Below are positions 1 to 60,897 of a stretch of DNA of 60,897 nt, one piece after another. Origin of the DNA: Arthrobacter globiformis (GTDB taxonomy: Bacteria > Actinomycetota > Actinomycetes > Actinomycetales > Micrococcaceae). The position numbers and the translations under genes are program-made. The DNA lies in NCBI RefSeq assembly GCF_003261175.1, contig NZ_QLNP01000006.1, positions 1 through 60,897 of the forward strand. The letters are read 5' to 3'. The notes below the pieces were generated by a model. The model did no database searches. It had not been told where the DNA came from and saw only the letters and a program-made list of their open reading frames with translations. Each line of letters starts with the position of its first letter. Position 1 is the stretch's first letter.

Positions 1-1
1 G

Positions 2-79
2 GTGGCCGGCCGGGAACGTGCCGAAGCTGACGCGCCGCCGGCGACCCGGCGGGGACGGCGTGCCGCGCCGCGGGACTGA
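2..79 (+). CDS. possible 3' end of an upstream gene (partial)
   Basis: The reading frame from base 2 stays open to a TGA at 77-79. It encodes a short Arg/Ala/Pro-rich tail that would suit the disordered C-terminus of a GC-rich actinobacterial protein. The upstream part lies outside the window, so no family can be assigned. High GC content makes open frames common by chance, so this is only a plausible partial gene. Confidence 0.3.
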   Translation: MAGRERAEADAPPATRRGRRAAPRD

Positions 80-131
80 GCGCCGCCGTCGGCATACCGC
101 CCGGAATTCTGCCCGATTTGCCCGCCTTTGA

Positions 132-137
132 GACAAT
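132..137 (+). promoter_or_regulatory. candidate -10 element for leaderless dusB
   Basis: GACAAT ends six bases before the GTG start of dusB, and no Shine-Dalgarno sequence precedes that start. This is the spacing expected if transcription begins at the start codon, which is common in Actinobacteria. No clear -35 is visible. This is an inference from spacing only. Confidence 0.35.
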
Positions 138-143
138 GGACGG

Positions 144-1325
144 GTGACTGTTGTAGCAACGCCTCCCGCCCCCCGGCTGGAACTTCCGCCGCTGAAACTC
201 GGCCCCATCACCGTGGACACCCCGGTGGTGCTCGCCCCCATGGCCGGAATCACCAACACCGCCTTCCGCAGGCTCTGCCGTGAATACGGCGGCGGGCTGT
301 ATGTGGCGGAGATGGTCACCTCCCGTGCCCTGGTGGAGCGCACGCCGGAATCGCTGCGCATCATCTCGCACGACGACGACGAGAAAGTCCGGTCTGTCCA
401 GCTCTACGGCGTGGACCCCGTCACCGTGGGTGCGGCCGTCCGCATGCTGGTGGAGGAGGACCGGGCAGACCACATCGACCTCAACTTCGGCTGCCCCGTG
501 CCCAAGGTCACGCGGCGCGGCGGAGGATCGGCCCTGCCGTGGAAAATCGACCTCTTCACGGCCATTGTCCAGACCGCCGTCCGGGAGGCGTCCAAGGGTG
601 GCATCCCGCTGACCATCAAGATGCGCAAGGGCATCGACGATGACCATCTGACGTACCTCGACGCCGGCCGGATCGCGCGCGATTCCGGCGTTGCCGCCGT
701 CGCCCTGCACGGCCGCACGGCGGCCCAGTTCTACTCCGGCCAGGCGGACTGGTCCGCGATCGCCCGCCTGCGCGAGGCCCTTCCGGACATTCCGGTGCTG
801 GGCAACGGCGACATCTGGTCCGCCGAGGACGCCGTCCGGATGGTCCGCGAAACCGGAGTCGACGGCGTCGTCATCGGCCGCGGCTGCCAGGGCCGGCCCT
901 GGCTGTTCGGCGACCTGCAGGCAGCGTTCGAGGGCAGCGACCAGCGGCACCGTCCCGGCCTGCGCGAGGTGGCCGAGGGCGTCTACCGGCACGCTGAACT
1001 CATGGTCGAAACCTTCGGAAATGACGAATACAAGGCGCTGCGGGAGATCCGCAAGCACATGGCCTGGTACTTCAAGGGCTACGTGGTGGGCAGCGACCTG
1101 AGGACGAAACTGGCCACCGTGCCCACCCTCGAAGTGCTCCGCGACCTGCTGGACCAGCTGAACATGGACCTGCCCTATCCCGGCGTTGACTCCGAAGGGC
1201 CCCGCGGGCGCGCCGGTTCACCCAAGAAGCCGGCCCTGCCCAAGGACTGGCTGCTCAGCCGCCAGCTGAACGAGGACCAGTCGCGGGACATCGCTGCGGC
1301 GGAACTGGATGTGTCCGGTGGCTGA
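144..1325 (+). CDS. dusB: tRNA-dihydrouridine synthase (DusB family)
   Basis: This is an FMN-dependent enzyme that reduces specific uridines to dihydrouridine in the D-loop of tRNA. The 393-residue protein has a TIM-barrel core. Visible motifs are APMAGITN (31-38), the catalytic Cys117 in DLNFGCPVPK, Lys159 and His189 of the active site, and the FMN-phosphate region GNGDI plus GRGCQGRPW (245-253). A C-terminal helical tRNA-binding part follows. The GTG start fits the first conserved block, and no ribosome-binding site is apparent, so it may be leaderless. It overlaps the next gene (dgt), which suggests co-transcription. Confidence 0.93.
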   Translation: MTVVATPPAPRLELPPLKLGPITVDTPVVLAPMAGITNTAFRRLCREYGGGLYVAEMVTSRALVERTPESLRIISHDDDEKVRSVQLYGVDPVTVGAAVRMLVEEDRADHIDLNFGCPVPKVTRRGGGSALPWKIDLFTAIVQTAVREASKGGIPLTIKMRKGIDDDHLTYLDAGRIARDSGVAAVALHGRTAAQFYSGQADWSAIARLREALPDIPVLGNGDIWSAEDAVRMVRETGVDGVVIGRGCQGRPWLFGDLQAAFEGSDQRHRPGLREVAEGVYRHAELMVETFGNDEYKALREIRKHMAWYFKGYVVGSDLRTKLATVPTLEVLRDLLDQLNMDLPYPGVDSEGPRGRAGSPKKPALPKDWLLSRQLNEDQSRDIAAAELDVSGG

Positions 1326-2622
1326 AAGCCGGCTGGCGGAAGCCCGCACCACCCCGCAGGCACTGCCGGGCTACGAAACCCGCGACACCGCCCGCTGGGT
1401 GGAGGAGCCGCCCAAAAGTACGTACCGCTCCGACTTCGAGCGCGACCGCGCCCGGGTGCTGCACTCCTCGGCGCTGCGCAGGCTCGGCGCCAAGACGCAG
1501 GTGGTTGCCCCGGACACGGACGACTTTGTCCGCACGCGGCTGACACACAGCCTTGAGGTGGCGCAGGTGGGCCGGGAACTGGGCCGTGCCCTGGGCTGCG
1601 ACCCCGACGTGGTGGACACCGCGTGCCTCAGCCATGACCTCGGCCACCCGCCGTTCGGGCACAACGGTGAATCGGCGCTCAACGAGATGGCCCACGCGAT
1701 CGGCGGGTTCGAGGGCAACGCCCAGACCCTGCGGCTGCTCACACGGCTGGAACCGAAGGTGCTCGACCCGGAAGGCAGGCCGGCCGGCCTGAACCTCACC
1801 CGGGCCAGCCTTGACGCGGCCGCGAAGTACCCGTGGTCCGCCCTGGACGCCCCCGTGGTCCACGGCCAGCGGACCAGCAAGTTCGGCGCGTATGAGGACG
1901 ACCTGCCCATCTTCAACTGGATCCGGGAAGGCGCCCCCGAACGGCGGTCCTGCCTCGAGGCGCAGGTCATGGACCTGGCGGACGACATCTCGTACTCGGT
2001 GCACGACGTCGAGGACGCGATCGTGGCCGGACACTTCCAGCTGCGGTGGATGGACAACCCGGACCACCGGGCCCGCGTGGTGGGGTACGCCAAGCAGTGG
2101 TACCTGCCGCACAACGATCCTGCCGCCATCGACGCCGCCCTGGCCCGGCTGGAAGCCACCGATGTCTGGGTGCGCGAGGCGGACGGCAGCCGCAAGTCCA
2201 TGGCGGCGCTGAAGGACATGACCAGCCAGCTCATCGGCAGGTTCTGCCAGAGCGCGCTGGAAACCACCCGCGCCGTGTACGGCCCGGCGAACCTGACCCG
2301 CTACAATGCCGAACTCATGGTCCCGGACGAGACCGTCCTGGAGATCGCGGTGATGAAGGGCCTGGCCACCACGTTCGTGATGACCACCGACCACCGGCAG
2401 CCCATCTACGAGCGCCAGCGCGAGGTACTCCACGCCCTGGTGACGGCGCTGAACGCCTCCGGCGACCGGCACCTCGAGCCCATGTTCGCCGCCGACTGGC
2501 GCGAAGCGGCCGACGACGCCGCCCGGCTCCGGGTGGTCATCGACCAGGTGGCATCGCTGACGGACGGCTCGGCACTGGCCATGTACGAACGGCTCGTGGG
2601 CAGCCTGCCGTCCCTGTGGTGA
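1309..2622 (+). CDS. dgt: deoxyguanosinetriphosphate triphosphohydrolase-like protein
   Basis: This is an HD-superfamily dNTP triphosphohydrolase, which splits a dNTP into a deoxynucleoside and triphosphate and so limits dNTP pools. The 437-residue protein shows RLGAKTQV (58-65), His80, the HD pair at 109-110 within HDLGHPPFGHNGE, and a later Asp in DLADDISYSVHD, which together form the metal site. Length and motifs fit the actinobacterial dgt family. The ATG at 1309 overlaps the end of dusB; a GTG three codons later (1318) is an alternative start. Whether dGTP is the preferred substrate cannot be read from sequence. Confidence 0.92.
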   Translation: MCPVAESRLAEARTTPQALPGYETRDTARWVEEPPKSTYRSDFERDRARVLHSSALRRLGAKTQVVAPDTDDFVRTRLTHSLEVAQVGRELGRALGCDPDVVDTACLSHDLGHPPFGHNGESALNEMAHAIGGFEGNAQTLRLLTRLEPKVLDPEGRPAGLNLTRASLDAAAKYPWSALDAPVVHGQRTSKFGAYEDDLPIFNWIREGAPERRSCLEAQVMDLADDISYSVHDVEDAIVAGHFQLRWMDNPDHRARVVGYAKQWYLPHNDPAAIDAALARLEATDVWVREADGSRKSMAALKDMTSQLIGRFCQSALETTRAVYGPANLTRYNAELMVPDETVLEIAVMKGLATTFVMTTDHRQPIYERQREVLHALVTALNASGDRHLEPMFAADWREAADDAARLRVVIDQVASLTDGSALAMYERLVGSLPSLW

Positions 2623-2683
2623 GCTTGGACGCACCAGTCCACATACGCCCGGGAAGCGCTGCCCGTGACAGTGCGCCAGAGAC

Positions 2684-2689
2684 TAGGAT
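2684..2689 (+). promoter_or_regulatory. candidate -10 element for leaderless dnaG
   Basis: TAGGAT lies six bases upstream of the GTG start of dnaG. No purine-rich Shine-Dalgarno sequence separates them. The same distance is seen at dusB. A GTGACA at 2665-2670 is too close for a standard -35. The call rests on motif and spacing. Confidence 0.4.
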
Positions 2690-2695
2690 TGCTTC

Positions 2696-4573
2696 GTGGC
2701 TGGGCTGATTAAACGGGAAGACATCGATGAAGTCCGCCAGCGCACGGACATCAAGGAAGTCGTCGACGGCTACGTCACGCTCAAGGGCGCCGGCCTCGGT
2801 TCCTACAAAGGCCTGTGCCCCTTCCACGACGAGCGCTCGCCGTCGTTCACCGTCCGCCCGCAGGTGGGCCGCTACCACTGCTTCGGCTGCGGCGAGGACG
2901 GCGACGTCATCTCGTTCGTGCAGAAACTGGACCACACCTCCTTCCACGAAGCCGTAGAGAAGCTGGCCGCGCGGATCGGGTACGAGCTCCGCTACGAGGA
3001 CGGCGGCACGGGTCCAAGCCGCGAGGAAGTCGGCAAGCGCCAGCGGCTCCTCGATGCACACAAGATCGCCGACGAGTTCTTCCGTGCCCAGCTGCTGACA
3101 GCCGGCGCCGCCGAGGGCCGGAAGTTCCTGCAGCAGCGGGGCTTCGACCGGGCAGCGGCCGACCACTTCGGCGTCGGCTACGCACCCCAGGGCTGGGACG
3201 CGCTGCTCAAGCACCTGCGCGGCCGGGGCTTCACGGATGCCGAGCTGAAACTGACCGGGATGTTCTCCGCCGGGGGACACGGCAACCAGCAGAGGATCTA
3301 CGATCGGTTCCGCGGCCGCCTCATCTGGCCCATCCGGGACATCGCCGGGGACACCATCGGCTTCGGTGCCCGCAAGCTCTACGAGGACGACCAGGGCCCC
3401 AAGTACCTGAACACCCCGGAAACCACGCTCTACAAGAAGTCCCAGGTGCTGTACGGCATCGACCTCGCCAAGCGGAGCATCGCCAAGGACCGGCAGCTGG
3501 TGGTGGTGGAGGGCTACACGGACGTCATGGCCTGCCACCTTGCCGGAATTCCGACGGCGGTGGCCACCTGCGGCACGGCGTTCGCCGCCGACCACATCAA
3601 GATTGCCCGCCGCCTGCTGTCCGACGACGGCACCGGGGGAGAGGTCATCTTCACCTTCGACGGCGATGCCGCCGGACAGAAGGCCGCCCTCCGGGCCTTC
3701 GAGGAGGACCAGCGCTTCGTGGCGCAGACCTACGTGGCCGTCGAACCCACCGGGGCCGACCCCTGCGACCTGCGCCAGACGAGGGGTGACGCCGCCGTCC
3801 GTGACCTGATCGCATCCCGGCGGCCGCTTTTCGAATTCGCCATCCGCGCCACCCTGCGGAGGCACAACCTGGACACCGTGGAGGGGCGGGTCGGCGCACT
3901 GCGTGAGTCCGCTCCTGTTGTGGCCCAGATCCGCGATGCAGGGCTCCGGCCTGGCTATGCCCGGGAACTGGCCGGGTGGCTGGGAATGCCCATCGAGGAC
4001 GTCTCCAGGGCAGTGGGCGCCGCCGCGAAGCGGGTCAGCGATCCGGAAGCTCCCGGCGTAGCGGCGCTCCCGCCGTCGGGCGTCCTTCCGTCCTTCCACC
4101 GCCCCGACCCCCGGGACCCGGTGGCGTCCATGGAGCGGCAGGCCCTCGAGGTGGCGCTGCAGGAGCCGGCGATGCTGGGGGGTGCGGCCTGGGAGCGGTT
4201 CGCGACCGCCCGGTTCGCCACGCCCGCCTACCAGGCCATCCACGACGCCATCCGCGCCACGGCGCCAGGCTTCTCCGGCGATGCCGTGCAGTGGGTGGAA
4301 GCGTTGCGGCAGGAGGTTCCCGAGCCGTTGCAGCCGCTGGTTTCGGAGCTCGCCGTGGTGCCACTGCCTGCGAACACTGCCGAAGCGGTGCAGAAGTACT
4401 GCCGCGACATCCTCGCCAGGCTGTTCGAGCTGCAGATCACCCGCATTAAGGCGGACAAACTGGGTCAGTTGCAGCGGCTCGATTCCACTGCCCACCCGGA
4501 GGAGTTCCAGCAGCTGAACCGCGAGCTCATGATGCTCGAAATGGAGCGCCGGTCGCTGCGCTCCGATGCTTAG
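2696..4573 (+). CDS. dnaG: DNA primase
   Basis: DnaG makes the RNA primers for lagging-strand synthesis at the replication fork. The 625-residue protein begins with a CHC2 zinc finger (Cys41, His44, Cys62, Cys65). The RNA-polymerase core follows, with the TOPRIM signatures EGYTD (272-276) and DGDAAG (322-327). A C-terminal helicase-binding domain reaches the end. The GTG start puts the zinc finger at the normal distance and lies directly after a -10-like hexamer. A 66-bp gap separates it from tRNA-Asn. It probably shares a conserved dgt-dnaG neighbourhood, as in mycobacteria. Confidence 0.97.
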   Translation: MAGLIKREDIDEVRQRTDIKEVVDGYVTLKGAGLGSYKGLCPFHDERSPSFTVRPQVGRYHCFGCGEDGDVISFVQKLDHTSFHEAVEKLAARIGYELRYEDGGTGPSREEVGKRQRLLDAHKIADEFFRAQLLTAGAAEGRKFLQQRGFDRAAADHFGVGYAPQGWDALLKHLRGRGFTDAELKLTGMFSAGGHGNQQRIYDRFRGRLIWPIRDIAGDTIGFGARKLYEDDQGPKYLNTPETTLYKKSQVLYGIDLAKRSIAKDRQLVVVEGYTDVMACHLAGIPTAVATCGTAFAADHIKIARRLLSDDGTGGEVIFTFDGDAAGQKAALRAFEEDQRFVAQTYVAVEPTGADPCDLRQTRGDAAVRDLIASRRPLFEFAIRATLRRHNLDTVEGRVGALRESAPVVAQIRDAGLRPGYARELAGWLGMPIEDVSRAVGAAAKRVSDPEAPGVAALPPSGVLPSFHRPDPRDPVASMERQALEVALQEPAMLGGAAWERFATARFATPAYQAIHDAIRATAPGFSGDAVQWVEALRQEVPEPLQPLVSELAVVPLPANTAEAVQKYCRDILARLFELQITRIKADKLGQLQRLDSTAHPEEFQQLNRELMMLEMERRSLRSDA

Positions 4574-4639
4574 GGTGGACAGCCAAAGACGCCGATTTCG
4601 TTTCCGGGCAGGGTGTTGCTAGGCTAGTACCCGCTTCAT

Positions 4640-4712
4640 TCCTCCTTAGCTCAATTGGCAGAGCATTCGACTGTTAATCGAAGGGTTGCTGGTTCAAGTC
4701 CAGCAGGAGGAG
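4640..4712 (+). tRNA. tRNA-Asn (GTT), copy 1
   Basis: The 73-nt cloverleaf has acceptor stem TCCTCCT/AGGAGGA, discriminator G, anticodon stem-loop TTCGACTGTTAATCGAA with anticodon GTT, and a T-arm GCTGG-TTCAAGT-CCAGC. CCA is not encoded. The sequence is identical to the second copy 208 bp downstream, including the eight-base leader GCTTCATT overlapping its 5' end. A strong terminator follows directly. Confidence 0.97.
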
Positions 4713-4717
4713 CGCAC

Positions 4718-4753
4718 AGTCCCCGTTCCGGGTTCCGGAACGGGGACTTTTTT
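4718..4753 (+). terminator. intrinsic terminator after tRNA-Asn copy 1
   Basis: A 14-bp stem (AGTCCCCGTTCCGG pairing with CCGGAACGGGGACT) with a tight loop is followed by a T6 run. It sits immediately after the tRNA and insulates it from the second copy. Confidence 0.93.
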
Positions 4754-4847
4754 ATACCCGGGAGGGGTATTCGCACGTACTTGCACCTAGTCCTTGCGCC
4801 GATTTCGCATTGCGGCAGAACGTTTGCTAATGTCATACCTGCTTCAT

Positions 4848-4920
4848 TCCTCCTTAGCTCAATTGGCAGAGCATTCGACTGTTAATCGAAGGGTTGCTGG
4901 TTCAAGTCCAGCAGGAGGAG
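4848..4920 (+). tRNA. tRNA-Asn (GTT), copy 2
   Basis: This gene is base-for-base identical to the tRNA-Asn at 4640-4712, with the same anticodon GTT and no encoded CCA. The flanking promoter region differs, but the immediate GCTTCATT leader is conserved. It has its own terminator, so the two copies look like independent transcription units from a tandem duplication kept identical by gene conversion or selection. Confidence 0.97.
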
Positions 4921-4926
4921 CGCGCA

Positions 4927-4966
4927 GTCCCGCGGTTGGCCCCAGAGCCGGCCGCGGGACTTTTTT
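4927..4966 (+). terminator. intrinsic terminator after tRNA-Asn copy 2
   Basis: GTCCCGCGG pairs with CCGCGGGAC around an inner GGCC/GCC pairing, followed by T6. The stem sequence differs from that of the first terminator, so this was not simply copied with the tRNA. Confidence 0.9.
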
Positions 4967-4998
4967 GTGTCGCCAGCGCGGTGCCAGTCGCAACAGCG

Positions 4999-5406
4999 TC
5001 AGACGAAATCCATCTCCACCTGGAGGAAGCGCTCTGCCTCGGCTATGGCGGCTTCAAACGCCTCCCGCTCCGTGGGGGACTTCCGCGGTTCGCGCGGGTG
5101 CCACTCGTGGGGTGAGGAGTGCACGCGCGTGAAGCCGCCGTCGGGCGGGGCATAGAAGATGCCGAACCGCTGGACGGGCCATTCGGGAGAGGTTTCGGGG
5201 GCCACCAGCAGGGCGGCATTGAAAGCCGGGTTGAACCACTGGGCTATGGGCCGGCGCCGGTCCTCAGTGAAAAGCCCCGCCGCATAGAGCGCTGCCGACT
5301 GCGCACTGGTCTGGGTGCACAGCCGGTCCCACCACAACGGCAGAATGCCGGAGTCGCACCGCTGCCACGTGGCCGGAAGCGGGGGATGATCCTGCCAGTG
5401 GGGCAC
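4999..5406 (-). CDS. hypothetical protein, 135 aa
   Basis: I do not recognise a named family. The predicted cytoplasmic protein is rich in Trp, Pro and His, has no signal peptide or membrane segment, and ends with a helical stretch (PTEREAFEAAIAEAERFLQ). Codon use and amino-acid composition look genuinely coding, unlike the opposite strand. The start is a GTG. It stands alone: the tRNAs lie on one side on the opposite strand, and an unlinked small membrane gene lies on the other. Confidence 0.65.
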   Translation of the reverse strand: MPHWQDHPPLPATWQRCDSGILPLWWDRLCTQTSAQSAALYAAGLFTEDRRRPIAQWFNPAFNAALLVAPETSPEWPVQRFGIFYAPPDGGFTRVHSSPHEWHPREPRKSPTEREAFEAAIAEAERFLQVEMDFV

Positions 5407-5503
5407 GTAACAACTTTATCGCGCAGGTACCCCAGCGAACAGATGGCCTGACGTCGACCGCCCCCGGTCCGGAGGCACGGTGCGGCTTAGCGGGAGCGGC
5501 GGG

Positions 5504-5683
5504 TCATGGCCGGTTCCACGGCCCCGGATTGACACGGTACAGCAGGGCAGAACCGACGACGGCGCCCACCAGGATGCCCAGCGCCGCGTTGCCCATCATC
5601 CTTCCGGCGAAGAAGCCGGCCACGGCGCCGAGGATGGCTCCGAGGAACAGCCCTCGGCCGTTGCGGTGGGGTTTGCGGGTCAT
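5504..5683 (-). CDS. small Gly/Ala-rich membrane protein, 59 aa
   Basis: The protein starts MTRKPHRNGRGLFLGAILG and continues as one long glycine-zipper-like hydrophobic stretch (roughly residues 12-50: AVAGFFAGRMMGNAALG, then ILVGAVVGSALLYRV). It ends in NPGPWNRP and a TGA. The composition resembles small Gly-zipper membrane proteins, probably with one or two membrane helices. It lies 33 bp downstream of the efflux transporter on the same strand, so it could be co-transcribed. No function can be assigned. Confidence 0.6.
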   Translation of the reverse strand: MTRKPHRNGRGLFLGAILGAVAGFFAGRMMGNAALGILVGAVVGSALLYRVNPGPWNRP

Positions 5684-5716
5684 GGTGCCAGCCTACCCGG
5701 CGAGTATCAGGGGAAC

Positions 5717-6937
5717 TCAGTGGATGGAAGGCACCGTCCGGGGCCGGACAACGAGCCACAGGGCAGCCGCCGCGAGGAAGATGCAGCAGGCCTGGACCGC
5801 GCCCATGGGAGTGGCGGAATTTCCTCCCAGCCACCCGACGACGGGGGAGATGATGCCGGCCATCATGAACGTTGACGCCCCGAGCAGGGACGCAGCCGTG
5901 CCGGCCTGCGCCCCGTGGCTTGCCAGCGCCAGCACCTGCACGCAGGGGAAGGTGAAGCCGGTGCCCAGGATGTAGAACCACAGCGGAACCATGACGCCCC
6001 AGAGCCCGAACCCCAGCTGGTCGAACACGACGATCAGCACGGCCATCAGGAACATCCAGGCCGTGGAGCAGGCCAGGATCCACTGCGGCGGAACGCGCCT
6101 TATCAGCCGGGAGCTTGTCTGTACCCCCGCGACGATGCCCAGCGAGTTGATGCCGAAGAGGAGACCGTACTGCTGGGGGGAGAAGCCGAAGACGTCCTGG
6201 AACAGGAAAGGGGAGGCCGAGAGGTAGGTAAAAAGGCCGCCGAAGTTCATCCCGCCGAGCATCAGCAGCCCCACGAAGATCCGGTCGGAGAAGAGCACGC
6301 CGTACCGCTGCCGGGCCGTCAGTCCGGACTGGCCGCGTTTCTCCCGTGGCAGCGTCTCCCGGACAAGCACGATGGCGGCGAGGATCACCGCGGTGCCGTA
6401 GCAGGCCAGGAACACGAAGATGCCCGGCCACGGCATGACCAAGAGCAGTTGGGATCCAATGACGGGCGCCAGGATGGGGGCGAGCCCGTTGACCAGGGCC
6501 ATCCGGGAGAACATCCGGACCATGGCGTACCCACTGAACAGGTCGCGGACCATGGCCATCGCCACCACGCCGCCGCCGGCCGCGCCGATGCCCATGAGGA
6601 CGCGGAACACGCCAAGGGTCGCGATGTCGGTGGAGAGCGCCGCGCCGAGTGAGGCGGTGATGTGCACGGCGGTGGCCAGGATCAGCGGGAGCCTGCGCCC
6701 GAACTTGTCGCTGAAGGGTCCAACCACCAGCTGCCCCAGGGCAAAGCCGACAGTGGTGCCGGTCAGGGTCAGCTGGACGGCAGCTTCCGAGACGTTGAGG
6801 CTCGCTTCCAGGGCAGGGAACGCGGGCAGGTAGAGGTCCACGGTGAAGGGCCCGAGGGCGGTGAGCGCGCCGAGTAGAAGGATGTACAGGAATTTCTGCC
6901 GGCGGCTGAGCGCATCGCCCGGGTTGGTGGTGGTCAC
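5717..6937 (-). CDS. Bcr/CflA-type MFS multidrug transporter
   Basis: This is a 12-helix major facilitator family proton antiporter of the Bcr/CflA subgroup, which exports drugs such as bicyclomycin or chloramphenicol. The 406-residue sequence has the TM1 pattern LGPFTVDLYLPAFP and motif A between TM2 and TM3 (GPFSDKFGRRLPL). It also has motif C-like glycines and RDLFSGYAM, typical of the family. The substrate cannot be predicted. It is transcribed away from the holin-like gene, and the 179-bp gap holds a small inverted repeat (7010-7026). The start ATG is followed by MTTTNPGDALS, a normal cytoplasmic lead. Confidence 0.88.
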   Translation of the reverse strand: MTTTNPGDALSRRQKFLYILLLGALTALGPFTVDLYLPAFPALEASLNVSEAAVQLTLTGTTVGFALGQLVVGPFSDKFGRRLPLILATAVHITASLGAALSTDIATLGVFRVLMGIGAAGGGVVAMAMVRDLFSGYAMVRMFSRMALVNGLAPILAPVIGSQLLLVMPWPGIFVFLACYGTAVILAAIVLVRETLPREKRGQSGLTARQRYGVLFSDRIFVGLLMLGGMNFGGLFTYLSASPFLFQDVFGFSPQQYGLLFGINSLGIVAGVQTSSRLIRRVPPQWILACSTAWMFLMAVLIVVFDQLGFGLWGVMVPLWFYILGTGFTFPCVQVLALASHGAQAGTAASLLGASTFMMAGIISPVVGWLGGNSATPMGAVQACCIFLAAAALWLVVRPRTVPSIH

Positions 6938-7009
6938 AGAGAACCATCCTAGGGCTGACAGATCAGACTTTTACAGCGTTGGAGGGCTCGCCGGGGCTAA
7001 TTCCAGAAG

Positions 7010-7026
7010 TTCAGGCTGACCCTGAA
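7010..7026. promoter_or_regulatory. inverted repeat TTCAGG-N5-CCTGAA in divergent intergenic region
   Basis: A perfect 6-5-6 inverted repeat lies between the divergent efflux and holin-like genes, about 70-90 bp from either start. It is too short for a terminator and has no T-run. It could be an operator for either gene. No regulator gene is adjacent. Confidence 0.35.
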
Positions 7027-7116
7027 TGATAGTTTTGTCAGCGGGGGCGCGCGGACGCACCGGAAACCCCCCGAAGCAGCGAAAAAAATCGACGACGGAC
7101 CAGTAAGGCGGAACCT

Positions 7117-7998
7117 ATGAGCGGGCGTCACAGCGGGCGGACCAACCAAGGACTGCGTATCACTGCGCTGCCAAAGACAGTGAAACTGGCCCTCAAACTT
7201 GCGCCGCGCCAGCTCAATGATGAGATCGCCCTGGCCAAGATCGAAGCGAAGCGCAAAGGCAAGCAGCTTGGCGTCGCCGGTGCGTTCTTCGGCGTGGCTG
7301 CCGTCTTCCTGGCCCTGCTGGTCACCGGTCTGATCGTGGCAGCCATCATGGGCCTGGCCACCATCATGCCGGCCTGGTTGGCGGCCCTGCTCGTCAGCGC
7401 GGTCTTCCTGCTCATTGCGCTGATTGGCGGCCTCATCGGTCTCCGCAAGTTCAAGCAGGCCATGCCGCTGATCCCGGAGGACACGGTCCGCGGCCTCAAG
7501 CATGACCTGGGCATCGCCAAGGAGGGCTCGGACTTCAACGCCGCCGTGCTTGATCCCAACTCGCCCCAGGCGAAGGCCGCGGCGGAAGCCAAGGCCGCGG
7601 AGAAGGCCAGGGCCAAGGCTGAGAAGGAAGCCAAGAAGTCCGCCGAGGCCGTGGATGTCCCCGTGGCCACCGAGCCTGAACTCCGCCGCCGGCTGAAGCA
7701 GCGCCGTGAACACCTGACCGGTGTGCGGGACGAGCTTGGCGAGGAACTGGACGTGAAAACCCAGGCCCAGGCACTGCTCGGCGTCGCGAAGCACCGCGCC
7801 GCGGAGGGCAACGAGAAGTTCCAGGAGGTCCGCGGACGTGCCGCCGAACGTTTTGCCGCCGTGTCGGCGTCCGCCCGCTCCGGGGCTTCGGAGGCCTCGC
7901 TGCCCGGACAGCTGGAGGCACGCTGGAAGCCGCTGCTTGCCCTGGCAGCCTCCACCGCCGTCCTGCTCGCCCTGCTGCGGAAACTCTTCAAGAGCTGA
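7117..7998 (+). CDS. phage-holin-superfamily / DUF3618-like membrane protein
   Basis: The 293-residue protein has two adjacent membrane helices (about 49-75 and 83-106). This layout matches the actinobacterial Holin-X (superfamily III) family, whose members are chromosomal and not necessarily lytic. A charged Ala/Lys/Glu coiled-coil linker (about 145-175) follows. Residues 185-215 (RRRLKQRREHLTGVRDELGEELDVK) resemble the DUF3618 motif. One C-terminal helix with a basic tail (LLRKLFKS) ends the protein. It is probably an envelope-associated scaffold; its role is unknown. A CDP-alcohol phosphatidyltransferase follows 56 bp downstream on the same strand. Confidence 0.75.
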   Translation: MSGRHSGRTNQGLRITALPKTVKLALKLAPRQLNDEIALAKIEAKRKGKQLGVAGAFFGVAAVFLALLVTGLIVAAIMGLATIMPAWLAALLVSAVFLLIALIGGLIGLRKFKQAMPLIPEDTVRGLKHDLGIAKEGSDFNAAVLDPNSPQAKAAAEAKAAEKARAKAEKEAKKSAEAVDVPVATEPELRRRLKQRREHLTGVRDELGEELDVKTQAQALLGVAKHRAAEGNEKFQEVRGRAAERFAAVSASARSGASEASLPGQLEARWKPLLALAASTAVLLALLRKLFKS

Positions 7999-8054
7999 GC
8001 CCTGCCCTGAACGAAGACCGTGATAAGCCCGCCGGCCGTGGAGAGGGAGGCCTG

Positions 8055-8678
8055 ATGAGATTCATCGGTGCTGGTTCCCGTCCCGGCCGGCCGCATGTCG
8101 ATCGCGATCTGATCTATACCGTCCCCAACCTCCTGACGGTACTGCGCTTCATGGGCGTGCCGATCTTCGTCTGGCTTGTGCTGGCCCAGAAGGAATACGG
8201 ATTTGCCGTGCTGGTGCTGGCCATCATGGGCAGCACCGACTGGGTGGATGGCTACATCGCCCGGCGGTTCAACCAGACCTCCAAACTGGGTCGCGTCCTG
8301 GACCCCATCGCCGACCGGCTGGCCCTGATAGCCGTTGCGGTCACCCTGGTGATCGCCGGCGTCGTGCAGTGGTGGTACCTGGCGGCGCTGGTGGTACCCG
8401 ATGCTGTTCTGCTGGGCTTGTCGCTGTTCTATTTCCGGGGGCACCCGGACCTGCCCGTCAGCCTCGTGGGCAAGGCCCGCACCGGCCTGCTGCTGCTGGG
8501 AACTCCGCTCCTCGTGCTGTCCAAGCTCTCCATTCCGTTCGCCGGAGCATGGTTCGTCGCGGCATGGGTGGTTCTGGGGCTGGGGCTCGTTGGCCATTGG
8601 ATTGCCGCCTACAACTATTTCTGGGCGATCCGGCGCAAAGGGAAAATGCAGACGGCCGACGACGGCGGGAACGGCTGA
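8055..8678 (+). CDS. CDP-alcohol phosphatidyltransferase family protein
   Basis: This integral membrane enzyme joins a CDP-activated lipid to an alcohol in phospholipid synthesis (PgsA/PIS/cardiolipin synthase group). The full signature D-x2-DG-x2-AR-x8-G-x3-D-x3-D is present with Asp62, Asp65-Gly66, Ala69-Arg70, Gly79, Asp83 and Asp87. Several hydrophobic helices surround it (about 20-45, 47-63, 92-125, 150-195). The acceptor alcohol cannot be told from the motif. A GGGAGG ribosome-binding site lies four bases before the ATG. Its stop overlaps the start of the DMT transporter by one base, so translation is probably coupled. Confidence 0.85.
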   Translation: MRFIGAGSRPGRPHVDRDLIYTVPNLLTVLRFMGVPIFVWLVLAQKEYGFAVLVLAIMGSTDWVDGYIARRFNQTSKLGRVLDPIADRLALIAVAVTLVIAGVVQWWYLAALVVPDAVLLGLSLFYFRGHPDLPVSLVGKARTGLLLLGTPLLVLSKLSIPFAGAWFVAAWVVLGLGLVGHWIAAYNYFWAIRRKGKMQTADDGGNG

Positions 8679-9586
8679 TGGTCTGGGTAGCAGTTTTGCT
8701 CGCGGTCTTGGGCGCCTTTTGCCTCGCCTTTGGCGCCCAGCGCCAAGGCAGTGCCGTCAAGGCGGACACCGGCGGTCTTGCGCTGAGCTCCAACGGTTTC
8801 CTCCGCCTCCTGCGGAACCCCCGCTGGGTCTTCGGCCTCCTCCTGCTCTGCATGGGTATGGCAATGAACGCCGTAGCCCTGGTCACGGCCCCCCTCACCG
8901 TGGTGCAGCCCATCGGCGCCATCGCCCTGGTGGTCACCACCGTGGTCAATGCCAAGGACCAGGGGCTTAGTATCAACCGCGCCACGGTGGTTGCAATCAC
9001 CGCGTGCGTGACGGGATCGGCGCTGTTCGTCTTGCTGGCCGTCAACGTCACGCAGGAAAGCCACCACGTCACGCCCGAGGACGAACTCACAATTGTGCTG
9101 CTGCTTTCCCTGGCGGTGGGCATCTTCGGCAGCCTCGCTGCCATGTTCAAGCACCGCATGAGCGCGTTCATTTACATCCTCGGTGCCGGCATCCTGTTCG
9201 GCTTCGTGGCCGTGCTGACGCGGATCATCGGCAAACACCTGCTGGACCCGAACGGCCTGTTCCTGCTGAACGTGCCGTGGTATTCATTCGTGGCCATCGC
9301 AGCGGCCGGGGGACTGGGGTCCTGGTTCGTCCAGAGCGCATACTCCACCGGTCCGCCCGATCTGGTGATAGCCGGCCTCACCGTCATCGACCCCATCGTG
9401 GGCATCGCGATCGGCATCACGATCCTTGGCGAACTGCGCCCCGATGTCCACGCCGTCCTGGCTATTGCCATGGGTACGGCGGCAACCCTTGCTATCGTGG
9501 GGGTAATCGCCCTTTCAAGACACCATCCCGAGGTCACCAAACGGAAGAAGGACGTTCGGAAAGCCACGGGCAGGGCGTCCCACTAG
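8678..9586 (+). CDS. DMT/EamA-like transporter, 302 aa
   Basis: This is a multi-pass membrane protein of the drug/metabolite transporter type. Repeated hydrophobic helices run from residue 3 to about 285, and the tail is basic and cytoplasmic. The paired pattern of VQPIGAIALVVTTVVNA (first half) and IDPIVGIAIGITILGE (second half) reflects the internal duplication of DMT proteins. It also resembles NIPA-like Mg2+ transporters, so the substrate is open. The frame extends 103 codons further upstream into the phosphatidyltransferase gene. The ATG overlapping that gene's stop is the sensible start because the protein then begins directly with a membrane helix. Confidence 0.8.
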   Translation: MVWVAVLLAVLGAFCLAFGAQRQGSAVKADTGGLALSSNGFLRLLRNPRWVFGLLLLCMGMAMNAVALVTAPLTVVQPIGAIALVVTTVVNAKDQGLSINRATVVAITACVTGSALFVLLAVNVTQESHHVTPEDELTIVLLLSLAVGIFGSLAAMFKHRMSAFIYILGAGILFGFVAVLTRIIGKHLLDPNGLFLLNVPWYSFVAIAAAGGLGSWFVQSAYSTGPPDLVIAGLTVIDPIVGIAIGITILGELRPDVHAVLAIAMGTAATLAIVGVIALSRHHPEVTKRKKDVRKATGRASH

Positions 9587-9691
9587 CCGATTTTTACTGC
9601 GGACCAGGCAAGAACGTGCCGGTGCATCACGCGCCGGCCGGCCAGTGTGGTCAGCCGCAGCCGACCACCATGACCACCAGGAGCTTTCTAC

Positions 9692-10888
9692 GTGACCATG
9701 CCCGACGCCCAGCGTCCACTGACCATCCTTATCGCGGCCGACACGTACCCGCCACACGTTAACGGAGCCGCCCAGTTCGGCTACCGGCTGGCCAAAGGCA
9801 TGACGGCTCGCGGACACGATGTCCACGTGTTGGCCTGCCGGCAGGACAAGGGCAAGAGCTTTACGGAGTTCCGCGCCGAAGCCACTGTCCACCGCCTCCG
9901 CTCGCACAGCGTTTTCACGCACGAATACTTCAGGGTCTGTTTCCCGTGGGAGATCAAGAAGGAAATCAGCCTCCTGTTCGACAAGGTCCAGCCGGATGTA
10001 GTGCACATCCAAAGCCACTACATGATCGGCGAGCACGTCCTGTATGAGGCGGTGAAGCGCGGCGTCCGCATCGTCGCCACCAACCACTTCATGCCGGAGA
10101 ATCTCAACCCGTTCCTGCCGTTCCCGCAGTGGTTCAAGGACATCATCGGGAAGATCTCCTGGAAGGACATGGGGAAGGTCATGGGCAAGGCGGACGTCGT
10201 TACGACGCCCACGCCGCTCGCCGCGAAGGCGATGCACCAGCACGCCTTCCTGCGCAAGGTGCTGCCGCTGTCCAACGGCATCGACTCCGCGGCGTATGAG
10301 CCCAAGCCGGACGAAGTCATTGAGCCGCATGAGCACCCGACGGTGCTGTTCGCGGGCCGCCTGGCTGAGGAGAAGCACGTTGACGTGCTGATCAAGGCGG
10401 TCGCCGCCACCCCCGCGGACCTGAACGTCCATCTTGAAATCGTTGGCGGCGGAGAGGTGCGCCCCTCGCTCGAGGCCCTGGTGGAACGGCTCGGACTGCA
10501 GAACCGGGTGAAGTTCCTGGGCCTGGCCAGCGATGACGAACTCCGTGAGGCCTACATCCGGGCCGACTTGTTCTGCATGCCTGGTACCGCGGAACTGCAG
10601 TCGCTGGTCACGCTGGAGGCCATGTCGGCATCAACGCCCGTGCTGCTGGCGGACGCCATGGCACTTCCGCACCTGGTGCGCGACGGCGAAAACGGCTACC
10701 TGTTCACGCCGAATGACAGCGCGGACCTCTCAGCGAAAATCACCCGGATTCTCCGTCTTCCGGCCGAGGAGCGGAAAGCCATGGGCGACGCCAGCCGCTG
10801 CATGGTGGAACCGCACAGCATCCAGGGAACGCTGCAGACGTTTGAGGACCTCTATTACGGGGCGAACTACGAGGACAAGGTCGTTTAG
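9692..10888 (+). CDS. GT4-family glycosyltransferase
   Basis: This is a retaining GT-B glycosyltransferase. The N-terminal Rossmann half (Glyco_transf_4-like) opens with the acceptor-side motif YPPHVNGAAQFGYRLAKGM. The C-terminal half has GRLAEEKHVDVLIKA and an E-x7-E-like region (ELQSLVTLEAMSASTPVL) that binds the nucleotide sugar. Overall it resembles diacylglycerol glucosyltransferases and PimB-like mannosyltransferases, which act at the cytoplasmic face of the membrane. A nearby lipid-synthesis gene fits a glycolipid role, but that is inference. AGGAG lies eight bases before the GTG start. Confidence 0.85.
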   Translation: MTMPDAQRPLTILIAADTYPPHVNGAAQFGYRLAKGMTARGHDVHVLACRQDKGKSFTEFRAEATVHRLRSHSVFTHEYFRVCFPWEIKKEISLLFDKVQPDVVHIQSHYMIGEHVLYEAVKRGVRIVATNHFMPENLNPFLPFPQWFKDIIGKISWKDMGKVMGKADVVTTPTPLAAKAMHQHAFLRKVLPLSNGIDSAAYEPKPDEVIEPHEHPTVLFAGRLAEEKHVDVLIKAVAATPADLNVHLEIVGGGEVRPSLEALVERLGLQNRVKFLGLASDDELREAYIRADLFCMPGTAELQSLVTLEAMSASTPVLLADAMALPHLVRDGENGYLFTPNDSADLSAKITRILRLPAEERKAMGDASRCMVEPHSIQGTLQTFEDLYYGANYEDKVV

Positions 10889-11031
10889 TCTTGGTCGTCC
10901 GGGGCGAGAGCGTCTGAAGTGGTCTGAGGCGCTTCTCCGGTTTGCTAGAGTGAATCTGCCCCGCCGACGACGGGCCCTTTCCGGGCTGGCGATGGCCGGG
11001 CGCACCGCCCGGTAAAACGGGACGGGTGCAC

Positions 11032-11105
11032 GGGGCTATAGCTCAGCTGGTTAGAGCGCGGGACTCATAATCCTAAGGTCCTCGGTTCAAGTCCGAGTAG
11101 CCCTA
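11032..11105 (+). tRNA. tRNA with CAT anticodon (probably Met elongator)
   Basis: The 74-nt cloverleaf has acceptor GGGGCTA/TAGCCCT, D-arm GCTC...GAGC, anticodon loop CTCATAA, T-arm CTCGG-TTCAAGT-CCGAG and discriminator A. CCA is not encoded. The first acceptor pair is G-U, and the anticodon stem has one C-A mismatch and one G-U at its base. CAT could also belong to a lysidine-modified tRNA-Ile2, which sequence alone does not exclude. Confidence 0.9.
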
Positions 11106-11113
11106 CCTTTGGG

Positions 11114-11155
11114 GCCCTGATTCGCGTCATCGCGGGTCAGGGCTCTTCTTCTTTT
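11114..11155 (+). terminator. intrinsic terminator after tRNA-Met
   Basis: GCCCTGA pairs with TCAGGGC around an inner CGCG/CGCG stem, followed by the T-rich tract TTCTTCTTTT. It begins nine bases after the tRNA 3' end. Confidence 0.85.
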
Positions 11156-11186
11156 CCACGCTGGTCCCCGGGCATAGAGTTCGGCC

Positions 11187-11510
11187 ATGACCATAGACGT
11201 CTCCACGGCCGGACTGCTGGCGGAGGTCATTCCCGCCCTTCTCGTTTTCCTGGCACTCGAGGACCGGCTGTCACCGTCCAACATCCCCCGCCGAAAATGG
11301 CGGCGGCGGCTGACGCGCTGGCGTGAAGCTGCCGTGGTGGCCAACCTGTTTGCACTCGCACTCTGCCTGGCCATTGTTGTGACCAAGGCGGAGTACTTTC
11401 TGGTGAGTTGGTTCATCGCGGCCAGTGTCGCCTACCTCGTCGGCGTGCTTGCGCTGCTGTTCGCCGGCATGTTCCGAACTGAAGAGGGCCGGGTTCCCCG
11501 AGAGGACTGA
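11187..11510 (+). CDS. small membrane protein, 107 aa, unknown function
   Basis: Three hydrophobic segments are visible (about 7-23, 53-72 and 75-98), separated by a basic loop NIPRRKWRRRLTRWRE. This suggests a small multi-pass inner-membrane protein with a positive cytoplasmic loop. I do not recognise a family. It lies between tRNA-Met and the acyl-CoA dehydrogenase, with an operator-like palindrome following. Confidence 0.6.
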   Translation: MTIDVSTAGLLAEVIPALLVFLALEDRLSPSNIPRRKWRRRLTRWREAAVVANLFALALCLAIVVTKAEYFLVSWFIAASVAYLVGVLALLFAGMFRTEEGRVPRED

Positions 11511-11561
11511 CAGGGAGGGGCCGGCGGTGTTGCACTTTCCTTCTGCCTTCCCGTGCTGTAA

Positions 11562-11577
11562 GTTACTCACCAGTAAC
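11562..11577. promoter_or_regulatory. TetR-type operator candidate, GTTA-N8-TAAC
   Basis: The sequence GTTACTCACCAGTAAC is a palindrome with six-base arms. The same GTTA-N8-TAAC layout occurs twice in the 31773-31919 intergenic region beside a TetR gene. It lies 62 bp before the start of the acyl-CoA dehydrogenase, where a repressor site would be expected. The match suggests control by the TetR protein encoded at 31102-31773. Confidence 0.6.
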
Positions 11578-11639
11578 AAGTCCTGGGGGCGGCCTTCTCC
11601 GCCGCGACCACAGGGCACTGGGTCACTGCAAGGAGCGCC

Positions 11640-12830
11640 ATGTCTGCCGCTGAAACCGACATCAACAGCCTGCCCTACGCCGACGGCGACTTCTTCTCCT
11701 TCGAGCAGTTGCTTACTTCCAAGGAGCGGGACAGGCTGGCCGAGGTCCGCTCCTTCCTGGCCCGGGAAGTGAAGCCGATAGCTGTGGACTGCTGGAACCG
11801 CGGCGAATTTCCCATGGATCTGATTCCCAGGCTGGCCGAGCTCGACCTCGTCAGCCCGGTGCGGCGCCAGGGCCATTCCAATCTGTTCGCCGGAATTGTG
11901 CACGCGGAAGTTACCCGCGCGGACACGTCCATCGCCACCTTCATCGGTGTGCACGACGGGCTTTTCACCGGCTCCATCGAAGCCCTGGCTTCCCGGGAGC
12001 AGCAGGATGCCTGGCTGCCGGACATCTACTCGCTGCGCAAGATCGGGGCCTTCGGGCTGACGGAGCCCCTGGGTGGTTCCGACGTCGCCGGCGGCACGCG
12101 CACCACCGCAAGGCGGGACGGTGACCGCTGGATCCTCAACGGCGCCAAGCGCTGGATCGGCAACGCAACATTTTCCGACTGGGTGGTGGTCTACGCGCGC
12201 GACGTGGCCGACAACCAGGTCAAGGCTTTCCTTGTGGACGCGGCGCTTCCGGGGTTCACTGCAACGAAGATCGAGAACAAGATCTCGCTGCGGACCGTGC
12301 AGAACGCGGACATTGTCCTCGACAATGTGGTGGTGCCGGACTTCTTCAAGCTGGCCAACGCCAACAGCTTCCGAGATACCAACAAGGTCCTGAAGGTCAC
12401 CCGCCTCGCCGTCGCCTGGCAGGCGGTGGGCCAGCAGCTCGCCGCCTTCGACGTGGCCCGGCGCTACGCCGTGGAGCGGCACCAGTTCGGGCGCCCGCTG
12501 GCCTCCTTCCAGCTGGTGCAAAGCCAGTTGGTCCAGATCCTGGGGAACGCCGTCAGCTCCATGGGCATGATGGTGCGGCTGGCCCAGCTCGAGGATGCCG
12601 GCCAGGCCAAGGATGAGCAGTCAGCCCTCGCCAAGGCCTTCACCACTGCGCGGATGCGGGAAAGTGTGGCAATCGGCCGCAGCCTCCTCGGCGGTAACGG
12701 CATTGTGACGGACTTCGAGATGGCAAAGATCTTCGCCGACGCCGAGGCGATCTACTCCTATGAGGGCACCCACGAAGTGAACACGTTGGTGGCCGGCCGG
12801 GCCATCACCGGCGTCTCCGCGATCGTCTAG
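11640..12830 (+). CDS. acyl-CoA dehydrogenase (glutaryl-CoA dehydrogenase-like)
   Basis: This FAD flavoenzyme desaturates acyl-CoA thioesters at the alpha-beta bond and passes electrons to ETF. The 396-residue protein has the three ACAD parts: an N-terminal helical domain, a middle beta domain (GLTEPLGGSDVAGG) and a C-terminal helical domain. The sequence YSYEGTHEVNTLVAGRAITG carries the catalytic Glu in the glutaryl-CoA dehydrogenase/peroxisomal ACX4 style. Substrate is uncertain: glutaryl-CoA or a short/branched acyl-CoA. It is monocistronic, and the next gene is convergent. The GTTA-N8-TAAC palindrome upstream ties it by inference to the leucine locus at 27-40 kb. Confidence 0.85.
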   Translation: MSAAETDINSLPYADGDFFSFEQLLTSKERDRLAEVRSFLAREVKPIAVDCWNRGEFPMDLIPRLAELDLVSPVRRQGHSNLFAGIVHAEVTRADTSIATFIGVHDGLFTGSIEALASREQQDAWLPDIYSLRKIGAFGLTEPLGGSDVAGGTRTTARRDGDRWILNGAKRWIGNATFSDWVVVYARDVADNQVKAFLVDAALPGFTATKIENKISLRTVQNADIVLDNVVVPDFFKLANANSFRDTNKVLKVTRLAVAWQAVGQQLAAFDVARRYAVERHQFGRPLASFQLVQSQLVQILGNAVSSMGMMVRLAQLEDAGQAKDEQSALAKAFTTARMRESVAIGRSLLGGNGIVTDFEMAKIFADAEAIYSYEGTHEVNTLVAGRAITGVSAIV

Positions 12831-12849
12831 TCCGCGACCGTCGAGCAGG

Positions 12850-13383
12850 TCAGTTCAGCGGCAGCAGCACCGAGGGCCGCAGGTCCAGGATGAACGACAG
12901 CGGATTGAGGTACTCCGCTCCGCGGCGGACGCCCCAGTGCACGCAAGGTGAAGTGCCGCAGTGGCCGGCCAGCAGGGTGCCCACCACGGCCCCCTTGGCC
13001 ACGGAAGCGCCCTTCTTGAGCGTGCTCCGCACCGGCTCGAAGCTGCTGCGCAGGCCATTGCCATGATCAATGGTGATGACGGCCCGGTCCACCACCACGC
13101 CCACAAAGCTGACGGTGCCGGACTCCGGGGCGGTGACCGGACCGCCGCCGGACGCTGACCCAAGGTCCACACCCCGGTGCCCGCTCAGCCAAGGCTTGTC
13201 CGGGGGATCGAACAGGCGCAGGACCGCCGGCCGCGGAACAAGAGGCCAGCGCCAGCCCGCCGGCGCCGGCGCAGTGGCCCGGGCGGGGGAAGCGGCTGGT
13301 AAAGCGAACGGTGCGGGTGCGGCGGAAGGTGCTGCCGCCGCCGTCGTGAGCAGGAGCAGTGCCGCCATCACATAAGCTCTCAT
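12850..13383 (-). CDS. secreted M23-family peptidase-like protein
   Basis: The 177-residue protein has a signal peptide (MRAYVMAALLLLTTAAAA), an Ala/Pro linker and a lysostaphin-type M23 domain. Zinc ligands His69 and Asp73 (HRGVD) and His149 (CVHWG) are present. The catalytic His usually two residues before the last ligand is Cys147, a variant I recall in actinobacterial relatives (CLHWG). It probably acts outside the membrane on peptidoglycan, as a hydrolase or as an activator. A start seven codons upstream is possible, but the ATG used here begins directly with the signal peptide. It is convergent with the acyl-CoA dehydrogenase. Confidence 0.8.
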   Translation of the reverse strand: MRAYVMAALLLLTTAAAAPSAAPAPFALPAASPARATAPAPAGWRWPLVPRPAVLRLFDPPDKPWLSGHRGVDLGSASGGGPVTAPESGTVSFVGVVVDRAVITIDHGNGLRSSFEPVRSTLKKGASVAKGAVVGTLLAGHCGTSPCVHWGVRRGAEYLNPLSFILDLRPSVLLPLN

Positions 13384-13817
13384 GTCCCCAGCATGGGCGC
13401 CCAATCCGACGGCCGGAACGGGGCCCCCGGCCTATGTGGAAAACGCGGCAATTTGCAGCAGGGATGCGGCAGGGCCGGTGCATTTGCCGCGGCCCGCTGT
13501 AGTACACTTGGTGGAGCAGTTTGCTGTGCCCTCAACGCATTCCATTTCGTGGCTAGCGTCAGCACGCCCCATTCAGGAGTGCGGGGGAGCAGCAGCTGAC
13601 TACGCGTATCCAGCCCTCCACCACCGGTAAGCAGTTGCTTGCTGCTGCGGAGGATTGCGCCTCTTGCGGTCAGGCCCGGCAACGGTCCTGATGAGAAGTG
13701 CAATGGATGCCAGGAGCCTGTGCCCACCCGGGTTAAGGCTAAATAACCGTCAACTATTGGCAGGGTAAGAGCGGCCGCGGCCGCTCTCATGAATGACCTG
13801 CCGGAAGGAGCGTCGGC
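13384..13817 (+). other. long non-coding leader upstream of rpsB
   Basis: About 430 bp separate the divergent M23 gene from rpsB. It contains a possible -10 (TACACT, 13503-13508) and an open stretch of 31 codons (13596-13691, no standard start codon, with a C-x2-C pair). It also holds a 20-bp GC palindrome at 13768-13787 and the rpsB ribosome-binding site AAGGAG. The length suits a structured 5' leader for S2/EF-Ts autoregulation, but no known leader class is recognised. Confidence 0.5.
13768..13787 (+). promoter_or_regulatory. perfect 20-bp GC palindrome 31 bp before rpsB
   Basis: Two copies of the NotI-like core GCGGCCGC overlap head to head, giving a perfect inverted repeat flanked by AGA/TCT. 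In RNA it would fold into a stable hairpin just upstream of the rpsB ribosome-binding site. No T-run follows. It may be an RNA feature controlling S2 translation; I cannot match it to a named motif. Confidence 0.5.
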
Positions 13818-14705
13818 ATGCCCGTCGTAACCATGCGCCAGCTGCTTGACAGCGGCGTCCACTTTGGACACCAGACCCGCCGTTGGAACCCGAAGATGAA
13901 GCGCTTCATCTTCACCGAGCGCAACGGCATCTACATCATTGACCTCCAGCAGTCGCTGTCCTACATCGACCGCGCCTACGAGTTCGTCAAGGCCACCGTC
14001 GCCCACGGCGGCACCGTGCTGTTCGTCGGCACCAAGAAGCAGGCTCAGGAAGCCATCGCCGAGCAGGCCACCCGCGTTGGCCAGCCGTACGTCAACCAGC
14101 GTTGGCTCGGCGGTATGCTCACCAACTTCCAGACTGTTGCCAAGCGTATCCAGCGCATGAAGGAACTCGAAGAGATCGACTTCGACGACGTCGCCGGCTC
14201 CGCTTACACCAAGAAGGAACTGCTGCTTCTGCGCCGCGAGCTCACCAAGCTCGAGTCCAACCTCGGCGGTATCCGCAACCTGACCAAGGCACCGTCCGTG
14301 CTGTGGGTTGTCGACACCAAGAAGGAGCACCTGGCTGTTGACGAGGCCAAGAAGCTCAACATCCCGGTTGTTGCCATCCTGGACACCAACTGCGATCCGG
14401 ACGAAGTCGACTTCCCGATCCCGGGCAACGACGACGCCATCCGCTCCGTAAACCTCCTGACCCGCGTTGTTGCTGACGCCGTTGCTGAGGGCCTCATCGC
14501 CCGCAACCAGCGCGCAACCGGCACCACCGAGACCCCGGAAGAGCCCCTGGCTGAGTGGGAGCGCGAGCTCCTCGAAGGCAGCAAGACCGAGGAAGCCCCG
14601 GCTGCCGAGGCTGCTCCCGCCGCAGAAGAAGCCCCGGCTGCCGAGGCTGCTCCGGCCGCAGAGGAAGCCCCGGCTGCTGCCGAGGGCACCGACTCCGCGA
14701 AGTAA
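13818..14705 (+). CDS. rpsB: 30S ribosomal protein S2
   Basis: S2 is a small-subunit protein assembled late at the 30S neck. The 295-residue sequence shows the family motifs [14 protein letters not shown] near the N-terminus, [10 protein letters not shown] and the C-terminal [19 protein letters not shown]. The last 35 or so residues are an Ala/Pro/Glu repeat tail ([16 protein letters not shown]), common in actinobacterial S2 but variable in length. AAGGAG precedes the ATG. tsf follows after 126 bp, the usual rpsB-tsf order. Confidence 0.98.
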
Positions 14706-14831
14706 CAACTTCATCGGGATTTCCGGGCGCTGTCCGCAGCATCCGGGCAACTGACAGGATGGCCGCTCACCAGGTGAGCTGCCGTCCTGTCGGTCCGTAC
14801 ACACAAAAATTTTCTAGACAGAGGGGTTCAC

Positions 14832-15668
14832 ATGGCGAACTACACTGCCGCTGATATCAAGGCTCTGCGCGAGCGCACCGGCGCCGGCATGATGGATGTC
14901 AAGAAGGCTCTCGACGAAGCCAACGGCGACGCCGAGAAGGCGATCGAGATCATCCGCATCAAGGGCCTGAAGGGCGCCACCAAGCGCGAAGGCCGTTCCA
15001 CCGCTGAAGGCCTGGTTGCTGCCAAGGTCGCGGGCGGCGTCGGCGTAATGATCGAGGTCAACTGCGAGACCGACTTCGTCGCCAAGGCTGACAAGTTCAT
15101 CCAGCTGGCTGACAAGGTCCTGGCCGTCGCCGTCGAGTCCGGCGCTGCCGACCTCGAGGCCCTGCTCGCCACCGACGTTGACGGCAAGCCGCTGTCCGAG
15201 GTTGTCGTCGAAGAGGGCGCCATCCTCGGCGAAAAGGTCGTTGTCCGCCGCATCTCCCGCATCGAGGGCGCTACGGTCGACGCTTACCTGCACAAGACGT
15301 CCAAGGACCTCCCGGCCCAGGTCGGCGTCCTGTTCGCTGTTGACGGCGAAGGCGAAGCAGCTGCCACCGCCGCGCACGATGTTGCCGTTCACGTTGCAGC
15401 CATGGCTCCGAACTACCTCTCCCGTGAGGACGTTCCGGCCGAGCTCGTCGAGTCCGAGCGCCGCATCGCCGAGGAAACCGCAAAGGCCGAGGGCAAGCCC
15501 GAAGCTGCGATGACCAAGATCGTCGAAGGCCGCGTTACCGGCTTCTACAAGGGTGAGGTCCTGGTTGACCAGGCTTTCGCCAAGGACGCCAAGAAGTCTG
15601 TGGCGCAGGTCCTCGAAGAGGCCGGCGTCAAGGGAACCGCGTTCACGCGTTTCCGCGTCGGCTCCTAG
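14832..15668 (+). CDS. tsf: translation elongation factor Ts
   Basis: EF-Ts is the guanine-nucleotide exchange factor that recycles EF-Tu. The 278-residue protein carries the N-terminal UBA-like domain (ALRERTGAGMMDVKKAL) and the core motif CETDFVAK (about 77-84), which contacts EF-Tu. Length is normal. It is preceded by GAGGGG and followed by a strong terminator. Confidence 0.98.
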   Translation: MANYTAADIKALRERTGAGMMDVKKALDEANGDAEKAIEIIRIKGLKGATKREGRSTAEGLVAAKVAGGVGVMIEVNCETDFVAKADKFIQLADKVLAVAVESGAADLEALLATDVDGKPLSEVVVEEGAILGEKVVVRRISRIEGATVDAYLHKTSKDLPAQVGVLFAVDGEGEAAATAAHDVAVHVAAMAPNYLSREDVPAELVESERRIAEETAKAEGKPEAAMTKIVEGRVTGFYKGEVLVDQAFAKDAKKSVAQVLEEAGVKGTAFTRFRVGS

Positions 15669-15680
15669 TCTGACAAGCAA

Positions 15681-15711
15681 GGGGGTGGCCACTTCGGTGG
15701 CCGCCCCTTTT
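15681..15711 (+). terminator. intrinsic terminator of the rpsB-tsf operon
   Basis: GGGG(G)TGGCCAC and GTGGCCGCCCC pair around a TTCG tetraloop, followed by TTTT. It starts 12 bp after the tsf stop codon. Confidence 0.9.
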
Positions 15712-15758
15712 GCATGCACCGGCCACATAAGAAATATGAGCGCTGGCCGGATGCGCGA

Positions 15759-15764
15759 TAACCT
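15759..15764 (+). promoter_or_regulatory. candidate -10 element for pyrH
   Basis: TAACCT lies 30 bp upstream of the pyrH start and after the rpsB-tsf terminator, where a new promoter is needed. No convincing -35 is visible. Confidence 0.35.
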
Positions 15765-15793
15765 AGCTCAGAGTTCACCAACCGGAAGGCACC

Positions 15794-16531
15794 ATGGAAG
15801 CCGTCAATACTCCCGTCCAGTCAGAGAAGAACAGGCGCCGGGTTCTCCTGAAGCTGTCCGGTGAAGTCTTCGGCGGCGGCAAGCTGGGCGTCGACCCGGA
15901 CACCGTCCGCGCAGTGGCCAAGCAGATCGCTGCCGCCGTTCCCGACGTCGAGGTGGCCATCGTGGTTGGCGGCGGCAACTTCTTCCGCGGTGCCGAGCTG
16001 TCCCAGAGCGGCATGGACCGTTCGCGGGCCGACTACATGGGCATGCTGGGAACCGTCATGAACTGCCTCGCCCTGCAGGACTTCCTGGAGCAGGCCGGAG
16101 TTGAGACCCGGGTCCAGAGCGCCATCACCATGGGACAGGTGGCCGAGGCCTACATTCCGCGCCGCGCCATCCGCCACATGGAGAAGAACCGCGTGGTCAT
16201 CTTCGGTGCGGGCGCAGGCCTGCCGTACTTCTCCACCGACACCGTGGCCGCCCAGCGTGCACTTGAGGTGCACGCCGATGTGGTGCTCATGGCCAAGAGC
16301 GGCGTGGACGGCGTGTACACCGCCGACCCGAAGAAGGACCCGAGCGCTGAGAAGCTGGAAAACCTCAGCTACGACGACGCGCTCCGCCGCGACATCCGCG
16401 TCATGGACCAGACCGCCATGACCATGTGCAAGGACAACAAGCTCTCCATGGTGGTGTTCGGCATGGAAGGCGAAGGCAACGTCACCCGCGCCATCCGCGG
16501 CGAGAAGCTGGGAACGCTGGTCACGCCCTAG
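15794..16531 (+). CDS. pyrH: UMP kinase
   Basis: This enzyme phosphorylates UMP to UDP at the entry of pyrimidine nucleotides into RNA and DNA synthesis. It belongs to the hexameric amino-acid-kinase fold family. The 245-residue sequence shows [11 protein letters not shown] near the N-terminus, [10 protein letters not shown], and the UMP/ATP-binding [12 protein letters not shown] and [12 protein letters not shown]. Start: GGAAGG lies seven bases before the ATG. frr follows 97 bp downstream in the canonical tsf-pyrH-frr-cdsA order. Confidence 0.97.
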
Positions 16532-16628
16532 TTACGGCTAGGATATTTCTAGGACGGTTCCGCCCATGGGGCGGGACCAGGATTGTGAAATGCCCGGTTG
16601 GCCGGGAACCAATTTCTGAGGAGAGACC

Positions 16629-17186
16629 GTGATCGAAGAAACCTTGCTCGAAGCCGGGGACAAGATGGACAAGGCTGTTGAGGTCGCCAAGGAAGACTTC
16701 GCCTCGATCCGCACCGGGCGGGCAAACCCGGGCCTGTACAACAAGGTCATGGTGGAGTACTACGGCACCCCCACCCCGCTGCAGCAGCTGGCATCCTTCG
16801 CGATCCCGGATGCCCGCACCATCCTCATCACGCCGTTCGACAAGACCGCCCTGCGGGACATCGAGCGGGCGCTCAGCGATTCCGAGGTCGGCGCCAACCC
16901 GTCCAACGACGGCAACGTCATCCGGATCACCATCCCGGAACTGACGAAGGAACGCCGCAAGGAATACGTCAAGATCGTCAAGTCCAAGGGCGAGGACGCC
17001 AAGGTGTCCATCCGCAACATCCGCCGCAAGGCCAAGGAAACCCTGGACCGGCTTGTCAAGGATGGTGAAGCCGGCGAGGACGAGGGCACCCGCGGCGAAA
17101 AGGAACTCGACGTGATCACCAAGCAGCACGTCGACGGAATCGACGAGCTCCTCAAGCGCAAGGAAGCTGAGCTGCTCGAGGTCTGA
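16629..17186 (+). CDS. frr: ribosome recycling factor
   Basis: RRF splits the post-termination ribosome together with EF-G. The 185-residue length and motifs ([21 protein letters not shown], and [18 protein letters not shown]) are diagnostic. The GTG start has GAGGAG nearby. A TAGGAT hexamer at 16539-16544 could give it its own promoter. The stop codon overlaps the cdsA start by one base, which implies coupled translation. Confidence 0.98.
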
Positions 17187-18109
17187 TGGGCCAGGCACAG
17201 CAGGCCCCCGGTGCACGGGCCCGAACCCGGACCCGCCAGCCAAGGCCCAACCCCACCCCCGGGGCCGGGCGCAACCTTCCGGCGGCAATCGCCGTGGGAC
17301 TGGCCATGCTCCTGGCGGTGCTCGGAGGGTTGCTCTTTTGGCCGCTCGGCTTTGTTGCCGTGGTTACCGCTTTCGCTGCCTTCGGCGTTTGGGAGGTGTT
17401 CCGGGCGCTCGAAGCCAACGGCACACGCCTGCCCATCGTGCCCGTCATGGTTGGCACGGTGGCCATGCCGTTCTCGGCCTACTTCGGCGGGCTGGAAAGC
17501 CTGCTGTTCGCGATGCTCGCCAGCAGTGTGGCGGCGCTGCTCTGGCGGTCCGTGGAAAGCGCAACCGGCTCGGCCCGCAGCATTTTCGCCGGAGTGTTCA
17601 CTCTCGCCTGGGTGCCCTTCCTGATCAGTTTCGCCGCGCTGCCGCTGCACGTCGAAGGCGGCGCCTCTCCGGTGGGCCCATGGCCGGGCGGAACAGTGCC
17701 GGAGGGCGCCTGGCAGATCGTCATCCTGCTGCTCCTGGTGGTTTCCAACGACACGTTCGGGTACCTCGTGGGCGCACGGCTGGGCAAGCACCCCATGGCG
17801 CCCAAGATCAGCCCGAAAAAGTCCTGGGAGGGTTTTGCCGGATCCATCGCGGGCGCCATGGTCGTCGGGATCCTGGCCAGCATCTTCCTGCTGAACAAGC
17901 CGTGGTGGGTGGGCGTCGTGCTGGCCATCGGCATGGTTGCGGCCGCTACCGCCGGCGACCTCGCCGAATCGATGGTCAAGCGGGAACTCGGCGTCAAGGA
18001 CATGAGCAGCATCCTGCCAGGACACGGCGGGGTGATGGACCGGCTCGACTCGATCGTGTTCGCCTCGCCGGTGGCCTTCATGCTGTTCGTCCTGTTTTCC
18101 GGGGCCTGA
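17186..18109 (+). CDS. cdsA: phosphatidate cytidylyltransferase
   Basis: CdsA makes CDP-diacylglycerol from phosphatidate and CTP, the branch point for membrane phospholipids. The 307-residue protein has a basic, Pro-rich cytoplasmic N-terminus (1-30) and then about eight membrane helices. The C-terminal signature (AESMVKRELGVKDMSS, then PGHGGVMDRLDS) is complete, including the metal-binding Asp pair. The product feeds enzymes of the class encoded at 8055-8678. Confidence 0.95.
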   Translation: MGQAQQAPGARARTRTRQPRPNPTPGAGRNLPAAIAVGLAMLLAVLGGLLFWPLGFVAVVTAFAAFGVWEVFRALEANGTRLPIVPVMVGTVAMPFSAYFGGLESLLFAMLASSVAALLWRSVESATGSARSIFAGVFTLAWVPFLISFAALPLHVEGGASPVGPWPGGTVPEGAWQIVILLLLVVSNDTFGYLVGARLGKHPMAPKISPKKSWEGFAGSIAGAMVVGILASIFLLNKPWWVGVVLAIGMVAAATAGDLAESMVKRELGVKDMSSILPGHGGVMDRLDSIVFASPVAFMLFVLFSGA

Positions 18110-18228
18110 GCTTTCCCCCGATTTGCTTTTCCCAGCAGGGCTTTCCCTCAGGTGCCTCCGGCGCCCGGCCCTCCGCAACGCCCTAGAATAATGCGGTTAC
18201 GACCCGCCGAAGAAGTATCGAAGGAAAC

Positions 18229-18816
18229 ATGGTGAGAGTGGACAGCAAGCGGCAGATTCCGGCGTCATTCGAACGCGTGGCGCGGACGGAGTACGGCTAC
18301 AACGCCAAGCAGGTGGACCAGTTCCTGCAGCAGGCCCGCGTTTCACTGGAGACGCCCGAAGCGGCCGCCCGCCCCCTCAAGAGCGCCGACGTCCGGTCCG
18401 TGTCCTTCGACCCCATCAAGGGCGGATACTCCGCCACCACCGTGGACGCGGCGCTGGACCGTCTTGAAGACGCCTTCGCCCGCCGGGAGCGGGACGACCT
18501 CATCGCCGAACGGGGCGAGGACGCCTGGCTCCGGCAGATCGGGCAGCTTTCCGGGACACTGCGCGGCCGCCTGCACCGGCCCGACGGCGAGAGGTTCCGC
18601 CGCCCGGTCAAGAAAAACGCACGAAGCTACAACATCAAAGACGTGGACGCCCTGTGCCTGGACCTGATCGGCTACCTGGAACAGGACAAACCCCTCAGCG
18701 TCGACAACGTGCGCCGGGCCGTTTTCCGCCCTGCCGCCGGCAAGGACGGCTACGAGGAGACCCAGGTGGACGCCTTCCTCGACCGTGTGGTCGAGCTGAT
18801 GGCCGCCATCGACTGA
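18229..18816 (+). CDS. DivIVA-repeat domain protein
   Basis: The 195-residue protein has three copies of the short DivIVA-type motif: R-x-x-x-GYNAKQVDQFL (about 20-35), GGYSATTVDAALDRLEDAF (about 64-82) and DGYEETQVDAFLDRVVELM (about 173-191). A fourth, degenerate one (SYNIKDVDALCLDLIGYL) lies at about 129-146. These repeats typify small actinobacterial proteins related to DivIVA/Wag31 but without the long coiled coil. A role in polar or septal organisation is an inference. TAGAAT at 18184-18189 is a likely -10. It is convergent with the symporter gene. Confidence 0.75.
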   Translation: MVRVDSKRQIPASFERVARTEYGYNAKQVDQFLQQARVSLETPEAAARPLKSADVRSVSFDPIKGGYSATTVDAALDRLEDAFARRERDDLIAERGEDAWLRQIGQLSGTLRGRLHRPDGERFRRPVKKNARSYNIKDVDALCLDLIGYLEQDKPLSVDNVRRAVFRPAAGKDGYEETQVDAFLDRVVELMAAID

Positions 18817-18845
18817 CGGCCTGACCATCAGCGTTGGCCGGCCGC

Positions 18846-20312
18846 TCAGCGTTCCGTAACCAGCGGCCGCTCTGGCGTGTGCAGCCTGGTCATCACCCTG
18901 GTGATGGTCCGCGGCACCCGGGAACTGGTGGCACGCGACGTCAGGACCATCACGGTGAAGGCAGCCGGCACCGTCCAGGCTGCAGGCTGCGCCAGCCACG
19001 GCGGCGTTCCAGCAACGCCGAGCACTGTGCCCGCCACCATGGCGCTGCCACACAGCAGGCCGCCGGTCACCATGCCGGCGATGGCACCGGCGTCGGTCAG
19101 GCCGCGCCACCAGATGCCGAGCAGCAGGACGGGGCAGATAGTGGAAGCAGTAAAGGCGAAGACCAGGCCCACGCTCCCGGCGAGAGCCAGCGAGTCCGTC
19201 ATGAGCGCCAGGCCCAGCGGAACAATGATCGAGACCAGGGCCGCCACCCGGAAGCCGCGCACGCTCCCTCCCAGCACGTCCTGGCTGATCACACCGGCCA
19301 ACGAGACCACGAGCCCCGACGTTGTGGACAGGAACGCGGCGAAGGCCCCCGCAACGACGAGCGCGGACAGCAGCTCGCCGGCCGTGCCCCCGACGAGGCG
19401 GCCCGGGAGCAGCAGCACCAGGGCATCCGCCTGCCCCGCCCGTGCCAGGTCCGGGGTGAACAGGCGCCCGGCCAGTCCGTACGCCGTCGGGAACAGATAG
19501 AAAACAGACAGCAGGCCCAGCACGATCAGCGTGGTCCGGCGCGCCGATTGCCCGTCGGGATTGGTGTAGAAGCGGACCAGGACGTGCGGCAGTCCCAGCG
19601 TTCCGAACAGCAGGGCCACGAGCAGCGAGATGCTCTGGTAGGGGCTGGCCGGATTCGCCCCGCCAGGGTTCGTGGCCGCTGCCGGGAGGGCTGGAACGCC
19701 ATCCTCCGCCAGCACCAGCAAAATGAAGATGAGGGGCACGGCCAGTGCCGTAAGCTTCAGCCAGAACTGGAAGGCCTGGACGAAGGTGATGGAGCGCATG
19801 CCGCCGGCCACCACGGTGAGGCACACCACCACCACGACGGCGGTTGAACCGGCCCAGGAGGGCAGGCCGGTGGTGGTCCGGATGGTCAGGGCAGCACCGT
19901 GCAGCTGCGGGACGATGTAGAGCCAGCCCACCACGACCACAGCAAGGCTGGTGACACGGCGCACGGCCCGCGAATCGAGCCTGGCTTCGGTGAAATCGGG
20001 AATGGTGTAGGCGCCGGAACGCCGGAGCGGCGCGGCCACGAACAGCAGAAGCATCAGGTACCCGGCGGTGTAGCCCACGGGGTACCACAGGGCATCCGTG
20101 CCGGACAGCAGGATCAGGCCGGCAACGCCCAGGAAACTCGCGGCGGAAAGATACTCTCCGCCAATGGCCGACGCGTTCCACCAGGGCGGCACGGTTCGGG
20201 AGGCGACGTAGAAGTCCCCGGTGGTGCGGGAGATCCGCAGTCCGTAGAAGCCGATCATCGCCGTCGCCACGGAAACGGCGGCCACCGCCGCGATGCCCAC
20301 TGCCGGATTCAC
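18846..20312 (-). CDS. sodium/solute symporter (SSS family, acetate-type), copy A
   Basis: The 488-residue membrane protein has about 13 helices and SSF-family features. Examples are DFYVASRTVPPWWNASAIGGEYLSAASFLG near the N-terminus and LGTLGLPHVLVRFYTNPDG mid-sequence, both as in ActP/MctC cation-acetate symporters. The likely substrate is a short monocarboxylate such as acetate, propionate or pyruvate. A small membrane protein precedes it by 22 bp, and the LytTR regulator and histidine kinase lie further upstream on the same strand. A paralogue lies across the divergent promoter region (23213-24829). The two are related but clearly diverged. Confidence 0.88.
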   Translation of the reverse strand: MNPAVGIAAVAAVSVATAMIGFYGLRISRTTGDFYVASRTVPPWWNASAIGGEYLSAASFLGVAGLILLSGTDALWYPVGYTAGYLMLLLFVAAPLRRSGAYTIPDFTEARLDSRAVRRVTSLAVVVVGWLYIVPQLHGAALTIRTTTGLPSWAGSTAVVVVVCLTVVAGGMRSITFVQAFQFWLKLTALAVPLIFILLVLAEDGVPALPAAATNPGGANPASPYQSISLLVALLFGTLGLPHVLVRFYTNPDGQSARRTTLIVLGLLSVFYLFPTAYGLAGRLFTPDLARAGQADALVLLLPGRLVGGTAGELLSALVVAGAFAAFLSTTSGLVVSLAGVISQDVLGGSVRGFRVAALVSIIVPLGLALMTDSLALAGSVGLVFAFTASTICPVLLLGIWWRGLTDAGAIAGMVTGGLLCGSAMVAGTVLGVAGTPPWLAQPAAWTVPAAFTVMVLTSRATSSRVPRTITRVMTRLHTPERPLVTER

Positions 20313-20334
20313 CGGAGGATCACATCCCGGAGCA

Positions 20335-20697
20335 TTACTTTCCCCCTGCGAGGTCGCGGTAGCGGGCTTCGTTCCGCGCCGCGCTGCGGATGTACAGCCA
20401 GGCGCTGATCCCGGTCACGGGGTAGATCCCCGCGCCCAGCACGATCCAATCGAACGGGATCCCGGCAATCCGGGTCTGCGCCAGGCCCGGTGAGGCGGCA
20501 AGCAGCAGCGGAAACGCGCCGAGAATCAGCAGGAAGCCGCCGGCCACCACCAGGGCAAGCCGGAGCTGGGAGCGGATCAGCGAGCGGACGAACACCTGGC
20601 CGACCGCCGACTCCTCGGCCGCCTCGCGCGGCTCGGCGGAGGAGTCGGCCGAAATGCGGGACGCCGAACGGGGCGCCGTGACCCTGACCCGCGTCAT
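20335..20697 (-). CDS. small two-helix membrane protein, symporter partner
   Basis: The 120-residue protein has a charged N-terminal 40 residues and two membrane helices (about 46-67 and 83-104), then a short basic tail. This matches the layout of the DUF485 proteins that accompany ActP-type symporters, although sequence similarity to the DUF485 copy at 22830 is weak by eye. Its ATG overlaps the regulator's stop codon by four bases, and the symporter starts 22 bp downstream, so all are probably one transcript. Confidence 0.7.
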   Translation of the reverse strand: MTRVRVTAPRSASRISADSSAEPREAAEESAVGQVFVRSLIRSQLRLALVVAGGFLLILGAFPLLLAASPGLAQTRIAGIPFDWIVLGAGIYPVTGISAWLYIRSAARNEARYRDLAGGK

Positions 20698-21413
20698 GCC
20701 TGGGGCCGGATCCTGGTTGCCTCAAGCTTCTCGCGGACGGCCGGCAGGTGCCGCCGGCTGATCGGCAGTTCGGCGTCCTCGACGGAGACGCTGGGGCGGA
20801 CCGCGGCGAGCTTGAGGTGTGAGACGTGGGCGAGGGCCACCAGATAGGACCGGTGGGTGCGGATGAAGCCCGCGTCCGCCCACTGCTGTTCCAGATCGGC
20901 GAGGGGAACGCGGATCAGGTAGCTGGTATCGGCGGTGTGGAGCCGGGCGTAGTCGCCCTGCGCCTGGACGTACGTGACGTCGTCGCGCCGGATCATCCTG
21001 GTGGTGCCGCCCTGGTCCACGGTGATCATCTCCGGCGTGGCACCGCCGTCGCGGATCAGCTCACTGATCCGGCCAACGGAGCGGGCCAGCCGCTCGGCCC
21101 GAACGGGCTTCAGGAGATAGTCGACGGCCGCAAGCTCGAATGCCTCCAGCGCGCAGTCCTCGTCGGCGGTCACGAAAACGACGGCGGGCGGGCGGCTGCT
21201 GCGGGAAATGGCCCGGGCGATGTCCAGACCGGACACCGCCGGCATGTGGATGTCCAGGAAGACGGCGTCCACCGCCTCGGCTTCGAGGACCCGCAGCGCC
21301 TCGGCGCCCGAGGAGGCGCGCAGGATGGTGCCGATCCTCTCATCACGGCCCAGGAGAAAGGCAAGCTCTTCAACTGCGGGCAGTTCGTCGTCGGCGACGA
21401 GAACGTTAATCAT
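20694..21413 (-). CDS. LytTR-type response regulator
   Basis: The 239-residue protein has a receiver domain (phospho-acceptor Asp54 in DAVFLDIHMP, acidic pair DDE at 8-10, Lys near 102) and a C-terminal LytTR DNA-binding domain (about 130-235, with the conserved YVQAQGDYARLHT). LytTR proteins bind direct repeats about two helical turns apart. Such a repeat is seen at 22689-22718. It is encoded 61 bp downstream of its kinase and overlaps the small membrane gene, so it probably controls both symporter units. Confidence 0.9.
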   Translation of the reverse strand: MINVLVADDELPAVEELAFLLGRDERIGTILRASSGAEALRVLEAEAVDAVFLDIHMPAVSGLDIARAISRSSRPPAVVFVTADEDCALEAFELAAVDYLLKPVRAERLARSVGRISELIRDGGATPEMITVDQGGTTRMIRRDDVTYVQAQGDYARLHTADTSYLIRVPLADLEQQWADAGFIRTHRSYLVALAHVSHLKLAAVRPSVSVEDAELPISRRHLPAVREKLEATRIRPQA

Positions 21414-21473
21414 GGTCCTAGACTATCTTTCGGGCCCGCTGCTTCGGGCTTAGAACCTCCGGCGCCAGCAGTT

Positions 21474-22670
21474 TCAGGCATCATGGTCCGGCTGCGACTT
21501 CGGGACCCGCATGGTGATGAGCGTGCCCTCGCCGGGAGCCGTCTCGATCACCAGTCCGTGGTCGTCGCCGTACACCTGCCGGAGCCGGGCATCGACGTTC
21601 CGCAGGCCCACGTGCTCACCGTCCACGTGGCCGGCCAGCATGGACTGCAGCTGCACCGGGTCCATGCCCACGCCGTCGTCCTCGATGGTGACCTCCGCGA
21701 ACGCACCCGAGTCGTTGGCGCAGATGGTGATGTGCCCTGGACCCTCCTTTGCCTCCAGACCGTGCCGGACCGCATTTTCCACGAGCGGCTGCAGGCTCAA
21801 AAACGGGATCACCGTGCTCAGCACCTCCGGGGCGATCCGCAGGCTGACCTGCACCCGCTCGCCGAACCGTGCCCGCTCCAGCAGCAGGTACCTGTCGATG
21901 CACCGCAGCTCCTCGGCCAGCGTGGTGAAGTCCCCGTGCCGCCGGAACGAGTACCGGGTGAAGTCCGCGAACTCCACCACGAGTTCGCGCGCCCGGGCCG
22001 GGTCGGTGTTGATGAAGGAGGCTATGGCGTTCAGCGAGTTGTAGATGAAGTGCGGGCTGATCTGGGCACGGAGGGCCCGTACCTCCGCCTCCATCAGTAG
22101 CGTCCGGGAGGCGTCCAGCTCGGCCAGCTCCACCTGTGCGGCCACCCAGTCCGCCACTTCGGTGGTGGCGCGCACCAGCCCTGCGCCCGCCTGCGGTGCG
22201 AAGGCCGCCACGGCTCCCACCACGCGCGCGCCGGACCGGACGGGCGCCACGACGGCGGCGGCGACGGATCCGGACTTGGGGGAGTGGAGCTGCAGATCGG
22301 CGGCGTTGAACACCTGGGTCCTGCCACTCGAGAGCACCTCCGCGGCGAGCGCCAGAAGACCGGGACGCAACTCCTCGGCGGTCCCGTCCCAGGCCAGCAC
22401 GCCGGATACATCCAGAATGGCCAGCGCGTCACAGCCAAGCAGGGCCCGCAGCTGGCGGCTTGCCTTGGCGGCACCCGCGGGGTTCAGGCCCGTCCGCAGG
22501 TGCCGTCCGGCTTTCGACGCGGCGTGCAGGGTGTTGTAGGTGGCCCGCTCGGCGTCGGTGCCCAGCTCGCGGAAGGAGCGCAGCACTTTGAGTCCGACGG
22601 CGACGACGACGGCCACCGCGAGCGCGATGACGGCCACGGCGGCGGCGGAATAGAGAGGGGAGTCCGGCAT
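21474..22670 (-). CDS. LytS-like sensor histidine kinase
   Basis: The 398-residue kinase has one N-terminal membrane helix (8-28). A GAF-like cytoplasmic sensor region (about 65-165) follows, then a His_kinase domain with His207 in ISPHFIYNSLN and a HATPase domain (LVENAVRHGLE near 285, DDGVGMD near 322). It lacks the five-helix LYT sensor of typical LytS/BtsS, so the signal is probably cytoplasmic or sensed through GAF. By analogy with BtsSR/YpdAB it could sense carboxylate supply, but that is inference. It is divergent from the second symporter operon. Confidence 0.88.
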   Translation of the reverse strand: MPDSPLYSAAAVAVIALAVAVVVAVGLKVLRSFRELGTDAERATYNTLHAASKAGRHLRTGLNPAGAAKASRQLRALLGCDALAILDVSGVLAWDGTAEELRPGLLALAAEVLSSGRTQVFNAADLQLHSPKSGSVAAAVVAPVRSGARVVGAVAAFAPQAGAGLVRATTEVADWVAAQVELAELDASRTLLMEAEVRALRAQISPHFIYNSLNAIASFINTDPARARELVVEFADFTRYSFRRHGDFTTLAEELRCIDRYLLLERARFGERVQVSLRIAPEVLSTVIPFLSLQPLVENAVRHGLEAKEGPGHITICANDSGAFAEVTIEDDGVGMDPVQLQSMLAGHVDGEHVGLRNVDARLRQVYGDDHGLVIETAPGEGTLITMRVPKSQPDHDA

Positions 22671-22688
22671 GCTGCCAGCGTAGCGCGT

Positions 22689-22718
22689 GCCGTTTGGCGC
22701 AGGAGCGACGCCGTTGGC
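22689..22718. promoter_or_regulatory. direct repeat, candidate LytTR-regulator site
   Basis: GCCGTTTGG (22689) and GCCGTTGGC (22710) start exactly 21 bp apart, two helical turns, the spacing typical of LytTR-domain binding sites. The repeat lies in the divergent region between the kinase and the DUF485-symporter operon. The match is inferred from spacing. Confidence 0.4.
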
Positions 22719-22765
22719 CGACCGTCAACGCGCAACCACTGGAAAATCATCCGCGCCGCAGGCAG

Positions 22766-22781
22766 AGTGATGGCAGTCACA
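22766..22781. promoter_or_regulatory. CRP/GlxR-like palindrome AGTGA-N6-TCACA
   Basis: This matches the CRP/GlxR consensus TGTGA-N6-TCACA at nine of ten core positions. It is centred about 56 bp upstream of the DUF485 gene. GlxR-type regulators commonly control acetate and monocarboxylate uptake in Actinobacteria. No crp/glxR gene is in the window. Confidence 0.5.
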
Positions 22782-22829
22782 TTGGCTGGTGAAGTGCGGC
22801 CATGTGAGAGCCAGTCTTAACGAGGAGGA

Positions 22830-23216
22830 ATGATGGGTAACGATGCCCGAACCCCGGCCGCGGCAGCGTCCGCGGACTTCGAGGAAGTCCAGGCCACGCA
22901 GCAGTTCAAGGAACTGCGCAAGCGCCACCGCAGCTTTGTGTTCCCCATGGCCTTAGCGTTTCTGCTCTGGTACTTCGCCTACGTCATCCTCGCCGCCTAC
23001 GCCGTGGACTTCATGTCCACCAAGGTGTGGGGCAACATCAACGTCGGCCTGATCATGGGGCTGCTGCAGTTCGTGACCACCTTCGGCATCACCGGATGGT
23101 ACGTCAGCTACTCGAACAGGCGCCTGGACCCGATCGCCGCGGACATCCGGCACGGCATTGAAGGCCACGAGTATGACAAGTCCGGCAGCAGCACTCTCGG
23201 TGGAGGAACAAAATGA
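22830..23216 (+). CDS. DUF485 family membrane protein
   Basis: The 128-residue protein has a conserved acidic/aromatic start (FEEVQATQQFKELRKRHRSFVFPMALAFLLWY) and two membrane helices (about 36-59 and 69-92), typical of DUF485 (YjcH). This family is encoded next to ActP acetate permeases and probably assists them. GAGGAGG precedes the ATG at 22830; the ATG at 22833 is equally possible. Its stop overlaps the symporter start by four bases. Confidence 0.88.
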   Translation: MMGNDARTPAAAASADFEEVQATQQFKELRKRHRSFVFPMALAFLLWYFAYVILAAYAVDFMSTKVWGNINVGLIMGLLQFVTTFGITGWYVSYSNRRLDPIAADIRHGIEGHEYDKSGSSTLGGGTK

Positions 23217-24829
23217 TCACTATTCCCGCAGCGGTTGACGTCGCCGCACTCAAGGACACCACGCTGCTGAACATGGGCATCTTCGCCCTGTTCGTCGCGG
23301 TCACCATGGTCATCGTGTTGCGGGCCAGCCGGAACAACAAGACAGCGGCTGATTACTATGCTGCCGGCCGTTCCTTCACCGGCTCGCAGAACGGCACCGC
23401 CATCGCAGGCGACTACCTGTCCGCGGCTTCCTTCCTGGGCATCACCGGGGCCATCGCCATCAACGGCTATGACGGGTTCATGTACTCCATTGGCTTCCTG
23501 GTCGCCTGGCTCGTGGCTCTCCTGCTGGTGGCGGAGCTGCTCCGGAACACGGGCAAGTACACCATGGCCGACGTCCTGTCGTTCCGCCTTCGGCAGCGCC
23601 CGGTCCGCATCGCAGCTGCCATCTCCACGCTTGCCGTCTGTTTCTTCTACCTCCTGGCCCAGATGGCCGGCGCCGGAAGCCTGATCTCGCTGCTGCTGGG
23701 CATCAGCGACTGGGGCGGACAGGCCCTGGTGATTATCGTCGTCGGCGCCCTGATGATCATGTATGTCCTGATCGGCGGAATGAAGGGCACTACCTGGGTG
23801 CAGATCATCAAGGCCTGCCTGCTCATCGCCGGTGCCGCCGTCATGACCCTCTGGGTACTCGCCATCTACGGGTTCAACCTCTCCAGCCTGCTGGGCGGCG
23901 CGGCCGAGGCGGCGAACAACCCTGCCGTGCTCAACCCCGGCCTGCAGTACGGCAAGACCGAAACGTCCAAGCTGGACTTCATGTCCCTGGCCCTGGCCCT
24001 GGTACTGGGGACGGCCGCCCTGCCGCACGTGCTGATGCGCTTCTACACGGTGCCCACCGCCAAGGAGGCCCGCAAGTCCGTGGTGTGGTCCATCTGGCTG
24101 ATCGGGTTGTTCTACATCTTCACGCTGGTCCTCGGCTACGGCGCCGCCGCCCTGGTGGGGGCCGACACCATCAAGGGCGCCCCCGGCGGCGTCAACTCGG
24201 CAGCGCCGCTGCTGGCCTTCCATCTGGGCGGCCCCTTACTCCTGGGCTTCATCTCGGCCGTGGCTTTCGCCACGATCCTCGCCGTGGTTGCCGGCCTCAC
24301 GATCACCGCCGCGGCCTCTTTCGCCCACGACATCTATGCGAACGTCATCGCGAAGGGAAAGGCCGACGCTGAGACCGAAGTTAAGGTGGCCCGCCGCACT
24401 GTGATTGTGATCGGCGTTCTCGCCATCCTGGGCGGAATCTTCGCCAACGGCCAGAACGTGGCCTTCCTGGTGGCCCTGGCGTTCGCCGTGGCCGCCTCCG
24501 CCAACCTGCCCACCATCATCTACTCCCTGTTCTGGCGCCGGTTCACCACACAGGGTGCGGTATGGAGCATGTACGGCGGGCTGGCATCGGCCATCATCCT
24601 GATCGCGCTGTCGCCGGTGGTGTCGGGCGGCGCGACCTCCATGATCAAGGACGCCAACTTCGCCGTCTTCCCGCTGAGCAACCCGGGCATTGTGTCCATC
24701 CCACTGGCCTTCCTGCTGGGCTGGCTCGGCACGGTCCTGGACAAGCGGCAGGAGGACCCCAGCAAGCAGGCCGAGATGGAAGTCCGGTCGCTAACCGGGG
24801 TGGGCGCCGAGAAGGCCGTCGAGCACTAA
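23213..24829 (+). CDS. actP: cation/acetate symporter (SSS family), copy B
   Basis: The 538-residue protein has about 13 membrane helices. It carries ADYYAAGRSFTGSQNGTAIAGDYLSAASFLG near the N-terminus and GTAALPHVLMRFYTVPTAKEARKS mid-sequence, both characteristic of ActP/MctC. It takes up short monocarboxylates (acetate, propionate, pyruvate) with a cation. It is translationally coupled to the DUF485 gene and closed by a strong terminator. The paralogue at 18846-20312 forms the other arm of the divergent cluster, with the two-component regulators on that side. Confidence 0.92.
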   Translation: MITIPAAVDVAALKDTTLLNMGIFALFVAVTMVIVLRASRNNKTAADYYAAGRSFTGSQNGTAIAGDYLSAASFLGITGAIAINGYDGFMYSIGFLVAWLVALLLVAELLRNTGKYTMADVLSFRLRQRPVRIAAAISTLAVCFFYLLAQMAGAGSLISLLLGISDWGGQALVIIVVGALMIMYVLIGGMKGTTWVQIIKACLLIAGAAVMTLWVLAIYGFNLSSLLGGAAEAANNPAVLNPGLQYGKTETSKLDFMSLALALVLGTAALPHVLMRFYTVPTAKEARKSVVWSIWLIGLFYIFTLVLGYGAAALVGADTIKGAPGGVNSAAPLLAFHLGGPLLLGFISAVAFATILAVVAGLTITAAASFAHDIYANVIAKGKADAETEVKVARRTVIVIGVLAILGGIFANGQNVAFLVALAFAVAASANLPTIIYSLFWRRFTTQGAVWSMYGGLASAIILIALSPVVSGGATSMIKDANFAVFPLSNPGIVSIPLAFLLGWLGTVLDKRQEDPSKQAEMEVRSLTGVGAEKAVEH

Positions 24830-24841
24830 CCTGAACAATCA

Positions 24842-24886
24842 AACGGCAGGAGCCCCCGCGTACTACTTGGGGGCTCCTGCCGTTTT
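24842..24886. terminator. bidirectional intrinsic terminator
   Basis: AACGGCAGGAGCCCCC pairs with GGGGGCTCCTGCCGTT, a 16-bp perfect stem with an 11-base loop, followed by TTTT on the plus strand and TTT on the minus strand. It serves the symporter operon and the convergent membrane genes. Confidence 0.95.
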
Positions 24887-24914
24887 GGCGGCTGCCAGGC
24901 ATGCGTCGGCACCT

Positions 24915-25517
24915 TCAGGGCGAGTGGTGGCTCCCGGTGTGTTCACCGTGCGGCACTGCGAACTGTCCCGCCGTCGATGCGGCGAGTCCCGGCGTCGTGA
25001 TGGCGGCAACCAGCACGGCACCGGCGAAGGCGGCGGCGAGGAGCGTTCCCGCGCCCAGGCGACCCGACGTGTTCTGGCCAGGTGCCCCGGAAAGATTGGG
25101 GGACTCGCGGCTGAGCCATGACGTGGCCGCGCGGATCATGAGGGTCAGCAGCACGGCGGCGAGGTGGCTGATGCCTAGGCCGGCCATGCCGCTCCCTGCG
25201 CCAAAAACAATGGCCGCCACGTGCACGGCGGCTGCCGCGGGCAGCAGGAGAGCGGAGGCCCGCGGCATCGGGAAACGGTTCCTGCTCAGCCCTGCGACCG
25301 TCCACCCCAGCAGCGCTGCACCCCAGAGCAGGGCGGCCGCGGCGCCGCCCACCCTGCCGGGGAAGTTGGCACCGGCGGCAGCAAACAGGCTCGAGGCGAC
25401 GGCGAGGTTGACCGCTGCGGCGCCGAGGCCGGCAAAGCCGGCGAAGAGCCTGACGGCATCGGAACGGTGCGTTCCCTGCGGTGCCGGAATAGCCGGGATG
25501 GCCTGGCCGGTCATCAT
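24915..25517 (-). CDS. multi-pass membrane protein, 200 aa, unknown function
   Basis: Five hydrophobic segments are visible (about 22-50, 58-76, 86-106, 108-127 and 150-178). The C-terminal tail is His-rich (HGEHTGSHHSP) and could bind metal. It sits 20 bp downstream of a DUF4383 gene on the same strand, so the two may be functionally paired. I do not recognise the family. An opposite-strand open frame of similar length lacks any protein-like character. Confidence 0.6.
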   Translation of the reverse strand: MMTGQAIPAIPAPQGTHRSDAVRLFAGFAGLGAAAVNLAVASSLFAAAGANFPGRVGGAAAALLWGAALLGWTVAGLSRNRFPMPRASALLLPAAAAVHVAAIVFGAGSGMAGLGISHLAAVLLTLMIRAATSWLSRESPNLSGAPGQNTSGRLGAGTLLAAAFAGAVLVAAITTPGLAASTAGQFAVPHGEHTGSHHSP

Positions 25518-25536
25518 TTTTTAGGCGCCAGGTCTG

Positions 25537-25941
25537 CTAGGCGCGTGCCGTGGCGGGGACCTTGTCCAGGGACAGGCCGACGCCGAGCAGCAGGACGGCG
25601 CTCGCCAGGTGGAGAACGTTGTCCGCGCCGTTGAGGGCAATGATGTTCAGGGGCGAGCTGAGCAGGAACAGTCCGAGGATGCCCACGAGCAGGTACACCG
25701 CACCCACAGCCGTGTTGATGGTCCGCGACAGCTGGACATCCTTGACTCCGGCGTAGAGGAGGGCGGCGCCGATCGCGAGGTGGATCACGTTGTGCAGCGG
25801 GTTGACCTCGAAGATGATCAGGTTGGAGCCTTCAGTGGAGAAGAAGCCGACTCCAGACGTCACGGCGAAGCCTACGAGTCCCACCAGCAGGTAGACGGCT
25901 CCGAAGACAGTGGCGATGAGACGGTTCGGTGAGTTGCGCAT
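25537..25941 (-). CDS. DUF4383 family membrane protein
   Basis: The 134-residue, four-helix protein has the family pattern FGAVYLLVGLVGF, NPLHNVIHLAIGAALL, AVGAVYLLVGILG and NVLHLASAVLLLGVGL. The repeated N-x2-HL motif in helices 2 and 4 shows an internal duplication. Function is unknown; DUF4383 proteins are widespread in soil Actinobacteria and cyanobacteria. It probably forms an operon with the 200-residue protein downstream. Confidence 0.85.
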   Translation of the reverse strand: MRNSPNRLIATVFGAVYLLVGLVGFAVTSGVGFFSTEGSNLIIFEVNPLHNVIHLAIGAALLYAGVKDVQLSRTINTAVGAVYLLVGILGLFLLSSPLNIIALNGADNVLHLASAVLLLGVGLSLDKVPATARA

Positions 25942-26069
25942 GGCCCAGATTCCTTCCGGTTGCCGGCCGGGGGCGCTTGCCCCGGCCAGATTTGCGGAGC
26001 CCCGGCTGGGACTCTCGGAAGCAATTCGGGTCAGGCTGGCGCTTGGATGGGTGCGCGGTCAGATGAGGG

Positions 26070-26651
26070 TCAGACCTTTGGCCGGAGCTTGATGGTGACC
26101 AGCTTCAGTTCGTCCTTGCCGGCGAAGCGGTACACCATTTCGATGTCCTTGCCCTGGCATTTGATGAGCCCGGCGACATCTGCAATGTTGTTGTCGTTCT
26201 GCGTGCTGACTTTGAGGTCGTCGTAGGCCGTGGTGCAGGACGGGTCAAGCTGGAGGCTCTTCACGCCTGACGCGAAGTCCTCGCGGCTCAGCTGCTCCTT
26301 GAGGCTCGGGTCCATGTAGTCGTTGTAGGCCTTGTCCGTGTCGCCGGCGATAACCAGCCTGGTGAAGTCGTCCGCGAGGTCCCCGGCCTGCCGGGTGGAC
26401 CCGCCCACCAGGTTCACCAGGAGCAGGACCCCGACGATTACCAGCAGGAGCACGCCTGCCACGATGCCCACCACGATCCAGAGGCCCTTGCGGCTTTTGG
26501 CCGGAGGCAGGCCCGGCAAGCCGAACGGGGAAGGCGGAAGGGCCCGCCGGCCCTTTGGCTGCTGCGCCCCGGGCCGTTGCGGACCGGGCCGTTGCGGACC
26601 GGGTTGGTAGGGTCGGGGCTGCTGCGGCGGAGGGAGCGGGGGATTGCTCAA
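26070..26651 (-). CDS. membrane-anchored protein with Pro-rich N-terminus
   Basis: The 193-residue protein has a Pro/Gln/Gly-rich cytoplasmic segment (1-50, with GPQRPGPQRPGAQQP repeats) and one membrane helix (about 60-84). An extracytoplasmic domain (90-193) follows, with FTRLVIAGDTDKAYNDYMDPSLKEQLSREDF. That pattern is typical of DUF4864/DUF3887-like NTF2-fold sensor or lipoprotein domains. Two Cys (about 139 and 170) could form a disulfide. No partner gene is adjacent. Confidence 0.7.
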   Translation of the reverse strand: MSNPPLPPPQQPRPYQPGPQRPGPQRPGAQQPKGRRALPPSPFGLPGLPPAKSRKGLWIVVGIVAGVLLLVIVGVLLLVNLVGGSTRQAGDLADDFTRLVIAGDTDKAYNDYMDPSLKEQLSREDFASGVKSLQLDPSCTTAYDDLKVSTQNDNNIADVAGLIKCQGKDIEMVYRFAGKDELKLVTIKLRPKV

Positions 26652-26811
26652 GGGTTGGGCCTTTCCGGCACCGCACCAGCGGCGCTCCGACTAAAGGGGC
26701 ACAGCCGGCGCCCGGTCACTTTTGTGGAATAGCCTATAGCGCCCGCCCTTTTTTGCATCGAAACGCCAGGAACCGTGATGGTTTCCCGTCGTCACAGACG
26801 GCCAGGTGCGC

Positions 26812-27285
26812 CTAGTCTTCAGATGAGTTGCGCTCAAGCAATGGCTGGATCCGGAAAGGTATCAGTTCGCCCATCGCCAGGGCGGTGTCGGTCCTTTCGA
26901 CGCCGTCGCAGGCCAGGATCTTCCCGTTGATCCGGAAGAGGTCTTCGGCGTCCAGGGCCACCACGCGCAGCAGCAGGTCGGCCGAGCCGGTCAATCCGTA
27001 GCCCTCGAGGATCTCCGGCACGGCCGCCAGCTCCTCGGCGAGTGAGCCGAGCTTTTGCTGCTGGACATGGACCGAGATGAAAGCCATCAGCGGATACCCC
27101 AGGGACACCGGATTGATGCGCCGCTCGAATGACAGGAAGGCGTGCTTCTTCTCGAGCTGGGCCATCCGCGCCTGGACGGTGTTGCGGGAAAGGCCAAGCT
27201 TCTGGGCCAGAGCCACCACAGTGCGGCGGGGGTCCTGAGCCAAGGCGGAGAGCAGCCGGGTGTCTGTGCCATCCAAAGCTTGCAT
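26812..27285 (-). CDS. Lrp/AsnC family transcriptional regulator
   Basis: The protein (157 residues from the ATG chosen) has an AsnC-type winged helix-turn-helix (LLSALAQDPRRTVVALAQKLGLSRNTVQARMAQLEKK) and a C-terminal RAM ligand-binding domain (with GLTGSADLLLRVVALDAEDL). These proteins sense amino acids and often control amino-acid catabolism. It is divergent from the branched-chain ketoacid dehydrogenase operon, so it is the natural candidate local regulator, like BkdR. A GTG start six codons upstream is possible, but the ATG gives the usual short N-terminus. Confidence 0.88.
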   Translation of the reverse strand: MQALDGTDTRLLSALAQDPRRTVVALAQKLGLSRNTVQARMAQLEKKHAFLSFERRINPVSLGYPLMAFISVHVQQQKLGSLAEELAAVPEILEGYGLTGSADLLLRVVALDAEDLFRINGKILACDGVERTDTALAMGELIPFRIQPLLERNSSED

Positions 27286-27324
27286 AATGCGCAAGGCTAG
27301 CACGGTCTGAGGGCGCCCAACAGT

Positions 27325-27373
27325 GCATTGTGCTCAGTTTTAGCCGCGGTGGTTGTACCAGTTGGGCATTGTG
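27325..27373. promoter_or_regulatory. direct repeats GCATTGTG 41 bp apart
   Basis: GCATTGTG occurs at 27325-27332 and 27366-27373, four helical turns apart, in the divergent region between the Lrp regulator and the E1-alpha gene. The first copy continues to the small palindrome GCA-TTG-TGC. In-phase repeats suit an octameric Lrp wrapping DNA. The second copy overlaps a CRP-like palindrome. Confidence 0.45.
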
Positions 27374-27387
27374 AGTAGGGTCACAAT
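27368..27387. promoter_or_regulatory. CRP/GlxR-like site ATTGTGA-N6-TCACAAT
   Basis: This is a perfect 7-6-7 inverted repeat containing the full TGTGA-N6-TCACA consensus of CRP/GlxR regulators. It lies just upstream of the E1-alpha start, which argues that the true start is downstream of it. It points to catabolite or cAMP-type control of keto-acid oxidation. Confidence 0.65.
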
Positions 27388-27418
27388 TAATCGGGGCAAA
27401 GGCGCCCGGGAGGCCGGA

Positions 27419-28657
27419 ATGCGGCGGTATCACGAGTCCTGCCGCGGGATGGTTACACGACGTCAGAAGGTTGCGGCAACAGTGGTGACAGACGATGCGG
27501 GCCGGGGCGGAACATCCGCCGGCCAGGACAACAATGCAGGGCACCAGGGTGGCGCAGGCCACGGCATGGTCCAGCTGATCACCCCCTCGGGGGAGCGCGT
27601 CAGCCATCCGGAGTATGACCCCTGGGTCAGGGACGTATCAGACGAGCAACTGTGCTCGCTCTACGAGGACCTGGTGGTGATCCGGCGGATCGACAAAGAG
27701 GCAACAGCGCTGCAGCGCCAGGGCGAACTGGGCCTCTGGCCGCCGCTGCTGGGCCAGGAAGCCTCGCAGGTGGGGTCAGTGCGCTCCCTGCGGGATGACG
27801 ACTTTATATTTCCCAGCTACCGCGAGAACGGCGTGGCCTACTGCCGCGGGGTGGACCTGGCGGACATCCTGCGTGTCTGGCGCGGGGCTGCCTCCGGCGG
27901 CTGGGACCCGTATACAGTCAACATGGCCATCCCGCAGATCGTCATCGGCGCGCAGACGCTGCATGCCACCGGGTACGCCATGGGAATCCAGAACGACGGT
28001 GCCGACTCTGCGGCGATTGTGTACTTCGGCGACGGCGCCACCAGCGAAGGCGACGTCAACGAGGCCATGGTCTTTGCCGCCAGCTTCCAGGTGCCCCTGG
28101 TGTTCTTCTGCCAAAACAACCACTGGGCCATCTCCGAACCTGTGCGCCTCCAGTCCCACACCCAGCTTGTGGACCGCGGGGCCGGATTCGGCATCCCCAG
28201 CATGCGGGTCGACGGCAACGATGTCCTGGCGGTAATGGCAGCCACGCGGGTCGCCCTCGACCGGGCCCGCCGGGGCGGCGGCCCCACTTTTATTGAGGCC
28301 GTTACCTACAGGATGGGCCCGCATACGACGGCGGACGATCCCACCCGGTACCGCGACCCCAATGAACTCGAAGACTGGGCGGCCAAGGATCCGATTGGAC
28401 GGGTCCATGCGCTGCTTGACCGGAAGGGCCTGTTCACCGAGGAGTTCGAAGCAGGCGTGCGGACCAAGGCTGACGCCGTCGCCCGCGAGCTGCGTGCCGG
28501 CTGCACTGGCATGCCGGATCCCGAACCCCTGGACGTCTTCAAGCACGTGTACAGCACTCCCAACTCCTGGCTGGACCGCCAGCAGGACCACTACTCCCGT
28601 TACCTTGCCTCCTTCGGCGATCCCGCAGGGGCAACACAAGAAGAAGGTGCACGCTGA
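27419..28657 (+). CDS. bkdA: branched-chain 2-oxoacid dehydrogenase E1 alpha
   Basis: This is the thiamine-diphosphate-dependent decarboxylase subunit of the BCKDH complex. The TPP motif runs from GDGATSEGDVNEA to QNNHWAIS, and a C-terminal RMGPHTTADDPTRYR region carries the phosphorylation-loop-like segment. It resembles PdhA of the alpha2beta2 type; the neighbouring leucine genes favour a branched-chain substrate. The start is uncertain. The frame runs back to 27353, but that overlaps the CRP-like site. The ATG at 27419 has GGGAGG five bases upstream; a GTG near 27482 is another choice. The stop overlaps the start of E1 beta. Confidence 0.85.
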   Translation: MRRYHESCRGMVTRRQKVAATVVTDDAGRGGTSAGQDNNAGHQGGAGHGMVQLITPSGERVSHPEYDPWVRDVSDEQLCSLYEDLVVIRRIDKEATALQRQGELGLWPPLLGQEASQVGSVRSLRDDDFIFPSYRENGVAYCRGVDLADILRVWRGAASGGWDPYTVNMAIPQIVIGAQTLHATGYAMGIQNDGADSAAIVYFGDGATSEGDVNEAMVFAASFQVPLVFFCQNNHWAISEPVRLQSHTQLVDRGAGFGIPSMRVDGNDVLAVMAATRVALDRARRGGGPTFIEAVTYRMGPHTTADDPTRYRDPNELEDWAAKDPIGRVHALLDRKGLFTEEFEAGVRTKADAVARELRAGCTGMPDPEPLDVFKHVYSTPNSWLDRQQDHYSRYLASFGDPAGATQEEGAR

Positions 28658-29667
28658 TGACGCAGATGACCTTTGCGCGGGCAATAAATTCAGGCCTCCG
28701 CAGATCCCTCGACAACGATCCCAAGGTGCTCCTCATGGGCGAGGACATCGGCACCCTGGGCGGCGTCTTCCGCGTGACGGACGGGCTGCAGAAGGACTTC
28801 GGCAAGCACCGGGTGGTGGACACACCCCTGGCCGAGTCCGGCATTGTGGGTACCGCGGTTGGCCTGGCCTACCGCGGGTACCGGCCGGTGGTGGAGATCC
28901 AGTTCGACGGTTTTGTCTACCCCGCCTTCGACCAGATCGTGTCCCAGGTGGCCAAGATGCATTACCGCAGCCGCGGCGCCGTCAAAATGCCCATCACCAT
29001 CCGCATCCCGTTCGGCGGCGGCATCGGGTCGCCGGAGCACCACTCCGAGTCACCGGAGGCCTACTTCGCCCACACGGCAGGCCTGCGGGTGGTCACTCCG
29101 GCCAGCCCGCAGGACGCCCACACTATGATCCAGCAGGCCATTTCCTGCGATGACCCGGTGGTGTTCTTCGAGCCCAAGCGCCGCTACCACGACAAAGGCG
29201 AAGTGGACGAGAGGCTCGATCCCAATTCAGCGCCGCCGATGGGCCAGGCCCGGGTGGTCACCGACGGCACCGACGTTACGCTCTTGGCCTACGGGCCACT
29301 CGTGAAGACGGCCCGTGACGCTGCCACGGCAGCCGCGGACGAAGGCGTCTCGGTTGAGGTCATTGACCTGCGGTCGCTGGCTCCCGTGGATTTCGCCACC
29401 GTCGAGGCCTCGGTCCGCAAGACGGGCAGGCTGGTGATCACCCACGAGGCCGGGCAGTCGGGCGGGCTCGGCGCGGAGGTTGCCGCCAGCATCACCGAGC
29501 GCTGCTTCTACCACCTGGAGGCGGCACCCGTCCGCGTCACCGGCTTTGACGTGCCGTACCCCTATTCGAAGGTGGAGATGCATCACCTGCCGAATCTGGA
29601 CCGGATCCTCGACGGCGTGGACCGCGCGCTGGGCCGGCCGAATTCGCTGAGCGGGCTGGAAGGATGA
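28657..29667 (+). CDS. bkdB: branched-chain 2-oxoacid dehydrogenase E1 beta
   Basis: This is the transketolase-like beta subunit that forms the TPP site with E1 alpha. The 336-residue protein shows GEDIGTLGGVFRVTDGL, DTPLAESGIVGTAVGLAYRG (with the conserved Glu that activates TPP) and VEVIDLRSLAPVD. It starts at an ATG overlapping the alpha stop and overlaps the E2 start by four bases, so the three subunits are tightly coupled. Confidence 0.93.
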   Translation: MTQMTFARAINSGLRRSLDNDPKVLLMGEDIGTLGGVFRVTDGLQKDFGKHRVVDTPLAESGIVGTAVGLAYRGYRPVVEIQFDGFVYPAFDQIVSQVAKMHYRSRGAVKMPITIRIPFGGGIGSPEHHSESPEAYFAHTAGLRVVTPASPQDAHTMIQQAISCDDPVVFFEPKRRYHDKGEVDERLDPNSAPPMGQARVVTDGTDVTLLAYGPLVKTARDAATAAADEGVSVEVIDLRSLAPVDFATVEASVRKTGRLVITHEAGQSGGLGAEVAASITERCFYHLEAAPVRVTGFDVPYPYSKVEMHHLPNLDRILDGVDRALGRPNSLSGLEG

Positions 29668-31043
29668 CCGCCACCATGATCAAGGAATTCCGGCTGCCCG
29701 ATCTCGGCGAAGGACTGACCGAGTCCGAAATCGTCAGCTGGAAAGTGGGGGTCGGGGACACCGTCAGCCTGAACCAGATCATCGCCGAGGTGGAGACCGC
29801 CAAAGCAGTGGTGGAGCTGCCCTCACCCTTCGCGGGCGTGATCACCGCCCTGCATGAACAGCCGGGAACCGTCGTGGAGGTCGGCAAGCCGATTGTCTCG
29901 TTCGAGGTATTGGACGACGCCGGTAACCAGACCGCCGCTGCCGCTCCGGCTGAGCCAGCGCTTCCCAAGAGGGAACCCAACCTCGTCGGGTACGGCGCCG
30001 TCGTCGAAAGCACCGGCCGTCCCGTCCGGCGGCAGCGAACGCTGGTTGAGCCCGCCCCTGTGGTTGAGCCCGCCCCGGTGGTTGAGCCTGCCGCGCTAGT
30101 TGAGCCTGTCGAAACCAAGCCTGCCGACACCGCATCCGCCGAGCGGCCCCGTTCCACGCCGCCCGTTCGGAAGCTGGCGAAGGACCTCGGAGTCGATCTT
30201 GGGAGTGTCACGGGGACAGGCCCGACGGGTCTCATTACCCGTGACGATGTGCGGAATTTCGTGGGCGGCGGAGACCTTCCCGCGGCCGCCCAGGAGCTGG
30301 CAGCACAGGAAGCGGCACCCCAACCCGCTTCGCCCCAGGGTGAGCGTGAAGTGCGCACGCCCATCAAAGGTGTCCGCAAGTTCACGGCCGCGGCCATGGT
30401 CAACAGCGCCTTTACGGCGCCCCATGTGACGGAGTTCCTCACTGTCGACGTCACTCCTTCCATGGAGCTGCTGGCCAGGCTTAAGGAAAGCAAGGCGTTC
30501 GCGGGCCACAAGCTCACGCCGCTGACCCTCGTGGCCAAGGCTGTCCTGATTGCTCTGCGGCGCAATCCCGGTTTGAACGCCAGGTGGGACGAAGCGAACC
30601 AGGAGATCGTCCAGTTCAACTACGTGAACCTCGGCATCGCGGCCGCAACTCCGCGTGGTCTCACCGTTCCCAATATCAAGGATGCGGACCGGCTGGCGCT
30701 TGTCGATTTGTCGGCGGCGCTCGCAGAACTGACGGACACTGCCAGGGCCGGGAAGACCAGCCCTGGGGACCTCTCCGGCGGCACCATTTCCATCACCAAC
30801 ATCGGTGTCTTCGGGATTGACGCCGGCACGCCCATCCTGAACCCGGGGGAGGCCGCGATCCTCGCCATGGGCGCCGTCCGGAAAACCCCGTGGGAGTACC
30901 GGGACCAGGTCGCGCTGAGGCAGGTCATGACGCTGAGCCTCTCCTTCGACCACCGGCTGGTGGACGGTGAGCAGGGGTCCAGGTTCCTGGCCGACGTGGG
31001 TGCGCTGCTCGCGGATCCCGGCATGGCCTTCGCGATGGCGTAG
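29664..31043 (+). CDS. bkdC: dihydrolipoyl acyltransferase (E2) of 2-oxoacid dehydrogenase
   Basis: E2 is the core of the complex and passes the acyl group from lipoate to CoA. The 459-residue protein has one lipoyl domain (Lys47 in VETAKAVVE) and a long Ala/Pro/Val linker. A peripheral subunit-binding domain follows (about 165-200, RKLAKDLGVDLGSVTGTG), then the catalytic domain ending in SFDHRLVDGEQG. The linker at residues 127-151 is a four-unit 18-bp repeat (VVEPAP) whose last unit equals a dispersed palindromic repeat found again at 38483. No E3 gene is in the window, so lipoamide dehydrogenase must come from elsewhere. Confidence 0.92.
   Translation: MTATMIKEFRLPDLGEGLTESEIVSWKVGVGDTVSLNQIIAEVETAKAVVELPSPFAGVITALHEQPGTVVEVGKPIVSFEVLDDAGNQTAAAAPAEPALPKREPNLVGYGAVVESTGRPVRRQRTLVEPAPVVEPAPVVEPAALVEPVETKPADTASAERPRSTPPVRKLAKDLGVDLGSVTGTGPTGLITRDDVRNFVGGGDLPAAAQELAAQEAAPQPASPQGEREVRTPIKGVRKFTAAAMVNSAFTAPHVTEFLTVDVTPSMELLARLKESKAFAGHKLTPLTLVAKAVLIALRRNPGLNARWDEANQEIVQFNYVNLGIAAATPRGLTVPNIKDADRLALVDLSAALAELTDTARAGKTSPGDLSGGTISITNIGVFGIDAGTPILNPGEAAILAMGAVRKTPWEYRDQVALRQVMTLSLSFDHRLVDGEQGSRFLADVGALLADPGMAFAMA
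30043..30116 (+). repeat. 18-bp tandem repeat in E2 linker ending in a dispersed repeat
   Basis: Four in-frame units begin at 30043, 30061, 30079 and 30097, each starting TGGTTGAGCC or close to it. The last runs into AGTTGAGCCTGTCGAAACC (30098-30116). The reverse complement of that 19-mer differs at only two bases from 38483-38501. It looks like a dispersed repeat that entered the linker and was amplified in frame. Confidence 0.75.
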
Positions 31044-31101
31044 CCGCGATTCCCGGATGCCTGGCGCCCACACTCGAGCGGCAGGCAGCCGGGAAGCGCG
31101 G

Positions 31102-31773
31102 TCAGTCGGAAAGCGGGCCGGCCGTCACCAGCAGGGCCGCCAGCGCCATGCTCTCAAGAAGCGGCCGCGCCGACTTGATGGCCATCCGGCTACCGTGGTT
31201 GCGGACGGAGTGCGGCGTGGAGTTGATGAGGCCGAATGTCGCGTGGGCGCGCATGCGGAGGTCGGCCGTGTCTGTTGTGCCATGGATGCCGGCGAGCACG
31301 TCGACCCAGACTTCCACGTAGCTGCGCTGCAGGGCACGTACCTGTGCCTGGTCCTCGCTGGTCAGGTTGCTGAAATCCCTGTCCTGCACCCGGATCACGT
31401 CGGGGTTGCTGAGGGCAAAGTCCACGTGGAACTGCACCAGACGGTTGAGGGCGGCGGAGGGGTCGGCGGCATCGGCAACCACGCGGCGGCCGCCGTCGAG
31501 GAGGTCCTGGCTGACGCTGAGAAGCAGCGCGCCGAGCACGGCCTGCTTTCCGGGGAAGTGGCGGTACACGGCGGGTCCGCTCACGCCTGCAGCGGCGCCG
31601 AGGTCCTCGAGGGAGACCCGGTTGAACCCGTTGACGGCGAAGAGCGTGGCCGCGGCGGACAGGAGCGCCTGCCGGCGTGATTCCTTCGCCCGGCTGCGCT
31701 GCGTCGGACCGGTTGTCTCGCGGCCGGCTGCGGCCTGGCCGGGAGCGGTGAGCTCTCGATCTGTGGTGGGCAC
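31102..31773 (-). CDS. TetR family repressor of branched-chain acid catabolism
   Basis: The 223-residue protein has a basic N-terminal arm and a TetR helix-turn-helix (RRQALLSAAATLFAVNGFNRVSLEDLGAAAGVSGPAVYRHFPGK, about residues 33-76), then a ligand-binding helical domain. In M. tuberculosis a TetR protein (Rv2506, BkaR) occupies the same place beside accD1-accA1-fadE19 and the bkd genes. The GTG start is chosen because GAGGAGG lies just upstream; longer frames run into the operator region. Two GTTA-N8-TAAC palindromes separate it from the divergent carboxylase gene. A CoA thioester is the probable inducer (inference). Confidence 0.88.
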   Translation of the reverse strand: MPTTDRELTAPGQAAAGRETTGPTQRSRAKESRRQALLSAAATLFAVNGFNRVSLEDLGAAAGVSGPAVYRHFPGKQAVLGALLLSVSQDLLDGGRRVVADAADPSAALNRLVQFHVDFALSNPDVIRVQDRDFSNLTSEDQAQVRALQRSYVEVWVDVLAGIHGTTDTADLRMRAHATFGLINSTPHSVRNHGSRMAIKSARPLLESMALAALLVTAGPLSD

Positions 31774-31827
31774 ATTTCCTCCTCGGAACCCAAAGCACTC
31801 TACCAACATCCTGTGTTGGACATCACA

Positions 31828-31843
31828 GTTACTAGAGACTAAC
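31828..31843. promoter_or_regulatory. operator candidate GTTA-N8-TAAC, site 1
   Basis: GTTACTAGAGACTAAC lies in the 145-bp divergent region between the TetR gene and the carboxylase gene. With site 2, 25 bp downstream centre to centre, it forms a tandem operator. The same layout recurs at 11562. Confidence 0.6.
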
Positions 31844-31852
31844 CTAATCTCA

Positions 31853-31868
31853 GTTACGAGGCACTAAC
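31853..31868. promoter_or_regulatory. operator candidate GTTA-N8-TAAC, site 2
   Basis: GTTACGAGGCACTAAC has the same outer bases and spacing as site 1 and is preceded by the same CA. It is 51 bp upstream of the carboxylase start, so it is well placed to control both divergent genes. Confidence 0.6.
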
Positions 31869-31918
31869 CGAAATGCGGCAGGACTGCCACCGGACGTGCC
31901 CGGGAATGGAAGCGGTCA

Positions 31919-33526
31919 ATGGAGACACTCGCCAGCCGGCTGGATGCCGCCGGCAGCGCATTTGAGGCCAACAGCCTTGCGCAGCGCGCGCTCGCGGATG
32001 AGCTGCGGAAACGTCTTGCCACGGCGGCGCTGGGCGGGCCGGAGAAGTCGCGTGAGCGGCACATGGCGCGGGGCAAATTGCTTCCCCGGGAACGGATCGA
32101 CCGGCTTCTCGACGACGGCAGCCCCTTCCTCGAGATCGCCCCGCTGGCTGCGAACGGCATGTACAACGACGATTCGCCCGGCGCCGGCATCATCGCAGGC
32201 ATCGGCCTGGTGCACGGCCGCCACGTGCTGGTGGTTTCCAACGACGCCACCGTCAAGGGCGGCACGTACTACCCCATGACGGTGAAGAAGCACCTCAGGG
32301 CCCAGGAGATCGCGCTCGAGAACCGGCTCCCGTGCATCTACCTCGTGGATTCCGGCGGAGCCTTCCTCCCCAAGCAGGACGAGGTCTTTCCGGACCGGGA
32401 CCATTTCGGCCGGATCTTCTACAACCAGGCCCGAATGTCCGCGGCCGGGATTCCCCAGATCGCCTCCGTGATGGGCTCCTGCACCGCAGGCGGCGCCTAC
32501 GTTCCCGCGATGAGCGATGAAACGGTCATCGTCCGCAACCAGGGCACCATCTTCCTCGGCGGCCCGCCCCTCGTGAAGGCGGCCATCGGCGAAATCGTCA
32601 GCGCGGAGGAGCTTGGGGGCGGCGACGTGCACTCCCGGATCTCCGGCGTCACGGACCACCTCGCCGAAAACGACGAGCACGCCCTGCAGATCGTCCGCGA
32701 CATTGTCGCCACGCTGCCCCGGCCCGCCGCGCCGGCCTGGGACGTGGAAACCGCCGTCGAACCTGCCGCCGGGCCCGGCGAGCTCTACGGTGCCGTTCCC
32801 ACGGACGTCAATGCTCAGTACGACGTCCGCGAGGTGATCGCCCGGCTGGTGGACGGCAGCCGCTTCCATGAGTTCAAGAAGAACTACGGCCCCACCCTGG
32901 TGACGGGATTCGCCAGGCTCCACGGACACCCTGTGGGCATCGTGGCCAACAACGGCGTGCTGTTCAGCGAGTCGGCGCTCAAGGGCGCCCACTTCATCGA
33001 ACTGTGCGACCAGCGCGGCATTCCGCTGCTCTTCCTGCAGAACATCTCCGGCTTCATGGTGGGCAAGGACTACGAGCAGGGCGGCATTGCCAAGAACGGC
33101 GCCAAAATGGTCACCGCCGTGGCCACCACGCGCGTGCCCAAGCTGACCGTGGTGATCGGCGGGTCCTTCGGCGCCGGCAACTACTCGATGTGCGGCCGGG
33201 CCTACTCGCCGCGCTTCCTGTGGATGTGGCCCGCCAGCCGTATCTCCGTCATGGGCGGCAACCAGGCCTCCAGCGTCCTGGCCACCGTCAAGCGTGACCA
33301 GCACGAGGCCGCAGGGCAGGAGTGGTCCGCAGCGGATGAAGAGGCGTTCAAGGCCCCCATCCGGCAGCAGTACGAGGACCAGGGCAGCCCCTACTACTCC
33401 ACGGCGCGGCTGTGGGACGACGGCATTATTGACCCCGCTGACACCCGCACCGTGCTGGGCCTCGCCCTCGACGTCGTCTCCCGTGTCCCGCTGCCGGAGA
33501 CCTCCTTCGGCCTCTTCCGAATGTGA
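31919..33526 (+). CDS. accD1: methylcrotonoyl-CoA carboxylase, carboxyltransferase subunit
   Basis: This is the beta subunit that moves CO2 from biotin to 3-methylcrotonyl-CoA in leucine breakdown. The 535-residue protein has the two crotonase-fold carboxyltransferase halves. The first has [29 protein letters not shown] and [19 protein letters not shown], the second [26 protein letters not shown] and [14 protein letters not shown]. These match MccB/AccD1 rather than propionyl- or acetyl-CoA types. The biotin-carboxylase subunit follows after seven bases. Confidence 0.93.
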
Positions 33527-33533
33527 GCCAGTA

Positions 33534-35717
33534 ATGACTGCCGAAACCATGTTCCGCACGGTCCTCGTGGCCAACCGCGGCGAGATTGCCTGCCGCGTGA
33601 TCAGAACCCTGCGCGCCATGGGCATCCGTTCGGTTGCCGTCTACAGCGATGCCGACGTCGGCGCCCGCCACGTGCGCGAGGCCGACGCCGCCGTCCGGAT
33701 CGGCCCAGCCGCGGCCGCCCAAAGCTACCTCAGCATCGACGCGATCATCAGGGCCTGCCAGGACACCGGTGCGCAGGCGGTGCACCCAGGGTATGGATTC
33801 CTGAGCGAGAACGCCGACTTCGCCCGGGCGCTGAATGCGGCCCGCATCGCCTTCATCGGACCCGGGGCCGAGGCACTGGAGGTCATGGGAGACAAGATCC
33901 GCTCGAAGAACCACGTGTCCGGATATGGCGTTCCGGTGGTCCCGGGCATCGCCGAGCCCGGCATGACGGATGCGGAACTCATCATCGCCGCCCCGGCCGT
34001 GGGCTTCCCACTGCTGATCAAGCCCTCGGCGGGTGGCGGCGGCAAGGGAATGCATGCAGTGGAGCGCCCGGAGGACCTGCCGGCGGCCCTGGCCACCGCA
34101 CGGCGCGTGGCTGCCAGCGCATTCGGGGACGACACCCTGTTCCTGGAACGCCTGGTGAGGTCGCCGCGGCACATCGAGGTGCAGGTCCTGGCCGATACGC
34201 ACGGCAACGTCATCCACCTGGGGGAGCGCGAATGCTCCCTGCAGCGGCGGCACCAGAAGGTCATCGAGGAAGCGCCGTCACCACTGCTGGAATCTCTGTC
34301 CGACGGCGAGGCCGTCCGCGCGAAGATTGGCGAGGCTGCGTGCCAGGCCGCCCGCAGTGTCCACTATGCCGGCGCCGGCACCGTGGAGTTCCTCGTTTCG
34401 GACGACTCCCCGGACGAGTTTTTCTTCATGGAGATGAACACCCGTCTCCAGGTGGAACATCCGGTGACGGAAATGGTCACGGGCACCGACCTTGTCGAAT
34501 GGCAGGTGCGCATCGCCGCCGGTGAGGAACTGACGGTGCAGCAGGACGACGTCGTGCTGACCGGCCACTCCGTGGAGGCGCGTGTCTACGCCGAGGTCCC
34601 GGAGAAGAACTTCCTGCCCTCGACCGGAACAGTGCTCCTGCTGGACGAGATCCCCGGCCCCGCCCAGCGCCCCAGCGCTCCTGTCCGCGTCGAAGTCGAA
34701 ACGGCCCGCGGGCGCGTCCGGGTGGACTCGGCGTTGCTGGACGGCCTGGAGATCTCGTCCAGCTATGACCCGATGATTTCGAAGGTCATCGCGTGGGGTG
34801 AGGACCGCGCCGCGGCCCTTGACACCCTGGACGAGGCGCTCGCCGGGTACACCGCGCTGGGCATCGACACCAACGTCGAATACCTGCGGTTACTGATCGA
34901 CGACGCCGACGTCCGCGCCGGCCGCCTCGACACCGGCCTGATCGAGCGCAAGATGCCGCAGTTCACGTTCCGCCAGCCGGGCGACGCCGAACTTGTCACC
35001 GCCGCCTTGTACGCCCTGGCCACGACAGAGGAACAGCACCAGCATGAACCGGCGGCCGGCCCATGGCAGCGCCGCGACGGCTGGCGACTCGGTGCCGCGG
35101 CGCCGCGCCGGATCAGCCTGGGAACCTCCGACGGCGGCGTCGCCACCGTGGACGTGTGGGGCCCCGTCACGGGGGATAGTGTCGCCGTGAGCGTGAACGG
35201 AGGGCCGCAGCTCCCGGCCCTCCTGGAGTACGCGGGTCGCCAACGGCCGGTGCTCACCCTCAATGGCGAAGCCACCAGTTATGGACTTGCAGCCGTTCAC
35301 ACCGGTCCTCCCGCCCAGAGCTGGCTCGAGCCCGACCCCCGCGTCCTGTCGGAGCTCTTCCTCGGCGACGAGGGCTGGTCCTGCCGCCTCGAGGTGCTCA
35401 CCCGCGAGTCCCGCCTGGAGCGGGTGCTGGCCGCCGTCGAGCGGAAAGAGGGCGCCGCGGATCCGGAAGTCCGGTCACCCATGCCCGGGACCGTCGTCGC
35501 GGTGCCGGTGAGTGACGGCGATCAAGTGACTGCAGGACAGGTGCTGCTGTCCGTCGAGGCCATGAAGATGGAGCACCAGCTCGTGGCCGAAGTCTCCGGC
35601 ACGGTCCACATCAGCGTCAGCACGGGCGACCCGGTCAAGGCCGACCAGGTCGTCGCCACCATTCACGCGGAACAGCCCGCACCCCAGGATCCAACAGATG
35701 AACGTAAGGAGGCCTAG
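33534..35717 (+). CDS. accA1: methylcrotonoyl-CoA carboxylase, biotin carboxylase/BCCP subunit
   Basis: The 727-residue alpha subunit carries an N-terminal biotin carboxylase ([25 protein letters not shown]-grasp loop [24 protein letters not shown]). A middle linker domain follows, then a C-terminal biotinyl domain with the biotin Lys in VEAMKMEH. The frame is open 80 codons further upstream inside the preceding gene. The ATG at 33534 is the only start giving a family-typical N-terminus; the ATG at 33549 is a close alternative. The acyl-CoA dehydrogenase starts two bases after the stop. Confidence 0.94.
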
Positions 35718-35719
35718 CC

Positions 35720-36895
35720 ATGGCCGATTTTGACCTCAGCGAGGAATACCAGGACCTCAGCAAGACCGTCCGCGAATTCGCCGACGAAGTGGTGGCCCCC
35801 GTCTCCGCCAAGCACGACGAGGAACACAGCTTCCCCTACGAAGTGGTCTCGCAGATGGCGGACATGGGGCTGTTCGGCCTGCCGTTCCCGGAGGAATACG
35901 GCGGCATGGGCGGCGATTACTTCGCGCTGGCCCTCGCGCTGGAACAGCTGGGGCGCGTGGACCAGTCCGTGGCCATCACACTTGAGGCCGGCGTTTCGCT
36001 CGGCGCCATGCCCGTCTACCGTTTCGGCACCGAGGCCCAGAAGAAGGAATGGCTGCCGCTGCTCGCGTCCGGAAAGGCGCTCGCCGGCTTTGGCCTGACC
36101 GAGCCGGAAGCCGGATCGGACGCCGGCGGCACGAAGACCACGGCCCGGCTGGACGGCGACGGAGACGCCAAGAACTGGGTCATCAACGGCAACAAGGAAT
36201 TCATCACCAACTCGGGAACTGACATCAGCAAGCTGGTGACCGTCACCGCCGTCACGGGCCAGGAGGAGCGCAAGGACGGCAGCATCAGGAAGGAGATCTC
36301 CACCATCCTGGTTCCCACCGACACGCCCGGCTTCAAGGCCGAGAAGGCGTACAACAAGGTGGGCTGGAATGCCTCGGACACGCACCCCCTGACGCTGCGG
36401 GACGTCACGGTTCCCGAGGCAAACCTGCTGGGGGAGCGGGGGCGGGGCTACGCCAACTTCCTGTCCATCCTGGATGAGGGCAGGATCGCCATCGCCGCAC
36501 TGGCCACCGGCGCTGCGCAGGGCTGCGTGGACCTTTCGGTCCGCTACGCCAAGGACCGCAGCGCCTTCGGAACCAATATCGGCAAGCACCAGGCCATCGC
36601 CTTCAAGATCGCCCGCATGCAGGCGCGCGCCCATACGGCCCGTCTTGCGTACTACGATGCTGCCGCCCGGATGCTCGCCGGCAAGCCGTTCAAGACCCAG
36701 GCGGCCATAGCTAAGATGGTCGCAGGCGAGGCGGCCATGGACAATGCGCGGGATGCCACCCAGGTATTCGGCGGCTATGGCTTCATCAACGAGTTCACCG
36801 TGGCGCGACACTACCGGGACTCCAAGATTCTGGAGGTCGGGGAGGGCACCACGGAGGTCCAGCTAATGCTGATCGCCCGGGAACTGGGGTTGTAA
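35720..36895 (+). CDS. acyl-CoA dehydrogenase (probable isovaleryl-CoA/FadE19-type)
   Basis: This flavoenzyme is expected to oxidise isovaleryl-CoA to 3-methylcrotonyl-CoA, the substrate of the adjacent carboxylase. The 391-residue protein has FGLTEPEAGSDAGG in the middle domain and QVFGGYGFINEFTVARHYRDSKILEVGEGTTEVQ at the C-terminus. The Glu of EVGEGT sits in the catalytic position of short/medium-chain enzymes, while human-type isovaleryl-CoA dehydrogenase has a Gly there. Position corresponds to M. tuberculosis fadE19. A good AAGGAGG site precedes the ATG. Confidence 0.88.
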   Translation: MADFDLSEEYQDLSKTVREFADEVVAPVSAKHDEEHSFPYEVVSQMADMGLFGLPFPEEYGGMGGDYFALALALEQLGRVDQSVAITLEAGVSLGAMPVYRFGTEAQKKEWLPLLASGKALAGFGLTEPEAGSDAGGTKTTARLDGDGDAKNWVINGNKEFITNSGTDISKLVTVTAVTGQEERKDGSIRKEISTILVPTDTPGFKAEKAYNKVGWNASDTHPLTLRDVTVPEANLLGERGRGYANFLSILDEGRIAIAALATGAAQGCVDLSVRYAKDRSAFGTNIGKHQAIAFKIARMQARAHTARLAYYDAAARMLAGKPFKTQAAIAKMVAGEAAMDNARDATQVFGGYGFINEFTVARHYRDSKILEVGEGTTEVQLMLIARELGL

Positions 36896-36949
36896 CAGGC
36901 CCGTGGCCGTGTCCGTCGAAAGTCTGTGGAGACGCCGAAAGGATCAACG

Positions 36950-37741
36950 ATGATTGACAAGGTTGTTGCCAGCGCTGACGAAGCGGTCGCCGACATAGCC
37001 GACGGTGCATCGCTCGCCGTCGGGGGTTTTGGCCTGTGCGGGATCCCGGTGGCGCTGATAGACGCCCTCCACCGCCGCGGCACCACGGACCTGGAGACTG
37101 TCAGCAACAACTGCGGCGTGGACGACTGGGGCCTGGGGATCCTCCTCCGGGACGGCAGGATCCGCCGGACCGTCAGCTCGTACGTCGGGGAGAACAAGGA
37201 GTTCGCCCGGCAGTACCTCGCCGGCGAACTGGAGGTGGTCCTGACCCCGCAGGGCACCCTGGCCGAGAAGCTGCGCGCCGGCGGTGCCGGCATCCCCGCT
37301 TTTTACACCAAGGCGGGCGTGGGGACCCAGGTGTCCGACGGCGGCCTGCCGCAGAAATACGACGCCGACGGCGGCATCGCCGTCGCATCCCCGGCGAAGG
37401 AAGTGCGGAGCTTTGACGGCGTTGACTACGTCCTGGAGGAGTCGCTCACCCCGGACTACGGCCTGGTCCACGCCTGGAAGGGCGACCGCCACGGGAACCT
37501 GGTCTTCCACGCGACGGCCATGAACTTCAACCCGCTTTGTGCCATGGCGGGACGGATCACCATCGCGGAGGTGGAGGAACTCGTGGAGCCGGGCGAGCTG
37601 GATCCCGAACACGTCCACCTGCCGGGCATCTTCGTCCAGCGGGTGGTGGTGGTGCCGGAAGCCGAGAAGCGCATTGAGAAGCGGACCGTCGCCCTGTCCG
37701 CGGCAGCAAGCACCGGAACCACCGAACAGGCAGGAGCGTAG
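36950..37741 (+). CDS. scoA: 3-oxoacid CoA-transferase subunit A
   Basis: Together with ScoB it moves CoA from succinyl-CoA to acetoacetate, rescuing the ketone body produced at the end of leucine breakdown. The 263-residue protein has the family start [13 protein letters not shown] and [17 protein letters not shown]. The frame extends eight codons upstream to a GTG, but the ATG at 36950 gives the standard start with GAAAGGA nearby. scoB follows after two bases. Confidence 0.92.
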
Positions 37742-37743
37742 CC

Positions 37744-38478
37744 ATGGACCCGAACAGCCCCCTGGCTCCCCGTCCCGAGGCCGTGCGACACGAATACCGC
37801 CGGGCCGCCTCCTCACACCCCGAGGGCAAGGGCTGGACCCGCAATGAGCTGGCCGCCCGCGTGGCCCAGGAGCTGAGCAACGGCCAGTATGTAAACCTCG
37901 GCATCGGAATGCCCACCCTGATCCCCAACTACATCCCGGCCGGCGTTGAAGTGGTCCTGCACTCCGAGAACGGCATCCTCGGGGTCGGCCCCTACCCCGG
38001 CGAGGACGAGGTGGATCCGGACCTCATTAATGCCGGCAAGGAAACCGTCACCGTCAACAAGGGCGCCGCGTTCTTCGACTCCGCGCAGTCCTTCGGCATG
38101 ATCCGCGGCGGGCACGTGGATGTGGCCGTGCTCGGTGCCATGGAGGTGGCCGCCAACGGGGACCTCGCCAACTGGATGATCCCCGGAAAGATGGTCAAGG
38201 GGATGGGCGGAGCCATGGACCTGGTCTTCGGAGCCAAGAAAGTGATCGTCATGATGGAGCACGTGGACCGCAGCGGGAAACCGAAGATCGTGGACCGCTG
38301 CTCGCTGCCCTTGACCGGCAAGGCCTGCGTGGACCGCATCATCACCGATCTCGCCGTCCTTGACGTGACTCCCGACGGTCTGGTCCTGCGCGAGCTCGCC
38401 CCCAACGTGTCTGCGGAAGATGTAGCCGCGGCCACGGGTGCGGAGCTGTTCGAGGAAGACCAGGAACTCACCGTATGA
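37744..38478 (+). CDS. scoB: 3-oxoacid CoA-transferase subunit B
   Basis: The 244-residue subunit carries the catalytic Glu in the [10 protein letters not shown] motif (about 79-88), which forms the covalent glutamyl-CoA intermediate, and [17 protein letters not shown]. It has a 25-residue basic N-terminal extension before the usual RVAQELSNG. It could also serve itaconate or related acids as CoA-acceptor, as suggested for the mycobacterial locus. The stop overlaps the MaoC start by four bases. Confidence 0.92.
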
Positions 38479-39002
38479 GCGCGGTTTCGGCAGGCTCAAC
38501 CAACGGCGGTGCCCGGGTCGTCGAGCAGCGCGGACTCTACTTCGAGGAACTCGAGGAAGACGTCGTTTACGCGCACCGCCCCGGCCGGACTGTCACGGAG
38601 GCGGACAACGTGCTGTTCACCACCATGACCATGAACACGCAGGGGCTGCACCTGGACGCGGCCTGGAGTGCGGGCCAGCCCTTTGGCCAGCGGCTGGTGA
38701 ACTCCATGTTCACGCTGGCGACGGTGGTGGGGCAGTCCGTCGGGCAGCTGACCCAGGGCACCATCATTGCGCAGCTCGGGCTGACGGATGTCTCCTTCCC
38801 GCACCCGCTCTACCACGGGGACACGTTGTACACGGAGACCGTCATCACCAGTAAACGGCTGTCCGGGTCACGGCCGGGGCAGGGCGTCGTCACCATGCAG
38901 CACACTGGCTTCAACCAGGACGGAACGGTGGTGGCATCTGCCACGCGCAGCTGCCTGATGTGGACGCGCGAGGCGCATATAGAGGCGCAGCGGGGCAAAT
39001 AA
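38475..39002 (+). CDS. MaoC-family enoyl-CoA hydratase
   Basis: This hot-dog-fold (R)-specific hydratase is expected to hydrate 3-methylglutaconyl-CoA to (R)-HMG-CoA, as known for the homologous position in M. tuberculosis (Rv2499c). The 175-residue protein contains [21 protein letters not shown]. The usual D-x4-H catalytic pair appears here as Asn54...His59, which I believe is shared by the itaconyl/mesaconyl-CoA hydratase branch. The first 12 residues are encoded by a 19-bp dispersed repeat (38483-38501), so the true conserved start begins near residue 13. Confidence 0.85.
38483..38501 (+). repeat. dispersed repeat inside the MaoC N-terminus
   Basis: GGTTTCGGCAGGCTCAACC matches 17 of 19 bases of the reverse complement of 30098-30116 in the E2 gene. 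Sequences of the form GGTTTCGACAGGCTCAACC are, as I recall, abundant between genes in Arthrobacter. Here the element is within coding sequence and adds a non-conserved N-terminal extension. Confidence 0.65.
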
Positions 39003-39017
39003 TCGGACAATGACTGT

Positions 39018-39848
39018 ATGACTTTCGTGATGGGTCCTGCCCTGCTCTTCTGCCCTGCCGACCGCCCCGAACGCTTCCAAAAGGCCGCCGAGCGCTCCGA
39101 TGCCGTCATCCTGGACCTTGAGGATGCCGTGGCGGCGCCGGACAAGCAGCGGGCCCGGGGCGCGATCCTTGCCCAGCTCGGCGGCTCCGGCGACGCGCCG
39201 GAGCTCGACCCCAGCCGGACCATCATCAGGATCAACCCGGCCGGCACCGAGGACTTCGAGAAGGACCTGCATTGCCTGGCGCACACGCCTTACCGCACCG
39301 TCATGCTCGCCAAGGCAGAGAGCGCGAGCCAGCTCCGGGCCCTGCCGGACTTCCACGTGATTGCCCTGTGCGAGACGGCCGCGGGCGTAGTCCACGCACC
39401 CGCCATCGCGGCGGAACCCAACGTGGTAGCGATGATGTGGGGCGCGGAAGACCTGCTCGCCTCCCTTGGCGGCACCTCCAGCAGGAACGACGACGGCGGC
39501 TACCGCGCCGTTGCCCTGCACGCCCGTTCCGCTGTACTCCTGGCGGCGGGCGCAGCGGGCAAGCAGGCCGTGGACGCCGTCTACGTGAACATCCCCGACC
39601 TCGATGGGCTCGCCGCGGAAGCCCGGGACGCCGCTGCCTCAGGGTTCGGTTCCAAGGCCTGCATCCACCCCAGCCAGGTGGCCGCCGTCCGGTCCGCCTA
39701 CGCACCCTCGGGCGAGGACGTGGCCGCTGCCACGCACCTGCTGGCGGCCGCAAGGGAAGCCGGTACCGGCGTGTTCCAGTACCAGGGCCGGATGATCGAC
39801 GGCCCCATCCTCCGGCACGCCGAGTCGGTGCTCCGCAGGGCACGGTAG
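39018..39848 (+). CDS. citE: HpcH/HpaI-family CoA ester lyase (CitE-like)
   Basis: This Mg2+-dependent TIM-barrel lyase splits beta-hydroxyacyl-CoA. The 276-residue protein has LFCPADRPERF, VILDLEDAVA, RINPAG and the metal ligands Glu119 (LCETAAG) and Asp145 (GAEDL). The M. tuberculosis counterpart Rv2498c is reported to cleave both (R)-HMG-CoA and (S)-citramalyl-CoA, linking leucine and itaconate breakdown. No classical HMG-CoA lyase is present here, so this enzyme probably takes that step. It ends the operon. Confidence 0.87.
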   Translation: MTFVMGPALLFCPADRPERFQKAAERSDAVILDLEDAVAAPDKQRARGAILAQLGGSGDAPELDPSRTIIRINPAGTEDFEKDLHCLAHTPYRTVMLAKAESASQLRALPDFHVIALCETAAGVVHAPAIAAEPNVVAMMWGAEDLLASLGGTSSRNDDGGYRAVALHARSAVLLAAGAAGKQAVDAVYVNIPDLDGLAAEARDAAASGFGSKACIHPSQVAAVRSAYAPSGEDVAAATHLLAAAREAGTGVFQYQGRMIDGPILRHAESVLRRAR

Positions 39849-39886
39849 CCGGGTCCTTGCCCGGGAATAAATCTCCAGGAGCGGGA

Positions 39887-39907
39887 CTTGAGTCAAGTAC
39901 ACTCAAG
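39887..39907. promoter_or_regulatory. HAIR operator (HspR binding site)
   Basis: A perfect CTTGAGT-N7-ACTCAAG inverted repeat, the consensus bound by the heat-shock repressor HspR in Actinobacteria. It ends 17 bp before the ClpC-like gene start, overlapping the expected promoter. The HspR gene itself is not in the window. Confidence 0.93.
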
Positions 39908-39924
39908 TTTCTATTGGAGGTTTA

Positions 39925-42486
39925 ATGCCTACGTTTTTCGGGCCTGCCGGTTCCGGCAACGGTTCCTTTGATGAGTTCTTTGCCCGTTACCTTCAGGGCC
40001 AGCGGGCTGCCAGGTCGACGCGCCCCCGCGACCTCACCCGGCTGCTGAGCCGCCGTACCCACGAGGTGCTTGCCCACGCCGCCCGCTTCGCCACTGACCA
40101 TGGTCACAGCGACGTCGACGCGCTGCACATACTCCGTGTCATGGTGCAGGACGAACCCGCCGCCGGTTACCTGCGGCGAGCCGGTGCTGACACTGCCGCG
40201 GTCGCCCAGGCGGCAGAAGACCGGCTGCCCGAAAAGTCGAGTGTGGCAGTGGACGGAACACCGGCCCTGACGCCGTCGGCCCAGCGGGCCTTGCTCGATG
40301 CCCACCAAGTCGCCCGTGCCTTCGGGTCTACTTACATTGATCCCGAGCACCTCTTCGTCGCCCTGGTCCTTAACCAGGAAGCACCGACAGGCCAGATCCT
40401 CATGGCCGCCGGCGTGACGCCCAAGTCCTTCCAGTCGGGAGCCACTGAAGCGGAGACCGATGGTGGATCGGCACCTGGATCAGGTTCCCCGGCCACCGGC
40501 CAGCCCTCCGCCGGGCCTGGCCCGGCGACGCCCACCCTTGACACCTACAGCACGGACCTCACGGCGCGCGCCAGTGAAGGCGCACTGGATCCGGTGATTG
40601 GGCGCTCGCAGGAGACCGAGCAAGCCATTGAGATCCTCGCCCGCCGAACCAAGAACAACCCGGTCCTGATCGGCGAGGCCGGGGTGGGCAAGACGGCTAT
40701 CGTTGAGGGCCTGGCACAGGCAATTGCGGCGGGCGCGGTTCCCGAGCAGCTTCGGAACAAGCGCGTCATTTCACTGGACCTGCCTGCCATGCTCGCCGGA
40801 ACCCGGTACCGGGGCGATTTCGAAGAGCGGCTCACGAAGGCGATGGATGAGATTAGCAGCCAGGCGGGCAGCATCATCCTGTTCATCGACGAACTGCACA
40901 CCGTGATCGGCGCCGGCGGGGCAGGCGAGGGAGGCATGGATGCCGGCAACATCCTCAAGCCCCGCCTGGCACGGGGTGAACTTCATCTCGTGGGCGCCAC
41001 GACGCTGAACGAGTACCGCAAGGTGGAGAAGGATCCGGCTCTCGAGCGGCGGTTCCAGCCCGTCCACGTCGGTGAGCCTGGCATCGAGGACGCCATTCAG
41101 ATCCTGGCAGGGCTGAGGGGACGGTACCAGGAACACCACGGCGTGGAGTACACCGACGCCGCCGTCCGGGCAGCAGTCGAGCTGTCCGCACGGTATGTCA
41201 CCGACCGCTTCCTGCCGGACAAGGCCATTGACCTCATCGACCAGGCGGGAGCGCGGCTGAGCCTGCAGCGCGGTACAGGTGACATGAATGTTCTGCGCGA
41301 ACAGCTCGCTGCCCTTGAGGAATCAAAAAATGCTGCCGTCGCTGACGAGCGGTTCGAGGAGGCCTCGCGGCTGCGGGACGAAATCGCAGCCACGAAGGAG
41401 AAGATCAGTGCGGGAACGGCGCCCGGTGCCGTCCCTGCAGTTGTTGACGAAGCGGGTATCGCCGAGATCATTTCCAGGTCCACCGGAATTCCGGCAAGCC
41501 GGATCACCGAAAATGACCGGGAACGGCTGGCCAAGCTGGAAGCGGAACTGCATGAGCGGGTCATCGGGCAGGACGACGCGGTGACGGCCATCGCCAAGTC
41601 CGTCCGCCGCAACCGCACCGGCATGGGCACGGAGGGCAAGCCGATCGGCAGCTTCCTGTTCCTCGGGCCCACCGGCGTCGGCAAAACCGAGCTGGCCAAG
41701 GCGCTGGCCGGGTCCCTGTTCGGCAACGAGAACGCGCTAGTCCGCTTCGACATGAGTGAGTTCGGCGAGCGGCACACCGTCAGCCGGCTGGTCGGTGCGC
41801 CCCCTGGCTACGTCGGCTACGGCGAGGCGGGCCAGCTTACCGAGAGGGTGCGGCGGAATCCGTACTCCATCGTGCTGCTGGACGAGATTGAGAAGGCCCA
41901 TCCGGACGTGTTCAATCTCCTGCTCCAGGTTCTGGACGATGGGCGTCTGACCGACGGGCAGGGCCGAACGGTCGACTTCCGCAACACTGTGGTCATCATG
42001 ACGTCCAACCTGGGGTCCGAGTTCCTCGCCAGCAAGACAGGCCCGGCGGGATTCGCCATCCGGGCCAGCGAAGGGGATACCGGTTCGGATGCAGCCCTGC
42101 GCGGACGAGTGATGGCCCGGCTGCGTGAATCGATGCGGCCGGAGTTCCTTAACCGCCTCGACGAGGTCGTCCTGTTCCGCAAGCTTGACCAGGCGCAGCT
42201 GCGCCAGATCGTCCGGCTCATGCTGAACGGAACGGAGGCCCGCCTGAAGGTGCAAGGGATCGGCTTTAGCGTAACCGAGGAAGCAGTCGACTGGATCGCC
42301 GAACGAGGCTACGAACGGGAATACGGTGCACGTCCCATGCTGCGCGTCATTCAGCGCGAGGTGGACGACCGTATCGCCGACCTGCTGGTCGCGTCCGGAC
42401 TGCAGCCGGGCGGAAGCGTCACCGTGTCCGCGGAGGCTGGTCAGCTCAGCGTAACCTCGGGCGCTGTGTTGCCCCTGGCGGCGTAG
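39925..42486 (+). CDS. ClpC/ClpB-like AAA+ ATPase, HspR-controlled
   Basis: This is an ATP-driven unfoldase or disaggregase. The 853-residue protein has a Clp N domain with an atypical Gly/Phe-rich lead (about 1-150) and a first AAA module (Walker [10 protein letters not shown] near 250). A UVR motif lies near 458-490 ([17 protein letters not shown]) where ClpB would have its long M-domain. A second AAA module follows (GPTGVGKTE near 582). A Gly-Phe in the loop after SKTGPAGF may be a ClpP-docking site. The UVR motif and short middle region argue for a ClpC relative, yet a HAIR site is typical of clpB. TTGGAGG precedes the ATG. Confidence 0.88.
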
Positions 42487-42496
42487 TCAGTAAGCT

Positions 42497-42545
42497 GCCG
42501 GCCGGGGCGGGTGCGGAGCGCCGGCTCCGCACCCGCCCGGCCGGC
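42497..42545. terminator. long GC-rich hairpin between convergent genes
   Basis: A 22-23-bp nearly perfect stem with a four-base loop lies between the ClpC-like gene and the convergent lipase maturation factor gene. Only a weak T-tract follows (CTTTCCT), so it may work as an L-shaped, bidirectional terminator. Confidence 0.7.
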
Positions 42546-42562
42546 CGCTTTCCTGCAGGCGG

Positions 42563-44017
42563 CTATTTTCCTGCCCGCAGGGAAATGGGCGGAATCGCCT
42601 CATAGAGCGGCGTCCGGATCCAGCGCTGGCCGGTCTCCCGGAACTCCGCCCGGGTGGCGAAACGGTACAGGTAAGTGCGGGCGCGCACCCAGCGGGGGCG
42701 TTCGCCGTCGAACGGGTCATGGCGCAGCAGCCCCAGCATGGCCGCGTCAGCTTCGAGCAGCTTGCCCAGGAAGGCGTAGAACCATTCCTCGTGGACCGTG
42801 CGCAGGGGCAGGAACCACATAAGCCAGTCCAGCCGCAGATGGTAGGGCGCCCACTGTCGTGGCAGCCGGTGCACCTCGCCCGGCTTTCCCTTGAAACCGT
42901 ATTCGCGCCAGTCTGCCGCCTCGTCCGGCTCCTCGTCCAGGGTGCCCTCCACTGCCACTTCGATGCGCTGCTTGGTGACCGTGCCGAATGCGCCGTACGT
43001 GTTCACCAGTTGCCAGCGGTTAAAGCTGGCGTTCATCAGCTGGTACTCGGAGAACAGATTGCGGATGGGCCAGTAGCTGAGGACCACCAGGAGCAGGGAC
43101 GCGGCCAGCGTAATGACAAGCCACCAGAGCGGTGTCTCCCCGGTGGTGTGCCATTCCAGCGGAAGGACCGGCAGCACCGCATGCGCCACGGGATCGCTGA
43201 CGCCGGCGAAGGCCAGCACAATCGCAATCCAGTTCAGCCACGCAAAATTGCCGCTGGCCACCAGCCACAGCTGGGTGAAGATGATGATGCCCGCCGCAAT
43301 ACTGCCCAGCGGCTGCGGCGCGAAGAGGAAGAACGGCACCACCAGCTGGGCGAAGTGGTTTCCCACCACCTCCAGCCGATGGAATGGCTTCGGCAGCAGA
43401 TGCGCCTGCCGGCTGAGGGGGCCGGGCATCGGCTGGGTCTCATGGTGGTAGTACAGTGCGGTGAGGTCGCGCCACTCCCGGCCGCCACGGATCTTGATCA
43501 TGCCGGCACCAAATTCCAGGCGGAACACCAGCCAGGCCACGAGGATCAGGATGGTCCTGGGCGGATCGGTCTGGTCCGATCCCAGGAACGCCACGGTGAA
43601 GCCGGCCTCCAGGAGCAGCATCTCCCAGCCGAACCCGTAGAACGTCTGGCCCACGTTGACCACGGACATGTACAGCAGCCACAAGGACAGGAACGCGATC
43701 AGCGGCAGCCAGGGCGGGCCCAGCTGGGGGAGGCCGAGGACCAGGACTCCGGAGATGGCGAGCCCCACTGTACAGACGGCCCGCAGCAGCCGGTCCGAGT
43801 AGCGCCAGCGGAACAGTGTAGGCCTGCGCATCCGGCTGAAGGCCTTCAGATAGTCCGGAACGGGAAGCAGGCCGCGCTCGCCGAGGAGCGCAGGAAACTG
43901 GTTGAGGGAGGAGAGGAACGCAACGAAATAGAGTGCGGCGACCCCGCGCTGCAGCACCTGCCGGGCGAATTCGTAGTCCGGCGCATCGAACCATGCGGCC
44001 CAGTCCACGGGCACCAC
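42563..44017 (-). CDS. lipase maturation factor family protein
   Basis: The 484-residue membrane protein has several helices in its first 330 residues and a hydrophilic C-terminus with WAPYHLRLDWLMWFLPL and KLLEADAAMLGLLRHDPF. Both patterns are typical of LMF1-like (PF06762) proteins. In animals LMF1 folds lipases in the ER; the bacterial role is unknown. The frame runs back to a TTG at 44053, but the GTG at 44017 after GGGG is a better start. It is divergent from dxr. Confidence 0.8.
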   Translation of the reverse strand: MVPVDWAAWFDAPDYEFARQVLQRGVAALYFVAFLSSLNQFPALLGERGLLPVPDYLKAFSRMRRPTLFRWRYSDRLLRAVCTVGLAISGVLVLGLPQLGPPWLPLIAFLSLWLLYMSVVNVGQTFYGFGWEMLLLEAGFTVAFLGSDQTDPPRTILILVAWLVFRLEFGAGMIKIRGGREWRDLTALYYHHETQPMPGPLSRQAHLLPKPFHRLEVVGNHFAQLVVPFFLFAPQPLGSIAAGIIIFTQLWLVASGNFAWLNWIAIVLAFAGVSDPVAHAVLPVLPLEWHTTGETPLWWLVITLAASLLLVVLSYWPIRNLFSEYQLMNASFNRWQLVNTYGAFGTVTKQRIEVAVEGTLDEEPDEAADWREYGFKGKPGEVHRLPRQWAPYHLRLDWLMWFLPLRTVHEEWFYAFLGKLLEADAAMLGLLRHDPFDGERPRWVRARTYLYRFATRAEFRETGQRWIRTPLYEAIPPISLRAGK

Positions 44018-44123
44018 GTTACCCCGGCGCGGATGGGCGTCAAGGTGCGGCAACCTACCTGCGCAGCCTGCCTGCGCCGGTCCGCCCGTCCGCCGGCCAC
44101 CGGTGGTGCGGGATACTTAAGCC

Positions 44124-45338
44124 ATGCAGACTTCCGGCTCCAGCCGTCCAGACAGCCAGCCGCGCACCATCGTCATCCTCGGATCCACCGGTTCCATCGG
44201 CACCCAGGCGATTGACGTCGTCGACGGCGCCCCCCACCTTTTTCAGGTTGTGGCGCTGAGCGCCGGGGGCGGCAACCTCGAACTCCTCGCCCGGCAGGCC
44301 GTGCACACCCGCGCCGCCGCCGTCGGCATCGCCGAAGGTGATCCCCGGCGGCTCCGGGACCTGATCAGCGACGCCGCCCGGACAGCCGGGCTGGGGCAGT
44401 ACCGGCCTGAGATCATCGCCGGTCCCGACGCCTCAACCAGGATCGCCGCCGTGAAGGCGGACGTGGTGCTCAACGGCATCACGGGCTCGATCGGATTGGC
44501 GCCCACGCTCGCCGCGCTGGAATCCGGCGCCACCCTGGCGCTCGCCAACAAGGAATCCCTGATCGTTGGCGGCTCGCTGGTCAAGGCCGCCGCCGCGGAG
44601 GGACAGATCGTGCCGGTTGACTCCGAGCACTCCGCCATCGCCCAGTGCCTGCGCTCGGGGACCGCCGCGGAGGTGGACAGGCTCATCCTGACCGCCTCGG
44701 GCGGACCGTTCCGCGGCCGCACGCGCGAACAGCTCTTCGACGTCACGCCGGAGGAGGCGCTGGCCCACCCCACCTGGGACATGGGCCTGATGGTCACCAC
44801 CAACTCAGCCAGCCTGGTGAACAAGGGCCTCGAAGTCATAGAGGCGCACCTGCTGTTCGACATCCCCCTGGACCGGATCGACGTAGTGGTCCATCCGCAG
44901 TCCGTGATCCACTCCATGGTGCAGTTCGTGGACGGCTCCACCATCGCCCAGGCCTCCCCGCCGGACATGCGCCTGCCGATTGCCCTTGGCCTGGGCTGGC
45001 CGGACCGGGTCCCGAACGCGGCCACGCCCTGCGACTGGACCCGGGCCGCCAGCTGGACGTTCGAGCCGCTGGACTCCTCCGCATTCCCCGCCGTGCGGCT
45101 GGCCAAAGAGGCGGCAAAGCAGGGAAGCACCTACCCCGCTGTGTTCAACGCCGCCAATGAGGAAGCAGTCACGGCTTTCCATGCGGGCAGGATCCGGTTC
45201 ACGGACATCGTGGACACCATCGAGGCCGTCCTCGGCGAACATTCGGGTTCCTCCGGGCTAACGGTCGGATCCGTGCTGGATGCTGAGAAGTGGGCACGTG
45301 CGCGCACCCACGAACGTTTAGCAGTGAGCAGTCTCTAG
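44124..45338 (+). CDS. dxr: 1-deoxy-D-xylulose-5-phosphate reductoisomerase
   Basis: DXR makes 2-C-methyl-D-erythritol 4-phosphate, the committed step of the MEP isoprenoid pathway, using NADPH and a divalent metal. The 404-residue protein has the NADPH motif [23 protein letters not shown] and the metal/substrate region [13 protein letters not shown] followed by TASGGPFRG. Lengths are normal. rip1 follows 19 bp downstream, as in mycobacteria, and ispG of the same pathway is further down the same strand. Confidence 0.97.
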
Positions 45339-45357
45339 GAAGCAGCAGATCTGAAGC

Positions 45358-46689
45358 ATGAGTCCCGTTATCCTCTTTATCCTTGGTGTCGTCTTTGTGG
45401 CGGTCGGCATCGCGGTGTCCATTGCGCTGCATGAGGTGGGCCACCTGGTACCCGCCAAGCTGTTCAAGGTGCGCGTCACCAAGTACATGATCGGCTTCGG
45501 CCCCACGCTCTGGTCGACCAAAAAGGGCGAAACCGAGTACGGCTTCAAGGCGCTGCCGCTGGGCGGCTACGTCTCGATGATCGGCATGTACCCGCCCAAC
45601 AAGGAGGACGGCTCGGTGCGTCCGTCCAGCACCGGCATGTTCCAGACGCTGGCCAGCGAGGCCCGCTCCATGGCCCATGAAGATGTGGGGCCGGGGGACG
45701 AGAACCGCGTGTTCTACCGGCTCCCGGTCTGGAAGAAGATCATCATCATGCTGGGCGGTCCGGCAATGAACCTGCTGATCGGCCTCGTGCTCACGGCCGT
45801 GCTGCTCATGGGGTTCGGCATCTCCGAGCCCACCACCACCATCGCCGACGTTTCCAAGTGCCAGGTCAAGGCGGGGGAGACGGTCGATCCGAACTCCGCC
45901 GACTGCAAGCCGACTCCGGCCGCTGCCGCCCAGCTCAAGCCAAACGACGTCATCACCGCCTTCGACGGAAAAACCGTGACCAGCTGGGACCAGCTCACGG
46001 GCTGGATCCGCGCTTCGGCGGGCAAGGAAGTGTCCATCACTGTGGAGCGCGACGGTTCCCCGGTGACCAGCACCGTCACCCCTGTTCTGTCGGCACGCCC
46101 GGTCGTCGGTCCGGACGGGCGCCAGGCAAAGGACGACGCCGGGACCCTTCTGTACCAGGACGTCGGCTTCCTGGGCATCGGTGCGCAGACCGCCCTGGTT
46201 CCCCAGCCAGCGTCGTCCGTCCTGCCCATGGCGGGGGAGAACATCAAACAGGTTGCCGGGGTGGTCCTCAATCTGCCGGCCCGGGTGGCCGGTGTGGCCA
46301 AGGCGGCGTTCAGCGAAGAACCCCGCGACCCCAACGGCCCCATCAGCGTGGTGGGCGTGGGCCGCGTGGCGGGCGAGGTGGCCGCCATGGAGGAAGTGCC
46401 TGCCCAGGCCCGGCTTGCCGCCTTGGTGGGACTGCTTGCCGGGCTGAACTTTGCCCTGGCCGTCTTCAACCTGATCCCGCTGCTTCCGCTTGACGGCGGC
46501 CACGTGGCCGGCGCACTCTACGAGGCAGTGCGGCGGCGGGTGGCAAAGCTATTCGGCAAACCCGACCCGGGCGCCTTCGACATCGCGAAACTGCTGCCGG
46601 TGACCTACGTGGTGGCGGCGCTGCTGATGGGGATGGGTGCGCTGCTGATCTATGCGGACATCGTGAAGCCGGTGAATCTCTTCGGCTAG
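45358..46689 (+). CDS. rip1: site-2 intramembrane metalloprotease (RseP/Rip1, M50)
   Basis: This membrane protease cuts anti-sigma factors and other membrane proteins in regulated intramembrane proteolysis. The 443-residue protein has HEVGH (25-29) in its first membrane helix and LDGGH near 377 as the third zinc ligand. Four membrane helices and a PDZ domain (about 170-255) complete it. The PDZ region carries two Cys. It lies in the conserved dxr-rip pair, but ispG, normally next, is displaced by three genes here. Confidence 0.93.
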   Translation: MSPVILFILGVVFVAVGIAVSIALHEVGHLVPAKLFKVRVTKYMIGFGPTLWSTKKGETEYGFKALPLGGYVSMIGMYPPNKEDGSVRPSSTGMFQTLASEARSMAHEDVGPGDENRVFYRLPVWKKIIIMLGGPAMNLLIGLVLTAVLLMGFGISEPTTTIADVSKCQVKAGETVDPNSADCKPTPAAAAQLKPNDVITAFDGKTVTSWDQLTGWIRASAGKEVSITVERDGSPVTSTVTPVLSARPVVGPDGRQAKDDAGTLLYQDVGFLGIGAQTALVPQPASSVLPMAGENIKQVAGVVLNLPARVAGVAKAAFSEEPRDPNGPISVVGVGRVAGEVAAMEEVPAQARLAALVGLLAGLNFALAVFNLIPLLPLDGGHVAGALYEAVRRRVAKLFGKPDPGAFDIAKLLPVTYVVAALLMGMGALLIYADIVKPVNLFG

Positions 46690-46713
46690 TTCCCTCGTAT
46701 TCAGCTTAGAATG

Positions 46714-46733
46714 GCTGATTACCGAAAATCAGC
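46714..46733. promoter_or_regulatory. inverted repeat GCTGATT-N6-AATCAGC upstream of SatD gene
   Basis: A perfect 7-6-7 inverted repeat in an unusually AT-rich intergenic stretch (about 46690-46778) between rip1 and the SatD gene, about 45 bp before the start codon. The SatD protein has its own C-terminal helix-turn-helix, so autoregulation is plausible. No T-run follows, so it is not a typical terminator. Confidence 0.5.
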
Positions 46734-46778
46734 TCTAAATGATTGATTTACCAATATAAGCCGGATACGGTTCATCTC

Positions 46779-47474
46779 ATGTACGTTCTGACCATCGACC
46801 AGCGGGGCAGCACCGGCGACGTGGACCGCGTGCCCGAGCTCCTCAGGGACCTCGGCAGCCACCTCGGTGTCCGTTTTGAACGCTCGGTCGGCGACGAAGT
46901 GCAGGGCGTCCTGCAGGACCCTGCCCTTGTGGTCGACGTGGCCCTGCACGCCCTCCGAAGCGGGCACTGGTACGTCGGAATCGGCGTCGGCCCGGGGGAC
47001 CTGCCGCCAGACGCGAGTCCGCGTGAAGGGTCCGGCCCCGCCTTTGTGGCTGCCCGCCGGGCAGTGGAGCGTGCCAAGTCAGCCGCGAGGCACGTCCCCG
47101 CCGCCGTGGTCGCGGGGAGCCGGGAGCACGAGGCTGCCGTGGCGTGCGCCAACGCGGAAGCGGTGCTGCGGTTGGTCGGAGGCCTGGTGCAGGCGCGGAC
47201 CGAAGCCCAGTGGCGGGTGGTGGATGCCCTCCGTGCGAAGAGCGGTGTAGCAACCGACCAGGGCTCCGGGCGCACCGGACTCCAGAAACAGGTGGCGAGG
47301 GAACTGGGAATCACCGAACAGTCGGTGAGCCGGGCCGTCATCCGGTCCGGTTGGCAGGAAGAATGGGCGGCAAGACCGGCGGTGGAAATGCTGCTGGCAA
47401 CCGCCCACCGCCTCATCCTGGAGAACCACATCCCCGGGACTCAGGAAGGCGACGACAACCGAGGAGAAGCGTGA
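46779..47474 (+). CDS. SatD-family protein with cyclase-like core and HTH
   Basis: The 231-residue protein matches the SatD family by its start MYVLTIDQRGS and RSVGDEVQGVL. I see an order of motifs reminiscent of class III nucleotide cyclases: Asp7 in IDQRGS, Gly38-Asp39 in VGDE, GIGVGPG (67-73) and GSGPAFVAARRAVE (84-97). A C-terminal helix-turn-helix follows (168-192, VARELGITEQSVSRAVIRSGW). Catalysis is not shown. The frame extends 12 codons upstream, but the ATG at 46779 starts the conserved block. Its stop overlaps the next gene by four bases. It interrupts the usual rip-ispG order. Confidence 0.8.
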   Translation: MYVLTIDQRGSTGDVDRVPELLRDLGSHLGVRFERSVGDEVQGVLQDPALVVDVALHALRSGHWYVGIGVGPGDLPPDASPREGSGPAFVAARRAVERAKSAARHVPAAVVAGSREHEAAVACANAEAVLRLVGGLVQARTEAQWRVVDALRAKSGVATDQGSGRTGLQKQVARELGITEQSVSRAVIRSGWQEEWAARPAVEMLLATAHRLILENHIPGTQEGDDNRGEA

Positions 47475-47995
47475 ACGCAGTCTGGATCGCAGCCGCCCTG
47501 CTGACGGCCGGATTCGTGGGCTGGCCTGTCACGGCCCTGGTTTTCCGGCTGGCCCGCACCATCGACGACAAAGCCGACGCCGCCGCCAGCGCAGGCAGGG
47601 ACGGCGCCGACGACCCCTCGGCCGACGTGACGGTGGACAGCCCGGCCTCGGTGGACAGCCCGGCCGCAGGGGACAGGGTGAACACAGTGAACGGCGACAT
47701 CACGGTGGACGCTGGTGGTGCGGCCGCGCCGGAAGCCGGAGGCGAGGCGTCGGCCAAACGGATCCTCCGGGGCGGGGCCATCATCGGGGTGCTTGAGCGG
47801 CTGGCAGTCTGCCTCGCCATTCTGGCCGGGCAGCCCGTGGCAATCGCCTACGTGGTGGCCATAAAAGGCCTGGGCCGGTTCGCGGAACTCAAGGAAACGC
47901 CGGTGGCCGCGGAGAGGTTCATCATCGGCACCCTGGCCTCCATGCTGTGGGCGGCGGGAGTTGCGGCCTTCACGAAGGTCGTGCTCCTCGGCTAG
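47471..47995 (+). CDS. membrane partner of SatD, DUF3307-like C-terminus
   Basis: The 174-residue protein has an N-terminal membrane helix (3-25) and a low-complexity Ala/Asp/Val spacer (32-95) with a VDSPA-VDSPA repeat. Two further hydrophobic stretches follow (about 104-132 and 148-173). GVLERLAV (106-113) and KGLGRFAELKE (132-142) resemble the C-terminal half of DUF3307 proteins, which I recall as frequent SatD neighbours. The frame is open far upstream inside the SatD gene. The GTG at 47471, with GAGGAGAAG before it, gives a proper membrane start and a four-base overlap with the SatD gene. Confidence 0.7.
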   Translation: MNAVWIAAALLTAGFVGWPVTALVFRLARTIDDKADAAASAGRDGADDPSADVTVDSPASVDSPAAGDRVNTVNGDITVDAGGAAAPEAGGEASAKRILRGGAIIGVLERLAVCLAILAGQPVAIAYVVAIKGLGRFAELKETPVAAERFIIGTLASMLWAAGVAAFTKVVLLG

Positions 47996-48020
47996 CCCGG
48001 CCGCGGGATAGGGTATCTCT

Positions 48021-48314
48021 ATGACTGTTTTTGCTGTTGAGTACGTATACGACGCCGAGTCCTCCGAAACGCGAGCGGCCGCCCGCCCCGCCCACCGCGA
48101 ATGGACTGCAGGACTCGCGCAGGACGGCAGGCTTCTGGCCAGCGGACCCTACGGCGACGGCGCAGGCGCCCTGCTCATTTTCAAGGCGGCCGACGAAGCC
48201 GCACTCAACGAGATCCTCCGGCAGGATCCCTTCGCGGCAGCGGGCGTCATTTCCGGCACGCGAACCACCGAATGGGCACCCGTGACCGGTCTCCTGGCTG
48301 AGCACGCAGCCTAG
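48021..48314 (+). CDS. YciI-family protein
   Basis: The 97-residue dimeric alpha-beta barrel protein has the family pattern H-x-x-W (REWTAGL), GRLLASGPYGDGAGALLIF and DPFAAAGV. YciI-like proteins have ferredoxin-like folds with a conserved His-Asp pair; their reaction is mostly unknown, with dehydrochlorinase-like activity in some. It lies on the same strand as the SatD pair and ispG, 25 bp after one and 39 bp before the other. Confidence 0.88.
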   Translation: MTVFAVEYVYDAESSETRAAARPAHREWTAGLAQDGRLLASGPYGDGAGALLIFKAADEAALNEILRQDPFAAAGVISGTRTTEWAPVTGLLAEHAA

Positions 48315-48353
48315 CCGCCCCGCACCACCGATTTTCGAATTCAAGGAGTCCAC

Positions 48354-49520
48354 GTGACCTCGGTCAGCCTGGGAATGCCATCCGCACCACCGCCCGTCCT
48401 TGCCCCGCGACGCAAGACGCGGCAGATCAAGGTGGGCTCCGTCGGCGTCGGTTCCGACTTCCCCATCAGCGTGCAGTCGATGACCACCACGCCCACCACG
48501 GACATCAACGCCACCCTGCAGCAGATTGCCGAGCTGACGGCCTCCGGCTGCGACATCGTCCGCGTGGCGTGCCCGTCCGCCGATGACGCGGAAGCGCTTC
48601 CGATCATCGCCCGGAAATCGCAGATCCCGGTCATCGCCGACATCCACTTCCAGCCGAAGTACGTCTTCGCGGCCATCGAGGCAGGCTGTGCTGCGGTGCG
48701 CGTCAACCCGGGCAACATCCGCAAGTTCGACGACCAGGTCAAGGAGATCGCCAAGGCGGCCAAGGACCACGGCACGTCCATCCGCATCGGCGTGAACGCA
48801 GGATCGCTGGAACCGGGCATCCTGAAGAAGTACGGCAAGGCCACTCCGGAAGCTTTGGTCGAATCCGCGGTCTGGGAAGCCTCGCTCTTCGAGGAGCACG
48901 GCTTCCACGACTTCAAGATCTCCGTGAAGCACAATGACCCGGTGGTCATGGTGGCGGCCTACGAGATGCTCGCCGAAAAGGGCGACTGGCCGCTGCACCT
49001 GGGCGTCACTGAGGCCGGCCCCGCCTTCCAGGGAACCATCAAGTCGGCCACAGCCTTTGGCGCTCTCCTCTCGCGCGGCATCGGCGACACCATCCGCGTG
49101 TCCCTGTCCGCCCCTCCCGTCGAGGAGATCAAGGTGGGCAACCAGATCCTGCAGTCGCTGAACCTGCGCCCCCGCAAGCTGGAAATCGTCTCGTGCCCGT
49201 CCTGCGGGCGCGCCCAGGTGGACGTCTACACCCTTGCCGAGCAGGTCACCGCCGGCCTCGAGGGAATGGAGATCCCGCTGCGCGTCGCGGTCATGGGCTG
49301 CGTCGTCAACGGTCCGGGCGAAGCGCGGGAAGCTGACCTCGGCGTCGCCTCCGGCAACGGCAAGGGCCAGATATTTGTGAAGGGCGAGGTCATCAAGACT
49401 GTCCCCGAGAGCCAGATTGTTGAGACACTGATCGAAGAGGCCATGCGTATCGCGGAAGAGATGGGGGAGGCCGATGGCGAAGATGCTGTCAAGGGTAGCC
49501 CCGTGGTTAGCGTCTCATAA
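48354..49520 (+). CDS. ispG: 4-hydroxy-3-methylbut-2-enyl diphosphate synthase (flavodoxin)
   Basis: IspG converts MEcPP to HMBPP in the MEP pathway with a [4Fe-4S] cluster. The 388-residue protein has the N-terminal TIM barrel ([15 protein letters not shown]). The C-terminal cluster domain has the ligands in SCPSCGR (two Cys) and [13 protein letters not shown] (Cys plus the downstream Glu). The GTG start follows AAGGAG. Its end overlaps the GNAT gene by 47 bases if that gene uses its first ATG. Function ties it to dxr upstream. Confidence 0.96.
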
Positions 49521-50370
49521 GGACGGCGCCGCGCCGGACGGTGCGACCGTCCGGGTACTGGGCCTTGCGGACACCCGTCAACTGCGCGAACTGGCAGAAA
49601 GCGATCCCGTCGCCAACGTGTTCATCCTGGCGCATTTGGAGTCAACAGACTCTGCCGCGCCCACCCCGGGCGGGGCCAACGTCCTGGGCGTTTTCGACGA
49701 CGACGTGCTGGTTGGCGCCTGCTGGGCAGGCGCCAACCTGGTCCCCGTCCAACTGGATCCCGAGCTGGCCGGACCGGTGGCCGTTGCGGCCCACCGCTCC
49801 GGGCGCCGGTACGCGTCGATCTTCGGACCGGCCGGAACGGTGCTTGCGCTGCACAGCCGGCTGGAGGAGCTGGGCCACGTGGCCCACGAAGTACGGCCGG
49901 ACCAGCCGCTCATGACCATTTCCGGCCCCCCGGCCGTTGAACCGAACTGGGAGCTGGGGTACGGGCAGTACGCAGATTTCGACGCCATCCTCCCTGCCTG
50001 TGCAGCGATGTTCGAGGAGGAGGTTGGCTACTCGCCCTACCTTGGCGGCCGCGACTTTTACAGCCGTCGGGTGGCAGGCCTGATCCGGCAGGGACACTCC
50101 CTGGTCCACCTGAAGGACGGCGAAGTCGTGTTCAAGGCCGAGCTGGGTGCTGTCACCGCCGAGGTTACCCAGGTGCAGGGCGTGTGGATGAACCCCAGCC
50201 ACCGGGGACTCGGGCTGAGCGCCGGCTACATGGCGGCCGTGGTGCTGCTGGCCCAGAAAATGGCGCCCGTCACCAGCCTGTATGTCAACGACTACAACTC
50301 CCGGGCCCGCGCAACGTATGAACGTGTCGGCTTCCGGCAGGTGGGGACCTTCGCTACAGTTCTGTTCTAG
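49474..50370 (+). CDS. GNAT N-acetyltransferase with N-terminal DUF4081
   Basis: The 298-residue protein has an N-terminal DUF4081-type domain (about 25-150) and a C-terminal GNAT domain. The acetyl-CoA motif is in [20 protein letters not shown], and [18 protein letters not shown] closes the fold. The homologous place after ispG in M. tuberculosis holds Rv2867c, also a GNAT enzyme. The substrate is unknown. The ATG used overlaps ispG; a later start near residue 18 is possible. proS follows after about 290 bp. Confidence 0.87.
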
Positions 50371-50657
50371 CGGACGACCAGCCCCGCGCCAAAGTGGATT
50401 TGGAATCGGTGACGGCTATCACATAGGTTCGTCCTAACCGGGTTTTCGGACTCGGGTGGTCTCTCGAGAATTAGCGGCATGACCGGCCGCGGAGCCACGC
50501 CGCCACAGGGATGACCAGCCGTAAACGGCCAGGGGCTTCACCTGCGGGGCGTGGCTTTCCTGTTCAGTTCCAACAGGGCCCGCAACCCGTGCTGCTGCCC
50601 AGCCGGTACATTAGTACCCAGACAATCAGCACTTCCCCCAGAAACGGACACCTACCC
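50371..50657 (+). other. intergenic region upstream of proS
   Basis: The 287-bp stretch is open in the proS frame for 49 codons, but that extension has no resemblance to prolyl-tRNA synthetase. No T-box leader, tRNA-like fold or terminator is visible. TACATTAGTACC near 50606-50617 could contain a -10 for proS. Confidence 0.5.
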
Positions 50658-52469
50658 GTGGTTCTTCGACTCTCCAAGCTTTTCCTGCGCACCCTGCGTG
50701 AAGACCCCGCTGACGCCGAGGTGGCCAGCCACCGGCTGCTCGTGCGCGCGGGATACATCCGTCGCGCGGCTCCGGGCATCTACACCTGGCTGCCGTTGGG
50801 ACTGAGCGTGCTGCGCAAGGTGGAGCAGATCATCCGGGAAGAGATGGCCGCCATCGGCGCCCAGGAAGTTCACTTCCCCGCACTGCTCCCGAAGGAGCCC
50901 TACGAGGCGACCAACCGCTGGACCGAATACGGCGAAGGGCTGTTCCGGCTGAAGGACCGCAAGGGCGGCGACTACCTGCTGGCCCCCACGCACGAGGAGA
51001 TGTTCACGCTGCTGGTCAAGGACCTGTACTCCTCGTACAAGGACCTGCCGCTGAGTATCTACCAGATCCAGAACAAGTACCGCGACGAGGCACGTCCGCG
51101 CGCCGGGCTGCTCCGCGGCCGTGAGTTCATCATGAAGGACTCCTACTCGTTCGACGTCGACGACGCCGGGCTGGACGCCAGCTACGCAGCCCACCGGGCG
51201 GCGTACCTGAAGATCTTCGAGCGGCTGGGCCTTGAAGTCATTCCCGTCACGGCCACCGCAGGTGCCATGGGCGGCTCCAGGAGCGAGGAATTCCTGCACC
51301 CCACCGACATCGGCGAGGACACCTTCGTGCGTTCGGCCGGCGGCTACACGGCCAACGTCGAAGCCGTGACCACGGTGGTTCCCGCGGACATCGACTTCAC
51401 CAACGCCCCCGCCGCGGTGATCCGCGATACCCCGAACACACCCACGATCGACACGCTGGTGGCAGCCTCCAACGAACTCGTGCCGCGCAGCGAGGCCGAC
51501 GGCGGCCCCTGGACTGCCGCTGACACGCTCAAGAACGTTGTTCTCGCCGTCACCCTGCCCACCGGGGAGCGCCAGATCGTGGTGCTCGGTGTCCCGGGCG
51601 ACCGGGGTGTCGACCTCAAGCGCGTCGAGGCCAACATCGGTGCCTACCTTCCGGTCGCCGGCGAAATCGCCGTGGAAGCCGCCGGCGAAGAGGACCTGGC
51701 CCGCAACCCGCTCATCGTGCGCGGTTACCTCGGCCCGGGCATGTCGCTGGGCGCACCGCTCCTTGGCCTCGAAGGCGCAGCCAAGCTCCTGTACCTGGTG
51801 GATCCGCGCGTCGTCAGCGGCACGGCCTGGGTGACCGGTGCCAACATGGCGGGCAAGCACGTCTTCGGGCTCGTGGCGGGACGCGACTTCACGTGGGATG
51901 GCGTCATCGAGTGCACCGAGGTGCGCGCCGGCGACGAGGCCCCGGACGGCTCCGGACCGCTCGAAACGGCCCGCGGCATCGAGATGGGACACATCTTCGC
52001 GCTGGGCCGCAAGTACGCCGAAGCGCTGGAACTGAAGGTCCTGGATCAGAACGGCAAACAGGTGGTGGTCACCATGGGCTCCTACGGCGTGGGCGTCACC
52101 CGCGCCGTCGCCGCACTGGCTGAATCCAACCACGATGCCAAGGGCCTCGTCTGGCCACGCTCCGTGGCTCCGGCCGACGTGCACGTGGTGGCCGTCGGTC
52201 GCGGCGAGGAGATCTTCGCCGCCGCCGAGCAGCTCGCCCTCGAGCTTGAGGGCGCCGGCCTGGAGGTCATCTACGATGACCGTCCCAAGGTTTCCCCGGG
52301 CGTGAAGTTCGGCGATGCCGAGCTTGTGGGTGTGCCCACCATCCTTGCCGTCGGCCGCGGACTGGTGGACGGCGTCGTCGAAATCAAGGACCGGCGCAGC
52401 GGCGAGGCTGAAAACGTGGCCGTGGACAAGGCCGTTGACTACGTGGTCAACGCCGTCCGCAGCAACTGA
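50658..52469 (+). CDS. proS: prolyl-tRNA synthetase
   Basis: This class II enzyme charges tRNA-Pro. From the GTG at 50658 the protein has 603 residues, the bacterial-type length. It shows [32 protein letters not shown] at the start, motif 2 ([25 protein letters not shown]), the YbaK-like editing insertion (about 230-390) and motif 3 ([13 protein letters not shown]). The anticodon-binding domain is at the C-terminus. A start 49 codons upstream is rejected as it adds non-conserved sequence. Confidence 0.96.
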
Positions 52470-52484
52470 CCGCCTGCCCTCCCG

Positions 52485-53279
52485 GTGGTTTCGGGGTTTG
52501 AGTCGATCCAGCTCGCCACTATCGTCCTGATAGTGGTGGCTGGCTTCTCCGCAGGCTGGGTGGACGCCGTCGTGGGCGGCGGTGGCCTGCTGCAGCTGCC
52601 GGCGCTGTTGCTCGTCCCGGGGATCACCCCGGTGCAGGCACTGGCCACCAACAAGATGGGCTCCATTTTCGGCACCACCACCAGCGCCGTCACCTACTAC
52701 GGCCGCGTCCGGCCTGATCTGCGGACGGCCGTGCCGATGGCCGCGATCGCGCTGGCGGGCAGCTTCGGCGGTGCGCTGCTGGCCACCCGGCTGCCGGCGG
52801 AGGTGTTCAAGCCAATCATCGTGGTGGCCCTCGTGGCCGTCGCGCTGTTCACCGCACTTAGGCCCGACGCCGGACACCTCACCGAACTCCGGCACGGCGG
52901 CCGCACGCACTACGTGGTGGCCTGCGCCATCGGCGCCGTGATCGGGTTCTACGACGGCCTCATCGGCCCCGGCACCGGATCCTTCCTGGTGATCGCCCTG
53001 GTTTCGGCGATGGGGTACGCCTTCCTGGAGGCCAGCGCCAAGGCGAAAATCGTCAACATGGCCACTAACGCGGGGGCGCTCATATTCTTCCTCCCGCACG
53101 GCTCCCTGCTCTGGGGAGTCGGACTGCTGCTGGGCGCGGCGAACATGGCCGGGGGCTACCTTGGCGCACGTACCGCCGTAAAGCAGGGGAGCAAGTTTGT
53201 CCGTGTCGTGTTCCTCGTGGTGGTTTTCGCCCTGATCGTCAAGCTCGCCTTCGACGTGTGGCAGGAGAACTTCGCCTGA
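52485..53279 (+). CDS. TSUP-family (TauE/SafE) membrane transporter
   Basis: The 264-residue protein has about seven helices and the family pattern GFSAGWVDAVVGGGGLLQLPALLLVPGITPVQALATNKMGS, with the repeat IGFYDGLIGPGTGSFLVIAL in the second half. TSUP proteins move sulfite, sulfonates or organic acids across the membrane; the substrate is not readable. The GTG start lies 15 bp after proS, so they may be co-transcribed. Confidence 0.87.
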   Translation: MVSGFESIQLATIVLIVVAGFSAGWVDAVVGGGGLLQLPALLLVPGITPVQALATNKMGSIFGTTTSAVTYYGRVRPDLRTAVPMAAIALAGSFGGALLATRLPAEVFKPIIVVALVAVALFTALRPDAGHLTELRHGGRTHYVVACAIGAVIGFYDGLIGPGTGSFLVIALVSAMGYAFLEASAKAKIVNMATNAGALIFFLPHGSLLWGVGLLLGAANMAGGYLGARTAVKQGSKFVRVVFLVVVFALIVKLAFDVWQENFA

Positions 53280-53358
53280 GCTGGGTTCCCCGGCTGGGCC
53301 GGCTTTCCGGCGCAGCTGCCTTCTCGCGGGCGGTACCGGGACGGCGTAGCATGCCTCT

Positions 53359-54488
53359 ATGTCAGCCGGTGCGAAACCTTACAGGGATGCGTTGGCTGCA
53401 GCCGTCCGGCATGCGACGCGCTGGCTGGAAAGCCAGCCCAGCCGCCGGGTTGGTCCGCAGCAGGCAGCCCGGGAACTCGCGGCGGCGTTCGACGGAGCGC
53501 TGCCACAGTCCGGCATGCCCCCGGCCGACGTCGTGGACTATCTGGCCAGCCACCCCGAACCGGGCCTCATGGCCATGCCCTCCGGGCGCTTTTTCGGCTG
53601 GGTCATCGGCGGTACCCTCCCGGCTGGACGCCGCGGGCCACTGGCTGCTGCAGCTGCTGGGTCTGCCCGAGGAATCCGACGTCGGCTTCGTCACCGGAAC
53701 TACCATGGCCAATTTCGCCGGGCTAGCCGCCGCCAAGTCTGGCGGATCCCAGGGGTCGGGGCCGGCCCCGGTGCTGGTGTGCCTGCAGGCCGGAAACCTG
53801 CACTCGGGAGCCTTCGACCCCTTCACCGCAGCCACCGCCGTGTCCAAGGCACACGGCGCCTGGGTGCACGTGGACGGGGCCTTCGGACTCTGGGCTGCGG
53901 CCGTCCCGGAGCTCGCAGGGCTGACCGCTGGGGTGGAACGGGCGGATTCCTGGGCCACAGACGCCCACAAGAGTCTGAACGTCCCGTACGACTGCGGCGT
54001 CGTCGCTGTCCGGGATGCGCAAGCGTTGCGCAGCGCCATGGGGCTGAACGCCAGTTACCTCCTTCAGGATGCCGACGGCTCGGGTGATCCCAGCCAGCGG
54101 GTTCCGGAGCTTTCCCGCAGGGCCAGGGGAGTGCCCGTGTGGGCAGCACTGAAGTCCCTGGGCAGGGACGGCGCTGCGGGACAGATCCCGCCTTGCCACG
54201 TCCGCTGCCCAGCTCGGGGAACAGCTCAGGGTCATTGACGGTGTGGAAGTCCTGAACGACGTCGGCTACACCCAAATCTCCGTGGCCTTCGGCGACGACG
54301 CCCCAACCCGGCGTGTGGCGGAGCGGCTCATCGCCGACGGAAAGGTGTGGATGTCCGGTTCCCGTTGGCACGGCAGGGAGGTGGTGCGGATATCTGTCAG
54401 CAACGGGACCACCGACGCCGACGACGTCACCACCGCGGTGGAAGCGGTGCGGAGAGCCGTCGAAGCCGTCCGGTCGGGCGAGCCCTGA
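53359..54488 (+). pseudogene. decayed PLP-dependent decarboxylase
   Basis: Remnants of a group II PLP decarboxylase/aspartate aminotransferase-fold gene are spread over three frames. Frame one (53359 to about 53625) carries the N-terminus to FFGWVIGGTLPA. Frame two (to about 54180) has GFVTGTTMANFAGLAAAK, HGAWVHVDGAFGLWAAA and the PLP Lys in DSWATDAHKSLNVPYDCG. Frame three (to 54488) has VLNDVGYTQISVAF and MSGSRWHGREVVRISVSN. The pieces add to about 375 codons against roughly 470 in the family. Segments are missing after GGTLPA and between AAAKSGG and VLVCLQAGN. Confidence 0.85.
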
Positions 54489-54526
54489 CGGCCCTGTGCG
54501 CTTTGGGGCCTGTGCTCCTGGGGGTC

Positions 54527-55597
54527 CTACGACGGCGATGTGTTCATGGCATCCTCGCCGGGTTCGGGCAAGTCGTGGGCAGCCGGAAGCCCGTCCAGCG
54601 TCCGGCCGGCAAGTGTGCTGGCCACCCAAAGGGACCGGGCCATGTCACCGCCGTGGCCCGGCCTCGAGGCGTAATGCAAGGCGTTATCCACCTCCCGGGC
54701 AAGGCTCCACTGCCGGGCCACTTCCGGGTCCAGCCCGGCCGCGAGGCTGAAGTCATGGCACCGTGCCAGCAGCCCGCCGGCGGGATCCGATGCCGGCAGG
54801 TCCGGGATCCGGTTCCAAAGCACGGGAGCCACGGCGAACTCCGCTTCGCCCACCATCGGCTGCGGGTCGATGGCGGCAAAGCCGTCGGCGGCAGTATTCC
54901 GGACCGAATGGTTGCCTGCCGCATTGTTCGCCCGGGAGTCAGGCCTGGCCAGAATGTTGAGGTAGTGGAAGTCCGTATTGACCAGGACGTCCTCGGAGGA
55001 GCGGCGACCCACGGCGCCTCTGGTCTGGCAAACCTCGAGTGCTGCCTCCAGCAGCCACCGGGGAAACGGACGGCCCAGCTGTTCCCATTCGGCGGGCAGG
55101 TCGTCGCTCCACTGTTCCGCACGGGCGGCCACGTGCACGAATTCCTGCCACTGCGGCCGGGCGTCGGGCACGAGGCTCAGCTCCCGCATGAGCCCGCCCC
55201 ACACCTCAAGGGCGGTATCCATCGGCTCTGTCCGGAGCGACGTGCCCGCGTCCAGGCGCTCAAGGAGCATTGAACAAGTTCCGGCGTCGGAGGCCAGCAA
55301 CTTCACCGCGCCATGGCCGTTCCACAGCGCCAGCGCATGGCGTTCCACCAGGGCTTCGTCATGCGGAAAGGCCACCTTCAATGCTGCTGGCGATCCTGCC
55401 GCGCGGACCGGAACCACAACCGCGCCGTGCCCGCTCCACGGAAACGCTCCCGGTTCCAGATCAAGCTCAAGCTGCCACTGGTCGATCCGGCCGCGGATCA
55501 TGTCGGGAAGGGACGCCAGCCATGCCCTGCCGGCGCTGCTGCGGGAGTAACGGCGCGTTAGGTCCAGGGGGATGGGAACGTCTGGTGGCCGGCTCAC
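54527..55597 (-). CDS. APH(6)/hydroxyurea phosphotransferase family kinase
   Basis: The 356-residue kinase-like protein belongs to the APH_6_hur family. Members inactivate streptomycin (APH(6)) or hydroxyurea (Hur) by phosphorylation. Visible are ALKVAFPHDEA (ATP Lys74), SMLLERLDAG, the catalytic loop VNTDFHYLNIL (Asp209, Asn214) and the metal-binding AIDPQPMVGEAEFAVAPVLWNR. The substrate cannot be predicted, and many chromosomal members have no resistance phenotype. It is convergent with the decarboxylase pseudogene. Confidence 0.85.
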   Translation of the reverse strand: MSRPPDVPIPLDLTRRYSRSSAGRAWLASLPDMIRGRIDQWQLELDLEPGAFPWSGHGAVVVPVRAAGSPAALKVAFPHDEALVERHALALWNGHGAVKLLASDAGTCSMLLERLDAGTSLRTEPMDTALEVWGGLMRELSLVPDARPQWQEFVHVAARAEQWSDDLPAEWEQLGRPFPRWLLEAALEVCQTRGAVGRRSSEDVLVNTDFHYLNILARPDSRANNAAGNHSVRNTAADGFAAIDPQPMVGEAEFAVAPVLWNRIPDLPASDPAGGLLARCHDFSLAAGLDPEVARQWSLAREVDNALHYASRPGHGGDMARSLWVASTLAGRTLDGLPAAHDLPEPGEDAMNTSPS

Positions 55598-55702
55598 AGC
55601 CCCAGCGTAGTGGAGCTGGCCTTGCGGATCGGGGACGCGGGGAGGCTCCTGCCTGGACAGCTGCTGCTTGGACAGCTCCTGCCTGGGCGGCTCCTGGCAC
55701 CG

Positions 55703-56446
55703 CTACACAATGCCGCTGGCGCCTAGCAGGTTGCCGATAGTGAACGTCGCAGCCAGGGCAACGCCGCCGCCCACCACTACGCGTGCCCCCGCCCGGGTTT
55801 TCGAACCGCCGCCAATCCACGCGCCCACGGCCCCCGTCACGGCCAGGGCCAACAGGACAGCTCCGAAAGTCACCGCAACCCGAATGTTCTCGGGAGGGAG
55901 CAGGATGGCCAGCATCGGCAGGATGGCACCCAGCGTGAAGGCGATGGCGGACGCGAAGGCGGCATGCCAGGGGCTCACGATGTCCTGTTCGTCGATATTG
56001 AGCTCCGCGGACAGGTGTGCCGCCAGGGCGTTGTGCTCTGTCAGTTCCCGCGCCACATTCTGGGCTGTTTCCTCGCTAAGGCCCTTGCTCCGGTAGATCG
56101 CGGCAAGTTCCAGCAGCTCCTCTTCCGGTTCCTCGGCAAGTTCGCGCCGTTCCTTCTCGATCAGCGCTTTTTGGCTGTCGCTCTGGCTGCTGACGGAGAC
56201 GTACTCACCCAGGGCCATCGATACGGCACCGCCCACGAGTCCGGCAGCACCGGCCGCGAGGATGGGGCCGTTGTCACTGGTAGCACCGGCCACGCCCACC
56301 ACAATCGCCGCGACCGACACAATCCCGTCGTTGGCTCCGAGGACACCGGCACGCAGCCAGTTCAGGCGGTGCACGAGGTCGTTACTGTGGGGCTCATTGG
56401 CGTGCTGACCCGCAGGGGGCAACGCAGACCTGTCCGCTGAATCCAT
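55703..56446 (-). CDS. VIT1/CCC1 family membrane protein
   Basis: The 247-residue protein has five membrane helices. It carries the VIT motif RLNWLRAGVLGANDGIVSVAAIVVGVAGA in helix 1, and GLVGGAVSMALGEYVSVSSQSDSQKALIEKER in helix 2 leading into the helical metal-binding domain. Helices 3-5 are near the C-terminus. It probably moves Fe2+ or Mn2+. The frame is open 86 codons upstream; the ATG used gives the family-typical start and has TGGAG before it. The DUF4439 gene, a ferritin-like protein, lies upstream on the same strand 62 bp away. Confidence 0.9.
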   Translation of the reverse strand: MDSADRSALPPAGQHANEPHSNDLVHRLNWLRAGVLGANDGIVSVAAIVVGVAGATSDNGPILAAGAAGLVGGAVSMALGEYVSVSSQSDSQKALIEKERRELAEEPEEELLELAAIYRSKGLSEETAQNVARELTEHNALAAHLSAELNIDEQDIVSPWHAAFASAIAFTLGAILPMLAILLPPENIRVAVTFGAVLLALAVTGAVGAWIGGGSKTRAGARVVVGGGVALAATFTIGNLLGASGIV

Positions 56447-56507
56447 GGCTCCAGCAAACCACTTTGCAGCGGCAGGCTGCCAGTGGCTGTCACCGGCCGG
56501 CCCGCGC

Positions 56508-57752
56508 TTAGGGTGCGGTGGGGGTTGCCGCTGCGCCGCCGTCGGTCTGGCGCGGCGAGGGCGCAGCCGGGTCCGGAAGCACCGGCAGGAGCGCGGTGTC
56601 CAGCACAATGCCCGGTACGGGGCCAGGATCGGACCCCCAGCGAATGGTCCGCTGGGCGGCCGCGACCAGCGAGCTGACAGCCCACCGCCGGGTCTCACCC
56701 TCACTCAGCGCCACAAGGTCGCCGTAGACCGGGAGCGTTCCTGCTTCGAGGCTGGCCAGTCCCGCAGCCGGCTTCTGCAGGAACGAGGTGCCAAGGGTGT
56801 AACCCGGTTCACGGGAAGGAACTGACACGCAAAGAGCACGGGTGTAGGCCTCGGCCTGGCCGACGAGGGTTTCATGCGTGGCCAGCAGGGCCCTCGCCTG
56901 GTCCGCTGCCGGCGCGGCCAGGCGGGTCAGCGCTACCTGGTAGCCGTAGACCGTCTCAACTTCTGTCTGGACTACCCGGTTCAGGGCGGCGGCGAGCGTG
57001 GCGCTGTCAGACGGGTCCGCTGTCTTGGTGGACTGGCCACTGTCGTTTGGCTGGGCGTTACCGCCGGCCTCGGCGCTGTTGCCCGATTCGGCGCTGTTGC
57101 CCGGGGAGCTGGTGACGGAGCACGCCCTGGCCGTGTCTCGCTGCGTTGTGACCGGCGCCGCGACGGCAGGCGGTGGGGTTCCCGCAACCTGTGCCAGCGT
57201 CGTCGCCTGAAGCAGTTGGGCGGTTCCTACCGCGGCGAGCAGGCGGGCCATCCCGCCGTCGGCCTTCTCTGCATGGGCGAGGCGTTCCTTGCCGCTCGTG
57301 GACAATGCTGCCACCAGCACGGGCAGCGTGGCCGGGCGCGGCGGTGCTGTCCCCGATGATGCAGCGGCGGAGGGACCAGCGGATCCCGGCGCCCCTGCCG
57401 TTGACTTTGCCCCTGCCGTTGAAATTGCGCCCGGCGCCGACGTGGCGGTGGCGCCGCCCGGAAGAAGGAGCGCCCGCGCCTGCGTAGTCAGCAAAGTCAC
57501 AGTGTGCGAAAACAGCTGCCGCCGTGCACCCGACGACCCGTCCGCGAGCTGCTGGCTGGCAGCCCTTAAATCCAAGGTTTGAGCGAGGGCGGCGGCGCGC
57601 GCCTGCTCGGAGAATGGAGGAGCTGCCGGTGCAGGGGATTCCCCCGGAATCAGCGCAAAACCGAGGCTCAGCACCAGGAATGCGGAGAGTGCCAGCAGGC
57701 CATACCGGAGATAGCTGGCCGGCGTTCTTTTTCGCCCGCTGTCGTCATTCAC
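56508..57752 (-). CDS. membrane-anchored DUF4439 (ferritin-like) protein
   Basis: The 414-residue protein has one N-terminal membrane helix (about 20-38) and a long Ala/Ser/Thr/Pro-rich extracytoplasmic region. The C-terminal helical bundle of DUF4439 (about 255-390: LAAALNRVVQTEVETVYGYQVALTRL, then ALLATHETLVGQAEAY) has the spaced Glu/His residues of ferritin-like folds. A tandem of NSAESGNSAEAGGN-type repeats precedes it. The start is unclear; the GTG at 57752 is used because it lies close before the membrane segment. M. tuberculosis has a similar gene next to rimP-nusA. Confidence 0.75.
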   Translation of the reverse strand: MNDDSGRKRTPASYLRYGLLALSAFLVLSLGFALIPGESPAPAAPPFSEQARAAALAQTLDLRAASQQLADGSSGARRQLFSHTVTLLTTQARALLLPGGATATSAPGAISTAGAKSTAGAPGSAGPSAAASSGTAPPRPATLPVLVAALSTSGKERLAHAEKADGGMARLLAAVGTAQLLQATTLAQVAGTPPPAVAAPVTTQRDTARACSVTSSPGNSAESGNSAEAGGNAQPNDSGQSTKTADPSDSATLAAALNRVVQTEVETVYGYQVALTRLAAPAADQARALLATHETLVGQAEAYTRALCVSVPSREPGYTLGTSFLQKPAAGLASLEAGTLPVYGDLVALSEGETRRWAVSSLVAAAQRTIRWGSDPGPVPGIVLDTALLPVLPDPAAPSPRQTDGGAAATPTAP

Positions 57753-57857
57753 AACAGACCATGTTGTCACGGCCGCGGGGAAGTCCGTGCACCAAGCCGC
57801 CCGGAAAATCGCTACGCTAGTACACACAACATCATCTAACGGGAGGCGGCCGGCATC

Positions 57858-58475
57858 GTGAGCAATGCAGAAGCCACGACTTCATCAGACCGGACCGACG
57901 CGGGAAAGGCTGAACCCGCGGCTGTCCACAATCCCGAGGCTGAGCGCCTCCGGGCGCTGCTGGAGCCCGCAGTCCAGTCGCACCGGCTTTACCTCGAGGA
58001 TGTTGCCATCCACATCGCAGGTTCCAACCGCGTGGTCCACGTCGTGGTGGATCTGCCGCAGGAAGAAACGGGCGGGGTGAGCCTTGACGTCATCGCCGAC
58101 ATCTCCAAGGAACTCTCCGACATCCTGGACAGCGACCCCAACACGGACAGCCGTCCGTATGACCTTGAGGTTTCGTCGCCCGGCGTGGGGCGGCCGCTGA
58201 CCGAGCCCCGGCACTGGCACCGCGCCCGCGGCCGGATGGTCGCGGTCAACGTGATCCAGGGCGAGAACGTCACAGGCAGGATCAGCTCCGTTGACGACGC
58301 CGGCGTGACCCTGGTTCCCGAAATCGCCGTGAAAAAGGGCATGAAGCCCAAACAGGGCGACCCCGTAAAACTTCCTTTCGACAAGATCCGCAGCGGAAAA
58401 GTCGAAATTGAGTTCAGCCGCCTCGACGAGGCCGGTCTGGAAACTGAGCACAATGGACCTTCTGAGGAGGCCTGA
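57858..58475 (+). CDS. rimP: ribosome maturation factor RimP
   Basis: RimP helps assemble the 30S subunit. The 205-residue protein has the N-terminal domain ([31 protein letters not shown]), the [16 protein letters not shown] signature and a C-terminal SH3-like domain. GGGAGG lies ahead of the GTG start. Its stop overlaps nusA's ATG by one base, the standard actinobacterial order. Confidence 0.95.
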
Positions 58476-59452
58476 TGGATATTGACATGAGCGCGCTGAG
58501 ACTCCTGGAGCGTGAGCGCGAAATCCCGCTGGATCTCCTCATTCCCACGATCGAGCAGGCCCTGCTGGTCGCCTACCACAAGTCGCCGGGCGCCTTCGAG
58601 AAGGCCCGCGCGGAGCTGGACCGCAAGAGTGGCCACGTGACCATCTGGGCCACCGAGATCGACGACGACGGTGCACCCATCGGTGAGTTCGAGCACACGC
58701 CGGCCGGGTTCGGCCGCATCGCCGCCAGCACCGCCCGGCAGATCATCCTGCAGCGGCTGCGCGACGTTGAGGACGACAACGTCCTGGGCGAATTCAAGGG
58801 CCGCGAGGGTGAACTCGTTGCCGGGCTGATCCAGCAGGGCAACAACCCGCACATGATCCAGGTCAACCTCGGCGCCGTGGAAGCCCTGCTTCCGCCGCCC
58901 GAGCAGGTGCCGGGGGAGAAGTACATCCACGGCAACCGGCTGCGCGCGTACGTCATCGACGTGCACCGCGGTACCAAGGGCCCGTCCATCACCCTGTCCC
59001 GTTCGCACCCGGGCCTGGTTCGGAAGCTTTTCGAACTGGAGGTCCCCGAGATCGCCGATCGCTCCGTGGAGATCGTCGCCCTGGCCCGCGAAGCCGGGCA
59101 CCGCACTAAGATCGCTGTCAAGGCAAACACCCAGGGCATCAACGCCAAGGGTGCATGCATCGGCGAAATGGGCTCGCGTGTACGGGCGGTCATGACCGAA
59201 CTGAACGACGAAAAGATTGACATCGTTGACTTCAGCGAGGATCCGGCCACCTTCATCGCCAGCGCATTGTCGCCGTCGCGTGTGAATTCAGTCACCATCA
59301 CCGACGAAGCCACCCGCTCGGCCCGCGTCGTTGTGCCGGACTACCAGCTCTCCCTTGCCATCGGCAAGGAGGGTCAGAACGCCCGCCTCGCCGCCAAGCT
59401 GACGGGGTGGCGCATCGATATCGTCTCCGACGCCGCCGCTCCCCGCGGTTAG
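58475..59452 (+). CDS. nusA: transcription termination/antitermination protein NusA
   Basis: NusA binds RNA polymerase and modulates pausing, termination and rRNA antitermination. The 325-residue protein has the N-terminal RNAP-binding domain, an S1 domain (about 120-190), and two KH domains with [48 protein letters not shown] at the end. It lacks the C-terminal acidic repeats of E. coli NusA, as is normal in Actinobacteria. A hairpin between nusA and ylxR may attenuate readthrough. Confidence 0.97.
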
Positions 59453-59506
59453 CGCTGCGCCGGGCAGGACTCAGACCGTCCGGCACAAGTCCAGACCTCG
59501 ACCGAT

Positions 59507-59533
59507 CTGCCCGCCCCCGCGGCGGGCAGTTTC
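59507..59533 (+). terminator. hairpin/attenuator between nusA and ylxR
   Basis: CTGCCCGCC pairs with GGCGGGCAG around CCCGC, followed by TTTCGGTTT. The U-tract is interrupted, so partial termination is more likely than full. As NusA acts on such signals, feedback on the downstream infB genes is possible. Confidence 0.6.
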
Positions 59534-59568
59534 GGTTTCCCGTTTCGGGTATGGGGCCCGTCAGGGGC

Positions 59569-59574
59569 TAGAAT
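59569..59574 (+). promoter_or_regulatory. candidate -10 element upstream of ylxR
   Basis: TAGAAT after the hairpin could give ylxR-infB their own promoter. The distance to the ylxR start is about 118 bp, leaving a leader; no strong -35 is visible. Confidence 0.4.
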
Positions 59575-59691
59575 AGAACGTGGCCGCGCCTAGCGGCCGG
59601 CATCAGCGTGTTCGTGCGCCCGGGTTCCTGCCGAAAGGCAGTGGCGGGTGGCCGGGCACGCAGATAGGTACAGGCAGGAAGATACTCGGCA

Positions 59692-60033
59692 GTGGCACAC
59701 GTGCAACAACTCGGGAATCAGCCGCAGCGTACCTGCATTGGATGCCGGAAAAAGGGGCCGCGGTCAGAGTTGCTCCGGCTCGTCTCCGACACCGGCGGTT
59801 CGTCCGCCGTCGTGGTGGATGAACGACGCCGGATGGCTGGCCGGGGTGCATGGCTGCACCCCAGCGAAGCGTGCCTGGCCCTGGCGGTCAAGCGGCGAGC
59901 CTTCGGGAGGGCCCTCAACGGGGCAACCGGAACCGCCGCCGTCGAACGCCGGATAACGGCAGGAGCGCACGCTGCGGACGTCCCGGCGTCTGCAGTACCA
60001 ACCGTCCAACCTGAAAGCGGGTCAGAAATCTGA
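59692..60033 (+). CDS. YlxR family RNA-binding protein (RNase P modulator)
   Basis: The 113-residue protein has the YlxR (DUF448) motifs RTCIGCRKKGPRSELLRLV and GRGAWLHPSEACLALAVKRRAFGRAL. In other bacteria YlxR/RnpM binds RNase P RNA and modulates it. The C-terminus extends about 25 residues with low complexity. The start is a GTG. It lies in the conserved nusA-ylxR-infB order. Confidence 0.9.
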   Translation: MAHVQQLGNQPQRTCIGCRKKGPRSELLRLVSDTGGSSAVVVDERRRMAGRGAWLHPSEACLALAVKRRAFGRALNGATGTAAVERRITAGAHAADVPASAVPTVQPESGSEI

Positions 60034-60185
60034 TGGAAACCCGATGAGTTCCCAGCGATGAGCGCGTAACGATGACAACTTTGTTGCGCTCTGCAATGGG
60101 CCTTTCAGCTGTAACCGCAGCGGGGGCCCGCAGTAAGAAGTAGACGGTTCGTGCCTGGCTCGGTGCGGACCGAGACAGGAGAAAT

Positions 60186-60897
60186 GTGGCCAAGGTCCGC
60201 GTACATGAGCTTGCAAAAGAGCTCGGTATTACTTCCAAAGATGCAGTAACCAAACTGCAGGAACTGGGCGAATTTGTTCGCTCCGCCTCTTCCACCATTG
60301 AGGCCCCCGTGGTGCGGAAACTCCGCAACGCGTTCCCGGCTGCCGCCGCTTCGAAGTCCGAAGCCCCCGCCGCCGCCCCCAAGTCCCCGGCCAAGCCGGC
60401 GGAATCCCGACCCGCGCCGGCTCCCGGCCCCGCTGCCCCCAAGGCTGCGGCGCCTGCTCCGGCTCCCGCACCGTCACCGGCACCGGCCCCCAAGGCCGAG
60501 GCGCCTGCAGCTCCGGCTGCTCCCGCCGCCCCGGCAGCTCCGGCTGCCTCGACGCCTGCTGCGCCCTCCACTGGTGCCAAGCCGGGAGCGCGTCCCGCGC
60601 CCAAGGCAGAGACCCCCTCACGTCCGGGCGGCGCTCCGCGTCCCGGTGGCCCCCGCCCCGGCAACAACCCCTTCGCCACGTCCCAGGGCATGCCCCGCGG
60701 CCGCGGTGGAGACGGCGAACGTCCGCCGCGCCCGGGCAACAACCCGTTTGCAACTTCCCAAGGCATGCCCCGTCCCGGAGGCGGCCGCACTGATGGCGAG
60801 CGTCCCGGCGGTCCGCGTCCGGCAGCCGGTGCAGGCGGACCCCGTCCCGGTGCTCCGCGTCCCGGCGCTACGCCCGGCCCGCGTCCTGCGGCTGGCG
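60186..60897 (+). CDS. infB: translation initiation factor IF-2 (partial, 5' end)
   Basis: IF-2 brings initiator tRNA to the 30S subunit. Only the first 237 codons are in the window; the gene runs off the end. The N-terminus [36 protein letters not shown] is the IF2_N domain, with the GTG at 60186 preceded by GACAGGAGAAAT. The rest is the long Ala/Pro-rich then Gly/Arg/Pro-rich linker typical of Actinobacteria, including a tandem copy of [16 protein letters not shown]. The GTPase domains lie beyond the window. Confidence 0.95.

Follow-up and report, generated by a model that had tools for sequence, protein, structure and literature searches.

A SatD-superfamily protein with a predicted cyclase-like palm and its overlapping membrane partner form a candidate nucleotide-signalling pair in Arthrobacter

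The window analysed here is a 60,897-nucleotide stretch of an Arthrobacter globiformis contig (NZ_QLNP01000006.1). Between rip and ispG it carries a satD-like gene followed by the gene of a membrane partner (Table 1), and this observed gene pair is confirmed. An earlier note on this DNA had placed the pair between rip and ispG: it does lie there, but a YCII-like gene shares the interval. The note had also claimed a 4-base overlap between the two genes, with which the GTG start of the partner and the satD stop codon agree. The satD-like reading frame could open as early as a TTG at 46743, while the conserved start is the ATG at 46779. Across related pairs, 97 of 150 partners start at -4; partner starts were taken as the codon nearest the satD stop, a rule that biases toward short overlaps. 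Neither protein scored above the cut-off in Pfam or NCBIfam. The four motifs previously named in SatD are all present, namely IDQRGS with Asp7, VGDE with Asp39, GIGVGPG and GPAFVAARRAVE.

Table 1. Genes and features of the satD locus; positions are those of the window.
Feature	Position	Strand	Details and basis
rip gene	45358-46689		Peptidase_M50 with PDZ, Pfam
Operator-like half-site array	46700..46762	.	Sequence; consensus of 66 upstream regions
Half-site TTCAGC	46700-46705		
Half-site GGCTGAT	46713-46719		
Half-site AATCAGC	46727-46733		
Half-site TGATTGAT	46740-46747		
Half-site ATAAGCC	46756-46762		
Promoter	46743..46771	+	-35 TTGATT 46743-46748, 17-base spacer, -10 TACGGT 46766-46771
satD-like gene	46779-47474	+	ATG, stop 47472-47474, 231 aa, cyclase-like palm and HTH
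Cyclase-like palm, residues 1-113	46779..47117	+	AlphaFold model
Palm elements β1 2-8, α1 18-29, β2 33-35, β3 40-45			AlphaFold model
Palm elements α2 48-61, β4 64-70, α3 87-101, β5 108-112			AlphaFold model
Asp7 codon, first putative metal ligand	46797..46799	+	171/171 scorable partnered short-type SatDs
Gly38-Asp39-Glu40, VGDE hairpin	46890..46898	+	Model, conservation
Asp39 codon, second putative metal ligand	46893-46895	+	172/172 scorable partnered short-type SatDs
HTH, residues about 165-190	47271..47348	+	Profile and AlphaFold model
Membrane partner gene	47471-47995	+	GTG, 174 aa
N-terminal hydrophobic helix, partner residues 2-28	47474..47554	+	Hydropathy, model
C-terminal module, partner residues 93-172	47747..47986	+	Common to DUF3307-type SatD partners
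YCII-like gene	48021-48314		Between partner and ispG
ispG	48354-49520		

The window protein does not match the Pfam SatD model PF16264, and a search of the window genome with this model found none. Comparison by hhalign of an alignment of 57 relatives (A1) with one of 15 PF16264 members (A2) gave a probability of 99.8 and an E-value of 5e-29 over 190 columns, covering both palm and HTH. PF16264 matches 42 of the 57 A1 relatives at E ≤ 1 (best 6.4e-8), and one relative, from genome G284, was recovered by both the window protein and PF16264, which was found in 17 of 296 genomes of the phylum. A1 was picked from 82 representatives with the TINQ-type paralogs left out, so that its invariant columns overstate conservation. 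On the basis of the profile link, the earlier name SatD is right at the superfamily level, and the pair is a SatD superfamily member with a trimmed partner. The window pair resembles the streptococcal satD-satE type of PF16264 in the order of its fold elements, in the motifs D...S...GDE(F/V)Q, G-x-G and G-x-A-x-x-x-A-R, in its C-terminal HTH and in having a membrane gene alongside. In streptococci this gene is presumably satE, which adjoins satD; the satD-satE naming reportedly came from work on acid tolerance in S. mutans. The window pair differs from PF16264 in that the short-type group has T-x-DQ and R35, and in that the window partner lacks a DUF3307 domain. GDS replaces GDE in the plasmid SatDs of enterobacteria, Segatella and Sphingomonas.

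The AlphaFold model of SatD, built from the 57-row alignment, has a pLDDT of 92.9 and a pTM of 0.88. Its topology is β-α-β-β-α-β-α-β followed by helices that include the HTH, which the earlier note had also proposed. Asp7 lies at the end of β1 and Gly-Asp-Glu 38-40 forms the β2-β3 turn. A Foldseek search of the PDB with this model returned 540 matches at E ≤ 10 and nothing at E ≤ 0.001. Class III cyclases make up 33 of the best 50, with weak scores and with many of the 33 rows being several chains from few proteins; they include Rv1900c, Ma1120, Cya2, Rv1264, light-activated cyclases, the cUMP synthase 7r65 and 3mr7. These matches have an rmsd of 2.6-6.9 over 81-155 columns and TM-scores below 0.5. 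A GGDEF domain is also among the best 50. The two best E-values belong to the regulators Rv2242 and BAD_0249, whose rmsd of about 15 means that they are not matched as one superposed domain. Both are PucR/CdaR-type regulators, in which a palm-like domain precedes an HTH as it does in SatD; such regulators are not known to have a conserved metal pair or an obligate membrane partner. According to the model, SatD thus has a palm fold with two aspartates at the class III cyclase metal positions. The cyclase- or GGDEF-type core suggested earlier is supported by this prediction: class III cyclases, and not an unrelated fold, are prominent among the matches, at weak scores.

At the sequence level, no significant match to class III cyclases was found in Pfam, which for the relatives covers the best 25 of 78 families. 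Class III cyclases carry an Asn-Arg pair; by reading, the Asn has no counterpart in SatD and only R93 fits the pair. Comparison of the SatD profile with one PycC, the cyclase of Pycsar, encoded on a Sphingomonas plasmid (L238), gave a non-significant E-value of 0.41, and the VGD hairpin was the only aligned stretch. In EaPycC, D102 and D146 hold the metal, and F100, R142 and Q144 select the base (PMC11224242). By their offset from the metal aspartates, T5, R35 and V37 of SatD would be equivalent to these three base-selecting residues. T5 is found in 171/171 partnered short-type SatDs and R35 in 167/171.

Conservation of the putative metal site was then compared with the presence of a membrane partner in 256 distinct SatD open reading frames, a set that takes in every ORF detected, with a few copies of one gene cut at locus ends and many close relatives. 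Both aspartates are present in all 213 scorable SatDs that have a membrane partner, against 4 of 32 that lack one (L252, L173, L212 and L176). The former comprise 194/194 SatDs beside the usual partner, 4 more being gapped, and 19/19 beside PycTM. A partner was defined as a profile match within 1.5 kb, so that an unrelated membrane gene would escape, and 7 of the 256 ORFs had too little flank to be scored (5 with both aspartates, 2 with loss). Of 29 partnerless short-type SatDs, only one still has D7, 14 have G38 and 21 have D39. By contrast, G67, G69, G71 and G86 are present in 28/28 and A173, L176, V183 and S184 of the HTH in 28-29 of 29. As residues of the fold and of the HTH are retained, loss of the aspartates does not reflect general decay. 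The conservation of Asp7 and Asp39 is therefore borne out where a partner is present and breaks down in most partnerless proteins. The earlier note had taken the HTH as an argument for a regulator over signalling. This argument fails, since HTH and metal site separate in partnerless SatDs, which keep the former and lose a metal aspartate.

On a tree of 85 rows with the motif columns masked, the partner state changes 5 times. Loss of the aspartates coincides with loss of the partner three times, in the Micrococcaceae paralogs (where row L131 retains both aspartates), in the g217 clade (L242-L248) and in L249. Of the tree's 65 partnered rows, 63 have both aspartates and 2 are gapped (L167, L271); the latter were counted as lacking them, so that the tree's six aspartate changes are too many. 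A sign test on co-loss has five pairs and cannot reach 0.05, the tree holding about five independent partner changes, three of them informative. With the cyclase-type site retained in many bacteria almost only beside a membrane partner, the pair is a candidate for a so far unstudied nucleotide-signalling switch.

The partner begins with a hydrophobic helix, which a linker modelled at low confidence joins to a C-terminal membrane module of the pattern GGxxIGxLER ... KGxxRxxEL ... ExFxxGTxxS. Residues G102, I105, G106, L108, E109, R110, K132, R136, E148, F150, G153 and S157 are invariant in 38 partners. The model contains helices only and no β-strands; its fold search gave 13 PDB matches, all with E-values of 5 or more, and the sequence matched nothing in Pfam at E ≤ 10, PycTM included. 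The DUF3307 look ascribed to this protein earlier holds for its C-terminal part. The same module is found in DUF3307 (PF11750) proteins encoded downstream of satD in several bacterial phyla and haloarchaea, and the actinobacterial partners L181 (E 1.2e-14) and L184 (E 7.8e-13) carry DUF3307 in front of it. The DUF3307 domain proper is absent, with no PF11750 match in the partner or the whole genome, and its place is taken by the hydrophobic helix and the linker. Beyond the genus, searches recover mostly the C-terminal part of the partner.

That SatD recurs beside such a membrane protein, as the earlier note had supposed, was confirmed by a survey in which the pairing extends across several phyla and haloarchaea. 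The partner occurs in 80/149 genomes of the order. In 58 of the 80, tblastn places SatD within 3 kb, 56 on the same strand and 2 convergent; 17 of the other 22 were examined, and a profile search finds SatD adjoining the partner in 16, the last being at a contig edge. SatD and the partner module thus lie side by side in 74 of the 75 order genomes examined, the odd one ending at a contig edge (G378, G362, G469, G438 and G492 were left out). The two genes are kept together despite a flipped order in L267 and L268, where they are convergent, and in L270, where they are divergent. A tblastn search with one DUF3307-bearing partner (L181/L184) detected 18 plasmids from haloarchaea, Vibrio, Salinivibrio, Segatella, Fusobacterium, Sphingomonas, Agrobacterium, E. 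coli and Klebsiella. A SatD profile match lies directly upstream in 10/10 of the plasmids examined, with E-values from 4e-5 to 5e-44, the weakest being those of the enterobacterial plasmids and one Vibrio. A tblastn search for further plasmid SatDs added few new ones, and megablast of the pEC34A pair against E. coli complete genomes gave no match. On enterobacterial plasmids of 3.8-4.4 kb, the pair constitutes the two largest annotated genes. The Sphingomonas plasmid SatD copy adjoins a Pycsar system and a TIR gene, and an Agrobacterium copy is near a nucleotidyltransferase-HEPN gene.

Relatives of the satD-like gene are present in 61/61 genomes of the genus, 142/297 of the order and 12/296 of the phylum at single-sequence sensitivity, two of the latter being weak (E about 6e-4). 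Within the genus the gene takes two forms: that of the rip-ispG interval and a shorter paralog at another site (G000:C75:160-738 in the window genome). Read from the match list, the rip-type pair is present in 46/61 genus genomes, and both genes are absent together in 15, where rip and YCII are separated by 28-96 bp and tblastn detects no remnant of either gene. The order dxr-rip-satD-partner-YCII-ispG is found in 77/80 related loci; the remaining 3 are short and lack ispG or both YCII and ispG. Further genera of the family also have rip, satD, the partner, YCII and ispG as neighbours (L120-L123, L146-L148). This conserved order, its presence in other genera and the joint absence in 15 genomes indicate, at the level of sequence, that the two genes form an ancestral, accessory module that is lost as a whole. 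The later insertion proposed in the earlier note is contradicted by the same observations, and a recent mobile insertion is ruled out by the conserved order and the clean 28-96 bp gap of pair-less genomes. A phage origin was also rejected: INPHARED gave no match, and a pattern-limited scan of IMG/VR gave none that was confirmed. A viral fold library returned nothing at E ≤ 0.001.

In nine species of one genus, the usual partner is absent and the Pycsar membrane effector PycTM (PF18967, E 6.8e-17 in L199) lies between two SatDs with intact aspartates, one of the PF16264 type and one of the short type. PycTM was found in 13/149 genomes of that family and is flanked by SatD in 9 of the 13; the other 4, one of them of the same genus, have no SatD beside PycTM. 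Among 20 SatD loci returned, 3 carry PycTM and 16 the usual partner, and in 1 (L312) the sequence ends shortly after satD; the usual partner is present at the further loci L333, L334, L335 and L337. Nine neighbouring ORFs scanned at three of the PycTM loci showed no class III cyclase; the domains that they encode include DUF218, abhydrolase, IlvD, GatB and patatin. Because it is known from one genus only, the swap is probably a single evolutionary event. It provides the most specific hint of a SatD nucleotide product and would point to cyclic pyrimidine nucleotides as the first candidate chemistry.

In its probable mode of action, the pair comes closest to a synthase of a nucleotide signal coupled to a membrane effector, and it corresponds to no Pycsar, Panoptes or PADLOC-catalogued defence definition tested. 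It shares with Pycsar a cyclase-type fold, two metal aspartates and a membrane partner, and PycTM accompanies SatD in one genus. In contrast to Pycsar, SatD has an HTH and a smaller palm and shows no significant similarity to the one PycC compared, Pfam finds no PycTM in the usual partner, and the swap occurs in another genus only. Panoptes (OptS/mCpol with OptE/2TM-beta) likewise combines a small palm synthase with an adjoining membrane protein, and the loss of its synthase, lethal when the partner is present, offers an analogy to satD essentiality. OptE has a nucleotide-binding β-barrel (PMC12657218), whereas the window partner model contains only helices and SatD has an HTH. The names mCpol and 2TM-beta were absent among the matches in Pfam and PADLOC, libraries that may not hold such models. 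The PADLOC model HEC-01B was rejected as the identity of SatD, its match being partial (28 residues, E 9e-4) and absent from five plasmid SatDs and their partners.

These comparisons raise the possibility, rather unlikely in our view, that the pair defends against phages in the manner of Pycsar or Panoptes. The combination of a cyclase-like synthase and a membrane protein, the PycTM swap and the clean presence or absence across the genus are all in line with it, as are the plasmid copies, including the small enterobacterial ones and those with Pycsar, TIR and nucleotidyltransferase-HEPN neighbours. However, the Arthrobacter pair is old and occupies a fixed site among housekeeping genes in 46/61 genomes, no PADLOC model covers it, and relatives were found neither in phage records nor, within the pattern-limited scan, in viral contigs. 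Published work connects such genes with acid tolerance and sugar stress (PMC11323703, PMC12077213).

Upstream of satD, the 80 bases before the gene have a G+C content of 38%, and they contain an exact inverted repeat at 46714-46733 (7-base arms, 6-base loop), in agreement with the AT-rich region and repeat described previously. This repeat is the middle half-site pair of a larger array, conserved beyond chance. We collected the 90 bases before the start codon from 87 distinct Micrococcaceae loci, of which 66 were non-redundant; a consensus of five ATCAGC-type half-sites is common to these 66 upstreams. Exact ATCAGC/GCTGAT half-sites average 1.86 per upstream (n=66) against 0.035 in mononucleotide shuffles, 2/66 orthologous upstreams being without them, and TTGAT-N18-TANNNT is found in 65/66. 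The half-sites cover the -35 and the spacer, as expected for an autorepressor. The satD start codon is 8 bases 3' of the -10; transcription should thus start about at the ATG, and the transcript is probably leaderless. The perfect palindrome occurs once in the genome, at satD. When the genome was searched with the palindrome pattern for other SatD targets, every further match had 2-3 mismatches; there were 2 on the forward and 6 on the reverse strand, and a control pattern gave 3 and 2. The array was not seen in four paralog upstreams (L093, L094, L095 and L100), which have 55-65% G+C. It would be a handle for an easy reporter assay.

The HTH and the conserved array would also suit a SatD that is a non-catalytic ligand-sensing repressor, its partner tethering or releasing a membrane-controlled transcription factor. 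The palm would then bind a metal-nucleotide, such as ATP, GTP or a cyclic dinucleotide, through Asp7 and Asp39, which would be lost together with membrane control, as in the partnerless SatDs that keep HTH and fold but not the metal site. We regard this as improbable. The best two Foldseek E-values do belong to regulators, but these superpose poorly; two acidic metal ligands conserved almost without exception are more typical of catalysis; a PycTM flanked by intact SatDs better suits a diffusible nucleotide; and a wider regulon was not seen, the genome's perfect palindrome being at satD alone. Least probable is an envelope or acid-stress regulator without a second messenger, functionally tied to its Rip1-like site-2 protease neighbour: rip adjoins in 77/80 loci and the S. 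mutans sat cluster has been linked to acid tolerance and protein translocation (PMC11323703, PMC12077213), but outside the window's family no match to the rip query lies within about 1.5 kb of satD, the family member L125 has the partner, YCII and ispG with no rip there, and the metal-site pattern and the PycTM swap are left unexplained.

We favour the nucleotide-signalling switch, to which we assign a probability of about one half: SatD would be a signalling enzyme of nucleotidyl-cyclase fold with its own HTH, autorepressed and controlling the membrane effector encoded by the overlapping gene. The scheme builds on the computed fold, conservation, operon, upstream array and partner-dependent metal site, from which we infer DNA binding, catalysis and a nucleotide product for SatD and an effector role for the partner. 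The satD promoter would drive the operon, and SatD bound to the half-sites over the -35 and the spacer would repress it. Asp7 and Asp39 would hold Mg or Mn, allowing SatD to convert an NTP into a cyclic or otherwise modified nucleotide. The C-terminal membrane module of the partner would bind this nucleotide, or nucleotide-loaded SatD, and be held inactive. Upon loss of the signal or of SatD, the partner would be released and perturb the membrane. The least secure part of the scheme is the sign: the view that the signal keeps the partner off, and does not turn it on, draws on one published observation in another phylum. Transposon mutagenesis found satD to be essential in the S. pyogenes strains tested, although only 178/249 genomes carry it, and section 7 of that paper offers no mechanism for this essentiality (PMC11323703). 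A gene that can be absent yet not inactivated, and that restrains its neighbour, is how the Panoptes synthase is described (PMC12657230). As satD is likewise essential yet absent from some genomes, which is antidote-like, we weakly prefer inhibitory control; the essentiality of S. pyogenes satD could also arise from polarity.

The interpretation given in the earlier note is partly supported: on fold, aspartate conservation and a recurring partner nothing came out against it, the fold scores being weak. With a metal site that depends on the partner, a loose resemblance becomes a precise hypothesis, namely that the cyclase site exists to communicate with the membrane protein. SatD and DUF3307 are orphan families: among the literature matches listed, from a search outside which most subscription papers and bioRxiv preprints lie, they appear only in annotation, essentiality and expression mentions, and no mechanism is given for either. 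One satD is essential in a human pathogen (PMC11323703). A broader and more doubtful proposal is that SatD and its membrane partner form a widespread guard of inverted logic, in which a nucleotide made by SatD at all times keeps the membrane protein closed. If so, draining the nucleotide or disabling SatD would open the membrane protein and stop the cell, while the HTH would hold the level of the operon fixed. Loss of the partner would let SatD decay to a plain DNA-binding regulator, and in one genus a Pycsar effector would have taken the partner's place. The satD-satE pair would then be among the most widely spread signalling guards, in bacteria as well as haloarchaea.

The SatD-like and DUF3307 genes are the two largest annotated genes on two very small plasmids of E. 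coli and Klebsiella (L232 and L233). Both SatD-like proteins carry a YlxM-like HTH, and GDS replaces the GDE of the hairpin in that of L232. On a Sphingomonas plasmid (L238), the pair is adjoined by a TIR gene and by a Pycsar-like cassette consisting of a cyclase, an E2-associated cysteine-rich protein and the membrane effector PycTM. On a Tsukamurella plasmid (L360), the short-type SatD gene and its partner overlap by 4 bp and adjoin SPFH and NfeD membrane-protein genes.

Coordinates of the SatD loci and of the second-best palindrome match
Feature	Locus	Sequence	Positions
SatD paralog of the window genome (further paralogs: L094-L100)	L093	G000:C75	160-738
Shortened SatD paralog (155 aa only)	L101	G039	6897-7298
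SatD-like + DUF3307 pair	L232	NC_019077.1, plasmid, 3770 bp	1792-3481
SatD-like + DUF3307 pair	L233	NZ_LR890364.1, plasmid, 4424 bp	362-1937
SatD-DUF3307 pair, Pycsar-like cassette, TIR gene	L238	Sphingomonas plasmid	2060-9550
Short-type SatD + partner	L360	Tsukamurella plasmid	4001-5196
Partnerless, Asp-less SatD neighbourhood	L244		4110-4664
Partnerless, Asp-less SatD neighbourhood	L249		2397-2957
Next-best genome match to satD palindrome pattern (both strands)	L283	G000:C38	5283-5304

The next-best match in the window genome to the palindrome upstream of satD has 2 mismatches to the pattern when read along one strand and 3 when read along the opposite strand.

In each of two separate lineages (L244 and L249), the partnerless, Asp-less SatD adjoins a gene whose product, recognised by eye, reads like elongation factor P.

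A second SatD copy is present throughout the genus sample. Aligned by eye with its relatives, the shortened paralog of G039 lacks the segment from inside helix a2 through the end of helix a3, including strand b4. In paralogs L093-L100, Asn takes the place of Asp7 and Gly38 is usually replaced by Glu, while the HTH is retained; a membrane partner was looked for and none was recognised. This second copy is apparently a pseudoenzyme regulator.
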